Origin: Yoonia vestfoldensis
GTDB lineage: Bacteria > Pseudomonadota > Alphaproteobacteria > Rhodobacterales > Rhodobacteraceae
Direction of reading: 5' to 3'
NCBI RefSeq assembly: GCF_002158905.1
Contig: NZ_CP021432.1
Span: 47,031 to 111,030 of the forward strand
Length of the DNA: 64,000 nucleotides
Part shown: positions 1-64,000 of the stretch, one piece after another
Layout: each line of letters opens with the position of its first letter
How positions within the stretch are numbered: the first letter of the stretch is position 1
Translations under genes and position numbers: made by a program
Notes under the pieces: model-generated
What the model was told of the DNA's origin: nothing
The model's database searches: none
The model's input: the letters and a program-made list of their open reading frames with translations, nothing else

Positions 1-1001
1 CTGCGCCGCGTTGCAGCCCTCACCGCCGGATTATCCCACTGCTTTAGTCCCGCCGTCATCAGGGCCTGGATGTTGCTGGTCAGCAAACGGCTCGAGGCAC
101 TGGCCGCATTGGTCCAAAGCTCGCGCACCACGGGTTCTTCCGCTTCTTCGGCGTATGCCTTGTATTGCGCGTTTTTGTAATCCCCTCCGGCAACGATGCG
201 ATTGACCTCGCCCAAAGTGGCCCTACCGCGTTGAATCGCCAGCAGGCAGGCCGCCACAAAGATCGATTTACCCGCCTCCGAGAAAGTATCGAGCGTCTTG
301 TTGTCCTTATCCAGAAACAGATCCGCCAAAATGCTCACTTCGGTGAAGCGCTGCGCAAAGCTCGGGGCTTTGGCGATACGTGTCAGAGGGTTGTAGCAAT
401 GGGTGGCGTTGGACCAGTCAAACGGGCTGAACCGGTAAACCTCATCGCCATTGAGCGCGCGAAGTCTGGACGTCTTGTCAAAGTTCTCGCCCTTGACATC
501 AAGCACCACCACAGATCCGGCAAAACCCAAAAGGTTTGGGATCACGAAGCCGACGCCTTTACCCGCGCGGGTCGGCGCCACCATCATCACATGCGGGATC
601 ACCGTCGACGATATAAACGGGCCTTTGGAATTTGGCTTGCCGATCTTGCCGCAGACAAAGCCGCGACCCGCATCTTGCAGCATATCGTTCTTCTTCAGCT
701 CGGCTTTGCTCTGCCAATGGGCTGTGCCATACTCGCTACGCTCGCGCTGGAAGGTCCAGGCAAACGCCAGAACACCAAGCCCGATGATACCAAATCCTAT
801 CGCCCCAAAGGCCACTTTGAAGGCCTCGGGATGCGCCAGACGCGTGGCATCCCCCGCTTTCCAAACGGCCAGCATATCAAAATTGGCAAACCCGACCTTA
901 AGCGCCAGCGTGAGATAGAAGCTGGCAATGATCGTGCCAATCACCGCGCCACAGATCGCGCCAATGGGAACCGCGGCCCAGAGAGGAAGTGACTTCTGCA
1001 T
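1..1001 (-). CDS. virD4: VirD4/TraG-type coupling protein, 3' end cut off by window
   Basis: Type IV coupling ATPase that brings the relaxase-DNA complex to the conjugation channel at the inner membrane. The frame runs from an ATG at 1001 off the left edge, giving about 333 residues. Two hydrophobic segments (about residues 8-30 and 60-80) form the membrane anchor. A Walker A motif, APTRAGKG, lies near residues 141-149, preceded by PHVMMV, which is the typical TraG/VirD4 context. Walker B and the rest of the ATPase domain lie outside the window. A GGGAGGG ribosome site precedes the start, and the gene begins 15 bases after the relaxase stop, so the two are probably co-transcribed. The + strand frame over the same bases is a shadow. 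The family is secure; the exact system is not. Confidence 0.9.
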   Translation of the reverse strand, partial: MQKSLPLWAAVPIGAICGAVIGTIIASFYLTLALKVGFANFDMLAVWKAGDATRLAHPEAFKVAFGAIGFGIIGLGVLAFAWTFQRERSEYGTAHWQSKAELKKNDMLQDAGRGFVCGKIGKPNSKGPFISSTVIPHVMMVAPTRAGKGVGFVIPNLLGFAGSVVVLDVKGENFDKTSRLRALNGDEVYRFSPFDWSNATHCYNPLTRIAKAPSFAQRFTEVSILADLFLDKDNKTLDTFSEAGKSIFVAACLLAIQRGRATLGEVNRIVAGGDYKNAQYKAYAEEAEEPVVRELWTNAASASSRLLTSNIQALMTAGLKQWDNPAVRAATRR

Positions 1002-1016
1002 ATTCTCACCCTCCCC

Positions 1017-2978
1017 CTAGAGACCCATCTCGTCATCAAGATCGCGGCCCTGTTCGCGGGCCTTCGACATGTCTTGCTCTTGTGACGCTTGGATCATTTT
1101 CGCCATCTCGACCGACTTGTCTTGCTGCAGCGATGCAGCGCGCTCGGTAAAGATCATGTCACCCGTTTCTTCGCGCATCATCTCAAGGTATTCCTGTGCG
1201 ACGGTGATCTGGTCGAACTTACTGGGCAATGTGTCCTCAAGCACCGCGTAGTTGCCGTCACGTAGTGCCGCCATGCCGCGCTCGCCGAGGGCTGCCGTCA
1301 GCACGACCTTCAGATCGGCATTGATCATCGCCTCTTGCTCTTCGTTGAGGCGACCGTGTTTTAGTATATCTGCGAGGCTTTGAAGCGCCTCCGGGTGTTC
1401 GGCAATGTCTTGGGCATCAATGACAGACAGTTCGGACGCTTCACCCGGATCATCTCGGCGCAACCCTTGCTCGGCTGACATATCGCCTGACAGTTCTCGC
1501 ATCCGATCTCCCATGCCATCCATAAAGGTATCCACCACCTCAAGGGCTGCGATCCGTTGTGGCTCTGTTGCGGTATCAACATTCAGCCCGTCTTGAGCCA
1601 GGACCGCATTCATGTCACGCTCAACCCAGTTCTGCGCCAAGCCGTAGTTCTTGGTACCGCCCGCCTCAAAGCGCCCAAGAATGTCATCGGTATCAAGCCC
1701 ATGCTCGTTCGCGGAAGAGACCAATTGGGTAAGCGCGTCGTCATTGCCCGATGTCAGCTCGGCCACAAAAGCGGCGTCCCCTGCCCCCGGCGGATAGGGT
1801 TCCAGCAGCACCTTGTTGAACCTGCTTTGCAATTCTGGGTCTGGCACCATCCGTGACAGCTCTTTGAGGACCGGCGCAGTTTTGACCTCAAACGCTGCGC
1901 GCTCCCTGGCATCCAACTCTTCGATCTTCAGCCCGATGGCCTCGATCGCGCGTTCCGCATACTCCGTGGCCTGACCCACGGTTGTGATGTCCTTCATGTC
2001 GATCTCTCCTTGCTGTCCTGTATTGTCTGGCCCGTGCCACGGCTCACCGCGTCCCATGGCGTCGGCCATGCCGCGCACCGCACTGCCGATGGCGCGCTGG
2101 TCCATCCGGTCTAAAAAATCAGCCATCGATGTGTAGTCTTTGGCGAACGCTGTCACCTGCGCCTCGGCCATCGCACGTTCTTGTTCGGTGAGCGCTATCT
2201 CTTGCGGGCGGCGCGCTTCAGCTTTGGCCGCATAAATCTCTTCCATGCCCGCAGGTTTGGCATAAATGCCGCGCTCTATCCGCGAGGTCGCGTCCAGCAT
2301 GATGCCGTGCTTCTCAGCAATCTCCGCCTGCTTCTCGCGCATCAACTGTGGTGACATCACCCCTTCGGCCCAGCAGGAAAACCAAGTGCCTTGATCAACA
2401 CCGCGGTTGTTCAAAAGGATATGCGCGTGTTTGTGGGCGCGGTCGTCATGGACCGCCAAGACATAGTCCCATTGATCGCCATATTCGCCGCTGTCAAAGA
2501 AATGCTCGGCCCATTCCATGGTAATGTCGCGCACCTGATCGACAGTAACATCTGTTGGAAACGACAGCAGCATATGAGAAGTGAAGCCAAGCTTGGTAGA
2601 CCCACGCCAGGTCTCTGCCCAGTCCTCAATGATGCCTGACTTTTGCTCTTCATTCAGCACCGCATCTGAGGTCAATGCATTGGTCATACTGGAATAGGTA
2701 AACACTGCTTTGTCATTCACATAGGAAAGCTGGTTGCCGAGTGATACGCGCGTCTTGCAGCCACCCGATCGGATACGTTTGAAGATCGCGGCCCGGCTCT
2801 GGCCCGATGCCGCCTTGGCCACATTGCGCAGCGAGGCGCGGCCTGAATTGGCATAGCTGCGACCCTGACGCCGACCCGCCATGCGCGCCTCGATCCGGGC
2901 GTTGGCTTTGCCCCTGATCTGCTCATTTTCCCAGAGCTTGCCCATGACGGCTTCATAGAGGGCTGCCGTGTTACGCAT
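1017..2978 (-). CDS. virD2: VirD2-like conjugative relaxase
   Basis: DNA strand transferase expected to nick oriT and lead the transferred strand. The 653-residue protein has the three relaxase motifs near its N-terminus: a candidate nucleophile Tyr at about residue 86 (LSYVND), a histidine-containing strand near 135 (SHMLLSFP), and the metal-binding HxHxxxN at 184-190 (HAHILLN). The C-terminal half is acidic, charged and probably helical, as in other long alphaproteobacterial relaxases. I chose the ATG at 2978 over an upstream ATG at 3035: it has a GAGGGGG ribosome site, and the start overlaps the MobC-like stop by eight bases, a usual coupling arrangement. The nic-like sequence at 3560-3578 matches the VirD2/RP4 class of relaxases. 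Confidence 0.9.
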   Translation of the reverse strand: MRNTAALYEAVMGKLWENEQIRGKANARIEARMAGRRQGRSYANSGRASLRNVAKAASGQSRAAIFKRIRSGGCKTRVSLGNQLSYVNDKAVFTYSSMTNALTSDAVLNEEQKSGIIEDWAETWRGSTKLGFTSHMLLSFPTDVTVDQVRDITMEWAEHFFDSGEYGDQWDYVLAVHDDRAHKHAHILLNNRGVDQGTWFSCWAEGVMSPQLMREKQAEIAEKHGIMLDATSRIERGIYAKPAGMEEIYAAKAEARRPQEIALTEQERAMAEAQVTAFAKDYTSMADFLDRMDQRAIGSAVRGMADAMGRGEPWHGPDNTGQQGEIDMKDITTVGQATEYAERAIEAIGLKIEELDARERAAFEVKTAPVLKELSRMVPDPELQSRFNKVLLEPYPPGAGDAAFVAELTSGNDDALTQLVSSANEHGLDTDDILGRFEAGGTKNYGLAQNWVERDMNAVLAQDGLNVDTATEPQRIAALEVVDTFMDGMGDRMRELSGDMSAEQGLRRDDPGEASELSVIDAQDIAEHPEALQSLADILKHGRLNEEQEAMINADLKVVLTAALGERGMAALRDGNYAVLEDTLPSKFDQITVAQEYLEMMREETGDMIFTERAASLQQDKSVEMAKMIQASQEQDMSKAREQGRDLDDEMGL

Positions 2979-3528
2979 CGCGCGCTGCCCCCTCAATCGC
3001 ATCCCAACCCTTGCCGCCGCGCACGCGCGCGGCATCTTTCATTCTTCCCATTTCTCGGCTCAACCCGCGGGTCAGATCGACGAGGTTTATGAGCAGGTCG
3101 CGGTCCTGATCAGATAGGGACAGCTTTCCGAGAACCACGGCTTTCGACAGCGCCCGAAGATCGTCCGACAGGTCCTTGGCTTGCCGCCAAGACATTGCGA
3201 ACGCCGCCAACTCACCCTGCCCCAGATCGAGAAATCCGCAACGTCCTCGCAGCACCGCGTTCAGGGCTTGAGAACGATTGGCAAAGCCACGCGCGCGCCA
3301 CTCTGCATCAAAGGCAGCAAGCTCGGATTGGGTTGCGCGGAACGCTACCGTCTCTGACGGATCTCGCACCGACAGGCCTTCGCCCGTCTGCTCTTTGGCC
3401 ACCCGCGCCACATGGCGCTGCGTCACGCCAAACACCTGCGCCAAGGCCACTGCCGGTTCACCGGCGCGGTAGCGCCGCGCCAAATCAATGCGTTGTTCAA
3501 GCTTTAGGTTCTTGCGCTTCGCCTTCAC
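2971..3528 (-). CDS. MobC-like relaxase accessory protein
   Basis: Probable oriT-binding accessory factor of the relaxosome, 185 residues, GTG start with an AGGGG ribosome site. The N-terminus holds a helix-turn-helix (about residues 12-45, including ALAQVFGVTQRHVAR). A ribbon-helix-helix-like segment (about 62-95, beginning VAFRATQSELAAF) and a helical C-terminus resembling MobC follow. It lies directly between oriT and the relaxase gene, overlaps that gene by eight bases and ends just inside its ribosome site. A combined HTH plus MobC-like layout is less usual than MobC alone. The assignment rests on position and fold pattern, so the family name is tentative. Confidence 0.7.
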   Translation of the reverse strand: MKAKRKNLKLEQRIDLARRYRAGEPAVALAQVFGVTQRHVARVAKEQTGEGLSVRDPSETVAFRATQSELAAFDAEWRARGFANRSQALNAVLRGRCGFLDLGQGELAAFAMSWRQAKDLSDDLRALSKAVVLGKLSLSDQDRDLLINLVDLTRGLSREMGRMKDAARVRGGKGWDAIEGAARDA

Positions 3529-3550
3529 TTCTCAGACCCCTAGACCAAAT

Positions 3551-3590
3551 GTGCAAACAGTTGGCATATCCTGCCAACGTCCTACCGTTC
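3551..3590 (+). other. oriT: oriT with VirD2/RP4-type nic site
   Basis: The 19-base sequence at 3560-3578 is a perfect inverted repeat, GTTGGCA / TGCCAAC around TATCC. It contains TATCCTG^C, the nic core shared by IncP oriT and Ti T-DNA borders (border core ATATCCTGCCA). The predicted cut on the + strand is between G3573 and C3574. The site lies immediately upstream of the MobC-like and relaxase genes, as expected. By analogy with RP4 and Ti, the + strand is transferred starting at C3574, so genes at higher coordinates enter first. The core match is direct; function is inferred. Confidence 0.75.
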
Positions 3591-4132
3591 TCACTTAGCT
3601 TTGGGTTCCACTCCACGCAGTATATGCGCCATTCGACATACGCGTGATCCATTGGAGTTTGCACAGCGGTCCCAAAGATACATCGAAGACGTCCCCACGA
3701 CCTAGGCGCAGGGCAACTCGAACAGTCACGGCTTCAATTGGAAAGCCGTTCTTTAATCCAACCGGCCTTCCTCGCGCCCGCATCAGAGATTCAGACCGAA
3801 CACGCATGTGTTCGGACGGAAGCGAGGGGCGGCGCTCACCCTCACCGACAGGGCTGACAGACAGGGTCAAGGGAGGTCAGAATTGCTTGCCAATTCTCCG
3901 CCGTAAAAACCTGAAGGCAGCGCCGAAAGGTTTTTGGGGATGGCCCCCTTGAGGCTGGCTGGCGGCTCTGTCGCAGCGCTTCTTCAACCTCAGCAGAAAC
4001 CATCAGGACTGCTCCGCAGTCCTGTCATTGGCAACCGTGACCGCTGCCGAAGGCAGGGGTCTCAGCGGACCGCGCAGCGATCTCTGGGACAGAGATAGGG
4101 CCGCCTCACGGCGGCCCATCCATGGGGAGGAT
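3591..4132. other. Gene-free stretch beside oriT; hairpin at 4098-4117
   Basis: I see no convincing gene here. Next to the neighbouring small gene, at 4098-4117, an 8-bp perfect hairpin GGGCCGCC/GGCGGCCC with loop TCAC could end minus-strand transcription of that gene. It lacks a clear T run. The remainder may hold further oriT-associated binding sites, but I found no clear iterated repeats. Confidence 0.5.
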
Positions 4133-4339
4133 TTACTCTTGGGGTTCCTTTGAGCTTGGTGGGAACATCACCAGCTCTTGGACGCCGACGGGAAAGTCGA
4201 GCTTGAGGCTGAAGAACTCCGAGCCATCCGCGCCCCGGGTGTTGCGGAACATGGCTCCGACGCGTTGGAAACGGGTGCGCTCGACGCCTTCGCCATCGGT
4301 GTATTTGACGGGAACTGTTGCGACGTAGTGGTTGGTCAT
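4133..4339 (-). CDS. Small plasmid protein of unknown function (68 aa)
   Basis: The protein is unrecognised but looks real. The ATG is preceded by AAGGAGAG at good spacing. The sequence is compact and soluble-looking, with a beta-strand-rich pattern (HYVATVPVKYTDGEG, TRFQRVGAMF, FFSLKLDFPVG) and an MFPP near the end. It has no Cys, signal peptide or membrane segment. In style it resembles the short DUF736-like proteins common on alphaproteobacterial plasmids. It is the first gene after oriT in the inferred direction of entry. Confidence 0.7.
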   Translation of the reverse strand: MTNHYVATVPVKYTDGEGVERTRFQRVGAMFRNTRGADGSEFFSLKLDFPVGVQELVMFPPSSKEPQE

Positions 4340-4699
4340 TTTAGTCTCTCCTTTTTGCGATGAGGATCAAAAAGCACGGGGGCTAAGGACCGGTCGCAAG
4401 CGCAAATGCGGAGGGTCCGCGCCAAAGGCGTGGAAGCCGTATTTGTGCTTGCCGGAGCGCAGCGTAGGGAACGGCCGGTCCGACCCCGTGCGATCCACAT
4501 CAATGAGCAAAAAGAAGAGACCAAAATGTATGCCCCCACATCGCAGTCGCCACGGTTCTTGTTGATCTCCATGGAGGTGAAGGTCGGGTGCGCTCTGATG
4601 CAACGTGTTGGGGTTTGGTCTGTCACGCGCATCGAAAGGTAGCGCGGTTGTTCAGCCTCGGACGAAGATCAATTTCTCGGTGTTGAGATGGTTCTGATG
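4340..4699. other. Gene-free stretch
   Basis: Several short open frames exist on both strands, but none has a good ribosome site or protein-like composition. I see nothing definite. The promoter of the 68-aa gene probably lies within the first 100 bases. Confidence 0.4.
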
Positions 4700-5776
4700 T
4701 TATCCGCACCAAGCTTGAGGACGCGGAGGACAGCTGGTCCGGCCGCACCGGTATGGCACGGCCAGTCCTTCCCCAATCAGAGTGCGTCCAACATCCTGAC
4801 CGTCGACGATCAGCGATCCACATAGACGTCCGAAGTTGCAACGATCCGTGCCTTCGGTACCAGGCCTGCACGAACATGCCACGCGTTCAAATTCTATCGA
4901 TACCGCATTCCGCACCAGCTGGCTCAAACGTGCCGTTGCACGTTCCCCGACCTGGCGCTCCGCAGTGCAGGACGGCCGCCATGTCTCTGGGGCATTGAAT
5001 CCGACAAGTCGCACGTTCGCCGGCAGCCCGCGAATGTCGACGGTGTCACCGTCGATGATCCGCACATCGCTGGTACGGAGGGTCCGATCCGGTGGTGTGG
5101 GTTGCATCGCGGGCGGCCCATTTGAAGACAGGAAGCTGGAGGACATCCAGCCGGTTCCTAGGTCGGACCGGATTTGCGCCCATTGTCCTTGGTCACGAAG
5201 CAGTTGGACACGCGTGCCTTCAACCAGCACGCCCATGACCGGATCGAACGTGGACGGCCCGTCCCGTTGATTGACCCGTGTGCCCGTCACATAGACGTAA
5301 GCGGAGCTTGCCGATTGCGGCGCGGACGTCGCTGGTGAGCCGTTAGATGTGGATTGCGATGATGTTGAATCGAAGAACGATCCAATCAAAGCAACGAACG
5401 CGACGACAATAACAAGCGGCACCATGATTTGCCGCTGGGCCCTACGGACCGCCCGCCGAGGTGCAGTGATTGCGCTGGTGACAGACATCGGTCTGGACTT
5501 TGGTTGGTAAGACTTGGTGCGGCGCTTTGGAGTCGGGCGCGGAGCGCGTTCGTCGGTCTGCGCTGAAGTCCGAGATGATGGCTCACGTACCAACTTCAGG
5601 ACTTTATGCAGACTGGCATATTGGGCCTTACTCAGACGTGTGTCGGCTCCATACTTCTGAAATTTCGCAGCCATGTTTGTTAGAAACGACACTTCCCAAT
5701 CGTTCGCCTGACCAGACTGCAGTCGCGCATCAATGCGCGATTGAATCTCTTTGGTGCGTTCTGGAGAAAAGGGCAT
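4700..5776 (-). CDS. Membrane-anchored SH3 / thermonuclease-like protein
   Basis: 358 residues from the ATG at 5776, chosen over an in-frame TTG at 5815. Order of parts: basic cytoplasmic N-terminus (1-115), one membrane helix (about 117-137, MVPLVIVVAFVALIG), a low-complexity Ser/Thr linker, a bacterial SH3 domain (about 155-215, TRVNQRDGPS and GWMSSSFL), then a staphylococcal-nuclease-like domain (about 230-345). The nuclease core has DGDTVDIRG and VRLVGFNAPET: the Arg and Glu of the classic active site are present, but the usual Asp before APE is Asn. The Cys-rich tail, ending CPPRPQAWC, is typical of an alphaproteobacterial subfamily. It could be an exported nuclease or a cell-wall binding protein; activity is uncertain because of the Asn. 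Confidence 0.75.
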   Translation of the reverse strand: MPFSPERTKEIQSRIDARLQSGQANDWEVSFLTNMAAKFQKYGADTRLSKAQYASLHKVLKLVREPSSRTSAQTDERAPRPTPKRRTKSYQPKSRPMSVTSAITAPRRAVRRAQRQIMVPLVIVVAFVALIGSFFDSTSSQSTSNGSPATSAPQSASSAYVYVTGTRVNQRDGPSTFDPVMGVLVEGTRVQLLRDQGQWAQIRSDLGTGWMSSSFLSSNGPPAMQPTPPDRTLRTSDVRIIDGDTVDIRGLPANVRLVGFNAPETWRPSCTAERQVGERATARLSQLVRNAVSIEFERVACSCRPGTEGTDRCNFGRLCGSLIVDGQDVGRTLIGEGLAVPYRCGRTSCPPRPQAWCG

Positions 5777-5972
5777 CGAATGTAAAACCTGCGCGCGTGT
5801 TATGCTGCACAACAAAAGTCATTTGTCTCGCAGACACAATAGACAGCAATAACATTGAGATACCGCTCTGCCATTCCGGAAACGGGAAATTCGGATGGCC
5901 ACCGTCATGACCTAAATGAACCCTTGCTGCAGACCATCAACGTGAATCTGAACTTGGACCCATGCTTTTGAG

Positions 5973-6003
5973 AACGAAGAAAGGGCCACCCGAAGGTGAC
6001 CCT
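5973..6003 (-). terminator. Rho-independent terminator after the DUF2493 gene
   Basis: On the minus strand the stem AGGGTCACC / GGTGGCCCT closes a TTCG tetraloop (5982-6003) and is followed by TTTCTTCGTT. It begins eight bases after the stop of the gene ending at 6011. Confidence 0.65.
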
Positions 6004-6010
6004 CGCTAAG

Positions 6011-6940
6011 TTATGCCTCGTCTGGTGTCTTCGCTGGATCCGCGACCCGCATCACCGTCAGTCCTTTCGCTTCGGCTTTCTGGCCGAGGTTCAGTGCGAC
6101 CCCGTTGCCGCCGAAGAGGACAACTCCAGTTGCGGCGAACTTATCGTCCAGCATCTCGTCGTTGCACTTGAAGGGTGCTGCGCGTCCATGTGCGGACCAG
6201 CGCGGATCAAAGCGCGCTTGGTTAATGCCCCGCGCGCGTGCCCACCGCGCCGCGATCATTTCAGCCCCATGCTTGCCCCCTTTGTGGCAGATGAAGATAT
6301 CCTGATTGCGGTTTTGTTTGATGCGGTCCCGAACCTTATCGAGTGTTCGGAAGATGACGTCGATGTCGGTCCAGTCCGTCGCGCCCGAGACGATCAGCGG
6401 GACGCCTTCGACTTTCGACTTGGCGGCAGTCTCTCGATCATGCTGCTCCAGAAGTTGCTTGGCCTCGAAGACGGCTCCCGTCTCTTGCGCCCGAACGCTG
6501 GCGCGCGATCCCGCTGCCGGAATGAAGGCATTGCCGGTCTCGACCTCGTAGCATTCCGCTGCCGCCTCCCCCATCGTCTCGATGGCGTCCACGATCTCGC
6601 GCAAGTGCACGAAGCGCGCTTGCGCCTCTTCCAGTGCGGTCTCGGCGATTTCTGATCCGTCGTGACATTTTGCCAATGCGCCGATCTTGTCGGCTGTACG
6701 GTCGACTTCCTTGCCGAGGGCCACCTTGCGGCGCTGCAGAATTGTTGCAAACCCGTGCGCGAGAGGTTCGATCTCTCCTTCAAGTCCAGTATTCCGCAAT
6801 TGCCCGAGCAGGGTCTCAAATGCTTCGCGGATGATGCTGTCTTTCAGGATATCGTCCTGAGGAATTGGCAGGTGTGCGTCTTTCTCCGTCAGGCCGAAGA
6901 GTTCGATTGTCTCGTATGTTGTCGCTTGATCGTAGGCCAT
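6011..6940 (-). CDS. DUF2493 (SLOG-like) plasmid protein, copy 1
   Basis: 309 residues from the ATG at 6940, which has a GGAG ribosome site; longer frames reaching 7183 lack one. The N-terminal two thirds are helical. The C-terminal 130 residues are the DUF2493 domain, a Rossmann-like nucleotide-binding fold related to YspA/SLOG. Its signatures are LIVSGATDWTDIDVIF, the CHKGGKHGAEMIAARWARA loop and WSAHGRAAPFKCND. The biochemical role is unknown; SLOG relatives bind nucleotides or nucleotide-derived signals. A second copy lies at 61131-62042 and shares the GAEMIAARWA and AHGKAAPFKRND features, so the plasmid carries paralogues. Confidence 0.85.
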   Translation of the reverse strand: MAYDQATTYETIELFGLTEKDAHLPIPQDDILKDSIIREAFETLLGQLRNTGLEGEIEPLAHGFATILQRRKVALGKEVDRTADKIGALAKCHDGSEIAETALEEAQARFVHLREIVDAIETMGEAAAECYEVETGNAFIPAAGSRASVRAQETGAVFEAKQLLEQHDRETAAKSKVEGVPLIVSGATDWTDIDVIFRTLDKVRDRIKQNRNQDIFICHKGGKHGAEMIAARWARARGINQARFDPRWSAHGRAAPFKCNDEMLDDKFAATGVVLFGGNGVALNLGQKAEAKGLTVMRVADPAKTPDEA

Positions 6941-7665
6941 GTGTTCATCTCCAATGTTTGAGTTTGATGACCACCACATGCGTGTGGGGGCATGGCCGAT
7001 TTCTGGTTCACCGGATCTGTTCGGGTCAGGGACGGCGCAGCCGCCAGCTTGCTGGGCGCAAAAGTTTTCAAAGCACGACGACGGCAAAAGGCGCACCCTC
7101 GCGGGCGCGACGGACCTCCCCCCACACACCCACTCTTGCCGAAAAGTTTTGCGATCCTTGAGGCGGGCTGATTTGGGGGCCATCCGGAGGATATGCTTCC
7201 ATACTCATGTGTGTGTGTTTTGACGCCAGGTTTACCCGACACGAGCAGGCAAGCGGTGGGGCCGGACACGCAGGCGGACGCAGCATCGGGATCGTTTTGC
7301 CTCGGCAAAACAGACCAAAGCGAAGTCCGCAGGCGTGGCCGAGCGCCGCCGTGCTCGCGAGACGGGCAAACCGAGACCCATGAGCCAACGCCGCGGTAAG
7401 GCCGCATGGCCGCATGTGCGACGGACCGCAGGGCCGTTCTCATCTGCGACACGCGCAGCCGAGCAGGTGAGGCCGTCAGGGATTTCGTCAGAGGCCAAGT
7501 TGATTGACAAAAACGGCAGAGGGAACTTGTTGCCTTTCGCTGCAAGCGCGTAAAGCAGAACGCGACCAGATCAGTATTAGCACGAAGGGCGGAAAGTGTG
7601 AATTCGCCGCGATCCAGCGCTACCAGAACGTTGGCGGGAAAGCGGACCTTGGTCGCTGCGAAATA
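6941..7665. other. 725-base gene-free stretch with an 18-base palindrome
   Basis: I see no credible gene. Direct observations: an almost perfect palindrome at 7294-7311 (GTTTTGCC TC GGCAAAAC), and two AAAAGTTTT blocks near 7056 and 7141, both next to GC-rich sequence. These could be operator or protein-binding sites upstream of the DUF2493 gene, but nothing proves it. Confidence 0.4.
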
Positions 7666-10600
7666 TTACGCGTTGCAGATGACTCTGAATTTCCGGGCAT
7701 AGGTATCAATGACAAATGACTCTGTTGACGCAAGAACCTGAGAGTGAGTGCTGTTCCGTTCGGCAAATGAGTAGCCCGGCTGGACAACGTAAATCTCGAA
7801 CTGATAGTCCAGTTGATGTCTTCTTGAGATTAGCTGCCTCAAGTCATCCACGCTTCCTTTCAGAAAACGACTCGGGCCTCCATTTCGAATTCGGCCTGCT
7901 TCGCGTTTGAGCATGCGGTCAAGAATGCGTTGTGGTCTTTCACAGCGGCGGACAGATCTCTGCGCCTGCCCACAAACCTCGTACAAGTCGGCGACTCTCG
8001 CCCCCGGATTGCTCGAACTTGAATATTTACAATGATAGAAACGGACAGTGGCGTGATCCCCGTCAAGCTCGAAGGCAACTACGTCGGCGATTTCTCCAGC
8101 CCCATCATCATCAAAAATAATGTGGCAACCAGTGCTTGAGCTAATTTCTTCCACAACCCGCGCCTGCACGCTGTCTTGCCGTTGACCTACCCCTAACGAC
8201 TCCACACGAATATTGGTTTGGTCCCAGTTCCAAATTTCAAAGTGATCTTCAGGAAAATAGGGAACTTCAGAATCCGGCAGAGCAAAAAACTCATCTGCGA
8301 CAAGAGAGTCGCCATCAGCAAAGAAAAGAGTCGGGGGGTATTCGTGAAACCAGCGCTCTATAACAACTGGAGCTGTGTTCTTCTCCGCAAGTGATGATTG
8401 TGGGTCAAGACACTCAAAGGCGACACCGGATTCATTAATTGTCATCTTGAATTTGGCAACCTCTTCGCCAGCGTTTAGGGCGAAGAAAATTCCGTTATGG
8501 GTCTCATGTGTCGTGAGTTCCAACTCGCAATTGTAAATGCTTGCCTGCTGCCCCTTTATTGTAAAGTTCCAACTGTCCTCATCAATAACAGACATGCTTT
8601 CGTACCAGTCGATTCCGACGACTGGTTTGTTCGGAATTTCGGTGACAAGTTCAGGCTGAATAAGCCTTTCAATAATTCCGCTAGTGGAAATTGTTTCATC
8701 AGTGAGGGACGCCCCCAACCCATGGCACCAGTCCATCCAGCGGCCAAAGTCATTCGTCCTCTCTTGCGTCCAAATTTTTCCCTTCCTTGAACATCCAAGC
8801 GAGACTTTTCCGTCATCGCTAAAACCGACGACCATTAGGTTCGTTTTGCTGCGCGTTCGGTTACCTGATTGGGTTCGCAGTTCATCAGCTATATCGCTAC
8901 CTTGATACTGAGAATAACGTATTTTTCGACGACGAGTTTCACTTAACCCGAGTGTATTTAAGACGGGGCGTCTGAGCGGATTGAGTGCACGGAACACAAT
9001 CTCCCCCCTCACTCGCTCAGCATCATCGCCACAAAGATTTTTTGCCAGATCATCGAGCCTGTCATCGCTGGTTGCAGAAATGAACAGCAGTTGAGCATCT
9101 TGATCCCAGTGGGCGAGGTACAGGTCATAGACCGTATCGAAAATTCCTTTGAAACGGCTCCATTTTGGTTGGTCATTTCGAGCAGTAATAAAGATAGCAA
9201 GTGCATCATGATGGTTGATATGAGGGCCATCTACAATGTTGTGACGACGATCAAAATCTTCGATCCCGTTCACCGGGTCCCAAGGTCTATCAGAGGTCTT
9301 GTAAACGACGGTACCCAATGTGGGTCGCAGTGTTTCAAGCGGCACATCCGCATCGATTCCTTCAAAACCTTCAAATACTTCTTCTCGACGTACCGCACGT
9401 TCCGTCGCGCGCGTCCCGATTAGATTTATCAACTTGTTCCAGTCCGCGTCTTCAGCAAACAAACTCGCTAAGGGGGTTGCGTCGTTCTTAGTTACTGCGG
9501 CGACCACTGTAGCATGCCCCAAATCGTCACGACTGCGGATAAACCGCCCAACGAACTGAAGTGTGACCGCCTCAGACTTCTTTGGATCATGCAGACCGGC
9601 AATTTTGAGTTCAGGAAGGTCAAAACCTTCGCCAAGCATATCGACACAAACAACTATCCGGTGCGTACCTTGGCGAAGTCCTTTTAGCGCTTCTGATTGC
9701 TCGCCATCGCTGAGACCGCTGTGAAGTAGCACTGGGTTATATTGGGGTAGCTTACGTCGATACCTCTGAAACAGTTCTTCGGCCCGTGCCCTTTTACTTC
9801 CGCGAGCCATGGCCAAATGACGGAATCCTTGTTCTTCGTCACGATTCAAGCATTCGCCTATCTTATCGATTATCCGATCATCGATTTCAGTCCTATCAAG
9901 GCCTTCGATAGGCTCGAAATTTATCTTCCGGAAATACCCTTGGTTTTGGGCCAAGGTCAGTGGGTAAACGAAGACGAACTTGCCATCTACGCGCATTCCA
10001 TCATTGCGAAAGGGGGTGGCGGTAAATTGTACAGTTTTCACCTCATCGAAATTCTGGCGAAACTCACGCCATGTCTTGGCCGCAACGTGGTGAGCCTCAT
10101 CAATGAACAAGTGTGAGGTGAACGAAGCCATAGTCTTCCGAATTTCGGGAGATACACCGGCAGCAATGCTCATCGTGGTGACAACAACGTTCGACATTCT
10201 GAATATTGCAGCCGCTTCGTCTATTGTTTTGGGGCGCTTGCGTAAGAGCGTTACGATTGGCTTCTGCGCTGCCTCACCGATCAGGTTCGCTGTTGGCAAC
10301 ATTCCCAAATTCGAAAACTCTTGCCCTATCTGAGATCTAAGAGCATCGCTTGGAACGACGACGAGAACGCATTTTGCTTGTTCCATATACATAGCGGCGA
10401 TCATGGTTTCAGTTTTGCCAGTTCCCGTAGGCATTACCACTGTCGCTACTTTGCTTGATACAGTCCAATGGGCCTTGAGTGCATGCAAAGCGCCGACCTG
10501 AGGAGGCCTGAATCCTGAACGCGTTACTTTTCCGTCCTCGACCTTTTCCTCATCCAAGGAAAGGCCATCTTTCCAACTTTCAGAAATTCTCGTTTTGAGT

Positions 10601-10962
10601 TCGGAAATAGCGTTCTGATCTGTCTTGGGATCGAGCGGCTTAGGGGACAACATCCGTGGTTCGGAAAAAATGTCTCGCTTCGAAAAGGTGTCCACATCAG
10701 TAGCTGTTGGACAGAGGAACACGTTATCAGAGGGTAGGCTGGCGGTAGTTTTTCGAGGCAGGAACAAAAAGTCAGCGCCGTCCTCACTTGTTCCAAGGAC
10801 GCCGAGCAATGACCGCTGCTTGAAAGCTCTGATCTTGAGTCGTTGAACTTCAGAGGCCGTCCCTCGAGCCACCACACTTGCACCATGTATAGAACCCAAG
10901 ACACGCGGGGATGCCGCGAATTTGACATCTAATTCTCTTACGTCATCAAATAGATCTGACAA
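7666..10962 (-). CDS. SF2 DEAH helicase with C-terminal PD-(D/E)XK-like domain
   Basis: 1098 residues with a TTG start at 10962 behind AAGGGTGAGAT. Helicase motifs appear in order: PPQVGALHAL (Q-like), MPTGTGKTE (Walker A), FIDEAHHVA (DEAH), QFTATPFRND (III), VCVDMLGEGFDLP (V) and QFVGRFIRSRDD (VI). The last 250 residues contain IIFDDDGAGEIADVVAF followed by YHCKYSSSS. This spacing of an acidic residue and a Lys-containing strand suits a restriction-endonuclease-like fold. DNA here is AT-richer than its neighbours. I infer a stand-alone nucleic-acid-targeting defence enzyme. No methyltransferase or other partner is adjacent, and the IS1182 element starts 214 bases upstream of the gene. The helicase part is certain; the nuclease is likely. 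Confidence 0.8.
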   Translation of the reverse strand: MSDLFDDVRELDVKFAASPRVLGSIHGASVVARGTASEVQRLKIRAFKQRSLLGVLGTSEDGADFLFLPRKTTASLPSDNVFLCPTATDVDTFSKRDIFSEPRMLSPKPLDPKTDQNAISELKTRISESWKDGLSLDEEKVEDGKVTRSGFRPPQVGALHALKAHWTVSSKVATVVMPTGTGKTETMIAAMYMEQAKCVLVVVPSDALRSQIGQEFSNLGMLPTANLIGEAAQKPIVTLLRKRPKTIDEAAAIFRMSNVVVTTMSIAAGVSPEIRKTMASFTSHLFIDEAHHVAAKTWREFRQNFDEVKTVQFTATPFRNDGMRVDGKFVFVYPLTLAQNQGYFRKINFEPIEGLDRTEIDDRIIDKIGECLNRDEEQGFRHLAMARGSKRARAEELFQRYRRKLPQYNPVLLHSGLSDGEQSEALKGLRQGTHRIVVCVDMLGEGFDLPELKIAGLHDPKKSEAVTLQFVGRFIRSRDDLGHATVVAAVTKNDATPLASLFAEDADWNKLINLIGTRATERAVRREEVFEGFEGIDADVPLETLRPTLGTVVYKTSDRPWDPVNGIEDFDRRHNIVDGPHINHHDALAIFITARNDQPKWSRFKGIFDTVYDLYLAHWDQDAQLLFISATSDDRLDDLAKNLCGDDAERVRGEIVFRALNPLRRPVLNTLGLSETRRRKIRYSQYQGSDIADELRTQSGNRTRSKTNLMVVGFSDDGKVSLGCSRKGKIWTQERTNDFGRWMDWCHGLGASLTDETISTSGIIERLIQPELVTEIPNKPVVGIDWYESMSVIDEDSWNFTIKGQQASIYNCELELTTHETHNGIFFALNAGEEVAKFKMTINESGVAFECLDPQSSLAEKNTAPVVIERWFHEYPPTLFFADGDSLVADEFFALPDSEVPYFPEDHFEIWNWDQTNIRVESLGVGQRQDSVQARVVEEISSSTGCHIIFDDDGAGEIADVVAFELDGDHATVRFYHCKYSSSSNPGARVADLYEVCGQAQRSVRRCERPQRILDRMLKREAGRIRNGGPSRFLKGSVDDLRQLISRRHQLDYQFEIYVVQPGYSFAERNSTHSQVLASTESFVIDTYARKFRVICNA

Positions 10963-11175
10963 ATCTCACCCTTAAATAACTATACCTTAAAGATAAGCGG
11001 CTGCGGCGCACGTAACAAGTAATGAGTCTAGTGAAGCGCAATTAAAAGCAGCCGATACGCTGCATTTTGTGTACGCACGACCATGCAAAGGCAGCGCTCT
11101 GAACCGCAGGCAATGGATGTCTGCTATTTCAGGTGCCGTCGCAGCTTTTGGGGGGCAGGTCGAATGTCTGGAATG

Positions 11176-12718
11176 GGCCTATTCCGTTGAAAAACTCTTG
11201 TTGATTTGGGTGCCTGTCGCTGATTCAATTCCTCGTATGATACGGGGGGAACTGCGATGTTGGGACCGAAGCAAGAGGCGCAAGGCGCGTTGTTTTACGA
11301 GTTCTCGATCGAGGGTCACGTTCCTCAGGATCACTTATTGCGTTCGATCGACCGCTTCGTCGATCTGTCCGGTATCCGGCATCACTTGGCTCCGTTCTAC
11401 AGCAACACAGGCCGCCCTTCGATTGATCCCGAGTTGCTGATCCGCATGCTGTTGGTGGGGTATTGCTTGGGAATCCGGTCCGAGCGGCGGCTTTGCGAAG
11501 AGGTGCATCTGAACCTCGCCTATCGGTGGTTTTGCCGCCTCGATCTGGCGGACCGTGTGCCGGATCACTCGACCTTCTCCAAGAACCGCCATGGCCGTTT
11601 CCGCGACAGCGACCTGCTGCGCCACCTATTCGAGACGACTGTGGCGCGGTGCATTGCAGAGGGTCTGGTCAGCGGCCAACGCTTTGCGGCGGATGCCAGC
11701 CTGATCGAGGCCGATGCCAACAAGCAGAACTCGACCGCGAAGGAAGGCTGGAACCCGTCAACCATCGATCCGGATGATGCGCCACGCGCAGTTCGGGAAT
11801 ATCTGGAGGTTCTGGATGATGCAGCCTTTGGCGCGGCCACGACCGTCGAGCCCAAGTTCACGTCCCACTCCGACCCGTCCAGCCAGTGGACGGCAGCGCG
11901 CAAGGGCCCAGCATTCTTTGCCTATTCCACCAACTACCTGATCGATACCGACCACGCCGTGATCGTCGATGTCGAGGCGACCAGGTCGATCCGGCAGGCC
12001 GAGGTCGGGTCCGTGCGCACGATGCTGGACCGTGTCAAAGACACGTTCGATCTGCATCCCGAGCGCATCATCGCGGACACGGCATACGGCTCCGGCCCGA
12101 TGCTGGGCTGGCTTGTGGATCGCAAGATCGCGCCACATATCCCCGTCATTGATAAGGCAGGCCGGACAGACGGCACCTGGAGCCGCGCTGATTTCGAATG
12201 GGACGCTGACAACAACCAATACATCTGCCCCGAAGGCGAAGCCCTCAAGCAATTCCGCCGCAACTATTCTGATCCAAACAGAGGCCCGGACGGCAAAGGT
12301 GTCGCCAAATATCGCGCCCTGAAACTGACGTGCCAAGCTTGCCCCTCAAAAGCGAAATGCTGCCCAAATGCCGACTTCCGCTCCATCACGCGCGAAGAAC
12401 ACGAAGACGCCCGTCAGGTCGCCCGCGACATTGCCAAGACCAAGCAATACGTCATCTCGATGCGGCTCAGAAAGAAGGTGGAAATGCTCTTCGCCCATCT
12501 CAAACGTATTCTCGGGTTGGGCAGACTCCGATTGCGCGGCCCGAACGGTGCAAATGACGAATTTCTCCTCGCCGCAACCGCCCAAAACCTCCGCAAACTA
12601 GCCAAGATCTTTCCTGCACCGCAGCAAACGCGCAAAGCCTGATAAGAAAGGCGCTCGCGCCCTGTTCAGACCGCTAATTTCTGCACCAGCAACACGGTGT
12701 TTTTCCACAGAATCGGCC
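11176..12718 (+). mobile_element. IS1182-family insertion sequence
   Basis: One transposase gene bounded by imperfect terminal inverted repeats. The left end is GGCCTATTCCGTTGAAAAAC (11176 onward). The right end, read inward from 12718, begins GGCCGATTCTGTGGAAAAAC, so 17 of the first 20 bases agree. I could not identify a convincing target duplication, so the exact ends may be off by a few bases. It lies upstream of the helicase gene and may have replaced that gene's native promoter region. Confidence 0.8.
11257..12642 (+). CDS. tnpA: IS1182-family transposase
   Basis: 461-residue DDE transposase, full length. The N-terminal domain has the family's DHLLRSIDRFVDLS, NTGRPSIDPELLIRML and RSERRLCEEVHLNLAYRWF. 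Catalytic features: FAADASLIEAD (first Asp), IIADTAYGS (second Asp), and MRLRKKVEMLFAHLKRI, which carries the Glu. A Cys-rich insertion (LTCQACPSKAKCCPNAD) sits before it, as in many family members. The ATG at 11257 is preceded by GGGGGGAA. No frameshift is seen, so the element may be active. Confidence 0.95.
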   Translation: MLGPKQEAQGALFYEFSIEGHVPQDHLLRSIDRFVDLSGIRHHLAPFYSNTGRPSIDPELLIRMLLVGYCLGIRSERRLCEEVHLNLAYRWFCRLDLADRVPDHSTFSKNRHGRFRDSDLLRHLFETTVARCIAEGLVSGQRFAADASLIEADANKQNSTAKEGWNPSTIDPDDAPRAVREYLEVLDDAAFGAATTVEPKFTSHSDPSSQWTAARKGPAFFAYSTNYLIDTDHAVIVDVEATRSIRQAEVGSVRTMLDRVKDTFDLHPERIIADTAYGSGPMLGWLVDRKIAPHIPVIDKAGRTDGTWSRADFEWDADNNQYICPEGEALKQFRRNYSDPNRGPDGKGVAKYRALKLTCQACPSKAKCCPNADFRSITREEHEDARQVARDIAKTKQYVISMRLRKKVEMLFAHLKRILGLGRLRLRGPNGANDEFLLAATAQNLRKLAKIFPAPQQTRKA

Positions 12719-12953
12719 GGAAGCGACGCTCAACCAGATTGGGGGTAACAAAGGAGCCATGTCAGGCTACCTGAGCATGGCAACACGCTGACCGGCCGTT
12801 TGCTGCGCTTTGCGGTCTCTTGCTCAATCGGCCGCAACCGATAAGGATCAGCCTTAGCCGGAACAATCCGACCTTTCCGTCCCAAGACCTGTCATTCAAC
12901 GTAGAAGCGATTGGCCTGCAGGGCTAAAAGGGTAAATTAGCGAGAGCCCTCTT

Positions 12954-13094
12954 TCATTTCTTTTTTGGGGGCTTGCTAGATTTACTAGGTTTGAGGGAAG
13001 GTGTATTCCCTGGCGTGGTTTTGTTATCACGACGGCGCTGATCTGGTTTCCCTGTCGATTTTGCTATCGGCTTTGGTCCTGGTTTAAGTGTCAT
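12954..13094 (-). CDS. Possible small, very basic peptide (46 aa)
   Basis: From an ATG at 13094 the frame encodes a Lys/Pro-rich peptide beginning MTLKPGPKPIAKS and ending SKPPKKK. An AGAGAG precedes the start. There is no recognisable domain; the composition suggests a disordered nucleic-acid-binding tail or a chance frame. A longer reading upstream lacks a ribosome site. Weak call. Confidence 0.3.
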   Translation of the reverse strand: MTLKPGPKPIAKSTGKPDQRRRDNKTTPGNTPSLKPSKSSKPPKKK

Positions 13095-13525
13095 GAATAC
13101 TCTCTTTTTTCGGTCTAAAATTAAGCCTGCGCGTTCTTTCTGACTGGGTAATACGGCACGCGACACTGTGTAAAAGTCCACACGATTTCTGGCTGAAGTC
13201 AAGGCCAAATGGATATTCATACACTACCAACACCGCACTAAAATCGGTAGGCGGCGCCAGAAGCACTTTGCCTCTCTGGATCTATGAACGGCGATCCGGC
13301 TGTTACGGCTGGACGAAAATTCTGATCGCCTGCTGTCGGCCTGGATTGGCGTCAGCTTCGGGCCGATCGCAACAAGCTAAATTTTCTGCTCAAGCTAAAT
13401 TCTGCGGGGCGGCATTTGGGAAAGAGCACTCTTTCGAGACTTTTGCTGCGCAAGTCGTCTATTTCCGGCTTGGGCCGCACCTAAACGCCTAGGAAAGCCC
13501 GAGTGTCTTTCAAGCACACTCACAC

Positions 13526-13557
13526 AAAAAAGGGGAACCGCGTTGCCGCGGCTCCCC
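13526..13557 (-). terminator. Strong rho-independent terminator after the DUF736 gene
   Basis: On the minus strand an 11-bp stem, GGGGAGCCGCG / CGCGGTTCCCC with a GCAA loop and one G-U pair, is followed by TTTTTT. It begins 30 bases beyond the stop at 13587. Confidence 0.85.
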
Positions 13558-13586
13558 TGTCCTGTCAGTCGATGGTTTCGCGTACA

Positions 13587-14315
13587 TCAAGCAACAAGTG
13601 ACAATCCACTGCTTGCATCCGGCTGCTGATCTCCGCTCTGTACAAACGGGATGATCGAGAAGGTTTGCCCGCCACGCTGCTCTTCGTTCTGCACGGCGTT
13701 GACGCGCAAATCGCCGTCGGGCGTGTTGATCAGCAGCGAGACGTAATCGTGCCCCGTACGGTTGCTTTTGGCCATCCAAGCGGAGCCAACGCGGATCGGG
13801 TTGCCTTTTGGGGAGCTCACTTCGATCCGGTAATCTGGGTGCGTCTCTTCCGTCTTGAAATCATTTTCGATGAGCATGAAATCCAGATCGAACATCATGT
13901 TGGCGATGTAACCTGCGAAGGCGTTGTCAGCATCCATCGCCGTCAGCTCGCCCGAGATTGACCCGGATTTCATCGTGCCGTTTGAGACCAGCGGGATGAT
14001 CTCGAAGTCTTCACTCTTGGCTTTACGCGCTTCCTGTGTCTGCACGGCATTGACGCGGAATGGCCCAAGGCCAACATCCAGCTGCATCGAGATGTAGGGA
14101 TTACCGCTTGTGTTGCCGGTCTCGTTCCAGGCTGTGCCAATACGCACCTTGCGGCCTGATTTATTGACCGCCGTGACGTCATAGTCCGGGCTGCGCTCTG
14201 ACATCTTTGCGCGGGTTTCCAACTGGATCGCGATGTCAAACTTGGTGTTGTGGATTGTGCCGGTGAAGACAGCGGCTGCGGTGTCGGCGGTTTTCGTGAG
14301 GGTTCCTGCGAACAT
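13587..14315 (-). CDS. Tandem DUF736 protein
   Basis: 242 residues from the ATG at 14315 (AAGGATAA ribosome site). It contains two copies of the DUF736 domain in tandem. Copy 1 covers about residues 10-105 (HNTKFDIAI, DYDVTAVNKSGRKVRIGTAW, NPYISMQLD, PFRVNAVQ). Copy 2 covers about 130-230 (MMFDLDFML, DYRIEVSSPKGNPIRVGSAW, DYVSLLIN, DLRVNAVQ). DUF736 proteins are small beta-rich plasmid proteins of unknown role, usually single-domain, so the duplication is notable. A motif shared with the DUF3768 and ArdC genes lies 81-108 bases upstream, and a terminator follows, so the gene is probably monocistronic. Confidence 0.85.
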   Translation of the reverse strand: MFAGTLTKTADTAAAVFTGTIHNTKFDIAIQLETRAKMSERSPDYDVTAVNKSGRKVRIGTAWNETGNTSGNPYISMQLDVGLGPFRVNAVQTQEARKAKSEDFEIIPLVSNGTMKSGSISGELTAMDADNAFAGYIANMMFDLDFMLIENDFKTEETHPDYRIEVSSPKGNPIRVGSAWMAKSNRTGHDYVSLLINTPDGDLRVNAVQNEEQRGGQTFSIIPFVQSGDQQPDASSGLSLVA

Positions 14316-14395
14316 GGGTCTTATCCTTCTTGGGTTATCGGGGCCCGACATCTTGCCAGACCATCCGAGATTGCTTTTCGACCCCTTGTGGGATC

Positions 14396-14423
14396 ACAAA
14401 ACAGAAAGCCTGCTTTCAACTTT
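14396..14423 (-). promoter_or_regulatory. Shared upstream motif, copy 1 (DUF736 gene)
   Basis: On the + strand, ACAAAACAGAAAGCCTGCTT (14396 onward) continues with a CTTT-rich tail. It contains the inverted repeat GAAAGC-CT-GCTTTC. Near-identical blocks precede the DUF3768 gene (31505-31532) and ardC (32620-32646). Conservation upstream of three separate plasmid genes implies a common promoter or operator. Confidence 0.5.
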
Positions 14424-14519
14424 CTCCCGACCTCTCAAACAGTGCAGAGCCCCAAATGGACGCACGACGCCACAACACCAGCGCGACCCATTCTTTGCCC
14501 AATGGTCAAATGGGATGTT

Positions 14520-14726
14520 TCAGACACTACGATCGGAAAGGAAGAACTCCTCTTCCTGACCATTCAGACGGCCCCCACTGCGGTCAGCCAAACCAATGGC
14601 ACTGCCGTTCGGCTCAAAGACGATGAGATACTGGCCCAGTATATCCTTGCGGACCACATAGCCCTCGTTTGACCAGTGAACGGTCTTCCCTCCGTCTACA
14701 GCTGTTTTGATTTCTGCAATGTTCAT
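14520..14726 (-). CDS. Small plasmid protein of unknown function (68 aa)
   Basis: ATG at 14726 with AGGGATAG upstream. The sequence (TAVDGGKTVHWSNEGYVV, GQYLIVFEPNGSAIGL) is of a type I recognise as a recurrent short protein on alphaproteobacterial plasmids, without assigned function. It is compact and soluble, with no membrane segment. It sits between the strawberry-notch gene and the DUF736 gene. A perfect 9-bp hairpin at 14762-14785 separates it from the former. Confidence 0.7.
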   Translation of the reverse strand: MNIAEIKTAVDGGKTVHWSNEGYVVRKDILGQYLIVFEPNGSAIGLADRSGGRLNGQEEEFFLSDRSV

Positions 14727-14832
14727 GAGTCTATCCCTTTAGAGTGACGAATGCCGGCCGTGCACCCGCCTGTATGGGCGGGTGCTTGCTGTGATGCGTT
14801 TGAAGTATTGTGATGACTGTCAACGCCACTGA

Positions 14833-16614
14833 TCAGGCTGCGTTGCGGATACGCGCATTGCCATCGCCAACAATGCGGGCGAGGATTGCTTCCGCATCGA
14901 CACCTGCACCATGCGGGACAAAGACCCGCAGCTGGAAGGCGATGATTTCAGTAAAACACCCGAGGGCCTTGAGACCATCAATCGTGCCTTTGTCCGCCCC
15001 ACCAATCTCCAAGCGCACGTCACCCGCAACGCGGCGGCGCGTCAGCGTCAGGCCGCGCCCCAGATCGACCGGCGCTGTAGAACCAAGGGCCGCTGTCAGC
15101 AGTTCACCCGGCGTTTCAGGCGTCCCTTTCATGAACCGCGCCCGAAGGGCTGCGGCCCCCTCCTCGCTGAGGGTGCGGCCAATCATGCTCGCACATCCTT
15201 CGGGCGTGACGCGATAGATGCGCTCGTTGCTTGTCGGGATGGTCTTCCAGATCGGAAGCAACAGACCCGTGAGCAAATAGAGCTTTGTCGTGGTGGTTTT
15301 GGGAAGACCATCGGCCTCCTCGTCCCAAAGCCGAATGAACTCTAATTGCTCGGTTTTCTCCCAAGCCGAGACTTCAAACTTGCCCTCTTCAAGATAGGAT
15401 TTGCCAGTGGGCCGCACAACCTTGCGCATGAGGGTGACGATGTCTTCGTCATACATCTGCATGGGGCGTTTAGAGATCAGCCCAACCCGCCTTGACGCCC
15501 GATTGACCATAGGGATTTTGTCGACGTTGTTGCGAAGGGCGCCATCGGCGCGCGCGATGTGAACAGGATCTGTCACCTCCAATCCAATGATACGTGTCAC
15601 AGCACCGGATTGCGGGCAGGTCCATAAATCCTCCGCCGAGACCTGTTTGATCGTCTCGCCCCGCAGCGTTTCCACCCCAAGATCGAGCGTGCCTGCGTCC
15701 CGTGCACGCTCTGTCTGATCCGCAATCCGCTGCATGAACTCTGCAAAGAGCGCGTTCTGCATGTGGATCGGCAAGGCCAGCACCCGGTTGAGGAACCGCT
15801 GGATGGGAGGCAATTCTTCGAGCAGCACGCCATCCTTGTCGATCAGCCTCAACGCCGTCCAATCGGTAAAGGTCTCATAGCCCATCGCTTCCGCTCGCCC
15901 CGCAGCAAGATCGGCGTAGTATCCTCGCAGCGCGGATCGCGCGATGGGGCTTTCAAGATTGTCCTCTTCACGAAACATGCCTTGCGAGCCTGTCTCACGT
16001 TGGCCTTTGGTGAGTGCGCCAAGCTGATCAAGACGTTTGCTGATTGTTGAGGTGAAGCGTTTTTCACCGTGCACATCCGAAGTACAGACCCGGAAGAACG
16101 GCGCGCTGACCTGCGCGGAGCGATGCGTACGCCCAAGTCCCTGGATGGCTGCATCCGCGCGCCAGCCGGGTTCCAGCAGATAATGGCGACGCCGCTTCTG
16201 GTTCTTTGCCGTTTGTGCCGCATGATAGGATCGCCCTGTGCCACCCGCATCCGAGAAGATCAGGATGTTTTTCTCGCCATCCATAAACGCCTGCGTCTCG
16301 GACGAATTGCTGCTCGCAGCGCGCTTTTCAATAAAGAGCGCGCCATCGCTAGATTTGAGTGGGCGAATGGACCGGCCTGTGACTTCTGCCACGGCCTCAT
16401 CCCCGAACGCCCAGAGGATTTGATCCAGTGCCGCAGGGATCGGGGCCAACGCCATCAAATCCATCATCGCCTCGTCCCGCAGGGCCAACGCTTCGCGAGA
16501 GACGACCAAGGCCCCTGTTTCATCCCGCAGCGGCTCTGCGACGACATTGCCGTCAATCTCGACCAGCTTCTGGGTGTGGATCGGAAACGCCTGTTCGAGA
16601 TAGCCGAGCACATA
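14833..16614 (-). pseudogene. Strawberry-notch methylase/helicase, C-terminal fragment
   Basis: The 3' part (about 593 codons) of a gene split by a RIT element at 16611-22930 and by IS3 near its 5' end. It encodes the second half of the SF2 helicase: ILIFSDAGGTGRSYHA, then IQGLGRTHRSAQVSAPFFRV, the arginine-finger motif region. The strawberry-notch C-terminal domain follows, ending in MYDEDIVTLMRKVVR, LLTGLLLPIWKTIP and GLKALGCFTEI. Translation as read extends into the RIT inverted repeat and antisense to the first recombinase, so any longer reading is artefactual. A homologous C-terminus occurs at 63398-64000. Confidence 0.85.
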
Positions 16615-16780
16615 ATATGCCGCGTCACCGTTATGCGGAGTTCGGGATTTCAACCTGTTGTTCTGCTGATTCATTTTCGGGTTTCCACTTTGGATAATCA
16701 TGATGCCTCTGCTCTCAACCGCAGAAGGACATCCCCCATGAACTCCCCCTCCAACTCTCCGCTCGGCGGCCGTGCTGACG
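16611..16780 (+). repeat. Left terminal inverted repeat of RIT element (170 bp)
   Basis: Identical, base for base as I read it, to the reverse complement of 22733-22902. It contains a possible -10 box (GATAAT, 16693-16698), the AAGGAC ribosome site, the ATG at 16738 and the first 14 codons of the first recombinase gene. Confidence 0.9.
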
Positions 16781-18264
16781 CCGACGACGTCGCTCTGGTC
16801 AGTGCCTATCTCGCAGACAATCCCCGGCTCTCGAAGGGCGCCGTGGGTGCCGCCCGGCATTTTCTGAAGTGGGCACGCGCCCGGAAGATCCCGACCAGAG
16901 ACCTCGACGCATCGGCGGTGGATCGGTTCCTTCGCCATCGCTGCCGCTGCGGCCGCTACAGCCCTGCGCAACTGTGCAAGCCTGCCTACGCCACAGATAC
17001 ACGCAGATTCCTGAGCTATCTCGAAGCCACCGGGGTGGTCTTCATTGCAAATGAAGTCGCCCGGCTCGGGCAATATCTGGAGGCCCATGCAGAGAAGCTC
17101 TGCGCCACCGGATATAGCAAGGTGACGTACTCGACGCAGCTGACTCAGGCCCGCCATTTCGCGGAATGGGCGCTGCTGATGCGTGTTCCGGCCCACGGAA
17201 TCGATGAGGCTACCATCGATCATTTCGCACGGCATAATTGCCGTTGTGGGGAGAAGACCAAACATGGCAAGGACATGCTGGGCTCGCGCCTCAAGAACCG
17301 CCGCCGTGGTGCGCGTGCTTTTGTCCGGTTCCTGAGAGATGAGGGTCTGATCCCGCCTGAAGCGCCTGACTGCGTTACCACCTGCGATCCGCGCCTGACC
17401 GAGTTCTCGGAATGGTTGCGCCGCGAACGTGGGGTGACGCACGAGACCGTACGGCGCTTCTTGTACGAAGCGAGCCGCTGGCTGGATAGCCTCGGGGCAA
17501 CCCCGAAAGACTACAACGCGGCGGCAATCCGCTCGATCGTTTTGAACCAGGGCGAAGAGCGCTCAAGATCTTCGGTGCGGATGACGGTGACCGTTCTGCG
17601 CGCTTTCTTGCGCTTCACGATTGTTCAGAATCAATGCGCCCCGTTGCTCCTGTATGCTGTGCCATCTGCCGTTTCGCGCAAGCTGTCAACGGTACCACCG
17701 ACGATCCCTCGAACCAAAATTGAAGAGATAATAGCGTCCTGTGGAACCAAAACGCCTGTCGAGATACGGGACCGCGCCATACTCCTTCTGCTCGCGCGGC
17801 TGGCTTTGCGCGCCGGTGACATCTGGCAATTGCGGCTGTCAGACATTGACTGGCGTGCGAGTCGGTTGCGATTGCATGGCAAAGCCAGACGCGAAGTTTT
17901 GGTACCAATACCACAGGATGCTGGGGATGCGCTGCTGACCTATATCGAAGATGTGCGTCCGGTCGTCACAACTGACAGGGTCTTTCTGCGCATTCAGGCG
18001 CCATTCACTCCGTTTCGGTCCTCTGCTGAGATCGCCGGGATCGTTTCCCGTGTCCTTGCCCGGGGTGGCTTCACCGGTCTGCCGACGGGCGCGCACGTGT
18101 TTCGCCATTCACTGGCATCGGCCTGGTTGCGCGGCGGCGCGGATCTTGATCAGATCGGTGTCGCGCTTCGCCACAGCTCGCGTGATACGACCGCGATCTA
18201 TGCCAAGGTCGATATCGAGATGCTGGCAGGTGTGGCCCAGCCTTGGCCGGAGTGCGCATCATGA
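16738..18264 (+). CDS. Tyrosine recombinase 1 of RIT trio
   Basis: 508 residues, ATG within the inverted repeat. The C-terminal catalytic domain has the family residues in order: Arg in LALRAGDIWQL, Lys in LHGKARREV, HVFRHS (HxxR), His in LRHSSRDT, and the nucleophile Tyr in TTAIYAK. The long N-terminal region has SAM-like DNA-binding segments and two unusual Cys-rich elements, RHRCRCGRYS and RHNCRCGEKT, which may bind metal. It is longer than most XerC/D-type enzymes, as expected for the first member of a RIT trio. Its stop overlaps the next start (ATGA), indicating translational coupling. Confidence 0.9.
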   Translation: MNSPSNSPLGGRADADDVALVSAYLADNPRLSKGAVGAARHFLKWARARKIPTRDLDASAVDRFLRHRCRCGRYSPAQLCKPAYATDTRRFLSYLEATGVVFIANEVARLGQYLEAHAEKLCATGYSKVTYSTQLTQARHFAEWALLMRVPAHGIDEATIDHFARHNCRCGEKTKHGKDMLGSRLKNRRRGARAFVRFLRDEGLIPPEAPDCVTTCDPRLTEFSEWLRRERGVTHETVRRFLYEASRWLDSLGATPKDYNAAAIRSIVLNQGEERSRSSVRMTVTVLRAFLRFTIVQNQCAPLLLYAVPSAVSRKLSTVPPTIPRTKIEEIIASCGTKTPVEIRDRAILLLLARLALRAGDIWQLRLSDIDWRASRLRLHGKARREVLVPIPQDAGDALLTYIEDVRPVVTTDRVFLRIQAPFTPFRSSAEIAGIVSRVLARGGFTGLPTGAHVFRHSLASAWLRGGADLDQIGVALRHSSRDTTAIYAKVDIEMLAGVAQPWPECAS

Positions 18265-19172
18265 TGCATTCCCATGTCGATCGCTTCGTTCAACTGAACC
18301 GCGCCCTTGGAAAGAAGTTTGCCGCGCAAGAGACGTCCTTGCGCTCTTTCGCGGATTTCGCTGCAGACCGATCAGCCAGCCACGTGACAACTACCCTGAT
18401 ATTGGAATGGGCTGGTGGCGCCTCGACGCCAGGTGCCGTGCAAATCCGGGTCGATCAAGCCCGGGCGTTAGCCGTATTCCTGCATGCGGAAGATGCGCAT
18501 CACGAGATACCGCCGTTGAATCTGCTGGGCCGTTCACGACGGCGGCGGCCCGCCCCGTATATCATGACGCAGGGCCAGATCAGTCGGATCATGCGGGAAG
18601 CGCTTCTGGTGCCGGGCCTGACATCAATCAGCCCGCTGACTTACCACAATCTTATCGGTTTGCTTGCATCGACAGGTTTGCGGATTTCGGAGGCTTTGTC
18701 CCTCCGGTGCGACGACCTGACCGACGACGGTCTCATGATCCGGCATGGCAAGTTCGGCAAGAGCCGCCTCGTGCCGATACATGCTTCGACCCGCGCCGCG
18801 CTTGACCGCTATCTCGAAGCCCGAGGCGTCGTGCGCAATCCCGGCGATGATCTTTTCGTACTCGGCCATGGCCGTGCCCCGACGGCGACCAGGGTCCACG
18901 TGGTCTTCGTCCGGATCGTCCGCAAGCTCGGATATCGCACTCCGACTGGTCCCGGACCCCGGCTGCACGATCTGCGCCATACATTCGCGGTGCGATCTCT
19001 GGAAGCCTGCGGGAACGATCCGCAGGCGGTCATGCGGCACATGAAGGCCCTGAGCACGTATCTCGGCCATGTCGATATCGCCAACACCTATTGGTACCTT
19101 GAGGCCACGCCAGTGCTGCTGGAGATGATCGCCTCGACCGCCGAAGAGACCTGGATCGGAGGTGCAGCATGA
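18261..19172 (+). CDS. Tyrosine recombinase 2 of RIT trio
   Basis: 303 residues from the ATG at 18261, overlapping the previous stop by four bases. Catalytic residues: Arg in STGLRISEALSL, Lys in KFGKSRLVPIH, HDLRHT (HxxR), His in YLGHVDIANT, Tyr in TYWYLE. The N-terminal core-binding domain runs over about residues 1-105. There is no ribosome site independent of the upstream gene, so translation should depend on it. Probably one of three recombinases acting together on the element ends. Confidence 0.9.
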   Translation: MMHSHVDRFVQLNRALGKKFAAQETSLRSFADFAADRSASHVTTTLILEWAGGASTPGAVQIRVDQARALAVFLHAEDAHHEIPPLNLLGRSRRRRPAPYIMTQGQISRIMREALLVPGLTSISPLTYHNLIGLLASTGLRISEALSLRCDDLTDDGLMIRHGKFGKSRLVPIHASTRAALDRYLEARGVVRNPGDDLFVLGHGRAPTATRVHVVFVRIVRKLGYRTPTGPGPRLHDLRHTFAVRSLEACGNDPQAVMRHMKALSTYLGHVDIANTYWYLEATPVLLEMIASTAEETWIGGAA

Positions 19173-20173
19173 CCCCGCTCGCTCCCGATCTTTCGGCCTT
19201 CATGCAAACCCATCTTCCGGGCGAGTGCGGTGCAAGCCGACATACCATCGCAGCCTATGCCCACGCGTTCACCCTCTTGCTGCGGTTTGCCGCTGGACGG
19301 CTCAAGCGCTCCCCTTCGGAACTCGCAATCGAAGACCTCGATGTTCAGATGATCAGGGCGTTTCTTGAACACATCGAGGTAGGGCGCGCCAATTCCGTCC
19401 GGTCCCGCAACGCGCGGCTGGCGGCGATCAAATCGTTCTTCCGTTTCGTCGAACATCGCCACCCGGCCTGTCTCGAGCAGGCGCTGATGATCCGAGCCCT
19501 GCCCGTCAAGCGCACGGATACAAGGCTCATCGACTACCTGACCCGGGAAGAACTCCAGGCCCTGCTTGCCGCACCGAACCGCCATACGCTTGGGGGACTG
19601 CGTGACCGGGCGATGCTGCACCTGGCCTATGCTGCGGGCTTGAGGGCGTCCGAGCTGCTCGCAGTGCGAATGGGCGATTTTCCTGAAGGCTCGTTTTCCA
19701 GCGTGCGGATTCTTGGCAAGGGTCGGCGGGAGCGGATTCTGCCGCTCTGGAAAGAGACCCAGGCCGCCATTCGCGCGTGGCTGGCTGTCCGGCCAGGCGA
19801 TGCGGGGCCGGAACTATTCCTGAACCGTGATGGTCGCCAGATGACACGGGACGGGTTCGCCTACAGGCTCCGGCAGCATGTGGTGACAGCTGAACGCTCG
19901 GCGCCGTCGATCGCCGCAAAGCACGTCACCCCGCATGTGCTACGACACAGCTGTGCGATGCATACACTTCAGGCAACCGGCGATGTCCGCAAGGTCGCGC
20001 TCTGGCTCGGTCATGCCAGCATCCAGACAACGGAGATGTATCTGCGCGCAGACCCGACCGAGAAGCTCGCGCTCTTGGATGCCCATCACGCACCGTTGAT
20101 CAAACCGGGCAAGTTCCGGGAACCCTCGGACAAGCTGATGCAGATATTGGCGGCGGCCACGCAGCGTTCCTGA
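19169..20173 (+). CDS. Tyrosine recombinase 3 of RIT trio
   Basis: 334 residues, XerC/D-like, ATG overlapping the previous stop (ATGA). Catalytic residues: Arg in AAGLRASELLAV, Lys in GKGRRERILPL, HVLRHS (HxxR), His in LGHASIQT, Tyr in TEMYLR. The domain arrangement is canonical (core-binding about 1-100, catalytic about 115-315). It ends 40 bases before the stop of the convergent primase-helicase gene, with a hairpin between them. Confidence 0.92.
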   Translation: MTPLAPDLSAFMQTHLPGECGASRHTIAAYAHAFTLLLRFAAGRLKRSPSELAIEDLDVQMIRAFLEHIEVGRANSVRSRNARLAAIKSFFRFVEHRHPACLEQALMIRALPVKRTDTRLIDYLTREELQALLAAPNRHTLGGLRDRAMLHLAYAAGLRASELLAVRMGDFPEGSFSSVRILGKGRRERILPLWKETQAAIRAWLAVRPGDAGPELFLNRDGRQMTRDGFAYRLRQHVVTAERSAPSIAAKHVTPHVLRHSCAMHTLQATGDVRKVALWLGHASIQTTEMYLRADPTEKLALLDAHHAPLIKPGKFREPSDKLMQILAAATQRS

Positions 20174-20206
20174 CCGGACGCGTAACAACTGGCGTCCCGC
20201 GTCCGG
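20174..20206. terminator. Hairpin between convergent RIT genes
   Basis: Perfect 9-bp inverted repeat CCGGACGCG / CGCGTCCGG with a 15-base loop, between two convergent stops. There is no T run on either side, so it is a plausible bidirectional terminator or collision barrier rather than a classic one. Confidence 0.5.
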
Positions 20207-20213
20207 CGGGGCG

Positions 20214-22775
20214 CTATTCCATCACATAGCCGAGCGCCCGATAGCCTGTTCGTCGCTTGGTCGCCATTCTGGACAGGACCGGAACCGAACTGTCGACATA
20301 GTCGACCACCAGGACGTCTTTCTTTCCGTCATGTTGCCGATGCAACCTGCCGACATATTGCGCCAGCGTGCCTTTCCAGGCGATCGGCATGGTCAGGAAC
20401 AGGGTGTCGAGCCGCGCATCATCGAAGCCCTCACCGATGTAGCGCCCTGTCGCGAGGATCAGCCGTTCCTCATCGTCATCGACAGTCAGCCCCGCATGCG
20501 CTGCCTTCCGGTCCTTTGCGGACATGCCGCCGCGGAGCACGATAATGTTTTTCGCAAATCGGGAGAACCGGTCCTGAAGATACTGGAGGTGATCCTTCCG
20601 TTCGGTCAGCACGATCGGCGAGCGTTTGGCCTCCAGTGATTTCAGCACATCGTCGAAGATCAGATCGTTTCGAGCAGGGTCCTCCGCTAACGCGGCATAA
20701 ATTGCAGGTATGGATGGGCGCTCCGCCATGGCGAGGGGCTCCGGCAAACGGAATCTCGTGTGACGTTCACGCGCCCGATGGTGAATGCCGCTTTCGGCGG
20801 CCTGCGATTTGGCGCTCACCTGATGGCGCACGGGGCCGCATTGCATGAAGATGATCGGATGATGTCCGTCTTTTCGGACGACGGTCGCCGACAACCCGGT
20901 GACGTAGCGCGCCTTCGATCTGCGGGCGACCAGTTCAAAGCTTGACGCAGACAGATGATGGCATTCATCGACGATAAGGTGTCCGTAGTCGGCAACAATG
21001 TCGTCTACTTCGCCTTTGCGGACCAGGCTCTGGATCAGCGCCACGTCGATCACACCGGTAGGTTTGCGTTTGCCGCCGCCGATGGTGCCGATCAGCTTCG
21101 GGTCGATCTGCAGAAAGGACTTCAGCCGCTCGACCCATTGGTTTAGCAGTTCCCGGCGGTGAACCAGCACCAGTGTATTGCGTGCACGATGTGCGATCAG
21201 CGCCGCGGCCACGACCGTCTTGCCGAATGCGGTCGTGGCGGCAAGCACACCGGTATCATGTTCGGCCAGGGCGTCAAACGCGCGCGTTTGCGGCGGGCGA
21301 AGTTCGCCACGGAAGCGGACCGTCTCCGGCAAGCGGGTTCCGTCTGCACGTAAATCGTCCAGGTCGGCTGTCGCACCGTGATCGGACAGGAACCCGATCG
21401 CTTCGTCGAAGCAGCCGCGCGGCAGGGCGACGTGTCGGGGATGTAGTTCGGCACAGGACACAATTCGCGGCTTGCCGAATGTCGGCAGCCGCATCGCCTG
21501 GGCGCGATAGAATTCGGGGTTCTGGAACGCGGCCAGCCTGACCAGTTGGGCAATCATGGCCGAAGGCAGCTCTGACCGGTCGAGATAGATCTGGTCTGCG
21601 ACTGTCACCTTGATGGTTTGCGGGATGGGCACATCCAGACGTCGTGGCGTGCTGTGGCGTGACGGAGACATCTTCCAGGGCTCATTCGCCTGTTCGTCAT
21701 CCACCGGCATGCGCACGCCCAACACCCGCCCGGAAAGCTCCGCCGTTTCGACGAGGTCACTCACCGCTGACGCCGACATTCTCGGCAGGGAAGACAAAAA
21801 GGCCCACTGATCGTCAAATGGCCGCATTCCCGCGTCCACAAAGACGCTGTTGCCAGCCTTGCGCGCAGTGTTCTGAAGCGGCAGTGCGATCAGATTGCCG
21901 AAACCGCCGAGCGGCATGATATCCTGGTTTGGAAACAGCCGGTCATAGGAGGCAAAGCCAATCTCCGGCCGCCTTTCCATCGTTTCCGTGATCAAAACCG
22001 ATCCGAGCTGGCGCGCCAGACGGGCGGACACGGGTTCTGAGAAGAAGATCCAGACATGACCGCCGTTGCCCGATCTCGACCGCTCCAGCGCTGCAGGGAC
22101 TCCCTTTGCTCGGCAGGTTTCCAGCAGCGCACTGGCGTCTTCCGCCCAGGATGCCTTGTCAAAATCCGCAGCAAGAAACCAGCATGTATCACCCTGGAGC
22201 AGCGGGTAGACGCCCGCGACAAAATCCCCGCTGCGTCCATCATCACCGCGCAGGTGTTTTTCCATGATGCACTCATTCGGAGGGATGAATTTCTGATGTG
22301 GGCACTCGCCGCATTTGACCTTCGGCTTGCCGCAAATGCCTTTCACCCATTCGTTGGCACAAGCAGGCGAATATCCTGAGCGTTCGGTCTTCCTGTTTTC
22401 CCACCGCACAGGAAACACGTCAGGCCGACCGGCGAATAGACTTCGGAACAGATCGACCTTTTCATGCGACGGCGAACTGTTCGTCACCGGAGCGTCCTCG
22501 AAGGAAGGCTGTTTCACGGCTGGCGCGTGCTCAGCGGCGAGGCGAACCTCGAGGGACGCCATCTCGCGCTGAAGCTGCTGCCGTTCGGCATCCAGATTGG
22601 CTAGACGCGCTCGAACCCGCGCCATTTCCGCCTCGATGTTGCTCTTTTCTGCCACCGCGGTTTCCACCCAATCCTTTCCGTCCCGTCCAGCATAAAGCGG
22701 GAAAGCGGCTCGCGTAAGCAGGCTTTCTCGATCGTCAGCACGGCCGCCGAGCGGAGAGTTGGAGGGGGAGTTCAT
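20214..22775 (-). CDS. TOTE-type primase-helicase (cargo of RIT element)
   Basis: 853 residues from the ATG at 22775, inside the right inverted repeat. The first 14 residues therefore equal those of recombinase 1 (MNSPSNSPLGGRAD). Parts: N-terminal coiled coil (about 40-80); archaeo-eukaryotic primase domain with a CGKPKVKCGEC zinc element, WFLAADFDKA (catalytic acidic motif) and RSGNGGHVWIFF; then an SF2 helicase with TTAFGKTVVA (Walker A), IVDECHHLS, TGLSAT, ATGRYIGEGFD and QYVGRLHRQ. This layout is that of TOTE conflict-system proteins. Possible roles are conflict/defence or replication of the element; neither is shown. It is convergent with the recombinase operon. Confidence 0.88.
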   Translation of the reverse strand: MNSPSNSPLGGRADDRESLLTRAAFPLYAGRDGKDWVETAVAEKSNIEAEMARVRARLANLDAERQQLQREMASLEVRLAAEHAPAVKQPSFEDAPVTNSSPSHEKVDLFRSLFAGRPDVFPVRWENRKTERSGYSPACANEWVKGICGKPKVKCGECPHQKFIPPNECIMEKHLRGDDGRSGDFVAGVYPLLQGDTCWFLAADFDKASWAEDASALLETCRAKGVPAALERSRSGNGGHVWIFFSEPVSARLARQLGSVLITETMERRPEIGFASYDRLFPNQDIMPLGGFGNLIALPLQNTARKAGNSVFVDAGMRPFDDQWAFLSSLPRMSASAVSDLVETAELSGRVLGVRMPVDDEQANEPWKMSPSRHSTPRRLDVPIPQTIKVTVADQIYLDRSELPSAMIAQLVRLAAFQNPEFYRAQAMRLPTFGKPRIVSCAELHPRHVALPRGCFDEAIGFLSDHGATADLDDLRADGTRLPETVRFRGELRPPQTRAFDALAEHDTGVLAATTAFGKTVVAAALIAHRARNTLVLVHRRELLNQWVERLKSFLQIDPKLIGTIGGGKRKPTGVIDVALIQSLVRKGEVDDIVADYGHLIVDECHHLSASSFELVARRSKARYVTGLSATVVRKDGHHPIIFMQCGPVRHQVSAKSQAAESGIHHRARERHTRFRLPEPLAMAERPSIPAIYAALAEDPARNDLIFDDVLKSLEAKRSPIVLTERKDHLQYLQDRFSRFAKNIIVLRGGMSAKDRKAAHAGLTVDDDEERLILATGRYIGEGFDDARLDTLFLTMPIAWKGTLAQYVGRLHRQHDGKKDVLVVDYVDSSVPVLSRMATKRRTGYRALGYVME

Positions 22776-22902
22776 GGGGGATGTCCTTCTGCGGTTGAGA
22801 GCAGAGGCATCATGATTATCCAAAGTGGAAACCCGAAAATGAATCAGCAGAACAACAGGTTGAAATCCCGAACTCCGCATAACGGTGACGCGGCATATTA
22901 TG
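22733..22902 (-). repeat. Right terminal inverted repeat of RIT element (170 bp)
   Basis: Reverse complement of 16611-16780 without a visible mismatch. It carries the same putative -10 box, ribosome site, ATG (22775) and first 14 codons, here used by the primase-helicase. Such identity over coding sequence suggests recent gene conversion or a functional constraint on the whole end. Confidence 0.9.
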
Positions 22903-22930
22903 TTTTATCCGGAGTTCCGGATAAAACATA
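22899..22930. repeat. 32-base palindrome at the right RIT end only
   Basis: Arms TATGTTTTATCCGGA (22899-22913) and TCCGGATAAAACATA (22916-22930) are perfect inverted repeats around GT. The outer arm ends on the direct repeat at the host junction. The left end lacks it. It may be the recombinase binding and crossover site. Confidence 0.8.
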
Positions 22931-25382
22931 GTCGCGCGGTGTCAATGCCCCCTCAACGAGTTCATCATCGGGGTCCATCATCTCCAAGCGGCGCTTCAAG
23001 AGGCTTTCGCCCGTCGAGACCACTTGGATAACGCAAGCATAACCATCGGATATATCCTGCTGAATAGCGCTGACAATTGACGGGGCTTTCATGCCCATCA
23101 GCAGATGATTGAAGAAGCGCTGCTTTGTGCTCTCGAACCGCGACTTGGCGGAGGCTTTTGCAGCGGAAGCATTTGTCTCGCCCGATGCGTCATTGACGCC
23201 TGTCGCGGTCAGCGCGGCCTCCAAGTTATGATGGATTGTGCGGAACGCGCCCGCATAAGCGTCATAGATTTCTGTTTGGGCAGGCGTCAGTGCATGCTCC
23301 AGCACATCGTATTCGACCCCGTCAAAACTCAGCGCCCGCGCCGTATAAAACCCGAGTGTTTTGAGATCGCGGGCCACCACCTCCATGGCCGCCACACCGC
23401 CCGCCTCCATCGCTGAGACAAAGCTCTCGCGGCTGGGGAACGGATATTCTGGCCCTTGGCCCCAGAGCCCGAGCCGGGAGGCATAGGCGAGATTGTGGAC
23501 AGATGTGGCCCCCGTCGCCGAAACATAGAAGACGCGAGCGCGCGGGGTGGCGAGTTGCAGGCGCAGCCCTGCAAGACCCTGCTGGGACGGTTTCGCCCCC
23601 CTGCCCTGCTCCGATCCAGCCGCATTTTGCATCGCATGGGCCTCGTCAAAAGCGAGCACACCATCGAAGTCGTCACCCATCCAGTCGAGAAGCTGGTTCA
23701 GGCGCGTGGTGCCGCATTTGCCGGCAGACCGCAGCGTTGCGTAGGTGACGAACAAGATGCCGTCGCCCATGGTGACAGGCTGGTCGGGCTTCCATTTCGA
23801 GAGCGGTTGGATATCGGCGGGCGAGCCGCCGAGGTCAGTCCAGTCGCGCACAGCGTCCTCAATCAGCGTTGCGGATTTTGACACCCAGACAGCTTTGCGC
23901 CGCCCAGAGAGCCAATTGACCAGAATAAGGCCTGCGCACTCGCGGCCCTTGCCGCAACCGGTGCCATCCCCGAGGAAATAGCCCAAGCGGTAAGCACGGG
24001 CCGCCGCCTCCTCATCACTGCGCAGCATCTTGGTTTGGTCGTCATCTATGGTGAACTTGCCGGGCAAATCGCGCGCATGGGCATCGTTGGCCATGATGAT
24101 GGTTTCCAGCTGGGCCTCAGAGAGAGGGCCCTCTGCAATCAAGCGGTTTGGCAAGCGCAGACCCTCGGCGGCCAGCAAGGAAGGCACGGGTGGTGCGACC
24201 GAGGCCATGGCAATGCTTTCAACCAGCGGCGTTGGGTGTTCCTGTGCGCCGACGATATCGATCCGCTGCGGGCGATAACGGGCGTAGATCTCGGAAATGG
24301 GGGTGTTTTCACGAGGCGTCTCAAGCGTAGCGAACGACAGCGGTGTTGCTGCGTGTTTTGGCGTTTTGGCGGCAGATGCCGTTGATGCGACAGGCTTGCG
24401 CGCCTTGTAAGGCGCTGATCCCATCAGAGGGCGACCGACATTCAATGAGCGTGCCGCCGTCACAGGCGCTACAATCGCGCGCACTTTGGCAATCTGGTCG
24501 ACGATACTGACCGCCGCGTCGAGATCGTCGACAGAGGCGCGGATTATCTCGACGTCATCATCGACCTTATCAAAGACCATCAGCTGGGTATCCACGCTGG
24601 TGCCAAGCTTGCGATAGACATGGCCGGGGATGGTCAGGGCCAGGCTCGGCGTGAGAAGGCTCATTGCCCGCTTCCAATGTGCTGTGTCGCGCTCAGGGGT
24701 GAAGCCCATCGGCATGATCGCAACAAGACGCCCGCCGGGTGCCAATCGTTTCGCGGCTCCGATGAGATGCTTGGCCGCAATGTGCTTGTCGCGGGAGCGA
24801 TCGACCGAGGATGCAAACGGCGGGTTCATCACGATAACGCTGGGGGCTGTTGTTGATGTCAGCAGATCATCGATATGTTCGGCGTCATGTCCGCTCGCCT
24901 GCGCGTCGAACACCACATCGAGCAGCCGCTGGCGAAATGGATCGACTTCGTTGAGCATGAGCTTGGCATCTGCCCGTTTCATGAGCCCCGCCAGCGAGCC
25001 TGTTCCCGCAGAGGGTTCCAGCACCGTCTCACCGTGGCGGATCGCCGCCGCGCGCACGGCGAGGGCCGCGTAAGGAAGCGGGGTCGAGAACTGTTGCAGT
25101 CGGATCTGTTGCTCGGACCGGCGGGTTTCGGTCAAAAGTCGCATCGCGAGGTTCTTGGCAGCACCAATTGGGTCTGACCCGCTCGCATCCAAGAAAAGCG
25201 TTTGAACAGCCGCAGCCTGCATCATGTCATAGGCCATGCGCCAGTTCCATGCACCGCTTGCATCGCTACCGCCAAAGGCGTCGCGCATGATCTTTGAAAG
25301 AGAGGAACTGCGCAGAGGGCCGCGCGCGAGCTCGGCGGCGATCAGCGAGAGGGCTGTTTTAAGCTGGGCGTTAGATGGTGTT
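22931..25382 (-). pseudogene. Strawberry-notch methylase/helicase, middle fragment
   Basis: The largest piece of the split gene (about 817 codons). The N-terminal methyltransferase domain has FSTPLPYAALAVRAAAI, VLEPSAGTGSLAGL (SAM-binding) and VMNPPFASS, the NPPF motif of N6-adenine methylases. Next come the strawberry-notch linker and the first helicase half, with GDGTGCGKGRECAG (Walker A-like), LAFDEAHAM (DEAH) and YVSATGATSV. It now reads through into IS3 sequence at its 5' end (MNHKLSGKPGAV, from 25420) and stops inside the RIT palindrome (22898). It could still be expressed as a truncated MTase-half helicase from those junctions. Confidence 0.88.
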
Positions 25383-25423
25383 TGAACCGCCCCGGGTTTA
25401 CCGGAGAGTTTGTGGTTCAATGA

Positions 25424-26329
25424 TTACGCTGCTTTTTCGTCAACGTTCAAGTTTGCGTAGAATGCCTCCTCTGCTTCGTTCGGTGTAATGTATCCGATGG
25501 CGCTGTGCAGGCGCGTTTTGTTATACCAGTCGACCCACTTGAGAGTTTCCCATTCGACTTGGCCGACCGATTTCCATGGACCGAGAAACTTGATGACCTC
25601 GGTCTTGAACAGGCCGATGATGCTTTCGGCCAGGGCGTTATCGTAGCTGTCACCAACGCTGCCCACCGAAGTATCAATCCCAGCCTCGGCCAGCCGTTCG
25701 GTGTATCGGATCGACAGGTATTGGCTGCCACGATCGCTGTGGTGGATGAGCTTGTCCGCCTCGGACGGGGCGCGCTGGCAGATGGCCTGGTTCAAGGCAT
25801 CGAGCACGAAACCGGTGGTCATCGAGGTCGAGACGCGCCAGCCGACGATTTTGCGGGCGAAGACGTCGATGACGAAGGCCACATAGACCATGCCCTGCCA
25901 GCTGGAGACATAGGTGAAGTCACTGACCCAGAGCTGGTTCGGCATAGCGGCCACGAAAGCCCGGTTCACCTTGTCGTCCGGGCAAGGTTGTGCCGTATCG
26001 GGGTTGGTCGTGGTCACTTTCTTGCCCCGCACAACCCCTTGTAATCCCATAGCCTTCATAAGCCGCTCCACAGTGCAGCGAGCGATATCGTGCCCGCTGC
26101 GGCGTAACTGGTGCCAAACCTTGCGCGCGCCGTATCGGCCCCGACTGCCATCGAAGGCCTCTTTTATGGCGGCCATGTCCAGTTGATCCTGCTTAGCCCG
26201 ATCCGATGCCAGGTCCGGATCACGCTCCACGGCCTTGAGGGCGTAATACGTCGATGGTGCGATCCCCAGAACCCGGCAGATCGGCTCGACACCATGGACA
26301 CGACGGTGATCGTCGATGAACACGATCAT
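25424..26329 (-). CDS. IS3-family transposase orfB, copy 1
   Basis: 301-residue DDE integrase-type catalytic subunit. It starts with an HTH_21-type segment (residues about 40-100, FDGSRGRYGARKVWHQL). The rve domain has the acidic triad in LWVSDFTYV (D), HHSDRGSQY (D) and ALAESIIGLFKTE (E). The start codon overlaps the orfA stop (ATGA). In this family orfB is usually made as an orfAB fusion by -1 frameshifting. Group assignment within IS3 (IS51-like) is tentative. Confidence 0.95.
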   Translation of the reverse strand: MIVFIDDHRRVHGVEPICRVLGIAPSTYYALKAVERDPDLASDRAKQDQLDMAAIKEAFDGSRGRYGARKVWHQLRRSGHDIARCTVERLMKAMGLQGVVRGKKVTTTNPDTAQPCPDDKVNRAFVAAMPNQLWVSDFTYVSSWQGMVYVAFVIDVFARKIVGWRVSTSMTTGFVLDALNQAICQRAPSEADKLIHHSDRGSQYLSIRYTERLAEAGIDTSVGSVGDSYDNALAESIIGLFKTEVIKFLGPWKSVGQVEWETLKWVDWYNKTRLHSAIGYITPNEAEEAFYANLNVDEKAA

Positions 26330-26667
26330 TTGCGAAACGGGCGGTCGAGCTCCGCCGCTGCGAAATATGCGCTGGCCTTCTTCAGGATCTCGTTGGCCTG
26401 GCGCAGTTCACGGACCTCACGCTCAAGTTCCTTGATCCGATCCTTCTCGGCAATTGTCAGCCCAGCCCGCTGCCCGGCATCGCGTTCGGCCTGCTGACAC
26501 CAGACGCGCAGGCTGTCCGGTGAACAGCCAAGCTTCGGCGCAATTGCCTTATAGGCTGCCGTGTCGCTGGCATAGTCAGCACGGTTCTCTCTGAAAAGCC
26601 GAACACCACGTTCACGCAGTTCGGCAGGATAGGCGGGGGTATGTCGATTCTTTGTCATAGGGTTCAT
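26326..26667 (-). CDS. IS3-family transposase orfA, copy 1
   Basis: 113-residue helix-turn-helix protein (RERGVRLFRENRADYAS, APKLGCSPDSLRVW) followed by a leucine-zipper-like coiled coil (IKELEREVRELRQANEILK). It supplies end recognition for the OrfAB transposase. The C-terminal KKASAYFAAAELDRPF is the usual lead-in to the orfB frame. Confidence 0.93.
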   Translation of the reverse strand: MNPMTKNRHTPAYPAELRERGVRLFRENRADYASDTAAYKAIAPKLGCSPDSLRVWCQQAERDAGQRAGLTIAEKDRIKELEREVRELRQANEILKKASAYFAAAELDRPFRK

Positions 26668-26708
26668 CCTTTGAGTGTTTTACTCTCCGGTAAACCCAGG
26701 GCGGTTCA

Positions 26709-26743
26709 GTTTGATAGGAGTGCTTGGTGTCGGCGTGGGCCAT
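26709..26743 (-). pseudogene. Strawberry-notch gene, original start and first 11 codons
   Basis: An ATG at 26743 with an AAGGACAG ribosome site encodes MAHADTKHSYQ, then meets IS3 at the GTT duplication. Past the IS (from 25382) the frame continues TPSNAQLK. This is the native start of the disrupted gene; total restored length is 1421 codons plus stop. Confidence 0.8.
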
Positions 26744-26782
26744 GATTTCTGTCCTTTGTGATCCGGTTTGAGGTTCACAGGA

Positions 26783-26823
26783 CAAAAAGCCCCCTTTGCA
26801 CTTTGTGAGTGCCGAGAGGGCTT
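26783..26823 (-). terminator. Terminator after the RelBE-type operon
   Basis: On the minus strand, AAGCCCTC pairs with GGGGGCTT, enclosing a smaller GCAC/GTGC hairpin, and is followed by TTTTTG. It lies 34 bases beyond the toxin stop and just upstream of the strawberry-notch start. Confidence 0.65.
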
Positions 26824-26856
26824 CTATTTATCTGAATGGCTTTGAAACGTGCCGAC

Positions 26857-27132
26857 CTATGGCCATTGCTGAGCTGCGTGCAGCACCCGCAAGATCACTA
26901 TGGCACTTGGGTCGTCAGCATAGATCACGATGTAATTTGGACGCACAACCATTTCCCGGGTGCCGTCAACACGTCCCACACGGTACATCTGGGGGCGCTC
27001 AGGCAACCTTGATGTCTTGGCCTCGATTTCGTCCTTGAGAGCTTGGGCCGCATCTGGATTGTCGTCAGAAATGTAGTCGATAATTGCCAGCAGATCAGCG
27101 ATGGCCGTGGCCTTCCACTCAAGATCAGGCAC
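26857..27132 (-). CDS. RelE/ParE-family toxin
   Basis: About 91 residues from a GTG at 27132 (a TTG at 27147 is the alternative). Family features: helical N-terminus (EWKATAIADLLAIIDYI, NPDAAQALKDEI), RPQMYRVGRVDGTREMVV, then YIVIYADDPSAIVILRVLHAAQQWP, the conserved C-terminal strand and His. Toxins of this family act on mRNA at the ribosome (RelE) or on gyrase (ParE); sequence alone does not decide here. It overlaps the antitoxin end by eight bases, with the antitoxin first, as usual. Probable role: plasmid stabilisation. Confidence 0.88.
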   Translation of the reverse strand: MPDLEWKATAIADLLAIIDYISDDNPDAAQALKDEIEAKTSRLPERPQMYRVGRVDGTREMVVRPNYIVIYADDPSAIVILRVLHAAQQWP

Positions 27133-27418
27133 GGCGCTTCTTGTCAATCATCGCCTGAGCGTCTTGCATTACCTGAGCCTGCGGTGTTGTCGGCCGTGGG
27201 TCGTCCAATGCTTCTTGCACCTTGGAGCGGAACCATGCGTCATAGGCGTCTGGATCTGCTGTCAGTCCCGCCGGCAACCCGCCCTCCGCGGCTACACGGG
27301 TCAAGAGGATGCGAACGGCATCCGAGAGTGTCAGGCCGACGCCCGAGAGCGCATCCGAGGCCTGCGCTTTAAGCTGATCATCAACACGGACATGGATCAT
27401 GGATGTTTGAGCGGGCAT
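27125..27418 (-). CDS. RelB/DinJ-family antitoxin
   Basis: 97 residues from the ATG at 27418 behind a strong AAGGAGATC; the in-frame upstream extension is not needed. The N-terminus is a ribbon-helix-helix (SMIHVRVDDQLKAQASDAL, LTLSDAVRILLTRVA) that should bind the operon's operator. The C-terminal helices (WFRSKVQEALDD) wrap the toxin. It is the first gene of the toxin-antitoxin operon and autoregulation is expected. Confidence 0.9.
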   Translation of the reverse strand: MPAQTSMIHVRVDDQLKAQASDALSGVGLTLSDAVRILLTRVAAEGGLPAGLTADPDAYDAWFRSKVQEALDDPRPTTPQAQVMQDAQAMIDKKRRA

Positions 27419-27486
27419 ATGGATCTCCTTTGGATATTGCTGTATCTCAAATGAGATACGCAATCAAGGTGCTAGAGAGTTCCACT

Positions 27487-28142
27487 CTATGCATCCTGCC
27501 CCGCAAAAAACTCCGCCAACACCGCACTGCCCTCAGCCATTTCGCGACTGATGAGGGTCGATCCCGCCAGTGACGCCTTTGAGAGCCGCACGAGGCTGCC
27601 AGTTTCCTCAATACGGTAGCAGCGCCGTTTTTGACGCCCGCGCCTGTAATGGGTTGCTGTGACGATCTGACAGGTACTGCCATCGCTGAGTGTCACAGGG
27701 GAGGCGAGTTTGATCTTGTCGCCCTCTGCGTAGTCGGGGATCGTGGCCCAGTCTCGACACCGCTGCCGCCAAGCGTGGGCATAGCTGCCGGGGTCTTTCA
27801 ACTCGGACAGGAGATTAAAAAGGCTCAGCGGCGCGCGGGATTCGCAAGGACCAGCGCTTTCCTCCATGTCCTTGTAGCCCAGCACCCTTCGTCATACCGC
27901 GTCAGAAACACCGCACCGAAGGTGAACGACCCGTCTTTGTCGATCACATAGGTTCGATCCTCCAAAGGCATGGGATCAAGGCTCTCAACCTTTGCTGCCG
28001 CATACCACGTCAAGCCAACTTTGCTGGCTTTAATCAGTGTCGTGCGGCGCGTATCTGTCTCGAAGGTGCAGAGACGCGTGATCTCTGACTTCTCATCGGC
28101 GTAGGTCTGAACTCGTCGGTCCGTGTAAAAGAGCCATCCCAT
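27487..28142 (-). pseudogene. DUF6927-like plasmid protein with a 1-bp frameshift
   Basis: The ATG at 28142 (AAGGACTC upstream) begins MGWLFYTDRRVQTYADEK, a recognisable plasmid family. The frame is good up to YDEGCW, then turns to nonsense. The +1-shifted frame resumes exactly with GYKDMEESAGPCES and continues to the stop at 27487. Adding one G to the GGG run at 27878-27880 restores a single frame of about 218 codons. This is either a real mutation or a homopolymer sequencing error. Function of the family is unknown. Confidence 0.8.
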
Positions 28143-28243
28143 TTCAGAGTCCTTTCTTTCATAGAAAATTAATTTGTCGCCAATGTCCCGAGAGTGCCGA
28201 AGGCATGGCAGGGTATTGGCGATGCGAGTGAAGAAAGGGCGCG

Positions 28244-28837
28244 TTACGCTGCCCTCCGGTCTTCTAGCTCCATGAGTGCATCAAGCGGCACGCGATACGG
28301 CTGCATTGCATCGAAGTCCTCGCAGTTGCCGCAGTTCTGAACGATGGCAAAGGTGTCGCAGGCGTCCTTGAGGACCACTCGGAATGTGCCACCCAAGCCT
28401 GACGGAACCTCATAGGTTCCGCCAATCAGGAAGTCTGAGGCGCGACGGACGAAGACGCGGATGGAATGACCATCGGTTGCCAGTCGGATGGCCCCCTGCC
28501 CCCGATCGATAAGTGTCTGCACATCATCAAGGATGTCTGTGTAGAACTGCCCGGTTAGATCGCGGAACGCCATTTGACGTTGTGCCATCCAATCGCTGTC
28601 CCGAAACGGATTGATGCCGTTAGCAAAGGCAAAGCTGGGATCGGACTGTTCTGTGGTGACAATACGGGTGGTAGAGCCGTCGATACCGTTGGAACGCAGA
28701 TGCACACCGTTCCCAACGATGAGGATCAGGGCGGGCTTGTCGACTGGCCCGTTCCAATTGGGCAGGAAGGTTGAACACGAGCGCGCATGCGTGATTTGCG
28801 CCGCGACAGCGGACGCAGAGAACTTGAGAATAGCCAT
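28244..28837 (-). CDS. Conserved-looking plasmid protein of unknown function
   Basis: About 197 residues from the ATG at 28837; an in-frame ATG at 28852 is also possible and neither has a perfect ribosome site. Soluble, mixed alpha/beta, with ALILIVGNGVHLRSNGIDG near the start and GTYEVPSGLGGTFRVVLKDACDT, CGNCEDFDAMQPYRVPLD near the end. No known domain is recognised. It follows the ParB-like gene by about 107 bases on the same strand and is probably part of the same plasmid module. Confidence 0.65.
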   Translation of the reverse strand: MAILKFSASAVAAQITHARSCSTFLPNWNGPVDKPALILIVGNGVHLRSNGIDGSTTRIVTTEQSDPSFAFANGINPFRDSDWMAQRQMAFRDLTGQFYTDILDDVQTLIDRGQGAIRLATDGHSIRVFVRRASDFLIGGTYEVPSGLGGTFRVVLKDACDTFAIVQNCGNCEDFDAMQPYRVPLDALMELEDRRAA

Positions 28838-28944
28838 GAGGATGTCTTTCATATACGGCGGCCTGAGCCGCTTGTTTCTGGGAGTTGTTGGGGAGTGGGA
28901 TGACCCGCGTCTGGTTGTTCCCAAGCGCGGGTCGCCTCAATGGA

Positions 28945-30927
28945 TCAGGCGGCTTTTGCCTGAACCGTCTCTGCTGGAGCGGTCTCTTCCTGCGCATCGA
29001 CAGCCAAGCTGATGCCACCAGTCGTTTGCATCATCGGCGGGCACCATGCAGCGACTGCCGCGTGTTGTGCCTCTGTGAGCGTCGCAAAGGGCTCGGCGAA
29101 GAGCTTGTCGCAGAATGCGACGATCTCTTTCTTGCTCATGGAGGCCAGTGTCACCGCCTCCTGTGCAAGGCCGAGATCTTCGCCAAGGATTTTGAGCAGC
29201 CACGCCTTCTTGAACCGGTTGAACAGCGCCGCGTTTGGCGTCCAATGCGCACGAATGTCAGGCATCACCTCGATCTCGAAATCAAACATCAAGCTGTCAC
29301 TCTGAACGCTGCGGGCAAAACAAGATTGCGTGGTGCTGGCCGTGGCATAGGCGACCAGTTTGGCCTTCTCGCCCGCCTCAAGGGCGCGGAACGCCGCAAA
29401 CTGATCTGCCGGAGATTTCGCCCCACCCGCCCAGGACAGATCGAGCGCATCATGCGCCTCGGCCACCTGTTCTAGAGATGTGCCATCAATCTCATCCATC
29501 TTGGCATGGCTGCGGTATTCCTTGCGGGCCTCGACCTTGACGGCGTGGGTTGCGCTCATGCCGCCAAGCACGTCCGTGACCAGTTTGAACAAGGTCAGAT
29601 CGAGCGTAGCTTCGGGATGGAGCGTCATGGCAGCCCCGAGTGCCATTGCCCGTTCGGCCTTGAGGTCTTGGGTCAGTGAGGCGGGATAGACGATTGCGTC
29701 TGCGCCCTGCCCTTCTACCTCATTGGATGTGCCGCCGGTGCTGGTTGTCTGCGTTGTCGCCTCGGGCTTGTCCTCTGGCCGTACCAGACCGACATGCAGC
29801 GTAATTTTGCCGTTTGACCACGATGCGATAACCCCACCCTGCGCAAGATCCTCTGCACTGTAGGCCTCCTGCAGATCCCGCGCCTCTTCTTCGAGCGCAT
29901 CCACGCGATCGTAGAGGGCGTTGTAGGCATCAGTCTCAAGGGTCTCATCCTCCATTTCGAGTTGCAGTTTCTCGAGCTCCTCCGTGATCGCATCCACGCG
30001 CTTTTGACCATCGGCATCAGGCTCGATCGGACCGGGATAGACGCGACCATAGTCTGCCATCGTTGCATAATCGTAGCGTACCAACGCTTCGGCCCACGCA
30101 AATCCCAATTGCGCCCGCGCCTCCTCCGCAGCGGCGGTGAGTTTTTCGACCATGATGGCCTCGACCAGCGCTGTGTCTTCCAACACCGAATGCTCCTCGA
30201 GGAGATCGGCAGCGATGGGACCACCCCGCGCCTCATAGTCCTCGCGCACAAAGGCGCCGATATCGTCGCTCACTTGCACACCGCGGGCCTTGAGCGCCTG
30301 ACGCACTGTATAGGCCTGCACATAGCTGTCAGCGCTTGTTAGAGCCTCATATACCTCAAGCTGCACGTCCTGGCTTGGATGATCCGCGAAGGCCTTCATG
30401 GTATCGAGGGTGATCGTCTTGGCGCGCGCGGCTGCGCGGATGTTGGGATGGATAAGACCGTAGCGCAAACGGCCTTTGACGGCGGCAATGGTCGTCCCGA
30501 AGGTCTTGGCGATGGTGTCTGGCGATTGCCCGTCGACTTCCATCATGCGCGCAAACGCTTCGAACTCGTCGATAGCATTCATCGGGGCCTGCGTGATGTT
30601 CTCTGCCAGCGATAGGGCCGTGGTCACATCGCAGTTGTCCGGCACCAAGCGGCATTCGATCTTCGTCTTGTTGGTGAAGCCCTTGGCGGTTTTGTCGGCG
30701 ACCAGTTCATTCAAGGCAGCGCGACGTCGACCACCTGCCAAGACGCCGAACTTGCCATCGATCTTTTGAACCAGCAGCGGTTGGATGATGCCCAGAACGC
30801 CAATGCTGGCCGTGAGGTGGGCGATAGCCTCTGTCTCGTAAGTTTCAGGTGAATTGCTGCGCACATTGGCAGGATGCGATGTGAGATCGCCAATGGCGAC
30901 CGAGATGGATTTGAGTGCATGTGTCAT
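28945..30927 (-). CDS. ParB/Spo0J-like plasmid protein, copy 1 (intact)
   Basis: 660 residues from the ATG at 30927 (AAGGACATC). The N-terminal ParB-type CTP/DNA-binding domain (about 5-115) has HPANVRSNS, SIGVLGIIQPLLV, GVLAGGRRRAAL and LSLAENITQAPMNAIDEF. A KorB-like HTH follows (SPDTIAKTFGTTIAAVKGRL). The long C-terminal half is acidic and coiled. It is larger than partition ParB and has no parA beside it. Such orphan ParB-like proteins are widespread on alphaproteobacterial plasmids and may regulate transcription or protect entering DNA. A shorter relative, broken, lies at 55545-57227. Confidence 0.85.
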   Translation of the reverse strand: MTHALKSISVAIGDLTSHPANVRSNSPETYETEAIAHLTASIGVLGIIQPLLVQKIDGKFGVLAGGRRRAALNELVADKTAKGFTNKTKIECRLVPDNCDVTTALSLAENITQAPMNAIDEFEAFARMMEVDGQSPDTIAKTFGTTIAAVKGRLRYGLIHPNIRAAARAKTITLDTMKAFADHPSQDVQLEVYEALTSADSYVQAYTVRQALKARGVQVSDDIGAFVREDYEARGGPIAADLLEEHSVLEDTALVEAIMVEKLTAAAEEARAQLGFAWAEALVRYDYATMADYGRVYPGPIEPDADGQKRVDAITEELEKLQLEMEDETLETDAYNALYDRVDALEEEARDLQEAYSAEDLAQGGVIASWSNGKITLHVGLVRPEDKPEATTQTTSTGGTSNEVEGQGADAIVYPASLTQDLKAERAMALGAAMTLHPEATLDLTLFKLVTDVLGGMSATHAVKVEARKEYRSHAKMDEIDGTSLEQVAEAHDALDLSWAGGAKSPADQFAAFRALEAGEKAKLVAYATASTTQSCFARSVQSDSLMFDFEIEVMPDIRAHWTPNAALFNRFKKAWLLKILGEDLGLAQEAVTLASMSKKEIVAFCDKLFAEPFATLTEAQHAAVAAWCPPMMQTTGGISLAVDAQEETAPAETVQAKAA

Positions 30928-31086
30928 GTGATGTCCTTGTTGAGATGTTTGCGCCGCCCCGAACATTCGGAACGGCCTGACCAATCCCCGGGTTTGAGGA
31001 TCACATGGGCATTGGGCCCGCCTTCCCTTTGGAAGGGTCAGCGGGCCTTCAAATTGTGCTTCGTTTGTGAGGTTAGGCCCCCAACC

Positions 31087-31476
31087 CTACCAGTCGGACG
31101 CCATCATGATGGTGAGCACGCGCACGGTGGTTGCGGGATTGTCAGGGGTCTCAGCACCGTAGCGGAAATCGCTATCCGCCTCATAAAGATCAATCTTCCA
31201 GAAGACCTTTTGCCCCCTGATATCAACGGCCCCGAAGTCGTGGCATCCGTCAGGATCATTCTCGGCTTCAAAGGTGTCGAACTCACCTGTTGCTTTGACC
31301 GCCTCAGCCATGAAGCCATCCTCGGCCTCTGCAAGAGACCGTGTGACATGCATACGGCCGACAATGGGCTGATCCGGCGCAATGCCAAGGCAGGCGAGTT
31401 TACGGAAGGCCTCGTTGTGCGCGGCAATCACAGTGATATCGGGGCGATCTGTTGTCGAGGCTTGGGAAGTGGTCAT
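31087..31476 (-). CDS. DUF3768 protein
   Basis: 129 residues from the ATG at 31476 (AAAGGACAG). Matches the DUF3768 pattern: IAAHNEAFRKLACLG, GRMHVTRSL, FDTFEAENDPDGCHDFGAVDI, VFWKIDLYEADSDFRYGAETPDNP and a final RVLTIMMASDW. Small soluble protein of unknown function found on plasmids of this group. The shared motif at 31505-31532 lies only 29-56 bases upstream, where a promoter would be. A GC-rich hairpin (about 31016-31052) follows the gene and may act as a terminator. Confidence 0.85.
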   Translation of the reverse strand: MTTSQASTTDRPDITVIAAHNEAFRKLACLGIAPDQPIVGRMHVTRSLAEAEDGFMAEAVKATGEFDTFEAENDPDGCHDFGAVDIRGQKVFWKIDLYEADSDFRYGAETPDNPATTVRVLTIMMASDW

Positions 31477-31504
31477 GGGTCTGTCCTTTCGAGAAAATTG
31501 AAAA

Positions 31505-31532
31505 CACAAAACCCAAAGCTTGCTTTCTCTTT
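31505..31532 (-). promoter_or_regulatory. Shared upstream motif, copy 2 (DUF3768 gene)
   Basis: On + it begins ACAAAACCCAAAGCTTGCTT and continues TCTCTTTG. It has the same AAAGC-yT-GCTTT core as at 14396-14423 and 32620-32646. It sits within 60 bases of the start codon. Confidence 0.5.
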
Positions 31533-31574
31533 GCAATCGCCGGTATGGCCTAGATCGCCCGCCCCTCCCTTCAG

Positions 31575-32489
31575 TTACGCCGCCTTTGCCCCCTGCCCCG
31601 CCTCCGATGCGGCGACAAGATAATCACATGCTTTCTGCGCATCCGCCGCATGTTTGAAGATCGCCCGTTTATCAGATCGGAGCACGCGGACCCAATTGTC
31701 GAGATAGGCCGCATTCATCTCCAGCGTGTGGGCAGAAAACCCCAGCTTTTGACCCAGAAACACCGTACAGAGCTCAGCCACAATTTCCTCGCGCGCATAG
31801 GCCGTGTTTCCGAATTTCGCATCCCCATAGCTACGGTTGAGCCTATGCCTTGCCTTTGTCCAATGGGCGAGTTCATGACCCCAGACGGAATAGAAATTGA
31901 GCGGGTTTTCGAAGTGTTCGATCGCAGGCAGGTACATCTTGTCCAGAACGGCCATATACGACGCCTCGCGACCTGAAAAGCTAACCGTCGCGCCAATGGC
32001 CTCGAAGAAGGCTTGCATGTGTGGGATTGGTTTGCGTTCTGGATGATCCGGCAGTTCTGGCGGCTTGGGATGAAAACGGACATCCAACCCCTCGATCTGA
32101 TCAGCGTTGAACACGCGGTAGGATTTCATGAAGGGGATCGTCTTGGGGTCGTTCGCTTCGTCCTCGGCTGCATCTTTGTTGCGGTCGCGCTCCGTGGTCC
32201 CGTAATAGACTACAACAGACGATTTTGATCCCTTGACGATCTTGGCATCCAGTTCATTGGCCTGTCGCAGGGTCATCCAATAGGGCGAGGTATACCCTGC
32301 CATCATGGTGCGCATGGTCAGCAAGAAATTGTTGATGCCCTGATAGGGCTCGCCGTTCTGCCGCAGCGGCACCGCACTGCCGCCAACCTGCCAGGGTTTG
32401 CGCCAGGGCAGAACGCCCCGATCAATGATGCTGATAAGCTCATTCGTGATTGACGCGACTGCGTCGAATTTGGGTTTAGATTTTGCCAT
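31575..32489 (-). CDS. ardC: ArdC-family antirestriction protein
   Basis: 304 residues from the ATG at 32489 (GGAGAACA). The N-terminal ssDNA-binding DUF1738 domain covers about 1-130 (ISIIDRGVLPWRKPW, YQGINNFLLTM, SPYWMTLRQANELDAKIVKGSKSS). A zincin-like peptidase domain follows, with WGHELAHWTK (HExxH) and an EEIVAELCTVFLGQKLG helix with the third ligand. ArdC proteins shield incoming single-stranded plasmid DNA from restriction. Its place in the inferred leading region, with the + strand as template, suits expression just after transfer. The shared motif lies 131-157 bases upstream. Confidence 0.92.
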   Translation of the reverse strand: MAKSKPKFDAVASITNELISIIDRGVLPWRKPWQVGGSAVPLRQNGEPYQGINNFLLTMRTMMAGYTSPYWMTLRQANELDAKIVKGSKSSVVVYYGTTERDRNKDAAEDEANDPKTIPFMKSYRVFNADQIEGLDVRFHPKPPELPDHPERKPIPHMQAFFEAIGATVSFSGREASYMAVLDKMYLPAIEHFENPLNFYSVWGHELAHWTKARHRLNRSYGDAKFGNTAYAREEIVAELCTVFLGQKLGFSAHTLEMNAAYLDNWVRVLRSDKRAIFKHAADAQKACDYLVAASEAGQGAKAA

Positions 32490-32619
32490 GAGTGTTCTCC
32501 GGAACTGGGAGCGCGTGGTAACCACGCGCGGATTGGAGATTGGTTCGAGGGATTTCCAACGCGTGATGGCGGGGCCCACCAGGACCCCTGCCAGACCCCT
32601 CCCCCAAACTCCGGATCCG

Positions 32620-32646
32620 ACAAAACCCAAAGCCTGCTTTCACTTT
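32620..32646 (-). promoter_or_regulatory. Shared upstream motif, copy 3 (ardC)
   Basis: On + it begins ACAAAACCCAAAGCCTGCTT and continues TCACTTTCC. It differs from copy 2 at only a few positions, and its tail matches copy 1 (CTTTC.CCCGA). Farther from its start codon than the other copies, so it may be an operator rather than the promoter itself. Confidence 0.5.
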
Positions 32647-32815
32647 CCCGAGCCAAGAAAATCAAACTTCAGCGCCTTCAGCACTAGACATCGAAAAATC
32701 CAGAGTCAGGGCATATCGATGACCGGGAATCTTAAGTTTCTTCCGGTTCAGCTGAAAAGTTATGCAACATGCGCCCGGCTCAATGCTGCAATGCAATAAA
32801 ATCTTAGATCGACCA

Positions 32816-32844
32816 TTGTGCAGTCGCAGCATGTTACCTATCTT
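32816..32844 (+). promoter_or_regulatory. Sigma-70-like promoter of the CcsR-like sRNA
   Basis: -35 TTGTGC (32816-32821), 17-base spacer, -10 TATCTT (32839-32844). It predicts a start near 32851, just before the first hairpin of the small RNA. Confidence 0.5.
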
Positions 32845-32866
32845 GAATTTTAGAGATTGGTTCTAC

Positions 32867-32910
32867 CTCCTCCCAGAGCCAATCCAAACTCCTCCCAGAG
32901 CCAATCCAAA
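32867..32910 (+). repeat. Perfect 22-nt tandem duplication inside the sRNA
   Basis: The unit at 32867-32888, starting CTCCTCCCAGAGCC, is repeated exactly at 32889-32910. It gives the sRNA a third, probably unpaired CUCCUCCC between the two hairpins. Confidence 0.9.
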
Positions 32911-32916
32911 GTAATA

Positions 32917-32954
32917 GGCGGCATCCACCTCCTCCCGGATGCCGCCTTTATTTT
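32917..32954 (+). terminator. Rho-independent terminator of the sRNA
   Basis: 10-bp perfect stem, 10-base CU-rich loop, then TTTATTTT. Nothing else on the + strand just upstream needs it, which supports a stand-alone short transcript. Confidence 0.85.
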
Positions 32955-33125
32955 GCTCAACGCAGGAATGTTATAGTTACCCGAGCTCACCAATTTGCTG
33001 ACAACGTAGGCAAATTCAAATTAGCGATAAGGAGGGCCCATTATCGTTACTGGCTGAAGGAGCCCCAATTTCAACGATACCGACGAACGTGATGCATTGG
33101 CCGGACACCTCAACAGGAGTCCAAC

Positions 33126-34052
33126 ATGCCCCCTCTCGATCACAAAGATTTCGTCAATTCCTGCCGCGATGAACGCGGCGTCGGCCATCACACGCTGCGG
33201 GCCTATGCCCAAGATCTGCGCACCTTTGCGCGCTTCACCTAGATCCACAGGCTCACGGATCCGCTGTCGAAAGACGACATCTTGGACTACCACCGCCATC
33301 TGCGTGATGACCTAGAGGCCAAGCCCGCAACCATTGAGCGGCGGCTGGTTACCCTCAAGTCGTACTTTGCCTGGCGCGCAGATCGGAATTGTGCCCTGCC
33401 CTCCCCGTTCGCCGATGTGCGCATTGCAGTGCGGATAACAAGGCGCCTGCCGCGCCCCATCGAAAGGGACACCCTCAAAGCCGTTTTGAAATCGCCCGTT
33501 GGTGTGGCCGATGCCCTAACCGCCAAACCAACGCCATGCGCGATGCAAGACATCACAATCCTGATGATCAAGCTGCTCATCGTAACCGGTCTCCGGATCA
33601 GCGAACTTACCAATCTGAGGCTCGGCGATGTCTCCACCGACGCCTGCCAAATGATCGTGCGCGGCAAAGGCAATAAGGAACAGATTGTGTTTGTACCAAA
33701 TGCGGAGTTGCAGGCCGCGTTTCGACGGTACTGCACCTACCGCGCCAAGCACGGTTCGTTGAAATCGCCGCTTTTTCTGAACGCGGTTGGTCGCCGGCTG
33801 CGGTCGCAGACGTTCCGGAAACGGCTGCGCGTGCTGTCAAAACGATTGGGCATCATGCCACATCTGACGCCGCACCGGTTCCGGCATTCGGCGGCAACGC
33901 TGCTCATCGAGGAAGGCATCGATATTCGTATGGTTCAGGCTTTGTTGGGGCACGCCAGCCTCAAGACCACGGAGATCTATGTGAGGGTTTCGAACCATGC
34001 ACTACGACGCGCGCTCGAAAGGGCCGATGTCCTAAATGCATTAGTTGAGTAA
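33126..34052 (+). pseudogene. Tyrosine recombinase with an in-frame amber codon
   Basis: An ATG at 33126 with AGGAG upstream opens MPPLDHKDFVNS and a normal SAM-like core-binding domain. Codon 39 is TAG (33240-33242). The same frame then continues without interruption to 34052. The catalytic domain is complete: Arg in TGLRISELTNL, Lys in GKGNKEQIVFV, HRFRHS (HxxR), His in LLGHASLKT, Tyr in TEIYVR. A TTG at 33282 could restart translation of a 256-residue form lacking most of the core-binding domain. It is XerC-like, 308 codons if the stop is read through. Confidence 0.85.
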
Positions 34053-34074
34053 TATCGATACGCTCTATCGTTTT

Positions 34075-34302
34075 CTAGTTTCGCCATTGCTGCTTAAACT
34101 CTTCATCAAACCAGAGCTCGGCGTCCGCTGACGCACCACGAACGGAGCGAAAGTTCAGGTAGTGGCCGTATCCTTTTTGATCCAGCCAAGACTTGAAAGT
34201 AAGAAAACTTGGTTCGCTTTCTGCCGCGCGTGGAATGTCGACTTCATCCCCCCAAACATGGCACAGGTGCCTGATCACGGGTTCCGCCTCACTCTTCTTC
34301 AT
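34075..34302 (-). CDS. Small protein of unknown function (75 aa)
   Basis: ATG at 34302 with AGGAAT upstream; longer readings lack one. Acidic and soluble (AEPVIRHLCHVWGDEVDIP, FLTFKSWLDQKGYGHYLNF, ending ELWFDEEFKQQWRN). It looks like a real small cytoplasmic protein, but I do not recognise the family. Convergent with the broken recombinase. Confidence 0.6.
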   Translation of the reverse strand: MKKSEAEPVIRHLCHVWGDEVDIPRAAESEPSFLTFKSWLDQKGYGHYLNFRSVRGASADAELWFDEEFKQQWRN

Positions 34303-34492
34303 TGTCAAATTCCTAATAAACGAGCAGTAATTCACAGGCATGCAGCCTCGGCCAATGAGATGCGCCAGTTTTTGTACTTTCACCGCTCATTTCTTGCCCT
34401 GATCAAATCAATTGTTCAAATGTTTGATGGCAAAGCTGCAGGAGATGAAGCCTCAGCCTTGCCATCGCTCGGTTCACGCATTGCCTCGAACT

Positions 34493-34705
34493 TCATCCGT
34501 CGCGCATCGTGGTGCGGGGATTGCGAGCGCCATATCCAGAGCTGACAAACTTGCCCGAGACAGCACTACGTGTTGCACCGTGAGTTGATCCACCACCAAC
34601 TCTTTCACTCACTGTTGTGCGTGGACTGCGATTTGCGTGAGCTTTCGTAACGAAGCGTCCAGATATGGTGCTTCGGGCACGAGTGCCACTTCCTTTTTTA
34701 GCCAT
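34493..34705 (-). CDS. Small basic repeat protein (70 aa)
   Basis: ATG at 34705 behind AAAGGAAAT. The sequence has two similar blocks, RSTISGRFVTKAHANRSPRT and RSAVSGKFVSSGYGARNPRT. This pattern (SGRFV, then a run to RxPRTT) marks a widespread family of short, basic, probably disordered proteins of unknown role. Divergent from the XRE regulator, with the operator/promoter region in between. Confidence 0.7.
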   Translation of the reverse strand: MAKKGSGTRARSTISGRFVTKAHANRSPRTTVSERVGGGSTHGATRSAVSGKFVSSGYGARNPRTTMRDG

Positions 34706-34739
34706 GTGATTTCCTTTCATTTGCTAGGATGACGTTATG

Positions 34740-34781
34740 TTGCTAGGTAGCAATTGCTGTATATCCGATTCCCGGTATATT
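34740..34781 (+). promoter_or_regulatory. Palindromic operator and promoter upstream of XRE gene
   Basis: A perfect palindrome TTGCTAGGTAGCAA (34740-34753) abuts a -35 TTGCTG (34754-34759), a 16-base spacer and a -10 TATATT (34776-34781). The half site TTGCTAGG also occurs at 34721-34728. Likely autoregulatory operator of the XRE protein, shared with the divergent small gene. Confidence 0.6.
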
Positions 34782-34804
34782 GCAACAATGAAACGGGAGA
34801 TCAC

Positions 34805-35176
34805 ATGTCGAATTTTTTTGATGCTGAAGGATTCTATGCGGCCCTCGACGCCATCAGACGCGACCGGGAGATATCTTGGAAGAAAGTTGCAGAAAAAGCC
34901 AAGGTGTCTGCCTCGACGCTTACCCGCATGGGACAAGGGAAACGCCCCGACGTTGATAGCCTCGCGGCACTCGCCTCGTGGTCAAGCCTTGATGTGAGCC
35001 AATTCTATCGGACCGAAACGATGACACGATCGCAAAAGGATACCTTAGCCGAGATCACAACACTCTTACGGGCCGACAGGAACATCAAGGGTGAAGACGC
35101 CCAGACGATGGAACTGATGATTAAGACGCTGTATGAAGACATGAGGAAACGTAGGGCGGATGGCGCACAAGTTTAA
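34805..35176 (+). CDS. XRE-family HTH regulator
   Basis: 123 residues from the ATG at 34805 (GGGAGATC). The N-terminal HTH covers about 8-65 (FYAALDAIRRDREISWKKVAEKA, VSASTLTRMGQGKRPDVDSLAALASW). The helical C-terminus (MELMIKTLYEDMRKRR) is probably for dimerisation. It overlaps the ImmA/IrrE gene by 17 bases. This pair is typical of mobile-element regulation, where damage triggers the protease to cleave the repressor. Confidence 0.88.
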   Translation: MSNFFDAEGFYAALDAIRRDREISWKKVAEKAKVSASTLTRMGQGKRPDVDSLAALASWSSLDVSQFYRTETMTRSQKDTLAEITTLLRADRNIKGEDAQTMELMIKTLYEDMRKRRADGAQV

Positions 35177-35735
35177 GCACGGATTCAAGGCAGAGGCAGA
35201 GCGATACGCCGAAGAGTTTCGAGGTGAACTGAACCTCGAGCCACATGCTCCCCTGTGTCCGAGAAAACTCGCCAAACATCTGGGCGTTCCGATATTTGGG
35301 ATTATGAAAAACAGCTGCCTTCCACCAGAGATTCCAAATTACTGGGCCAGCCATCCCGATGATCCCTTCTCGGGATTGATCATCTCTGACGGTAGCTACA
35401 GGGAAATCCATCACAACGATTTTAGTCACCCACGCCGACAAAATTCAGATTTGGCCCACGAGCTTGCTCACGTCATCTTAGGACACGACATGGACGTTCC
35501 AATCAAAGAGAACGGCGAGTGCGCCTATGATCGCAATATTGAAGAAGAGGCCAAGTGGTTCGGTGCGACACTTCTGTTACCCAAAAAGGCAACAGTTTTC
35601 ATGGTCATAAATGGTTATTCAAGGCCACAAATCGAAGATGAATACCAGGTTAGCTGGCAACTCTATCGGTATCGGGTTGGTGTAACAGACGCGGTGCGCG
35701 CATCAAAAAACATCCGTCGAAGAAACGTCGCGTAA
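35160..35735 (+). CDS. ImmA/IrrE-family metallopeptidase
   Basis: 191 residues. Zinc peptidase motif LAHELAHVILGH (HExxH) at about residues 99-110, then DRNIEEEAKWFGATLLLPKKA, which carries the third ligand Glu and the family's FGATLLLP signature. Expected to cleave the partner XRE repressor at 34805-35176. Both genes are co-transcribed from the palindrome-controlled promoter. Confidence 0.9.
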   Translation: MAHKFKHGFKAEAERYAEEFRGELNLEPHAPLCPRKLAKHLGVPIFGIMKNSCLPPEIPNYWASHPDDPFSGLIISDGSYREIHHNDFSHPRRQNSDLAHELAHVILGHDMDVPIKENGECAYDRNIEEEAKWFGATLLLPKKATVFMVINGYSRPQIEDEYQVSWQLYRYRVGVTDAVRASKNIRRRNVA

Positions 35736-35822
35736 CATTTTCTTCTGCTCACTCGTCAGAGCGACCTCATCTCGGCAAGCCGACTAGCAAATGAGTCGTT
35801 CAATTAAGAAGGAAGCCCATAC

Positions 35823-36488
35823 GTGCCGCACAAGTCAAAGACAGATTTTCTACGAGGCGTTCGCGAATTCAACCCGAGTGCCTATGGCACCCCAGGTACG
35901 GCGAAGGAAGCAGCACGCCTGAAAGCCAAGGTTGATGAGTACGACGCTCAGTCCGGAGGAACTTGGAATTACGACAGCCTTTATTCAACTTGCATATCTC
36001 ATTTAAAAGGCATTCCACACGAACAGGCCGAGAAATTTCTGGCCTCTCATGAAGGTCCCGGCGAGGCGAAATCGAAACTGTCGATTTTCCAAGCGATGCG
36101 CAAATCGATACCATTTGATCATGCGCAATATGTTGAAACCGGCGGAAAAACGGTTTCTTTCGGTCAACAAGAGGCAACCATTGCGCCAGACTTTAGCTAC
36201 AAAACAGATAAAGGTATATTTTGCGTTTTTGTATATCCTTACAAACAGCCTGCGCTGAAACAAAACCAACGGATGGCGATAGTCAACACGCTTGCGTCGC
36301 CACCCCATTCCGAGCCGCACTTTCTCCAACTTGTTGAGTATTCCGAGATAGCGGGACAGCGCCGTGCAGTGATTGAAACATTTGAGTTTTCATACCGAAG
36401 CATGGACGAGAACTTCCTTCTGCACATGTCTGGCTTTTACGAAGCTCTCGACACACCTTCGGGCACGGGCGACTTATTTGGCTCATGA
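35823..36488 (+). CDS. Protein of unknown function (221 aa)
   Basis: GTG start at 35823 with AAGGAAG upstream. The N-terminal half is helical and polar (FLRGVREFNPSAYGTPGTAKEAARL, LSTFQ-like segments). The C-terminal half is probably beta-rich (IFCVFVYPYKQPALKQNQRMAIV, HFLQLVEYSEIAGQRRAVIETFEF). No motif is recognised. It follows the XRE-ImmA pair by 87 bases on the same strand and could be the effector or cargo they control. AT-rich relative to neighbours, suggesting acquisition. Confidence 0.65.
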   Translation: MPHKSKTDFLRGVREFNPSAYGTPGTAKEAARLKAKVDEYDAQSGGTWNYDSLYSTCISHLKGIPHEQAEKFLASHEGPGEAKSKLSIFQAMRKSIPFDHAQYVETGGKTVSFGQQEATIAPDFSYKTDKGIFCVFVYPYKQPALKQNQRMAIVNTLASPPHSEPHFLQLVEYSEIAGQRRAVIETFEFSYRSMDENFLLHMSGFYEALDTPSGTGDLFGS

Positions 36489-36555
36489 TTTTGATCCCTG
36501 CTTTTTTGCTCCCAAGCCACTTTGCAAGAGAAATTCCGGAGCATAATCGAACCCG

Positions 36556-39500
36556 TCAATCAGGCATGTTTACAATGGTCACCCCATCGATACAGCTGCG
36601 TGCCAATTCGACCAGATGGGCGTGATGCGTGAAGAGAATTGCTTGTCCGTTCCCGCCGATCTCCGCGCAAAGCTTTAGCGCCGCCCGGGCGCGCGTATCG
36701 TCGAATGTTTCCATGATGTCATCCAGGATCATCGGCAGCGGACCGGGTTCACGCGCAAAGCTGCGATATCCAGCGAGGCGCAGCGCAAAGTACAATTGAC
36801 CCATCGTGCCCGTCGACATCTGTTCAACAGGAACGGTGCCCCCATCAGGCCGGATACCGACGAGCTTTTCGCCTTCGGCCTGGGTCCAGACGTCGACGCC
36901 TGTCCACGCGGGGGCGGTCATGGTCACAAAGGCCTCTTCGACGTCACGCAACATGCTGCTGCGCCGCTCTGCCGCAAGCCGACGCAACGCTCCGCGTGCC
37001 GCAAGCACTCCGAGCCGAGCGACCGCAGCCAGACGTGCGCCGCTCCGCAATTCTTCGAGCAATGTTGCCTGTTCAGTTGCGAGATCGCTACGGTCGGCGG
37101 CCTCAAAGGCTTCACGGTACAAACGTTGAGCTTCGGTTTGCGCGTCGCGAGCGGCGTCGCGGGCGAGCTGTGCGTCTTGCAGCGCCTGTTCCAGCTCTGG
37201 CCCGCGTGTGGCATCAGGCATTTGGGCCAGTTCCTGGACAAAGAGACCATCATCGACGCCATCACGGGCCTTCTGACGCTCATGTTCCGTTGTTACCTTT
37301 TCCGCCCGGAGACGATCACGTTCCGCCAGCTTTGCGACACGGTCGCGCGGTGCGTCGTCTTGCCCGCCTTGCCCCTCGAAACAGGCGGCCAACTCATCTT
37401 TGGCATCCTGACGCTCGGTCTCTGTGCGGCGTTTCAACTTTTCGGTTTCGTCTAGTCTCGTGGCGGCTTCGGCACGTTTTTCGTCTGCCCGCGCTGCCTG
37501 CGCTACGCGCGTTCGTGCGCGGTCGACAAGTTGGCTAGGGTCGATATGTGTGTCGTCCTCGGGACCATCCATGATTTGAGCCAAACGCTGAGCGCCATCT
37601 GCAAGGGCGGCAATCGCTTGCTCCAAGGCCTCGATTCGCTCCGAGAGCCCTTGATGATCGCCATGGTGCCGATGCAAACTGCGCAGATGTGGTAAGGCCG
37701 AACGGATTGCCGAGATAGATCGATCCGGCAAAGGCAGCGCCGCTGTCAACTGGTCGAGCTTTCCCTGCGCCTTTTCGAAGTCGCTGCGACATTGCTCCGC
37801 TTTCTTGTCCAGTTCGGCAACGGTCTTCTCTCCATCCTGCCATTTGGCCCACGCCTTGCGATCGCTCTCCTCCAGCGTCAATGCGCGTTGTACCTCATTG
37901 GGCAGGTCGCCCTGTGCAGGTTGAAGCCGGAGGGGCCGCTCCGCATCAGCCAGCGCAGTGCGAGCGGTGTCCCTTCGGGCAAGACGATCTTGCAGCGCTG
38001 TTTCAGCGTTGGACAGATCGGCAGCAGCGTCTGCCGCTGTCCGAAGAGCCTGTTGGCGCGGGCTGAAGGCGGAGGGGGGCGCGCCGTCTTCCAATCCCAG
38101 TGCATGTGCCAATCCGGAACAGCGCTCCGTCAGGCGGTCACGCTGCGCAACCAAATCGTCGTGACGGGTCTTTGCGGTTTCGTGCCGGACTTGGTCGCTG
38201 CGCACTTGCCCTTGTGCTGCCAGCAGCCGTTGCCGGGCCTCGGCCCCCGTCAGATAATGTGCACGGGCACCGTCATCGGCGTACATTGCCGCTTCGAAAT
38301 GATCGGCTGTGTCGGTTGTCAGTTTGCTCCGATGCTGCTGCCATACGAGGTCACGCTGACGCCGGGTCTCTTCGGTCTTGACGACATCAACAGCGTCGGG
38401 TGCGTCCTCCTGCGCGGAGAGATCTGCCCGCGCCTCGGCCAATTCTGCTGTGCGGGCCTCAAGGTCTGTGCGTGCCGATGCAAGATCTGCGGTCAGGGTC
38501 GCCCATTCGCGACTGACTTCACCAAGCGTTTCCGGCGCAGGCAGACCTGCGGCAACACGGTCTTTCCAAGTACTTGGCAGGTCAGCGGTGACCTTGGTCA
38601 GGCGCGCCAATGCCTGTCCCTGGCTTGCCTCGGCGGCGGAGACATCTGCCACAGTCTTCCAGACATCGAAGGCGGCGCGCAGCGCTGTTAAATCTTGCGG
38701 TTTGGTGGGCGCTTCGCCATGTTGGGCGCGGGCTGCTTGGACGGCCTTGTGTGCGGCGTCGGCTGAAAGACTAGCAGTCAGGCAGTCCTGCACTGCAGTC
38801 TCCAGCGCCTCAAGATCGCTTTGCCCCAATGCGATTGTGGATGCCGGCGCATGTGGTATCTGGAGAAGCCCCAGAGCCCCGGAGATCTTTTCAGCGAGTT
38901 TCTTCCGCTCTTCGCGGCGACGGTCCAGATCAGCTCGCGCAGTGCTAGCCCGTCCCATCATCGGCGCGCCGTCGATGGTCAGGAGATCAAGCCGCTCCAA
39001 CTCTGCCGCCAAAGGCTGGGCCAGCGTGTCGGCCGGATGGTCTGCGATGATCTGTTCTTGTTTGGCGATCTCTTCTTTCGCTTCCTTGATCCGGATTGCC
39101 CGCGCTGCGATTTTCTCGACAAGGCCTGCAACACGCTCTGCCGCATCGGGAATGAGATCAGGGCCGTCCGGGAAATTGGCCAGGGCCTCTTTCAGCTGCG
39201 TTATCTTCCCGGTCCGGTCGTGCCAGTCCGCCGCAGCCTTGGACGCCGCTTGTCTTTGATGGGCCAGTCTAAGCTCGGCATCGGCAGTTTTGAACTCGGC
39301 TGATGTCCGGTCGCGATCATGACGAAGGGTGCGTTCCCGATCGGTTGTCAGACGATCAGCCCGCAATTCGCGGCCAATCTCTTTCAGGCGATCGCCGCCG
39401 GCCTTCAACGTTGTGCCCCGGCCACGTTTCTTATAGAATTGGTCGGCCCGATCTGCCAGTGAGTCCAACGTTTGAGCCATGCCTGTCAGCCCGGAGAGGC

Positions 39501-39963
39501 CTGCATGCAGGAGTTGGCCAAGGTCCCCTTGCGCTCCGGCAATCCGTTCGCCGCCTTCGCGCAGACCCTTCTCGTTGAGCGAGAACCGCTCCTCATAGGT
39601 ATCTCGCGTTAGGCCGTGCAATGCACCCGAAAGGATTGCCTCGTTTATCGGGCGGTCATCTGCGTCCAAAAGCGATTGGGTCCTCTTGCTGTTGCGGCGC
39701 AAGACCATAGGCCCACGCCCGGGCAGATCAAGTTCTGCCCCTACGACAAGATCACTTCGGTCAAACCGGAAGGCATAGGGATGCGCACCGCCCTTGAAAC
39801 CGAAGAGCAACTCCAGAAATCCGTTGAACGTGGTGGATTTTCCCGCCTCGTTCCGGCCAAAGATCACCGTCACGTCGGGCACGCCTTTGGCTGGTTTCGG
39901 GAAAGCAATGCCTGCGTCTTTAAAACGCCCGTAGCGGATCAAGTCCAACCGGTTCAGCCTCAT
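36556..39963 (-). CDS. YhaN-like SbcC/SMC-type ATPase
   Basis: 1135 residues. ABC-type head split by long coiled coils: Walker A GRNEAGKSTT near residue 36-45, RLDLIRYGRFKDAGIAF at the start, and C-terminal signature QMSTGTMGQLYFALR, Walker B PLPMILDDIMETFDD and a final HHAHLVELA. Much of residues 170-950 is Ala/Gln/Arg-rich coiled coil. With the YhaO-like nuclease, which it overlaps (ATGA), it should form an SbcCD-like DNA end-processing complex. Last gene of the minus-strand operon that starts with the TerB gene. GC-rich, unlike the HerA pair upstream. Confidence 0.88.
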   Translation of the reverse strand: MRLNRLDLIRYGRFKDAGIAFPKPAKGVPDVTVIFGRNEAGKSTTFNGFLELLFGFKGGAHPYAFRFDRSDLVVGAELDLPGRGPMVLRRNSKRTQSLLDADDRPINEAILSGALHGLTRDTYEERFSLNEKGLREGGERIAGAQGDLGQLLHAGLSGLTGMAQTLDSLADRADQFYKKRGRGTTLKAGGDRLKEIGRELRADRLTTDRERTLRHDRDRTSAEFKTADAELRLAHQRQAASKAAADWHDRTGKITQLKEALANFPDGPDLIPDAAERVAGLVEKIAARAIRIKEAKEEIAKQEQIIADHPADTLAQPLAAELERLDLLTIDGAPMMGRASTARADLDRRREERKKLAEKISGALGLLQIPHAPASTIALGQSDLEALETAVQDCLTASLSADAAHKAVQAARAQHGEAPTKPQDLTALRAAFDVWKTVADVSAAEASQGQALARLTKVTADLPSTWKDRVAAGLPAPETLGEVSREWATLTADLASARTDLEARTAELAEARADLSAQEDAPDAVDVVKTEETRRQRDLVWQQHRSKLTTDTADHFEAAMYADDGARAHYLTGAEARQRLLAAQGQVRSDQVRHETAKTRHDDLVAQRDRLTERCSGLAHALGLEDGAPPSAFSPRQQALRTAADAAADLSNAETALQDRLARRDTARTALADAERPLRLQPAQGDLPNEVQRALTLEESDRKAWAKWQDGEKTVAELDKKAEQCRSDFEKAQGKLDQLTAALPLPDRSISAIRSALPHLRSLHRHHGDHQGLSERIEALEQAIAALADGAQRLAQIMDGPEDDTHIDPSQLVDRARTRVAQAARADEKRAEAATRLDETEKLKRRTETERQDAKDELAACFEGQGGQDDAPRDRVAKLAERDRLRAEKVTTEHERQKARDGVDDGLFVQELAQMPDATRGPELEQALQDAQLARDAARDAQTEAQRLYREAFEAADRSDLATEQATLLEELRSGARLAAVARLGVLAARGALRRLAAERRSSMLRDVEEAFVTMTAPAWTGVDVWTQAEGEKLVGIRPDGGTVPVEQMSTGTMGQLYFALRLAGYRSFAREPGPLPMILDDIMETFDDTRARAALKLCAEIGGNGQAILFTHHAHLVELARSCIDGVTIVNMPD

Positions 39964-41141
39964 TTCGAGGCCCCCGCGTGCAATGTCAGAGAGACCTCGG
40001 CAATCGCTTCCTCAAGTAGCGCATCAAGACTGTCATCACCCAACTCGTCCATAATTTCCAAGGGCATAGCAAGACGCAGTTCTTCAAGTTCTTGCAAGGC
40101 GGACTCTCGAAAGCCTTCTTCGGCCAATTCATCCCGCATCAGACGAACCAGATCGTCGGTCCCGGCCCCGGTTTTGCCGAGCGGCAGGGCGCATTTAACC
40201 TTGTCGAGGAACACACAGTCAATGCTGTCCAGCACTTCAGTCGCCAGTTCCGTCACAAGGTCCGCGCCGTGTTGATCCGAGGTTGCGAAAAGGCGCACCG
40301 CCGTGTCGCGGTCCGGCACTTGCACGGACAAAAATGCGTCGCGCAGATTTCGCAGAACCTCCTGTTGATCAGAACAGTCGCTCAAGTCCAACGAACATTC
40401 GGAGAAGCCAAGGCGGCCAATGGGGCGGCGTTCGAATTCCGGGCTACCGTCGCCCAAGGACACCAAGGTAACGGTGCCACCCTTGCGCTCACCAAAGTGA
40501 CGCGGCTGCGGTATGCCGGGCATGATCACCAAGGCCGGTCCGTCGAGCCGCTCAAAGGGTGCATGAATGTGCCCGAGACACCAGAGGTCGAAGCCATGCG
40601 CCATCAGGTCTCGTTCGGAGCAAGGAGCATAAGGATCATGACCTGGGGCACCATCCAGCGAGGTGTGCATCAGCCCAATATTTCGTTTTCCAGGAACTGG
40701 AACCGGGTAGTCAGGCAGGAAGCTCTTCGACACATGGGCCGTATCGAAGGACAAACCATGAAACGCAGCATCACCGATTTCGACCGTGGGCGCGCCTTTG
40801 TGCAAAAGGTGGATACTTGGCCCCAAGTCTCCATGTGCATTGTGATCCAAAAGCGCATCGTGGTTGCCCCTGATCAGCACCGTAGCGACACCGGCTTCTG
40901 AGGCACGCGCTAGCTGAGTAATCAGAAAAGCGCGGGACTTAAGATCCGGGTAACCATTGTCAAATATATCACCCGCCAGCACAAACGCATCGACCTGTTC
41001 CGATATCGCGAGATCAACGATCTCGACAAAGGTATCACGGCTGGCCTGTTTCAAACGAGCGCCAAGGTCTGGATTACGCAACGCGACAGATCGGATGGGC
41101 GAACCAAGGTGGGTGTCAGCTGAAACTAAGAGACGCATCAT
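39960..41141 (-). CDS. YhaO-like metallophosphoesterase (SbcD-type nuclease)
   Basis: 393 residues; starts ATGATG at 41141/41138 after GGATGG. Calcineurin-type motifs in order: SADTHLGS, AGDIFDNG, IRGNHDALL, and LGHIHAPFE, with GLMHTSLDG before the last. The C-terminal capping domain has acidic helices. Mre11/SbcD-like nuclease subunit paired with the YhaN-like ATPase, whose start overlaps its stop. A 172-base gap separates it from HerA, the only sizeable gap in the downstream half of the operon. Confidence 0.9.
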   Translation of the reverse strand: MMRLLVSADTHLGSPIRSVALRNPDLGARLKQASRDTFVEIVDLAISEQVDAFVLAGDIFDNGYPDLKSRAFLITQLARASEAGVATVLIRGNHDALLDHNAHGDLGPSIHLLHKGAPTVEIGDAAFHGLSFDTAHVSKSFLPDYPVPVPGKRNIGLMHTSLDGAPGHDPYAPCSERDLMAHGFDLWCLGHIHAPFERLDGPALVIMPGIPQPRHFGERKGGTVTLVSLGDGSPEFERRPIGRLGFSECSLDLSDCSDQQEVLRNLRDAFLSVQVPDRDTAVRLFATSDQHGADLVTELATEVLDSIDCVFLDKVKCALPLGKTGAGTDDLVRLMRDELAEEGFRESALQELEELRLAMPLEIMDELGDDSLDALLEEAIAEVSLTLHAGASK

Positions 41142-41313
41142 ATTCCATCCGTGATTTTGCGAAAAATGCCGCTTTTGTTTTGACGCAATAGTTTATCTGT
41201 TGCCCCCTTAAACAAGGCCGTCGATCGATGGCGACAACCAGACATTTGATACGTTCTTTTGATCACCTACCGCCCTACATGTCAGTTCGTAACCGTCTGT
41301 CCACCCACGACTA

Positions 41314-42975
41314 TCACCGCCGCAGCCACTCGTCCCGAATTTCATCAATCGCAAGCTCTTTCCACTGTTCCTTCCAGAGCGCCCAATACGGAATATCTGT
41401 TGAAGCTGGCCCCGTAGTGCAAACGTCAATCTGAACAACGGAAGGAAGGGCAATCGATTCTCCCACAAGGAGCGCCTCTCCTTGCTTGAAAGCCGGCATT
41501 TTGTCGATCAAGGAGCCCAATGAGTCCGGCAAAAGCTTGCGAACATACCCCTGATCAACTGGATTAGTCAGACGCATCGCAACGAAACTATTACACTGCG
41601 AAAAAATAGTCTCAGAAATCTCTGACGGCCTTTGGCTAGCGAGTAACAAGGTAACTCCGTACTTCCGCCCCTCCTTAGCAATTCGTTCAATCGACACTTT
41701 CGAAGCGCGGAACTTGGAGAGTTCGCTGCTTGGGACATACTTGTGTGCCTCCTCATAAACGAGGAGGATTGGCGCATCATTGTTGATCTTCTCGTCTGGA
41801 TCAGCAACGGAGCGGAGCCGCTTGTAAAAGTAACCATGCTCAAAAATTAATCGCGAGATTAGTGAAACAGTTATGCTCAAAACCTCAAATGGGACACCAC
41901 TCAAATCAATAACGGTGACATTCTTTGGCTTATCTGTGCTGTACCCGAGAATTGAGCGAAGCGTTTCTTCGAAGGTAATGGCCTGTGACTTCTCCCCTAA
42001 AAAAAACTCAAGGCGGCGGTCGCTGATTTTGCTTTCTAGTCGGTTCACAAAGTTTGTAAGTCGCCCATAAAGACTTCCCTGAGTAACTTTCGATTGCCCC
42101 TTTTTTTCGCCAGTTTTGTATACTTCGCCAGTGTCGATCATCTCATCATTTCGATCAATCACATGCTTAAGAACTTTACGAATATCGAACGGCAATGGCG
42201 TATCCATGTGGATCCGTTCCTCTACATCGCCGGAACCAGTGTAGTGCGCCTTCCTGCTTTCAAGTACTGCATCCTTGAACACGTTCCGTTGATTGTGATC
42301 GTTCGCCTCGGTATCAAGGAAAAACTCTTCTAGCTCCTCGCCGCTCAGCAACCAGTATGGAAGCACAAGATTTGTGCTGTCCAAAAAGTTTGCATCGGGG
42401 AAGGCCGCACGATATTCGGAGTGGATATCAAAAATGATCACGTGCGAATTGTTCAGGGCAAAATCACCCTTTTCAGCTACAGCATTTTGAACGATTTTTG
42501 CGACCGTGTGTGATTTGCCAGAACCAGTCGATCCCACCACAGCAATGTGCTTGTTGAAAAATTTGTTCCCATCGACTGGAACTTCGACTTCTTGGTTCGT
42601 CGCGAGTCTTGAGAAGCAAAAACGATCGTTTAAGGGTAGTGCGCTGCCATAGATGAGCCGGATATCATCTATCGTGGCTGGCTCAACCGTCTTTGGTGGG
42701 ATTGCAAGGGCATCACCGCCCCGCTCGAACTTCTCATCACGCAACACACCGAGCGGAAAGGCGTCAATTACGTAATCTCGGGTACCGTCGTCACGAGCTT
42801 GAATTTGAAAATTCTCAATAATTGCGATCAAAACAGCATTCTCGTTGTCAGATACCTTGAGATAAGAACCAACTCGCAAGGCTTCTTCAGCCACGCGAAA
42901 GTTCTCTAAATCATCGACAACAATCTTCACCTTGTCAGGGAACACTGCGACCACTTCAGCTTTTACATTGCTCAT
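41314..42975 (-). CDS. herA: HerA-type ATPase
   Basis: 553 residues from an ATG behind AGGGGAAAA. The N-terminal HAS-barrel region covers about 1-125. The FtsK/HerA motor follows, with Walker A VVGSTGSGKSHTV (about 150-160), Walker B ILLVYEEAHKYVP and the sensor ASQRPSEISE, then CNSFVAMRLTNP. HerA forms hexamers that pump DNA and partner with nucleases. Here the partner is the DUF4297 gene 10 bases upstream. HerA-DUF4297 pairs are established anti-phage systems. AT-rich DNA. Confidence 0.92.
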   Translation of the reverse strand: MSNVKAEVVAVFPDKVKIVVDDLENFRVAEEALRVGSYLKVSDNENAVLIAIIENFQIQARDDGTRDYVIDAFPLGVLRDEKFERGGDALAIPPKTVEPATIDDIRLIYGSALPLNDRFCFSRLATNQEVEVPVDGNKFFNKHIAVVGSTGSGKSHTVAKIVQNAVAEKGDFALNNSHVIIFDIHSEYRAAFPDANFLDSTNLVLPYWLLSGEELEEFFLDTEANDHNQRNVFKDAVLESRKAHYTGSGDVEERIHMDTPLPFDIRKVLKHVIDRNDEMIDTGEVYKTGEKKGQSKVTQGSLYGRLTNFVNRLESKISDRRLEFFLGEKSQAITFEETLRSILGYSTDKPKNVTVIDLSGVPFEVLSITVSLISRLIFEHGYFYKRLRSVADPDEKINNDAPILLVYEEAHKYVPSSELSKFRASKVSIERIAKEGRKYGVTLLLASQRPSEISETIFSQCNSFVAMRLTNPVDQGYVRKLLPDSLGSLIDKMPAFKQGEALLVGESIALPSVVQIDVCTTGPASTDIPYWALWKEQWKELAIDEIRDEWLRR

Positions 42976-42985
42976 AAATTTTCCC

Positions 42986-44200
42986 CTAAATTATGTTTTT
43001 GATTTCTTTATGGTCTGGAATTTGAAACTTAGTGTGCTTTATCGCATCGTCGCCAAAGCCAGACACAGGCCTGGTTCCGTAAAACTCATAAATTTCGCGA
43101 GATCGTTGGAAAGATTGAAAAGTCTGTTGTGCTTCAGCTAGGCAGGAAAATATTCTTAGTTCAGGACCATTCTCAAATGAAGCAGTGCGGGAAATTGAGT
43201 TTCCATCAAATGCAGCGTCTTTGAAGTCATACCCGTCGAGGAAGCGAAAGCCCTCATTGTGAAGTTCTTGTTTAAGGGCCGAAATCTCTTTGTCATCTAT
43301 GCCGCAAAGCAATGTATATGGCGAAAACGGCCTCGCCTCCCGCTTTGAAAGTTTAGAGTACTTCCGTGAAATTGTCTTGAGCAAGTCTTTTACATCTCCC
43401 CTTTGATAGGAATCCTTGCTGACATGGATGATGAAGAGCCTCTCTGCTGATGAGACGTTCAATCCATTAATGAAAAATTCATTTCGGAGTCTTTGAAAAT
43501 GCTTAGCCTTGCCTCTCTTGGCAACGAACCACTCCTCAAAGAGGATTGATGAGGTTTCTATGCGCTTTAGAAATTCTCCCCTTGTGATGACCCGTAAGGC
43601 CTCATCGTTCTGGATAGACAGTTCTTTGATAACTCGAAGAGCGTTGTTGTAGTAGAAAAATTCGGCTGCAAAAAGTGAACAGTCAAACTGCTTTGCAAGC
43701 GCGCCGATGATGGATTCAAATTGATCTTCAAATCTTGCTGCATGCAGTTCGATTGAGAGGGCTTCTAGGAAGTTGGTGAGTTCTAGATCGCTTACTTTCA
43801 GTTCCTCGTGTTGCCTTACCGTAACTCCCTTTGTCGTCTTTGTCAGGAAGTGCTCTTTGAGGAACTCAATGCCAAGTGGCAAGATGAGTTTTTCTTGGCC
43901 GGACTCGAAGTAACCGCTGAGCTTATACTTTATGGATGGTTGGCCGTCCGTGAGGCCCTCTTTGAAGTGCGAAAGCATATAGCTTATGGCTGGCTTTATG
44001 ACCGAATGATTATATTCTGTTTTCTCGTAGTATTTGCATTGAACAGCGGTGGTGTCTGTCGCGGTATGCACATCGATGTCTTCGATGCATTCAACCGACA
44101 CGCTTTCTTGGTCTTCGGCGAGGTCCAGAATGCTCAGAACCGAGCGGTCAAACTGGTAAAAGTACCCTCGAATTGTGAAAACCGCACTACGATCTGTCAA
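42986..44200 (-). CDS. DUF4297 (Cap4-like) nuclease partner of HerA
   Basis: 404 residues with a TTG start at 44200 inside the helicase gene's end (14-base overlap). The N-terminal domain has GYFYQFDRSVLSILDL, then VECIEDIDVHT and TTAVQCKYYEK: a PD-(D/E)XK site (D...QxK) of the DUF4297/Cap4 dsDNA endonuclease class. The C-terminal part (about 150-404) has no family I recognise and may sense the trigger or bind HerA. The start codon is weakly supported. AT-rich like HerA. Confidence 0.82.
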   Translation of the reverse strand: MTDRSAVFTIRGYFYQFDRSVLSILDLAEDQESVSVECIEDIDVHTATDTTAVQCKYYEKTEYNHSVIKPAISYMLSHFKEGLTDGQPSIKYKLSGYFESGQEKLILPLGIEFLKEHFLTKTTKGVTVRQHEELKVSDLELTNFLEALSIELHAARFEDQFESIIGALAKQFDCSLFAAEFFYYNNALRVIKELSIQNDEALRVITRGEFLKRIETSSILFEEWFVAKRGKAKHFQRLRNEFFINGLNVSSAERLFIIHVSKDSYQRGDVKDLLKTISRKYSKLSKREARPFSPYTLLCGIDDKEISALKQELHNEGFRFLDGYDFKDAAFDGNSISRTASFENGPELRIFSCLAEAQQTFQSFQRSREIYEFYGTRPVSGFGDDAIKHTKFQIPDHKEIKNII

Positions 44201-46367
44201 AGAAAGCTTCTTTCATAATAAACTTAGCTAGGTAATGTGGCTCAAGCCTAGATGAAATCGCATCCAACTCCAACAATTCGCGAGTCAAATACGGGTGAAA
44301 TTTCTCCGTAAGCAGATTTCCGGCCCCTGCAAATAGATCGACGTCTTCACCTTCCCCAATCCTCTTGAGAACTTCGGTTATTGATGGGGTCTCGTCCCCC
44401 GCTCCTATTTGAAGGAAGCCATCAAATTGTTCGACAGAAAACCCAAACCCTCTAAGCGCCAGCGCTAAAGTTGTCGTTTTCATTGTACCTACGCGGGTTG
44501 CGATGATTGAGGTTTCTTCGCCCAAGTTGACAAGTGACGCGTTAGTAAATCCCATCTGCGCATAGTTCAGCCGCGCCTCCTCAAGCATTTCAAGCGCCCT
44601 GGCATCCATGTAGAGGGGCTTGGTATCGGCCTCCAACACATCGAACATGCGTGCGATCACCTTGTCATGGATATCGCCCGGGTCGCCACCGAACACAGGT
44701 GGCGCACCTGCCTTGGCGGGTTTGACCATAATTACCTTTTCCTGGTCATGAATTTCCTGAACTAGCCAACGACGTCCGGAAAAGATGAGCATCATCCCAG
44801 GTGAGAGGATGTTGTCGATTGGCAATGTTCCAAGGTCTCGCCCACTTGAGACCAACCGGTATTCTTCGGGCGTCTTGAACACCACGTAAAAACTATAATG
44901 CTCGACGAGCCGCTCTCCGTTTTGGCCCAAGAGTAACAACCCGCCGTCCGTTTGCTCTATCAAGCCCGTTTCAGGATGCCCAAGCGCGCGTAGCACATCA
45001 GTGAACATTACTATGGTGACCTGCCGAAACGGGCCTTCGCGACACAGCACGCTGTATAGAATATTTGCGGGTGCCCCTCCCCGTTGTGCGATTACGGATA
45101 GAATTTGATGGACAAGTGTCGACAGATGCAACGCTTGCGGTTTCGGTGGTTCGCACCAGCCCTCCAAGAGAAGGTCAATCATTGCAATCGACCTTACCAA
45201 GCCCAGCCTCAAACGATCCACAAAACTGCTATCCGAAGTGAGCCTCGTTTCTACAGCGTATTGGCGCAGGATGGCTGGCTGGCCCTCCCTGCGTCCCGAC
45301 CGTCCCAATCGCTGCCGCAGGGCTGCGACGGTGAAGGGTGCGCCAATTTGGGCAACACAGGTAACATCGCCGATGTCGATGCCAAGCTCCAGTGTGGACG
45401 TGCAGACTGCTGTGGTCGGTTTACTGCTGTCTTTCAGGCGGCGTTCAACAAAATCACGGTGGTCGCGCGAAAGGCTGGCATGGTGCGGGTAAAACTCTTG
45501 GGGAAGATGCTCTTGCTCGCAAAGATTGCGCAGTCGGTCAGCGTAAATTTCAACACGTTGTCGGGCACCTGCAAAAACAAGATTGTCGCTTCCCCTTAGA
45601 TGCTCGAATAAATGCGCTGTGACAGCATCTGTGGCAGATGGGGTGTTGTCGTCTTCTCCGCCGGAAAGATACCCACGCAGCTGGAGTTTCAGTTCCGCTT
45701 CTCCGCCATCTGCTTCGATCAATGAGACGTGTTCCACATTGTCAGGCCGCAGATAAGCGCGGGCGAGATCCATGTCGCCAAGCGTCGCAGATAGTCCAAT
45801 CCGGCGGATGGGCCTTTTGATTGCCAACTCAAGACGCGTCAGCAAAGACCGCAATTGCACGCCGCGCTCACTGTCGAGCACAGTGTGCAACTCATCGATC
45901 ACCACCGCCCGAGTTGCACCGAACAGGCGCGCGATTTCCAAACCTCGACGTACGAATAATGCCTCAAGCGACTCTGGCGTTATCAACAGTATCCCTTTGG
46001 GCTTTTTCATCGCGCGCGTTTTGACTGATTGTGACACATCGCCGTGCCACGGCACCACTGGCAGCTCCGCTTCCTGGCAGATACCTTCCAGTCGCCCCGC
46101 CTGATCGGTGATGAGTGCCTTTAGTGGCCCGATGTAGAGCACATCGAATCCGCCGCCCTCCACTGGTTCGTCCAGCACCTGAGAGATCAACGGGAAAAAT
46201 GCGGCCTCTGTCTTGCCGCCGGCCGTCGATGCCGCAACGATGAGGTCGTTGTCGCTTTCATAAATTGTCCGAATAGCCCGCGCCTGAATATCGCGCAACT
46301 CACGCCACCCCTGCTGTCTGATCCACTTCTGAACGGGGCGTGCAAGTTGGTCAAAGGCGCTACTCAT
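44187..46367 (-). CDS. Lhr-like DEAD/DEAH helicase
   Basis: 726 residues, ATG behind GAGGAG. Motifs in order: AASTAGGKTEAAFFP (I), VIDELHTVLD (II, DELH), GLSATLGD (III), VFAGARQRVE (IV), TSTLELGIDIGDV (V) and QRLGRSGRR (VI), followed by a winged-helix region and the Lhr-like beta domain (GMMLIFSGRRWLVQEI). Resembles the helicases that accompany BrxD-type ATPases in BREX-related and TerB-linked DNA-processing operons. Follows the ATPase gene by nine bases. The last 130 codons are AT-richer than the rest, next to the HerA pair. Confidence 0.88.
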   Translation of the reverse strand: MSSAFDQLARPVQKWIRQQGWRELRDIQARAIRTIYESDNDLIVAASTAGGKTEAAFFPLISQVLDEPVEGGGFDVLYIGPLKALITDQAGRLEGICQEAELPVVPWHGDVSQSVKTRAMKKPKGILLITPESLEALFVRRGLEIARLFGATRAVVIDELHTVLDSERGVQLRSLLTRLELAIKRPIRRIGLSATLGDMDLARAYLRPDNVEHVSLIEADGGEAELKLQLRGYLSGGEDDNTPSATDAVTAHLFEHLRGSDNLVFAGARQRVEIYADRLRNLCEQEHLPQEFYPHHASLSRDHRDFVERRLKDSSKPTTAVCTSTLELGIDIGDVTCVAQIGAPFTVAALRQRLGRSGRREGQPAILRQYAVETRLTSDSSFVDRLRLGLVRSIAMIDLLLEGWCEPPKPQALHLSTLVHQILSVIAQRGGAPANILYSVLCREGPFRQVTIVMFTDVLRALGHPETGLIEQTDGGLLLLGQNGERLVEHYSFYVVFKTPEEYRLVSSGRDLGTLPIDNILSPGMMLIFSGRRWLVQEIHDQEKVIMVKPAKAGAPPVFGGDPGDIHDKVIARMFDVLEADTKPLYMDARALEMLEEARLNYAQMGFTNASLVNLGEETSIIATRVGTMKTTTLALALRGFGFSVEQFDGFLQIGAGDETPSITEVLKRIGEGEDVDLFAGAGNLLTEKFHPYLTRELLELDAISSRLEPHYLAKFIMKEAFFDRS

Positions 46368-46376
46368 CCCCGCTCC

Positions 46377-47684
46377 TCAGAGTTTGAAGCTTATCAGATC
46401 ATCGTCACCACTTGGCTGAGCACCAGTCGTTTCCTCCACCTCACTCATGTCTTCGCCTAGATCTTCTGAGACGTCGATCTTCTCGATCAGGTCACTCCAT
46501 TCAACGCCTGGGTTTTGCTCCAGCACGGACAGCAAGTTCACGAAAGCCGTCACAGTATTGCGCGGCGTCCTGAAATAGGCCTCCCCAATCCGGTCGGAAC
46601 AATGGTTCATAAAGGCCTCCAGCGCTGTATCCGGCAAAGCCGTTTCATCGCCTTGCATCACGCGTCTGACATTGGCCAACAGAACAAACAGATCTTCAGG
46701 CGTCAGACTTGCCAGCCGCACAACCGGCCCCGACAAATCAACAAGGCCATCACGGGCGAAGGTGTTTTCTGCCAGCCGCGATTGCAGGGCCTCATAGCTG
46801 TAAAGCCCACGGCGTGTGTTCATCAAAAACTCTGGCGTGCCCCCCATGAGAAACCCAAGGTTCTCGGCACTGCCTTGAAGCACATCGTTCAAAATCCGCA
46901 GAATCTGCTCGTAGTTTGCATTGCGTGCTTGGGACGATGTGAGCTTGAACAGGTTCACCATTTCATCAAGGCCGACAAGCAGCCCTTTGTAACCCGCCTC
47001 GCACACAAATGCCGACATCAGTTTGAGATGATCGTAGACGCTCGCATCATCGACGATCGTGCGCACGCCAAGAGCTTTGCGCGCATCCGTGCGGGTTGCG
47101 AATTCTCCCCTGAGCCAGCGCAGAGCAGCAGACTTAAGCTCGTCATCCCCATTCTCATGACCTTCCCAATATCGCCGAATGACCTCTGCAAATTCAAAGC
47201 CACCAGTGAGTTCTTCGAAATGGCTCAGACGCTCGCGAATAATGGTGCCCGTAGGTACATCTTTTCCCTCGGCGTCTCGGTGCGCTTGGCTGACAAACCG
47301 CTCAACCACACTGGCCAAGGCACCACCATCGGGTTTTGTGCGTGTCGATAGGTTACGCGCCATCTCTGCGTATAGGCCACGTGCCTGACCACCAGTCGCA
47401 TGAATACGTCTGTCAGGTGCAAGATCAGCAAACATCACCACCAGCCCTTTTTCCAATGCCACAAGCCGGATCAAGTTCATAAAGAAGGTTTTGCCCGATC
47501 CATACTCCCCGATAACAAAACGGATGGCAGAGCCACCGTCCGCTATGCGTTCCATGTCTTTCACAAGTTCTTCAATCTCGCGAACGCGACCGACCTGGAT
47601 GTGACGAAGGCCCAATTTGGGCACGACCCCTGCCCGCAACGCCTGAACAATTGCATCGCGCTCACGTGGCTTCAATTTAGACAT
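46377..47684 (-). CDS. BrxD-like (DUF2791) P-loop ATPase
   Basis: 435 residues. It starts SKLKPRERDAIVQALRAGVVP and has the GEYGSGKTFFMNL Walker A (about 59-68), GLLVGLDEMVNL Walker B and LMGGTPEFL sensor of the BREX ATP-binding protein BrxD/DUF2791 family. HIQVGR and REIEELVKDME precede the P loop. Its ATG overlaps the TerB-gene stop by eight bases. In BREX type 2 systems and in TerB-linked operons this ATPase sits beside an Lhr-like helicase, as here. No pglZ/brxZ, brxC or methylase is nearby, so this is not a BREX locus. Confidence 0.87.
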   Translation of the reverse strand: MSKLKPRERDAIVQALRAGVVPKLGLRHIQVGRVREIEELVKDMERIADGGSAIRFVIGEYGSGKTFFMNLIRLVALEKGLVVMFADLAPDRRIHATGGQARGLYAEMARNLSTRTKPDGGALASVVERFVSQAHRDAEGKDVPTGTIIRERLSHFEELTGGFEFAEVIRRYWEGHENGDDELKSAALRWLRGEFATRTDARKALGVRTIVDDASVYDHLKLMSAFVCEAGYKGLLVGLDEMVNLFKLTSSQARNANYEQILRILNDVLQGSAENLGFLMGGTPEFLMNTRRGLYSYEALQSRLAENTFARDGLVDLSGPVVRLASLTPEDLFVLLANVRRVMQGDETALPDTALEAFMNHCSDRIGEAYFRTPRNTVTAFVNLLSVLEQNPGVEWSDLIEKIDVSEDLGEDMSEVEETTGAQPSGDDDLISFKL

Positions 47685-48242
47685 GACGCCCCTCCCCTTC
47701 TAATATTTGCTTTACCGCATCCGCAATCTCGGGAGACACGTCATATCCATCATACTCGTCAAGTAAGGCTTCGTCATAGGCCTCAAAGGCCCATTCGTTT
47801 ACGGCCTCCAATGCACCTGACGACATCAATCCATGCTTTCCGCAAAGCTGCTGGAATGCGTCCTCGGTCCAGTTCTCTTGACCCACCAAATCCGACAGCA
47901 GTGCCCCATGTTTTGCATCGAGCCCAGCAAACAGCGTTAAGTCCTTGGAGTCCCCGCCCTCTACTGCTTCTTCCTCGGCTTCAAATATCTGTCCAAGGAC
48001 AGAAGACACCCGCGCCGTATCTGACCTAATGGCCGCAATCCGCGATGCATCCAGCACTGGCCCCGTTGCCTTTTGTAGTTCAGGAATAGCCTCACCAGAA
48101 TTGCCAGGCTGGGCCGCACGCACAGTCCGTGGCGCGTCGGCAATCTCTCCAGCGTGAAGGTCTGAATAGGCGAGTGATGGATCAAGGCCCAATGCCTTGT
48201 ACACCTTTTCGATGCTGGCGACTTCTTCGGATTGGATGACAC
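47677..48242 (-). pseudogene. TerB-domain protein, C-terminal fragment
   Basis: The 3' part (about 188 codons) of a gene cut by IS3 copy 2. It begins in the middle of the TerB domain (VIQSEEVASIEKVYKALGLD) and ends with the TerB-C region (ENWTEDAFQQLCGKHGLM, YDEALLDEYDGYDVSPEI). Read directly from the IS end, a spurious start (MFYSPVNPG) is appended. Overlaps the ATPase gene. Joined to 49569-51537 at the CAC duplication, the frame is restored. Confidence 0.85.
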
Positions 48243-48283
48243 TGAACCGCCCTGGGTTTACCGGAGAGTAAAACACTCAAAGG

Positions 48284-48625
48284 ATGAACCCTATGACAAA
48301 GAATCGACATACCCCCGCCTATCCTGCCGAACTGCGTGAACGTGGTGTTCGGCTTTTCAGAGAGAACCGTGCTGACTATGCCAGCGACACGGCAGCCTAT
48401 AAGGCAATTGCGCCGAAGCTTGGCTGTTCACCGGACAGCCTGCGCGTCTGGTGTCAGCAGGCCGAACGCGATGCCGGGCAGCGGGCTGGGCTGACAATTG
48501 CCGAGAAGGATCGGATCAAGGAACTTGAGCGTGAGGTCCGTGAACTGCGCCAGGCCAACGAGATCCTGAAGAAGGCCAGCGCATATTTCGCAGCGGCGGA
48601 GCTCGACCGCCCGTTTCGCAAATGA
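48284..48625 (+). CDS. IS3-family transposase orfA, copy 2
   Basis: Protein identical to that at 26326-26667: HTH plus leucine-zipper-like helix, 113 residues. Identity suggests both insertions are recent. Confidence 0.93.
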   Translation: MNPMTKNRHTPAYPAELRERGVRLFRENRADYASDTAAYKAIAPKLGCSPDSLRVWCQQAERDAGQRAGLTIAEKDRIKELEREVRELRQANEILKKASAYFAAAELDRPFRK

Positions 48626-49527
48626 TCGTGTTCATCGACGATCACCGTCGTGTCCATGGTGTCGAGCCGATCTGCCGGGTTCTGGGGATCGCACCATCGA
48701 CGTATTACGCCCTCAAGGCCGTGGAGCGTGATCCGGACCTGGCATCGGATCGGGCTAAGCAGGATCAACTGGACATGGCCGCCATAAAAGAGGCCTTCGA
48801 TGGCAGTCGGGGCCGATACGGCGCGCGCAAGGTTTGGCACCAGTTACGCCGCAGCGGGCACGATATCGCTCGCTGCACTGTGGAGCGGCTTATGAAGGCT
48901 ATGGGATTACAAGGGGTTGTGCGGGGCAAGAAAGTGACCACGACCAACCCCGATACGGCACAACCTTGCCCGGACGACAAGGTGAACCGGGCTTTCGTGG
49001 CCGCTATGCCGAACCAGCTCTGGGTCAGTGACTTCACCTATGTCTCCAGCTGGCAGGGCATGGTCTATGTGGCCTTCGTCATCGACGTCTTCGCCCGCAA
49101 AATCGTCGGCTGGCGCGTCTCGACCTCGATGACCACCGGTTTCGTGCTCGATGCCTTGAACCAGGCCATCTGCCAGCGCGCCCCGTCCGAGGCGGACAAG
49201 CTCATCCACCACAGCGATCGTGGCAGCCAATACCTGTCGATCCGATACACCGAACGGCTGGCCGAGGCTGGGATTGATACTTCGGTGGGCAGCGTTGGTG
49301 ACAGCTACGATAACGCCCTGGCCGAAAGCATCATCGGCCTGTTCAAGACCGAGGTCATCAAGTTTCTCGGTCCATGGAAATCGGTCGGCCAAGTCGAATG
49401 GGAAACTCTCAAGTGGGTCGACTGGTATAACAAAACGCGCCTGCACAGCGCCATCGGATACATTACACCGAACGAAGCAGAGGAGGCATTCTACGCAAAC
49501 TTGAACGTTGACGAAAAAGCAGCGTAA
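48622..49527 (+). CDS. IS3-family transposase orfB, copy 2
   Basis: Protein identical to that at 25424-26329, with an intact DDE triad (LWVSDFTYV, HHSDRGSQY, ALAESIIG). Starts in the ATGA overlap with orfA. Confidence 0.95.
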   Translation: MIVFIDDHRRVHGVEPICRVLGIAPSTYYALKAVERDPDLASDRAKQDQLDMAAIKEAFDGSRGRYGARKVWHQLRRSGHDIARCTVERLMKAMGLQGVVRGKKVTTTNPDTAQPCPDDKVNRAFVAAMPNQLWVSDFTYVSSWQGMVYVAFVIDVFARKIVGWRVSTSMTTGFVLDALNQAICQRAPSEADKLIHHSDRGSQYLSIRYTERLAEAGIDTSVGSVGDSYDNALAESIIGLFKTEVIKFLGPWKSVGQVEWETLKWVDWYNKTRLHSAIGYITPNEAEEAFYANLNVDEKAA

Positions 49528-49568
49528 TCATTGAACCACAAACTCTCCGGTAAACCCGGGGCGGTTCA

Positions 49569-51537
49569 CACCATCGGCGTGTGCCGCACTCACCAAGGCC
49601 GCACGCATCGCCTTTTGGTCTTCAACGCCAACATCTTTGAGTTTGCGGCGCAGCAGCGTCATGTCAGGCGGCACTGCAAGGAACCATGCCATATTTGCCT
49701 GAAGCCGGCGCCGCTCTTGTTCACTCAGCACCGCAGCAGATGCGATTTGAGCCTCCAACGCTTTGCGCTCAGCATCGGCGATACGCCCGTCAGCATGGGC
49801 AACAAACGAGGCAAGAGCCAACTCCATCAACGCTGTCTGATAGCTTGCCGAAACATCTTCCAGCTTTTCGATCTGTTCGCCGAGTTCAAACAAAACCACA
49901 GGCTCTTCCGGTTTTGGTGACCGCAATGCAAAGCGTGGATCAGGTGCCAGCCCAAACCCAAGACGCGCCAAAGCATCTGCCGCTCCCGTTAGCTGTCGCT
50001 TGCCAATCTTCGTGCTGCGTTGTCCTTCGAGCTTTTCGATCACGTCGGCCAACGGAATAAGTCCGCCGCTCTGCATGATCCCACCGGCCCATTCTTTCAG
50101 CGCTTCCATTTCGGTCGACGGGAACAGACTCCAAAGATCTAGTGGCAAGAGAGCGTGCGCTTCGATACTTCCCTTGCCCTCAGGGTTTCGACCAAGATAG
50201 CGGCTCAGCTTATCAAGATCGTCTATCACTTCATCAGCGACTTCCTGTGCGATCTCGACCGGCTTTCGCAATCCGGAGATATCAGGAACGGGTTTGCCGT
50301 CGGCCGTCGGGTTGATAGTTCCTTCGAACTCGCTTGAGGCTGCACGATACGTTGCTTTGAGGTGTTTACGCGGCTTGCTGACCTTTAGGCCATTTGGGAA
50401 GCGATCGTCGAACCGGATCTTGAATAGCGCGAGGAATTCATTGCGGCAGCGCGTAGCGGGCGTGCGTAAATGGCTCTCCGGATGGCACATCAACCAGCTC
50501 AGAACCCAGTCTGCACTTAGGGTTTCTCCCTTATCAAGACGAGCGCCAATCGCATACTTCAGCGAAAAAGGAAGCTCCCAACCTTGACGTTCAAACGTCG
50601 GTTCCAGCGCATCAGACTCAGTTTCGGCAAGTGTCGCGATATCGAGAAATTCACCCAAGTATCGTTTGACCGAATGGTTCTCAGGATAGAGAGAAATCAA
50701 TCGCCGAACTTCGGCGATGATATCCTGGGCATCCGCGTTGGTTTGGTCGACGAAAAACCTTCTTTCCAACCCATAGAAGTACAAGAACATGTAGCCCGGA
50801 TCGTAGGATGGGTCAGAACGGCCACTCGCCAACCATTCAAGATAGGTTGCCCTGCTTCGTGCTGAAATATCGGAGTACCCAGGCCAGTACGACATGCCCT
50901 CCCCTGCCCTATCGTCTCCTGTCCTAGCAACAGAGAGTGACGGATCGATATAAGCCCTGCATTTGTCGCGATAACCATGGTGATTGAGTAATAGCGGCGT
51001 CCCGACATAGACCATTCCACCAATATCTCGTCCGGCAACAGTCGCTGTCTCTGCCGCAGGTATCCAGCCATTTTTGCGGGAATTTGATTGCGACTTATGG
51101 GATGATGGCCGTGCATTCTCATACCGCTTTGCAATGGCCGAAAGTGCTGGTGCTGCCGTTTGGCCAGGCCGCACAATTTCTGAATAGTTCTGTTTTGTTG
51201 GTTTGGGCGGTGCTATCGAAGGCGATTGAACAGTATTCGCTTCGCGCGTTCTCTCTCGCTCACGTTCGATGCGTTTTTCGTGGGCACTTACGCGCGCCAC
51301 TGGCTCGGATTGAGTTACTTTTGTGTTTGTTGTTTCTGCGGCAACCGCTTTGGCTTCCACTTTTCGGGATCGTCTCTTTTCTTGCCACCATACCAAAACG
51401 ATAGGCAATCCAAAGGCAAAGAGCATTTGACCGCCAACGGGCCAGCCTTCCAACACGGTCACTACGGCAACTATGCACAGCAATAAATAGAGCGCGTAAA
51501 AAAATAGAACTCGAAAAAGCTTTAGTATTGATGCCAT
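49569..51537 (-). pseudogene. TerB-domain membrane protein, N-terminal fragment
   Basis: First gene of the defence-like operon, from the ATG at 51537 (AGAGGG). Two hydrophobic helices (about residues 6-30 and 35-48) and a basic stop-transfer segment, then a polar linker. The TerB-N domain covers about 175-300 (GMVYVGTPLLLNHHGYRDKCRAYI-type start, LEWLASGRSDPSYDPGYMF). A long middle follows, then the TerB domain (LALASFVAHADGRIADAE) up to AAHADG at the IS3 junction. As it stands, translation runs into IS3 and ends GFTGEFVVQ. The intact gene would encode 843 residues. Confidence 0.87.
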
Positions 51538-51813
51538 TAACAAAACCCTCTTGTGAATTACTTTAGTTTGTTAAGCTTTTGCTGCAATCACTATCGTTAA
51601 AGTAGCAACGCAAATCTTTTGAGTTTCTCAAATTATGTTCGAAAGTGTCTTCGCGACGGTGCTTCCTTCAAAAGCAATGACACGCCTTCCGCGCCTGATA
51701 TGTGCACCAACTCAATCATCGATTTTCATGGGCGCCGAAGCGTGGTGCGAGTATGATAAGAAGCGCACCAAACCCAGATTCCCCTTAGCTGTCGGTGACC
51801 AACGCGCAGCCAT
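51538..51813. other. Intergenic region upstream of the TerB operon
   Basis: 276 bases, AT-rich near 51540-51640, which is where the operon promoter should lie. A short + strand frame over 51635-51874 has no ribosome site and overlaps the Fic gene; I do not consider it real. Confidence 0.4.
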
Positions 51814-52911
51814 TCAAGAGTCACTGACTGCAACGTCCAAAAACAATGCCACCAACTTTGCGTTGATGAAATAGTTGTTCCGGCCTGCCTGGATTTTCTC
51901 AACAAACCCCTTATCAGCAAGCTCATCCAGATACTTGGCAGCCGTTTGGCGTGAGACACCAAGATCCTGCACGACATAATCGATACGTGTGTAGGGATGG
52001 CGGAAGAGATTGTTGAGCAGGTCTTGAGAATAGAGTTTCGGGAGTTCAGCTCGCAATTGCGCCTTAGTATCTGACATCTGTTGCCGAATGCCCTCGACCA
52101 ATCTCAATGTAGCGCCCGAGGTTTCAGCGACAGCTTCAAGCATAAACAGCACCCAGTCTTCCCAAGCATTTTCGGCTCGGACAGCCTGCAGCAACCTGTA
52201 GTAAGTGTCTTTGTTTTGCGTGATATGGCGGCTCAAATAGAGCACCGGAATATCTAGCAACCCAGTTCGCGCCAGATACAGAACATTCAGTATCCGTCCT
52301 AACCGCCCATTTCCGTCAGGAAAGGGATGAATGCTCTCGAATTGGTGATGGATGAGCGCCATCCGAATAAGCGGATCCAACCCGTCTCCATTCTCGGCGT
52401 TGATATAGTGCTCGAGGTCGCCCATCAGACTGATGATTTCATGGGCATCCTGAGGCGGCACAAAAACTATTTCACCACTTGCTTCGTTCTTGAGCGCTGT
52501 TCCGGGCGTTTGGCGAAACCCTCCATCGTGTTGCTTCAAAAGCTGGAACATCGCGATCAACGTACTGTTGGTGATCAGCCCGTCTGTCTCGCGAAGCCGA
52601 TCATACCCAAGTTTCAGTGCGTCACGATAGAGCGCCACTTCTTTTGCAGCGGCACTGCCTGGACCTTCGGGAAAAAGGTCCGCCTGAAACAGATCGTCCT
52701 GCGTGGTGACAATGTTTTCGATTTCCGAACTTGCCTTGGCTTCTTGCAACGCAAGTGTGTCAATCAAGATGCTCTGATTTGGGATAGTCGCCGCTCGACC
52801 CTTCAGTTCAGCCAACGCGCGATTGGCGCGCGCTAAAGCCTTGAGTATCGGCACAGTGTCAAAATCAACACCGGGTGGCAGCGGTTGGATGTTGTAGGTG
52901 GGTTTTAACAT
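51814..52911 (-). CDS. Fic-family AMP transferase with own inhibitory helix
   Basis: 365 residues. Catalytic Fic motif HPFPDGNGRLGR (about residues 198-209), a flap near EASGEIVFVPPQ, and the N-terminal inhibitory motif SSEIEN ([S/T]xxxE[G/N]) near residue 61, so it is a class II, self-inhibited Fic enzyme needing no separate antitoxin. The C-terminal winged helix (RIDYVVQDLGVSRQTAAKYLDEL) may bind DNA. Role: protein modification, often AMPylation, target unknown. The ribosome site is weak. Stands alone between the TerB operon and the DUF1403-scpB pair. Confidence 0.9.
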   Translation of the reverse strand: MLKPTYNIQPLPPGVDFDTVPILKALARANRALAELKGRAATIPNQSILIDTLALQEAKASSEIENIVTTQDDLFQADLFPEGPGSAAAKEVALYRDALKLGYDRLRETDGLITNSTLIAMFQLLKQHDGGFRQTPGTALKNEASGEIVFVPPQDAHEIISLMGDLEHYINAENGDGLDPLIRMALIHHQFESIHPFPDGNGRLGRILNVLYLARTGLLDIPVLYLSRHITQNKDTYYRLLQAVRAENAWEDWVLFMLEAVAETSGATLRLVEGIRQQMSDTKAQLRAELPKLYSQDLLNNLFRHPYTRIDYVVQDLGVSRQTAAKYLDELADKGFVEKIQAGRNNYFINAKLVALFLDVAVSDS

Positions 52912-53033
52912 GACTGGCTCGATGTGTTAATTATTTATACTTTCATTAACACGTGAAAACAGACATGTCACCCAAACGAGCATTTTTTGACATGACGGCA
53001 AGATCGAGTGCCCTACCATTTTCCTCTAAACAG

Positions 53034-53624
53034 TCATTCTACCAAACCAGCATCCTGCAGCCCTTCGCGATCGGGCAGGTCGCGCAGACTCTGCAAGCCA
53101 AACACCACCAGAAACCGCTCCGTCGTCACGAACGTATAGGGTGCGCCGCGACGTGGGCTCCGCGGCCCCGTCGCTATCAACTCCTGCGCATGCAGTCGCC
53201 CGATCAGATCGCGACTGATGTCTTTGCCAAAGATGTCCTTCAGCCCTTCGCGGGTGATGGGCTGATGATACGCAACCGCGGCCAGCACCGCGACATCGAA
53301 CTCATTCAAGCCCAACAGCTGGTCCCCAACATCTGCCGCTGCACGGATTGCCGGTCCATACACAGCACGAGTGCGTAATAGCCATCCGTCGACAACCTTC
53401 GCTACCTCGAACGACCGCCCTTCTATATCGGACGCAAGGTCTTCGATGAGCAGGTCGACGGATGCACCCTGCCCCACCACCCGCACCAGATCCTCACGTG
53501 GCACCGGCGATGCACTGGCAAACAACACCGCCTCGATCCGCCGCATCCATTCCCGCCAACGCATGTCAGGCGGCAGGTCGGGTAACTCGCGATCCAGCTC
53601 TGGCTCAGGTCTGTCCTTCGCCAT
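53034..53624 (-). CDS. scpB: ScpB-like protein
   Basis: 196 residues resembling the SMC-ScpAB subunit ScpB: two winged-helix units, with WMRRIEAVLFASASPVPREDLVRVVG, GWLLRTRAVYGPAI, EFDVAVLAAVAYHQPITREGLKDIFGKDISRDLIGRL-type regions (about residues 25-170) and a YTFVTTERFLVVFGL strand. It starts two bases after the DUF1403 gene stop. Plasmid ScpB homologues next to DUF1403 recur in alphaproteobacteria; whether they act with a chromosomal SMC is unknown. Confidence 0.85.
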   Translation of the reverse strand: MAKDRPEPELDRELPDLPPDMRWREWMRRIEAVLFASASPVPREDLVRVVGQGASVDLLIEDLASDIEGRSFEVAKVVDGWLLRTRAVYGPAIRAAADVGDQLLGLNEFDVAVLAAVAYHQPITREGLKDIFGKDISRDLIGRLHAQELIATGPRSPRRGAPYTFVTTERFLVVFGLQSLRDLPDREGLQDAGLVE

Positions 53625-53626
53625 AT

Positions 53627-54517
53627 TTACACCCCGTAAAGCCGGAACGTATCCCGCCCGGTCAATTCACGCACAACACCCAGCTCAACCAACCGATCAC
53701 AAAACCGCCGCGCGGCACGGTCCGAGTTTAAAGACGTCAGCCCGGCAGGAGTCATCGCATCACGAGTGAGAAACATCTGCACCGCTGCTGCGGCCCCTTT
53801 TGCCCGGAGCTTTGGCGCAACCGCGTTCAGTCGCTCCGTTTTCCGCGTTAAATCTGTTGCAACATGAACGACACGTTCTGCAGAGATTCTCACCGCCCGA
53901 TGGCAGGCCAGCCGAAGTTCGTCGCCCCGTTTGCGCAAATCACCACGCTTCAGACCAGATACAAGCAGCGGCATAAGATGGTCCCATCCAAGTGCCTGGG
54001 CAAGAGCGGCGTCAGCAAGAACAAGCGCTGGGACCTCACTGCGCGGGCTGTCCGTCAAAACCGCCTCTAGGATTTGTGCAGCTCGGGTGATGGGTGCCCC
54101 CGTTTCGGCATCAAGCCAGGTTGCTAACTGTTCTGGCGCGTGGTCCGGCAGAGCCCGATGCAACGCCTTGATCGAAACAGGCCGCTGAACAGCACGCCGC
54201 CAACACTGATAGATTTCTCCAGCTGGGCCCGGCAGATCGCCAGGTCGAAGCAAATGTACCGCGTCACGCAACTGCCCTGCCCGTTCCGGGCGACCCGAGA
54301 AGAGCACACAGGCCTCGGCCGCGGACAGTGCCAAACGATCACGCAGCAAGGTTTGGGGCACAACCTGATGGCCAACCACACCATCGAGTGTGGCTAGTGT
54401 CGCGCCTGACAAAAACGCCACATCTTCAAAGGTTTCGCCACGTGCGGAGGTGACCCAAGACGGCATCCGTAGTAGTGTAGTGAGGTTCGGTTCTTGGACG
54501 ATGCGCTCAGATTTCAT
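53627..54517 (-). CDS. DUF1403 protein
   Basis: 296 residues, alpha-helical and Ala/Leu-rich. Family features: PSWVTSARGETFEDVAFLSGA near the start, DRLALSAAEACVLFSGRPE, AQALGWDHLMPLL and a basic C-terminus ending RDTFRLYGV. Function is unknown. It is regularly found upstream of scpB on plasmids of this group, as here, with two bases between the genes, so the two products probably work together. Confidence 0.85.
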   Translation of the reverse strand: MKSERIVQEPNLTTLLRMPSWVTSARGETFEDVAFLSGATLATLDGVVGHQVVPQTLLRDRLALSAAEACVLFSGRPERAGQLRDAVHLLRPGDLPGPAGEIYQCWRRAVQRPVSIKALHRALPDHAPEQLATWLDAETGAPITRAAQILEAVLTDSPRSEVPALVLADAALAQALGWDHLMPLLVSGLKRGDLRKRGDELRLACHRAVRISAERVVHVATDLTRKTERLNAVAPKLRAKGAAAAVQMFLTRDAMTPAGLTSLNSDRAARRFCDRLVELGVVRELTGRDTFRLYGV

Positions 54518-54673
54518 GCGAGAAGTCTATTTGATGACGGCGCTTATAGCCAGCAAATAACAAAGTAACCGCCCCACCTTACAGCTCTCACTTAAGTCCA
54601 ATAAGTTTGCATTATCGGACATCAAGAGATATGCTAGGACGCAGTTTAATTTCACCACCGGATTCACTGGAAA

Positions 54674-55771
54674 ATGCCCTCAGAGGACGAGAAGTCGACA
54701 TCATCAAACTCTGGTGCGTTTTGTATCGCTCAGAACGGCGACAGCGATCAAGAAAAAAGCGACGACATCTCCCTACCCGCCCACGTCGCGGGATCCGGCA
54801 GCCTTGATCGCCTGGTCGACGCCGCCCGAGATTATGCGCGCGCCGCAGCTTCTGACAATACGCTGAAAGCCTATGCCAAGGATTGGGCGCATTTCGCGCG
54901 GTGGTGTCGGATGAAGGGCGCGGAGCCTCTGCCCCCGTCGCCTGAAATGATCGGGCTTTATCTCGCAGACCTGGCGTCCGGAGCGGGCCCCTCCCCTGCC
55001 CTATCGGTCAGTACCATCGAACGTCGCCTCTCCGGCCTTGCCTGGAACTATGCGCAACGCGGCTTTGTCCTCGATCGTAAGAACCGCCACATCGCAACAG
55101 TGCTGGCCGGGATCAAACGCAAACACGCCCGTCCGCCGGTGCAGAAGGAAGCGATCCTGGCCGAGGACATCCTCGCGATGGTCGCCACCCTGCCCTACGA
55201 CCTGCGCGGGCTCAGGGACCGCGCCATCCTGCTCCTCGGGTACGCCGGCGGGCTCCGCCGCTCCGAGATCGTCAGCCTGGATGTCGGAAAGGACGACACG
55301 CCCGATTCAGGCGGCTGGATCGAGATCCTCGACGACGGCGCCGTGCTGACGCTCAACGCCAAGACCGGCTGGCGCGAGGTCGAGATCGGTCTGGGATCGT
55401 CTAACTCCAGCTGCCCTGTGCATGCGCTCGAGCAGTGGTTGCACTTCGCCAGGATCGACTTCGGGCCGGTCTTTGTCGGCACCACTCGGGGTGGAAAGAA
55501 GGCCCTGGAGACAAGGCTGAACGACAAGCATGTCGCGCGGCTGATCAAGCGAACGGTCCTGGACGCCGGCATCCGATCCGAACTGCCCGAAAAGGAACGC
55601 CTGGCACTGTTCTCTGGCCATTCTCTGCGCGCAGGTCTCGCCAGTTCGGCCGAGGTGGACGAGCGGTATGTGCAGAAGCACCTTGGCCACGCTTCGGCAC
55701 AGATGACCCGCCGCTACCAACGCCGCCGCGACCGCTTCCGCGTGAACCTGACGAAAGCCGCTGGATTGTAA
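54674..55771 (+). CDS. Tyrosine-type integrase
   Basis: 365 residues with a disordered N-terminus (about 1-45), a core-binding domain (SLDRLVDAARDYARAAASDNTLKAY region) and a catalytic domain: Arg in YAGGLRRSEIVSL, Lys near LNAKTGWREV, GHSLRAG (HxxR), His in LGHASAQM, Tyr in RRYQRRR. It belongs to the integrases found alone on alphaproteobacterial elements. It is convergent with, and has overwritten the end of, the ParB-like gene at 55545-57227, so it probably arrived by its own insertion. Confidence 0.9.
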   Translation: MPSEDEKSTSSNSGAFCIAQNGDSDQEKSDDISLPAHVAGSGSLDRLVDAARDYARAAASDNTLKAYAKDWAHFARWCRMKGAEPLPPSPEMIGLYLADLASGAGPSPALSVSTIERRLSGLAWNYAQRGFVLDRKNRHIATVLAGIKRKHARPPVQKEAILAEDILAMVATLPYDLRGLRDRAILLLGYAGGLRRSEIVSLDVGKDDTPDSGGWIEILDDGAVLTLNAKTGWREVEIGLGSSNSSCPVHALEQWLHFARIDFGPVFVGTTRGGKKALETRLNDKHVARLIKRTVLDAGIRSELPEKERLALFSGHSLRAGLASSAEVDERYVQKHLGHASAQMTRRYQRRRDRFRVNLTKAAGL

Positions 55772-57227
55772 TCTTGCGAACTGTCATCCTGTCATTAATC
55801 CTTGGCCGGTCTGAGCTGATGAAGTCAAGAAGATCTGCATCTTCAGCCTGCTCGGTGTCGGGAACGGGCTCAGGCAAGGGCTTCAACGCACCATCGTCCT
55901 CGTCGTCGCGTGCGTTCGCGCCAAGCGCTTGACCAGCAGAAGTGATTTCCGTACCGTGGCCGATACCATCCGCGTAACTCCCCGTTGAAAGCTCAGCGCC
56001 CTGCTGTCGGTTCACAGCTGAAGACATCAGCGTATTCCCGAGGCTCATCCTCGGGCCGGACAAAGCCGCGATTAACGACAAGCTCGCCATGCGATAAAGC
56101 GTCACAAAAGCCCCTGCCCGCGCGATCTCTTCATCGTCGAAGATCAACGGCCGAGTCTCGAGCTTCTCCATCGCAATTTCCAACTCGCCAAGTCGCGCGT
56201 CGACTTCCTCGGGGAATTCATCCTGGCCCTCGTATTCCTCTTCGAGCGCCCGGTATTCGGCAAGAAGCTTGGCATGGGCCGCGCCTTCGTCATCCGTCAT
56301 CGGTGCCGGGTCTCCGCTCAGCCGCCGCAAACCGTGGCTGTAGCCATAGGGCAGGTCGAGCGAGACCTCGATCCATTTCCAACCTTCGGTCGCAATGGCT
56401 TCGGCTTCAGCCTGAAGCTTCTCGCTGACCAGACGATCGAACAGGGCGGGGTCTTCCAGCCAGCCGCCGTCATCGCCCTGGAAGAGGTCGTGCAACATGG
56501 TGCCGCCAGCAGACTCATAGGCATCGATGCCGACAAAGACAGCACGACGATCGGATGCCCGCACCGAGGTTTCCGTCAGCAGCCGCCGGATCTGATAGGG
56601 CTCCTTGTTCCAGGACGAGCGGATCGCCTCCCAGACCTGAACCTGGCGCTCATGATCCGGGTTAACCGTCAAGGCCATCAGCTGCTCCAGCGTCATTTCA
56701 TCCTCGGCATAAAGCTCGAGCAGGGCAGGGGCCACGACGGCGAGTTTCAAGCGCTGTTTGATCACCTGCGGCCTGACGAAGAAGGCGGTTGCGATCTCTT
56801 CGTCGCCCTGACCCTTCTCCTGCAGCGCCACGAAGGCGCGGAACTGATCGAGTGGATGCAGGACAGCGCGCTTCATGTTCTCGGCGAGCGAGTCGTCTTC
56901 GGCGAGGATCGTGGACTTCGCATCCCGCACGAAGCAGGGAATGGGCGTCGTCTTGGCCAGGCGCTTCTGCTTCACCAAGAGTGACAGGGCCTGGAAGCGC
57001 CTACCGCCAGCGGGTATTTTGAACTTGCCTGTCTCGGACCCATCATCCGCCAGAACGGGCCGGACGCACAGGCTTTGCAGCAACCCGCGGCGGGCGATGT
57101 CTTCGGCCAGTTCCTCGACCGAGATGCCGGCCTTGATGCGCCGGACGTTGGACTGGCTCAGCACGAGCTTGTCGAAGGGAATGTCCCGGAACGGGGACTG
57201 GGTGACTTTCTGGGCAGGTTTCGCCAT
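55545..57227 (-). pseudogene. ParB-like plasmid protein, copy 2, C-terminally truncated
   Basis: ATG at 57227 with GGAGGAG. The N-terminal ParB domain (about 10-135) is intact: LSQSNVRRIK, ARRGLLQSLCVRPV, IPAGGRRFQALSLL, AENMKRAVLHPLDQFRAF, then the HTH-like EIATAFFVRPQVIKQRLKL. The acidic middle (about 200-430) matches the family. After LKPLPE (near 55868) the usual C-terminal domain of 200 or more residues is missing. The frame instead reads antisense through the integrase gene (GSRGSGRGG and so on) to a chance stop at 55545. May still make a protein with foreign tail. Confidence 0.8.
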
Positions 57228-57340
57228 CAGATCTCCTCCACGACGGGCGCCGGAAGCCACTCTTCCGATCTCACTTCCCGTCACCCTCAAACCAACAACC
57301 CTTTCCCTCTCATATTCTGACGCTCGCGAGGCAGGACTTT

Positions 57341-57354
57341 AACAGCTGTTAAGT
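57341..57354. promoter_or_regulatory. parS: parS-like centromere site 1
   Basis: Perfect 14-base palindrome TTAACAGCTGTTAA downstream of repC. Together with an almost identical site 55 bases away it matches the palindromic RepB-binding centromeres of repABC plasmids. Confidence 0.75.
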
Positions 57355-57395
57355 CGACAGTCCCGAGGTGGCGGAAAAGTACGCAGTCTCTCAAC

Positions 57396-57411
57396 CTTAA
57401 CAGCTGTTAAG
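57396..57411. promoter_or_regulatory. parS: parS-like centromere site 2, overlapping repC stop
   Basis: Perfect 16-base palindrome CTTAACAGCTGTTAAG. Its TTA (57407-57409) is the complement of the repC stop codon, so the site lies across the gene end. Confidence 0.8.
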
Positions 57412-58618
57412 CTGCAGATCGTCGCCCAATCAATGCCATGACCATCGGCCCACAGGAGAACTCGCCGGCCGCAGCTTTGGCAGTCAGAGCTCGCAAGTAT
57501 CCACCAGGCGATCTTATGTCGGCGAAGCGTTCCAGCATCGCAGCAACGACGATCGACGCTTGCTCCGGACCCATGAACCGCTGTGCTTCTTCCCATGCAG
57601 ACGCACTGATCCCCATGGCTGGCCGCACATGGCCCGCCGCATCGAAAAGCTGATGCCAATGCCGGATCTCACCTTGGTAGAAGGTCTTCAGCGAGGGACA
57701 TGCCGCTATCACTAGGTGAAGCGGGATCTTTGGCAGATGTCTTGTGTCCTGTTCATCAACGTCAGCCACCGGCTCATTCGTATCCACATCTGGCACACCC
57801 GCCGCCGCCCCGCTTTTTTCTAAAGCCGGCTCAAAATCTATAGATTCTTTATTTGAATTATGATGGTGACGCTCAGATTGGGCATCATTGGTGTTCATTT
57901 CTTCTGTTTCAGGGCCATCAATGATGTTGCGTGCCTGGTCAAGGAGAGCTTCAAGATCGGCTCGATAGGCCGCGAGGTCCTCAATTGAAAGCTTGCGGCG
58001 AAGCGCGCGGGCTGTGAGGGCAGCCTTGTCGCGAAGCTGATCCCAGAAGCCTAGGCCTGGCTGCATCTCGTCTCCGAACTCGGCGAGGGCCGCGAGATCG
58101 CGTCGCATGAGGCTTACGACCTCTCTCAGGCGCCTGACGCGCTCCTCAGCCTCACGTACGGCCTCTGCGGCCCGTGCTATCTCCTCGGACTGGCAGTAGA
58201 GCGGGGAAAGATCGAAGCCAAAGGCGACGCGGTCTTCGCCGTGCTTGCGGACGTAGCGCTTCCCATTGGGGCTATCGCGCCGCTGGAGCAAGCCAGCCTC
58301 GACGAGACGCGCGAGGTGACGACGCATCGTTGAGCACGGCATGCCATTCAGGCGCTCGCAGATCGCCTTGTTCGAGGGGAAGACGACCATCTCGGCGTTC
58401 CCGCCAAGCGCATCGTCCGGAAAGAAGCTGAGGAGCCCCTGCAAAACAGTCAGATCACGTTCCGAGACCCCAAAGGCCGCTTGCGCCTTGGAGAGCTCGC
58501 GCAGGAGTTCCCACTTGTTAACGGGTCTGGCCGGAACAGATGCCTCGGGTCGCTCGATGACGCGCAAATGAGCGTGCGAAATCGGCCGCATAAACGGCGA
58601 AATTGGTGTGTACTCCAT
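57407..58618 (-). CDS. repC: RepC replication initiator
   Basis: About 403 residues from the ATG at 58618 (an in-frame GTG at 58630 is also possible; both have poor ribosome sites, as usual for this tightly regulated gene). RepC features: PVNKWELLRELSKAQAAFGVSERDLTVLQGLLSF, then a winged helix (NKAICERLNGMPCSTMRRHLARLVEAGLL), SPLYCQSEEIARAAEAV, and the C-terminal SPGGYLRALTAKAAAGEF. The middle (about 245-300) is a variable linker. RepC is the initiator and is thought to bind an origin inside its own gene. The 213 bases separating it from repB hold the antisense RNA that limits its synthesis. Confidence 0.93.
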   Translation of the reverse strand: MEYTPISPFMRPISHAHLRVIERPEASVPARPVNKWELLRELSKAQAAFGVSERDLTVLQGLLSFFPDDALGGNAEMVVFPSNKAICERLNGMPCSTMRRHLARLVEAGLLQRRDSPNGKRYVRKHGEDRVAFGFDLSPLYCQSEEIARAAEAVREAEERVRRLREVVSLMRRDLAALAEFGDEMQPGLGFWDQLRDKAALTARALRRKLSIEDLAAYRADLEALLDQARNIIDGPETEEMNTNDAQSERHHHNSNKESIDFEPALEKSGAAAGVPDVDTNEPVADVDEQDTRHLPKIPLHLVIAACPSLKTFYQGEIRHWHQLFDAAGHVRPAMGISASAWEEAQRFMGPEQASIVVAAMLERFADIRSPGGYLRALTAKAAAGEFSCGPMVMALIGRRSAA

Positions 58619-58668
58619 GAAAATGTTCACGAAGACAAAAATTCTAGGGCCCGCGAATCGCTTTGCGC

Positions 58669-58697
58669 TTGCGGGGTAGGGGCCAGAACGCTACATT
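58669..58697 (+). promoter_or_regulatory. Promoter of antisense ctRNA
   Basis: -35 TTGCGG (58669-58674), 17-base spacer, -10 TACATT (58692-58697), on the strand opposite to repABC. Predicted start near 58704. Confidence 0.55.
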
Positions 58698-58703
58698 CAG
58701 AAG

Positions 58704-58794
58704 TGCGAAAACTGAGATTTTGTAGCGGGCTGATCCCGGTGCGAAACCTTACAAAGGTCTCGTGAAGCTAGCTTCTCGGGGCCTTTTTCTTTTT
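58704..58794 (+). ncRNA. incA-type counter-transcribed RNA between repB and repC
   Basis: About 90 nt, antisense to the repB-repC leader. It ends in a strong terminator (58756-58783: GGTCTCGTGAAGC pairs with GCTTCTCGGGGCC, followed by TTTTTCTTTTT). Position, strand and terminator are those of the ctRNA that represses repC and sets incompatibility in repABC plasmids. The 5' end is a prediction. Confidence 0.8.
58756..58794 (+). terminator. Terminator of the ctRNA
   Basis: 13-bp stem with one mismatch and two G-U pairs closed by CTAG, followed by an 11-base T-rich tract. Confidence 0.85.
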
Positions 58795-58831
58795 GCCTGT
58801 ATCGTGCCTCCTTCTTGTTGGTTGCTCTTCC

Positions 58832-59761
58832 TCAGTCTTCTGAACGCTTCCAGCGCTCATGAAGCTCGGTAATCAGCTTTGGGGCATTGCCCTCCAACCA
58901 GCTGATAAAATCAGGTTCATCCGTAGTCAGATCGAGTTTAAGCTGCTTGCCTTGGCGGCTGGTCTTGACCGTCGCAGCTCCGACACCGGGGATCGCCAAA
59001 GCAGGCACGCCTTTTCTAGACGGGCTTGCTTTCTTCTCTGCGCTCTTCGCGGCTGCCAGAACTGCGAGAAACGCACGCTCAGAAACCTCATCGACCGAGC
59101 CGGAACTTTCGGACTTGGCTGCATGAGCTACGGCTTGCAGTTGGTCTCGATCACCGTCGTAGGCACCCAAAGCCTTTTTGAGCTCTTCCCATCTCGGGCG
59201 ACCAATCCCGGGAGCCGCACCAATTGCCTGGATGAGTTCCTCGCCGACCGTCCGAACGACACTCAAGAGTTGTGAAACCCCGGCTTCGTGGAGGTTAAGG
59301 ACTTCGGCGACACCTCGATTGGTGCGCTCAGCCCCTTCCAAATGATCACCGTCCAGAAGTGCCGTCGCAACGAGCGCACGCTCAATAAAGCTCAGATCAC
59401 GACGCTCTTGGTTCTCGAGAAGCTGATCTCGAAGCGCTTGATCACCCTCAACCTCTGTGACGATGGCTCGAACTTTGATACCGAGTTCGCGACATGCTTC
59501 CAAGCGTCTGCGGCCATAGATCAGGTTGTAGCGATCGCCTTCCAGTGGGCGCACCAAGACGGGCACACGCTGACCGTTCTTGGAAATAGAGTTCTTCAGG
59601 CCCTCAACTTCAATCTGAAGCCTGTCATCCAACCGTCCTTCGGTAAGGATCTGCGCCGGATCGATCTCAAATACACCGCCACGCAGTCGGCGCCCTTCAA
59701 GAGCGTCAGGAGCGTTGCGAAGGGTCTGCAGCGGCAGGCCAAGTTTAGGCTTTCTTGCCAT
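58832..59761 (-). CDS. repB: RepB (ParB-type) partition protein
   Basis: 309 residues from the ATG at 59761, 17 bases inside the repA end, so the two are coupled. The N-terminal ParB domain has KNGQRVPVLVRPL, YNLIYGRRRLEACRELG and LLENQERRDLSFIERA. An HTH follows (NRGVAEVLNLHEAGVSQLLSVV). The C-terminal region (about 225-309) is for dimerisation. It should bind the two palindromes downstream of repC. A normal length for plasmid RepB. Confidence 0.93.
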   Translation of the reverse strand: MARKPKLGLPLQTLRNAPDALEGRRLRGGVFEIDPAQILTEGRLDDRLQIEVEGLKNSISKNGQRVPVLVRPLEGDRYNLIYGRRRLEACRELGIKVRAIVTEVEGDQALRDQLLENQERRDLSFIERALVATALLDGDHLEGAERTNRGVAEVLNLHEAGVSQLLSVVRTVGEELIQAIGAAPGIGRPRWEELKKALGAYDGDRDQLQAVAHAAKSESSGSVDEVSERAFLAVLAAAKSAEKKASPSRKGVPALAIPGVGAATVKTSRQGKQLKLDLTTDEPDFISWLEGNAPKLITELHERWKRSED

Positions 59762-60938
59762 TCCGACCCCATGTGTTCTGGATGATTTCAGCGATCTCAT
59801 CGTTCACTGCGTTCATGGATTCGATCGCACGATCAAACGTCTGACGCGTGAAGTCCTTTTTGTCAGCTTCGTAGAGCGTTTGCTTGGTCAAGCCGGCATC
59901 AGATATTGCGGTCGATTCAACCATGTGATTGGTCAGGACCGACCTCCCAAACAGCCCGCGAATGAAGGCGATGACTTCGGTTTGTGGCGCGTCGCCGACT
60001 TTGTATCGCGTTGGCAAGAAGCGCAGCCAATCGAAGCGCAGATTTGCGCCTGCATCCCTGATCACTCCCAGGAGATCCGCAGTCATTCGCAGGAATTGAG
60101 ACATCGACATGAGGTCAAGCATCTGCGGGTGAACCGTCACGAGGACACCCGAGGACGCAGAAAGTGCTGACATCGTCAAGAAACCAAGCTGCGGCGGGCA
60201 GTCGATCACAACAACGTCGTAGTTTGCTTCAACACTATCGAGTGCGTCATGAACTCTCGCGAAGAACGCCTTCGCTCCGCCTCGCTGGATAGCAGCAGGC
60301 GTCTCGTGCTCGAACTCCATGAGTTCAAGGTTGCCCGGGATAAGATCAAGGCCGCGGATGTAAGTCTTGCGGATCACTTCGGCGATCGGAACCGGATCGT
60401 CGTAGCGAACGGCATCATAGAGGGTTCCGCCCTCCATAAGGTCGAGTTCTGGCTGGATTCCATGAAGAGCCGAAAGAGATGCTTGGGGGTCGAGATCGAT
60501 CGCAAGAACCCTGTACCCCTTTAGCGCCAAGCGCTGAGCGAGGTGAGCAGACGTCGTCGTTTTGCCGGAGCCGCCCTTGAAGTTCACCACTGATATGACT
60601 TGAAGCTCGTCACCGTCGCGACGCCCAGGCACGTAAGTTCCAGACTTTTTTGCATTTCCTTCAAGCGTCTGCCGGATTTCCCAGATATCGTCGAGCGTAT
60701 AGCGGCGATGACTTCCCGCCGTCGTCTCGACGTCAACGATCTTTCCTTCTCGATGAAGCTTCCGAAGATAGGTATGGTCGACGCCAAGGAGCTCAGCAGC
60801 TTCGCCGCTGGTCAAAGTGCGCATCACCTTCTTTGCATCTGGTGGGAAGTGCGCAGCGCGCTGAGCATGCAGGTTCGACGCGAGAAGTTCCGCGTAGTGC
60901 CCGATGGCGATATCAAGATCCTGTTCTGCTTCGCTCAT
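59745..60938 (-). CDS. repA: RepA (ParA-type) partition ATPase
   Basis: 397 residues. The N-terminal MerR-like HTH covers about 40-90 (LTSGEAAELLGVDHTYLRKLHREGKI) and allows autorepression. The ParA ATPase domain follows, with deviant Walker A FKGGSGKTTTS (about 118-127), VLAIDLDPQASL, VVVIDCPPQLGF and LPTRYKVGDAPQTEV. First gene of repABC. With RepB and parS it ensures plasmid segregation and represses its own operon. Confidence 0.95.
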   Translation of the reverse strand: MSEAEQDLDIAIGHYAELLASNLHAQRAAHFPPDAKKVMRTLTSGEAAELLGVDHTYLRKLHREGKIVDVETTAGSHRRYTLDDIWEIRQTLEGNAKKSGTYVPGRRDGDELQVISVVNFKGGSGKTTTSAHLAQRLALKGYRVLAIDLDPQASLSALHGIQPELDLMEGGTLYDAVRYDDPVPIAEVIRKTYIRGLDLIPGNLELMEFEHETPAAIQRGGAKAFFARVHDALDSVEANYDVVVIDCPPQLGFLTMSALSASSGVLVTVHPQMLDLMSMSQFLRMTADLLGVIRDAGANLRFDWLRFLPTRYKVGDAPQTEVIAFIRGLFGRSVLTNHMVESTAISDAGLTKQTLYEADKKDFTRQTFDRAIESMNAVNDEIAEIIQNTWGRNGKKA

Positions 60939-61130
60939 GTCTGCCCCGATCCGTGGGCGCGTTTTTTATGTGACCGCGCGTTATTTTTCGAGACTATTGC
61001 CCGACCAGCCAGATTCGTGCAAGCACTTTCTAGATATTGCGTCGTGCACCAAGTCCACCACAAGGGTAGCGTTCCATTACTCCGAGGCTGTGGTCGTGCG
61101 GGATCTCCTGCGCGGTGCGTGAACCGGGGC
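60939..61130 (-). promoter_or_regulatory. repABC promoter/operator region
   Basis: 192 bases upstream of repA. GCGCGTT occurs at 60957 and 60976, each followed by a T-rich run, 19 bases apart; these are candidate RepA-binding half sites. I could not fix the promoter boxes. Confidence 0.45.
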
Positions 61131-62042
61131 CTAAGCCCCGATCCTCTTGATGCGGATGCCGAGTTTGCGGGCCTTGTCGACGATATTCTCGGTGATGCCC
61201 GAACCGGGCGTGGCGATCAGACCCTGGGGCATGGTCTCGAGCATCTTGTCGTTGCGCTTGAAGGGGGCAGCCTTGCCATGGCTCTTCCAGTCGGGTTTGA
61301 ACGCCACCTGCGTGACACCACGGGTATCTGCCCAGCGGGCAGCGATCATCTCGGCACCTTTTGGTGTGCCGCCGTGTAAAAGAATCATGTCTGGGTATTT
61401 CGCATGGGTGGCATCGAGGACGGACCAGATCAGGTCGTAGGCGTGATAGTCCCCGCCCGAGAAGGCGATCCGCGTGCCTTCGGGGCAGTGAACCTCGGTC
61501 TCCTTGCGCCGCTTGGCCGAGAGATAGGCCCGGCTGTCCACCACGGCGGAGGTGAGACCGCGATGCGAGACCTTGGATCCGGTGCGGGGCAGCCAGGGTG
61601 AACCGGTGGCGGCCGAGAAGTGGTCCACGGCCAGATCGCGCATCTGCTCGAAAGCGTCGCGATGGTCCCAGAGCTTCAGCCCGATCATCTGGAGGCGCTC
61701 GAGTTCGACCGAGGCGACCTCGGAGCCGTCCTGGATGGCCAGACTTTCCCGGACCTCGAATTCGTTGTCATCGAGGAGCTTCTGGATATGGGTGAGCCGG
61801 CGATGGAAGATCGAGGTCAGGGACCAGAGCATCTCTTCGAGATTGTCTTCCAACTGGCTTCCGGTGAGGAGGCCGATGGTGGTGTCAAAGAGCGTCGCCA
61901 TGGCGAGTTCGACCTCGTCGGGCTGGGGCAGGGGGCGATGATCGGTCTCGCCGGGCCCGGGCGTTGCGACGTGAAGTGCGAGGTGGTCGAGGATGGCGGA
62001 GGTCACGCCGGTTTCCTCTTGGATGTCTGTCTGATGGGGCAT
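61131..62042 (-). CDS. DUF2493 (SLOG-like) plasmid protein, copy 2
   Basis: 303 residues from the ATG at 62042 (AGAGGAAC); the long in-frame upstream extension is not credible. The N-terminal helical part (about 20-175) has FDTTIGLLTGSQLEDNLEEMLW-type segments. The C-terminal DUF2493 domain has GTRIAFSGGDYHAYDLIW, LLHGGTPKGAEMIAARWADTRG and WKSHGKAAPFKRND. It resembles copy 1 (6011-6940) most in the last 110 residues. Upstream lies a large inverted repeat. Lies immediately upstream of the repABC operon on the same strand, with the repA promoter region between. Confidence 0.87.
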   Translation of the reverse strand: MPHQTDIQEETGVTSAILDHLALHVATPGPGETDHRPLPQPDEVELAMATLFDTTIGLLTGSQLEDNLEEMLWSLTSIFHRRLTHIQKLLDDNEFEVRESLAIQDGSEVASVELERLQMIGLKLWDHRDAFEQMRDLAVDHFSAATGSPWLPRTGSKVSHRGLTSAVVDSRAYLSAKRRKETEVHCPEGTRIAFSGGDYHAYDLIWSVLDATHAKYPDMILLHGGTPKGAEMIAARWADTRGVTQVAFKPDWKSHGKAAPFKRNDKMLETMPQGLIATPGSGITENIVDKARKLGIRIKRIGA

Positions 62043-62354
62043 TGTCTGGTTCCTCTGTTTGATCTGACCCGATTTGGATGGGGCGATAACAGGACCGGCG
62101 GCGACCGGGCCGCATCCGTCAGGATCGGAGCGCAGCGGAGAATGTGACCCGGACCGGAAAATTGTTCCCGCGAGGAATGGCCCGCCACGGTCATGTGGTG
62201 GGGCAGGGGAATTTTCCGGGTAGCGGGCGCATTGCTGCCCGGGCGAGGAGCACTCTGCTCCGACCCGCCGGTCCATCGCTCCCCTTGTCCAAACGGGATC
62301 AGATAGAACCGGCGAAACCTTTGCCCGGTCAGGCATCCCCGGGGAGGTTGGCGG
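62043..62354. other. Intergenic region with a 66-base nested inverted repeat
   Basis: CCGGAAAATT (62154-62163) and AATTTTCCGG (62210-62219) are perfect 10-bp arms. Between them a second stem, GCCCGCCAC / GTGGTGGGGC, can form. It may be a transcriptional terminator for the Toprim gene or an operator for the DUF2493 gene. No gene is seen. Confidence 0.5.
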
Positions 62355-63401
62355 TCACCCGTCCTCGATCTCCAGACCTTGTGCTTTCATGGCCTTTAGC
62401 AGAGAACGGCGCAGCGCATCTTTGCCAAATGCCCGCAGATCGTCGTTGAAATCGCCCATGTTTGGTACGAGATCACCACAGGTAATTCCAAGCGATTCCA
62501 GTTGGTTAAGCAATCTTATTGATGCGTCGCGTCCAGCTTCGTCATTGTCCCGCGCGATCCAGATACGCTTGATCCTCGGCGGCGGGATGAAGAGGCCGAG
62601 ATGGGTGGCAGTGAGACAGGAGGCGAGATCGAACTCGGGGAGAGCCGTGCCGACCGAGAGGGTGTTCTCGAGACCTTCACCGACGATGAGATCGCTGCGC
62701 GCCTTGCCGGACCAGAAGCGGATGGCATGGCCGTGCAGCTGTCCGAGGATCCGCTTCGGGCTCTCGATCTCGGCCAAACCGCCGGTGGACGGGTCGAGAA
62801 AAACCCTTGCGCATCCGGTGATCTGGCCGCGATTGTCGGTGATCTTTGCCAGTAGGGCAGGGGCCCGTTCCAGCAGATCGGGGTCGTCCTCGCCCTGCCG
62901 CAGGAAGACACGCGCGTGATAGCGCAGGGCCGGGCCGAGCCGTGTGATCCCGCGCCCCTGCAGATAGGTGGCGGCCAAGGTGCCAAACACCGGCTTGCCA
63001 GCAGCGAAAAGTTTGCGCGCCCGCGCGATGCGTTTGCTGGAGGCTGCATCCGGGCGCTCAGCCCTTTGGGTGTCTCGAGGTACGGCAGGGCAGGGGGCTT
63101 CGCCGAGGAAGGATCGAGCCTCCCTCAGGGTCTCCTTGAGCGTGACAGACCCAAGCCGTTCATGCAGCAGGTCGATCAGGTCGCCATATTCACCCGTCGC
63201 GAAATCTTGCCAGGACCCGGCTTTACGACCAACCTGCGCCTGCAGACGGATGGCGAGGCTCTGGCCCTTTGCACCGGACGTGTCGCCGACCTGCCAATAA
63301 TTACCCAGCTTGCGCCCCTCGGGGAAATACTGGCGGCAGAAACTCTCGGCATGGTCTGCCAGATCGGCCGAGAGGTCCGCGATACTGTGGCGCGCGCTCA
63401 T
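62355..63401 (-). CDS. Toprim-domain, primase-like plasmid protein
   Basis: 348 residues from the ATG at 63401, overlapping the strawberry-notch stop (ATGA). The N-terminal region (about 1-90: FCRQYFPEGRKLGNYWQVGDTSG, WQDFATGEYGDLIDLLHE) resembles the DNA-primase-like entry domain. The C-terminal Toprim domain has LIVGEGLENTLSVG (catalytic Glu) and IWIARDNDEAGRDAS (DxD). Such proteins accompany strawberry-notch genes on alphaproteobacterial plasmids and may prime or process plasmid DNA. There is no attached helicase. Confidence 0.85.
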   Translation of the reverse strand: MSARHSIADLSADLADHAESFCRQYFPEGRKLGNYWQVGDTSGAKGQSLAIRLQAQVGRKAGSWQDFATGEYGDLIDLLHERLGSVTLKETLREARSFLGEAPCPAVPRDTQRAERPDAASSKRIARARKLFAAGKPVFGTLAATYLQGRGITRLGPALRYHARVFLRQGEDDPDLLERAPALLAKITDNRGQITGCARVFLDPSTGGLAEIESPKRILGQLHGHAIRFWSGKARSDLIVGEGLENTLSVGTALPEFDLASCLTATHLGLFIPPPRIKRIWIARDNDEAGRDASIRLLNQLESLGITCGDLVPNMGDFNDDLRAFGKDALRRSLLKAMKAQGLEIEDG

Positions 63402-64000
63402 GCGGCGGCCTCCGATGTGCCGGCGCCAACTGGATGCTCGGCAAGGACCCGTGTCAGCACCTCGATGCCGTCGACCGGAATGAACACCCGCGTCTTCCAC
63501 TGGATCACTTCCGTGAAACAGCCCATTGCCTTCAGTCCGGGCAGGGCCGCGCCTGAAGCACCTATCAGCTCAAGCCTCGGCTGCCCCATGACCAGCGACC
63601 GGCGCAGCTGATAGCCGCCGAGGAGGTTCAGCGTCGTCCTGGCTTCCATCACGGCGGCGAGCACTTCCCGCGGCGTCATCTCGATCTGGCAATCGAGACC
63701 AAGGCGTGCAAAGACATTGAGAAGCTGCTCCTGGCTGACCAGTCGACCGATGGCGCGCTCCCCATCCTCGGTCTGAAGGCGGTAGATGCGCATGTTGTCA
63801 GCGGGAAGCCGATCCCAGATCGGCAGGAGAAGCCCGCAGATGAGCGTAATCTTTGAGGTGGTGAACTCCGGCACTGCCTCGACCTCGGCCTGCCAGAGCT
63901 GTTCGAATATCGCATCATCGATCTCTTCCCAGTGCGACTTCGAGAACTCGGTCAGCGCGAGGATTTCTGTGGCCATCGGACGCAGAAGCTTCACCCGCAG
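63398..64000 (-). CDS. Second strawberry-notch gene, C-terminal end only
   Basis: The frame enters from the right edge and ends at 63398. About 200 residues are visible, homologous to the end of the broken gene at 14833-16614: LICGLLLPIWDRLPADNMRIYRL vs LLTGLLLPIWKTIP, and GLKAMGCFTEVIQWKTRVFIPVDG vs GLKALGCFTEIIAFQLRVFVP. The protein is thus the strawberry-notch C-terminal domain; methylase and helicase parts lie outside. Coupled to the Toprim gene by ATGA. Confidence 0.82.
   Translation of the reverse strand: MRVKLLRPMATEILALTEFSKSHWEEIDDAIFEQLWQAEVEAVPEFTTSKITLICGLLLPIWDRLPADNMRIYRLQTEDGERAIGRLVSQEQLLNVFARLGLDCQIEMTPREVLAAVMEARTTLNLLGGYQLRRSLVMGQPRLELIGASGAALPGLKAMGCFTEVIQWKTRVFIPVDGIEVLTRVLAEHPVGAGTSEAAA

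Follow-up and report, generated by a model that had tools for sequence, protein, structure and literature searches.

A RIT transposon variant with a TOTE primase-helicase as cargo, inserted in one codon of a plasmid gene, and a possible route for its movement

RIT elements are described, in the sections available of three published accounts (PMC3414803, PMC2864759, PMC8138268), as tandem genes for the tyrosine recombinases RitA, RitB and RitC with short overlaps, bounded by end inverted repeats with an overlapping palindrome and found as identical genomic copies. Two identical RIT copies in D. shibae were already listed in 2012, in a passage of the same study in which RIT mobility was termed undemonstrated (PMC3414803), and RIT movement was entered as not tested in a table of 2023 (PMC10214605).

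The element analyzed here lies in a window of 64,000 nucleotides of Yoonia vestfoldensis DNA (contig NZ_CP021432.1); by the window we mean this whole stretch. It likewise has a recombinase trio with short overlaps, end repeats with an adjoining palindrome, and identical copies, which bears out its identification as a RIT element in an earlier sequence-only reading. Typical RIT elements consist of the trio only and measure about 3.5 kb, whereas this element is 6.29 kb long and carries a TOTE gene, and we therefore regard it as a RIT variant. Its cargo-free sisters are about 3.7 kb long. The features are as follows, with positions counted from the first letter of the window and other loci given as L numbers throughout.

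14833..16609, minus strand: interrupted strawberry notch (SNO) gene, C part, with Helicase_C_4
16610..16614, no strand: 5-bp core ACATA (TATGT in the host-gene sense), border with the host gene C part, from the empty sites L029 and L030
16610..16780, plus strand: A-end terminal inverted repeat (TIR), with the recombinase-arm region (about 1-90), 5'UTR, ribosome site, ritA start and 14 codons
16697..16741, plus strand: conserved ritA leader, predicted RNA hairpin pairing ribosome site and start (z -2.4)
16738..18264, plus strand: ritA, tyrosine recombinase (domain search and alignment)
18261..19172, plus strand: ritB, tyrosine recombinase
19169..20173, plus strand: ritC, tyrosine recombinase with an N-terminal SAM-like domain
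20214-22775, minus strand: opposite-strand AEP-helicase (TOTE) ORF, convergent with ritABC (AEP-TOTE, E 1.2e-96, and ResIII/DEAD helicase domains)
20214..22655, minus strand: TOTE primase-helicase from its own GTG start, 813 aa (comparison with relatives, domains)
22656..22775, minus strand: leader segment from the putatively copied start (MNSPSNSPLGGRAD...), fused in frame to TOTE in the window lineage
22733..22903, minus strand: T-end TIR, same sequence as the A end
22904..22925, no strand: 22-bp palindrome TTTATCCGGAGTTCCGGATAAA on the N side of the host gene, missing from both empty sites
22926..22930, no strand: core copy ACATA, on the N-part side of the host gene
22931..25420, minus strand: interrupted SNO gene, N part, with MTS and AAA_34 domains

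The perfect inverted ends that had been reported, each with a ribosome site and the first 14 codons from an ATG, were confirmed: compared base by base, the two TIRs (16610-16780 and 22733-22903) are 100% complementary over 171 nt, and both carry AGAAGGA-N8-ATG followed by MNSPSNSPLGGRAD. ORFs and domains agree with the earlier account of three recombinases joined by ATGA overlaps (ritA/ritB and ritB/ritC) and convergent with the primase-helicase, and ORF prediction and annotation of the window element place no gene other than TOTE between ritC and the T end. The ACATA core had also been named correctly, the element limit then set at 22930 taking in both the palindrome (22904-22925) and the core copy (22926-22930). 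The RitA alignment contains an R-H...R-H...Y stretch, a putative catalytic motif of tyrosine recombinases. A GATAAT/CATAAT-like box in the inner arm was spotted by eye.

The same genome has a second, 100% identical copy on a different contig, where the surrounding host gene shows 78-79% identity in its alignable flanks, and 14 plasmid records each have one place covering at least 80% of the element. The window element is thus neither a chance arrangement nor an assembly fault. Trio and TOTE occur together in 22 further loci among the best 80 of 396 genome-contig relatives, so that two doubts voiced with the sequence-only reading, that the combination might be unique to this DNA and that the end identity might be an assembly artefact, are both settled. 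The TOTE gene is broken or split in L021, L041 and L058. Across Rhodobacterales, Hyphomicrobiales and Sphingomonadales, the element family has a single plasmid gene as its target, and the SNO genes that contain elements 99.98-100% identical to each other show 70-91% identity in their alignable flanks; near-identical copies in such differing host genes would imply recent mobility.

Comparison with intact genes shows that the insertion falls in one codon of the plasmid SNO gene. The empty sites read GACTACGT|GCTCGGCTA in L029 and GACTATGT|TCTCGGCTA in L030. Filled sites have a 5-bp core TAYGT on both sides (with one exception, L007, where the N-side core is AACAT) together with a palindrome of 20-22 bp, which is always found on the N side of SNO: in 14 of 14 loci with element directions of 8:6 and in 39 of 39 further loci with directions of 17:22, hence in 53 of 53 regardless of the way the element faces. 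This constancy implies a crossover at the 5-bp core. The Rit recombinases would cut at this core, which would occur twice, in inverted orientation, on either side of the palindrome where the ends are joined; the polarity of the core would then set the side of the palindrome, and the choice between the two cores would set the direction of the element. A circle-junction pattern sought in 390 genomes gave seven matches, each explicable as the ordinary palindrome-TIR boundary of an integrated element.

Where one genome carries near-identical copies on two replicons, the two face in opposite directions in 12 of 12 pairs, namely five from Rhodobacterales including the window's genome, those of S. 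chungbukense, S. yanoikuyae SHJ, S. xenophagum, YBL2 and S. amiense, and two of a second RIT family. For YBL2 and S. amiense, identity was judged from equal scores and table positions, and the count is 10 of 10 without both. Among diverged co-resident pairs (CAP-1, CECT 9361 and N. subterraneum, about 81-94% identical), one of three is opposite. The opposite twins suggest that each hop may flip the element. Such a hop would use the core at the palindrome-TIR boundary, the sole core that is flanked by element DNA on both sides while the element is integrated.

The cargo is an AEP-TOTE domain joined to an SF2 helicase (PF22548 with 323 bits against a cut-off of 27, ResIII with 79.5 bits). Its AEP part matches PDB 7nqd and its helicase part XPB, and the protein matches the PADLOC PrimPol model with E 1.3e-88. 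Such an enzyme may act in plasmid or element conflict and not in transposition.

The ends of TOTE-bearing elements extend further inward than those of their relatives. In 19 of 19 TOTE-bearing genome loci whose contig includes both ends, the matched ends run past the ritA start; they stop 29-40 nt before it in four TOTE-free sisters whose ritA leader is of the same kind. Loci whose contig does not include both ends (L053, L059, L061, L062, L067, L070, L078 and L082) do not enter these counts. The four cargo-free sisters (L064, L066, L068 and L069) have ends of 89-99 nt, and comparing the window's A end with them puts the inward limit of the ancestral repeat close to base 90. As the sisters' ends stop before the ritA start, a copy of the 5' end of ritA was probably placed at the far end once TOTE had been captured. 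Gene conversion or template switching would have carried sequence of the ritA end over to the TOTE end, halting at TOTE or ritC sequence that has to be retained. Within an element, A and T ends are 98.7, 98.1 and 97.1% identical (arms, UTR and codons 1-7), against about 82, 91 and 88% between elements. In 13 of 18 elements the A end nearest to the T end is that of the element itself, with three ties and two cases where it is not; the comparison started from 20 TOTE elements picked to avoid near-identical ones, of which L043 and L051 were dropped because they had no anchor word. In L065, a trio of the cargo-free clade is combined with a TOTE gene 88% like the window's, and the ends are 98.4% alike over 190 nt. 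The link between TOTE and extension is not absolute, since L060 has extended ends without TOTE (an apparent loss), L022 has TOTE with short ends, and the ends of L010/L011 are only about 90% alike. Different cargo, a 434-aa gene assigned to no family by Pfam, PADLOC or PHROGs, is found in L026 between ends of 91 nt. RIT ends are usually 83-101 nt long; eight distant RIT elements fall outside this range (L071, 304; L072, 229; L074, 115; L075, 36; L076, 180; L077, 264; L097, 55, at a contig end; L113, 109), and by rough arithmetic the long ends among them stop before the ritA start, except perhaps in L071.

How the putatively copied start relates to TOTE varies among 36 T-ends: it is fused in frame in 11, out of frame in 21, in frame with an early stop in two and lost in two. 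The 11 in-frame fusions are about the chance level, and a shared N-terminus as a selected protein tag is ruled out by this frame comparison. The claim that the ends encode the starts of both genes therefore holds for the leader, ribosome site and start, which are present at both ends in nearly all measured TOTE-bearing members of the clade, and fails for the common N-terminus, which is not conserved. Comparison of T-ends and relatives identifies an inner GTG as the native TOTE start. The ritA leader is nearly invariant (33 of 62 alignment columns identical across 17 elements), and its predicted hairpin has a z of only -1.2 in L068. The leader segment at the T end is stopped before TOTE in L013/L014, L021 and L056 and has lost its ATG in L044/L046, and is thus dispensable. 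The copied start may still feed TOTE translation, in that ribosomes would be led towards TOTE by fusion in a minority of elements and by an overlapping leader ORF in many.

Is the extended end identity of any use to the cargo? It may be a neutral by-product of homogenization that spreads inward until it reaches sequence that must be kept, with TOTE expression unaffected. We consider this a serious alternative, falling somewhat short of an even chance: short RIT ends are also mostly 94-100% alike (85% in L028), matched tracts vary in length, L044/L046 keep TOTE after losing the start, and the extension persists in L060 after the apparent loss of TOTE. Against it, 24 of 27 loci keep the leader frame open as far as the TOTE GTG, more than for the second frame, which has stops in 15 of 27; the shared ancestry of these loci weakens this argument. 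The opposite proposal, made in the sequence-only reading, is that the ends are portable start cassettes selected to supply any cargo with the same promoter, ribosome site and N-terminal residues. A start does stand at both ends in nearly all measured TOTE-bearing elements, and the in-frame fusions of L017, L020, L054, L057, L058 and L063 belong to one subclade by their MTSP-type leader. We nevertheless hold this proposal to be unlikely, because the frame is preserved in so few T-ends, the start is lost in two, and the TOTE proteins of L018, L031 and L032 (whose genes lack an annotated neighbouring trio or T end, or lack ones of their own) have 811-812 aa without a leader segment. No promoter was found in the element ends by a sigma-70 consensus scan. 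TOTE is also the only cargo observed with an extended end, the TOTE of L022 and the cargo of L026 having short ones, so that the idea of a switch for any cargo finds no support.

The two remaining alternatives concern movement. TOTE might help to move the element, perhaps as the primase that starts copy-out replication of a recombination intermediate; the same convergent position in two separate RIT lineages (the window's clade and L022) and the alignment of its AEP and helicase stretches with solved enzymes would fit. Yet the trios without TOTE in the four cargo-free sisters look whole, L060 seems to have lost the gene, and the TOTE genes of L031 and L018 have no trio annotated within the 6 kb examined. 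TOTE thus does not look needed for mobility, a role in it appears improbable to us, and the self-replication once suggested for this element loses its footing. Element direction, in turn, might be set by repeated inversion in place between the two element-side cores, with the opposite twins due to chance or other selection. These cores are inverted copies of each other, which makes inversion possible; the overall direction is near 50:50; and the asymmetric palindrome points differently relative to the element from one lineage to another, being constant only within near-identical ones. However, free inversion predicts that half of the pairs face alike, and for independent pairs the two-sided probability of finding all 12 opposite would be about 0.0005. 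Inversion in place would moreover keep the palindrome fixed relative to SNO, whereas it has turned with the element in all three informative near-identical opposite pairs (window/L019, L013/L014 and L048/L050), which lowers this explanation further; we judge it very unlikely.

The reading that we prefer, and regard as probable on the whole, is that of a RIT transposon targeting an SNO codon, with TOTE as accessory cargo acting in conflict, a core crossover and a flipping hop, copying from the ritA end to the TOTE end, and a leader that feeds TOTE. A broader claim can be put forward only tentatively, with slightly less than an equal chance of being right: that RIT elements move by polarity flipping, with the palindrome-TIR boundary core as donor and every insertion reversed relative to the target gene, and that their near-palindromic joined ends rewrite one end from the other, lending captured cargo the regulated start of the recombinase. 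The N-side rule of the palindrome and the opposite twins offer a concrete strand-exchange model for the movement of three-recombinase RIT elements. End-copying would be a way for a transposon to pass its own translation start to cargo, and the predicted conflict enzyme TOTE becomes linked to a RIT family that invades one plasmid gene.

RIT elements as such have been described before; the literature searched made no mention of TOTE cargo, end-copying or the flip pattern. The searches returned nothing on TOTE and no paper linking RIT elements with SNO, and the SNO target, the palindrome-side rule and the opposite twins do not appear in the sections examined of the RIT literature (PMC3414803, PMC2864759, PMC8138268). 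RIT ends are stated, in the relevant passages, as 28-9 bp (PMC3414803) or 34 bp (PMC10214605), as against ends of 171 nt including a gene start here, and the convergent TOTE cargo sets the present element apart from them as well. GInt and strand-biased circularizing elements likewise combine several tyrosine recombinases with target-site specificity; in the portion of the article drawn upon, they carry a fourth protein, GinD/Srap, whereas the window element has no such small gene (PMC10214605). Tn554-type elements also encode tandem, site-specific tyrosine recombinases and, as far as the parts consulted describe them, have TnpA/TnpB with TnpC in place of the three Rit recombinases (PMC3414803, PMC10214605). 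TOTE proteins (PF22548) and CRISPR-associated PrimPol share the AEP domain and SF2 helicase of the window protein, which differs from them in riding in a RIT transposon, with the recombinase trio as its only companion genes.

The sequence-only reading had described the element correctly. Its two perfectly matching 171-nt ends each carry AGAAGGA-N8-ATG and 14 codons, and three tyrosine recombinase genes with ATGA overlaps (the ritA, ritB and ritC trio of RIT, or recombinase-in-trio, elements) face a convergent gene for an AEP-TOTE primase-helicase (TOTE).

Features in the window:
16610-16780, A end (ritA side): inverted repeat of 171 nt, perfect match to the T end
22733-22903, T end (TOTE side): inverted repeat of 171 nt, perfect match to the A end
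25424-26329, minus strand: ORF that we take to resemble an IS3-type transposase

A second, 100% identical copy of 6294 bp lies on a different contig of the same genome. In 14 plasmid records, one locus accounts for 80% or more of the element's length with 74-99% identity, and the terminal inverted repeat (TIR) was found in 6 of 390 genomes of the order, the window's own included.

The element splits the plasmid 'strawberry notch' gene (SNO; domains AAA_34 and Helicase_C_4) into SNO-N and SNO-C. Only a few bases separate the end of the transposase-like ORF from the SNO-N ORF downstream of it, so the gene may be cut at its 5' end, too. The empty site, GACTAYGT/NCTCGGCTA in the uninterrupted SNO genes of L029 and L030, is without a palindrome; filled sites read SNO-N-TAYGT-palindrome-ACRTA-element-TAYGT-SNO-C, and the 5-bp core on the N side reads TAYGT in all but one of 14 loci (L007, AACAT). 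The palindrome lies on the SNO-N side in all 14 loci, as read off the flanks, and in all 39 further loci that have SNO-N and SNO-C on opposite flanks, with element direction varying (8:6 and 17:22, respectively). It is of the TTATCC...GGATAA type in the window's clade and of the TAATGTTG-type or TTATGCCG-type in other RITs, and it is degenerate in L084 (7/10 pairs). Asymmetric palindromes, present in some elements, turned with the element in all three informative near-identical opposite pairs (window/L019, L013/L014 and L048/L050), so the palindrome moves together with the element, and crossover is most simply placed at the core. Lineages differ in how the palindrome is oriented with respect to the element (read from T to A, AGTT in the window versus AACT in L020, L054, L057 and L058). 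Two loci with SNO-C on each flank and no detected palindrome (L056, L060), and one with SNO-N on each flank and an inverted match longer by about the palindrome length (L113), look like recombinants between opposite copies, the pattern being as expected of such recombination.

In all 12 pairs of near-identical copies sharing a genome, drawn from two RIT families, the two copies face opposite ways in SNO.

Same-genome pairs, all opposite (identity or score):
First RIT family:
window genome C1/C2, 100%
Pukyongiella p1/p2, 100%
D. shibae pDSHI01/03, 99.98% (three strains matched, entered as one pair)
Sagittula p5/p6, 99.98%
Gemmobacter p3/p4, 99.98%
S. chungbukense L098/L099, 100%
S. yanoikuyae SHJ L026/L121, 100%
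S. xenophagum, each 100.0% to L027's element
YBL2, each 80.4%, 2789 bits to L027's element
S. amiense, equal RitA scores
Second RIT family, same SNO gene:
Sagittula L010/L011, 100%
CAP-1 L027/L122, 100%

R. wittichii DC-6, in which the SNO of the second copy was not resolved, stands outside this count. Diverged co-resident pairs were opposite in one of three cases (N. subterraneum; those of CAP-1 and CECT 9361 face alike).

Homologous transfer of the entire SNO region would yield copies facing the same way, and a free circle using its two cores at random would yield opposite copies in half of the cases, but the observed twins are opposite throughout. In-place inversion would leave the palindrome behind, whereas it turned with the element in the informative pairs. 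As none of these predictions fits, we propose that a hop uses the core at the palindrome-TIR boundary. Elements of L048, L049, L050 and L070 (Pseudodonghicola, Celeribacter, Paracoccus) are 99.7-100% identical, which indicates recent spread across genera. The second, different RIT-like recombinase set also inserts in this SNO gene, its site lying some 110 codons upstream of that used by the first family.

Second RIT-like set:
L010:10770-14290
L011:1-3561
L012:2292-3521 (first gene only annotated)
L027:9870-13392
L122:9915-13392
L123:1983-5568

The presence of a start at both ends is most likely explained by copying of ritA's own leader onto the TOTE end, as the repeats of cargo-free sisters (L064, L066, L068, L069; RitA 64-67% identical) stop 29-40 nt short of the ATG and those of TOTE-bearing elements pass it, by 21-61 nt in all 19 genome loci whose contig includes both ends. 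Plasmid elements are alike in this, the ends of L010 and L011 matching only at about 90%. At the A ends of the sisters, the leader and ribosome site are almost identical to those of TOTE bearers and the coding start is related; at their T ends, a GC-rich hairpin-like stretch precedes ritC (by eye). Where RitA identity falls below 60%, RITs lacking TOTE mostly have end repeats of 83-101 nt. A-T identity inside one element exceeds that between elements in every segment, and of 18 elements, 13 have a T end that is nearest to the A end of the same element, three show a tie (window, L005, L006) and two depart from this (L010, L057). L060, with extended ends and no TOTE, falls inside the TOTE clade and reads as a TOTE loss; L065, with a trio of the cargo-free clade, a TOTE like the window's and ends matching 98.4% over 190 nt, points to a module swap with later end-copying. 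In L022 (Rhizobium), the TOTE is of a separate lineage and the ends are 95 nt long.

N-termini shared through the repeats, a check proposed with the earlier reading, are not the rule. Among 36 T ends (two sets, 17 + 19), the start forms an in-frame fusion with TOTE in 11; 21 are out of frame (L052 by leader-frame analysis), two are in frame by length yet stopped (L021, L056), and two have lost the ATG (L044, L046). Together with these counts, the annotation of TOTE genes without their own trio or T end at 811-812 aa (L018, L031, L032) and the RefSeq starts at 14 plasmid T ends (inner GTG in 12, L005-L016; inner ATG in L017; outer ATG in L020) indicate that the inner GTG is likely the native start. 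Of 27 loci, which share ancestry, 24 have a leader frame without stops as far as the GTG (for the window and L063, the scan misplaced the GTG by a few codons); of the control frames, the second is stopped in 15/27 and the other in 27/27, by ATGA at the start itself. In 13 of these 27 loci, the leader ORF runs 5-20 nt into TOTE before it stops, an arrangement that permits translational coupling. The leader segment is nearly invariant among aligned elements, and its RNA is predicted to pair the ribosome site and start (z -2.4 in the window, -1.2 in L068). IS10/IS50 provide a model for silencing of read-through transcripts, and by analogy this pairing could silence those from SNO.

The AEP stretch aligns with the CRISPR-associated PrimPol 7nqd and the helicase stretch with XPB; of 390 genomes from the order, 22 contain a PF22548 match. 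The earlier suggestion that the primase-helicase may copy the element is not supported, as TOTE looks accessory for mobility, and a putative conflict role is favoured. L015-L017 have a TOTE gene and T end with no trio matched, and the L018 gene has only a leader-like remnant (by eye); these four appear to be decayed or trio-less derivatives. A Sphingobium RIT has as convergent cargo, beside its T end, a 434-aa protein assigned to no known family (L026:9390-10694); in other Sphingomonadales, element lengths near 5.1 kb hint at the same cargo.

A search of openly accessible papers found no RIT with a primase-helicase, no SNO targeting by RITs, no palindrome-side rule and no opposite twins. RIT elements themselves, the palindrome at their ends and the twin copies of D. 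shibae are already described in an earlier publication (PMC3414803).
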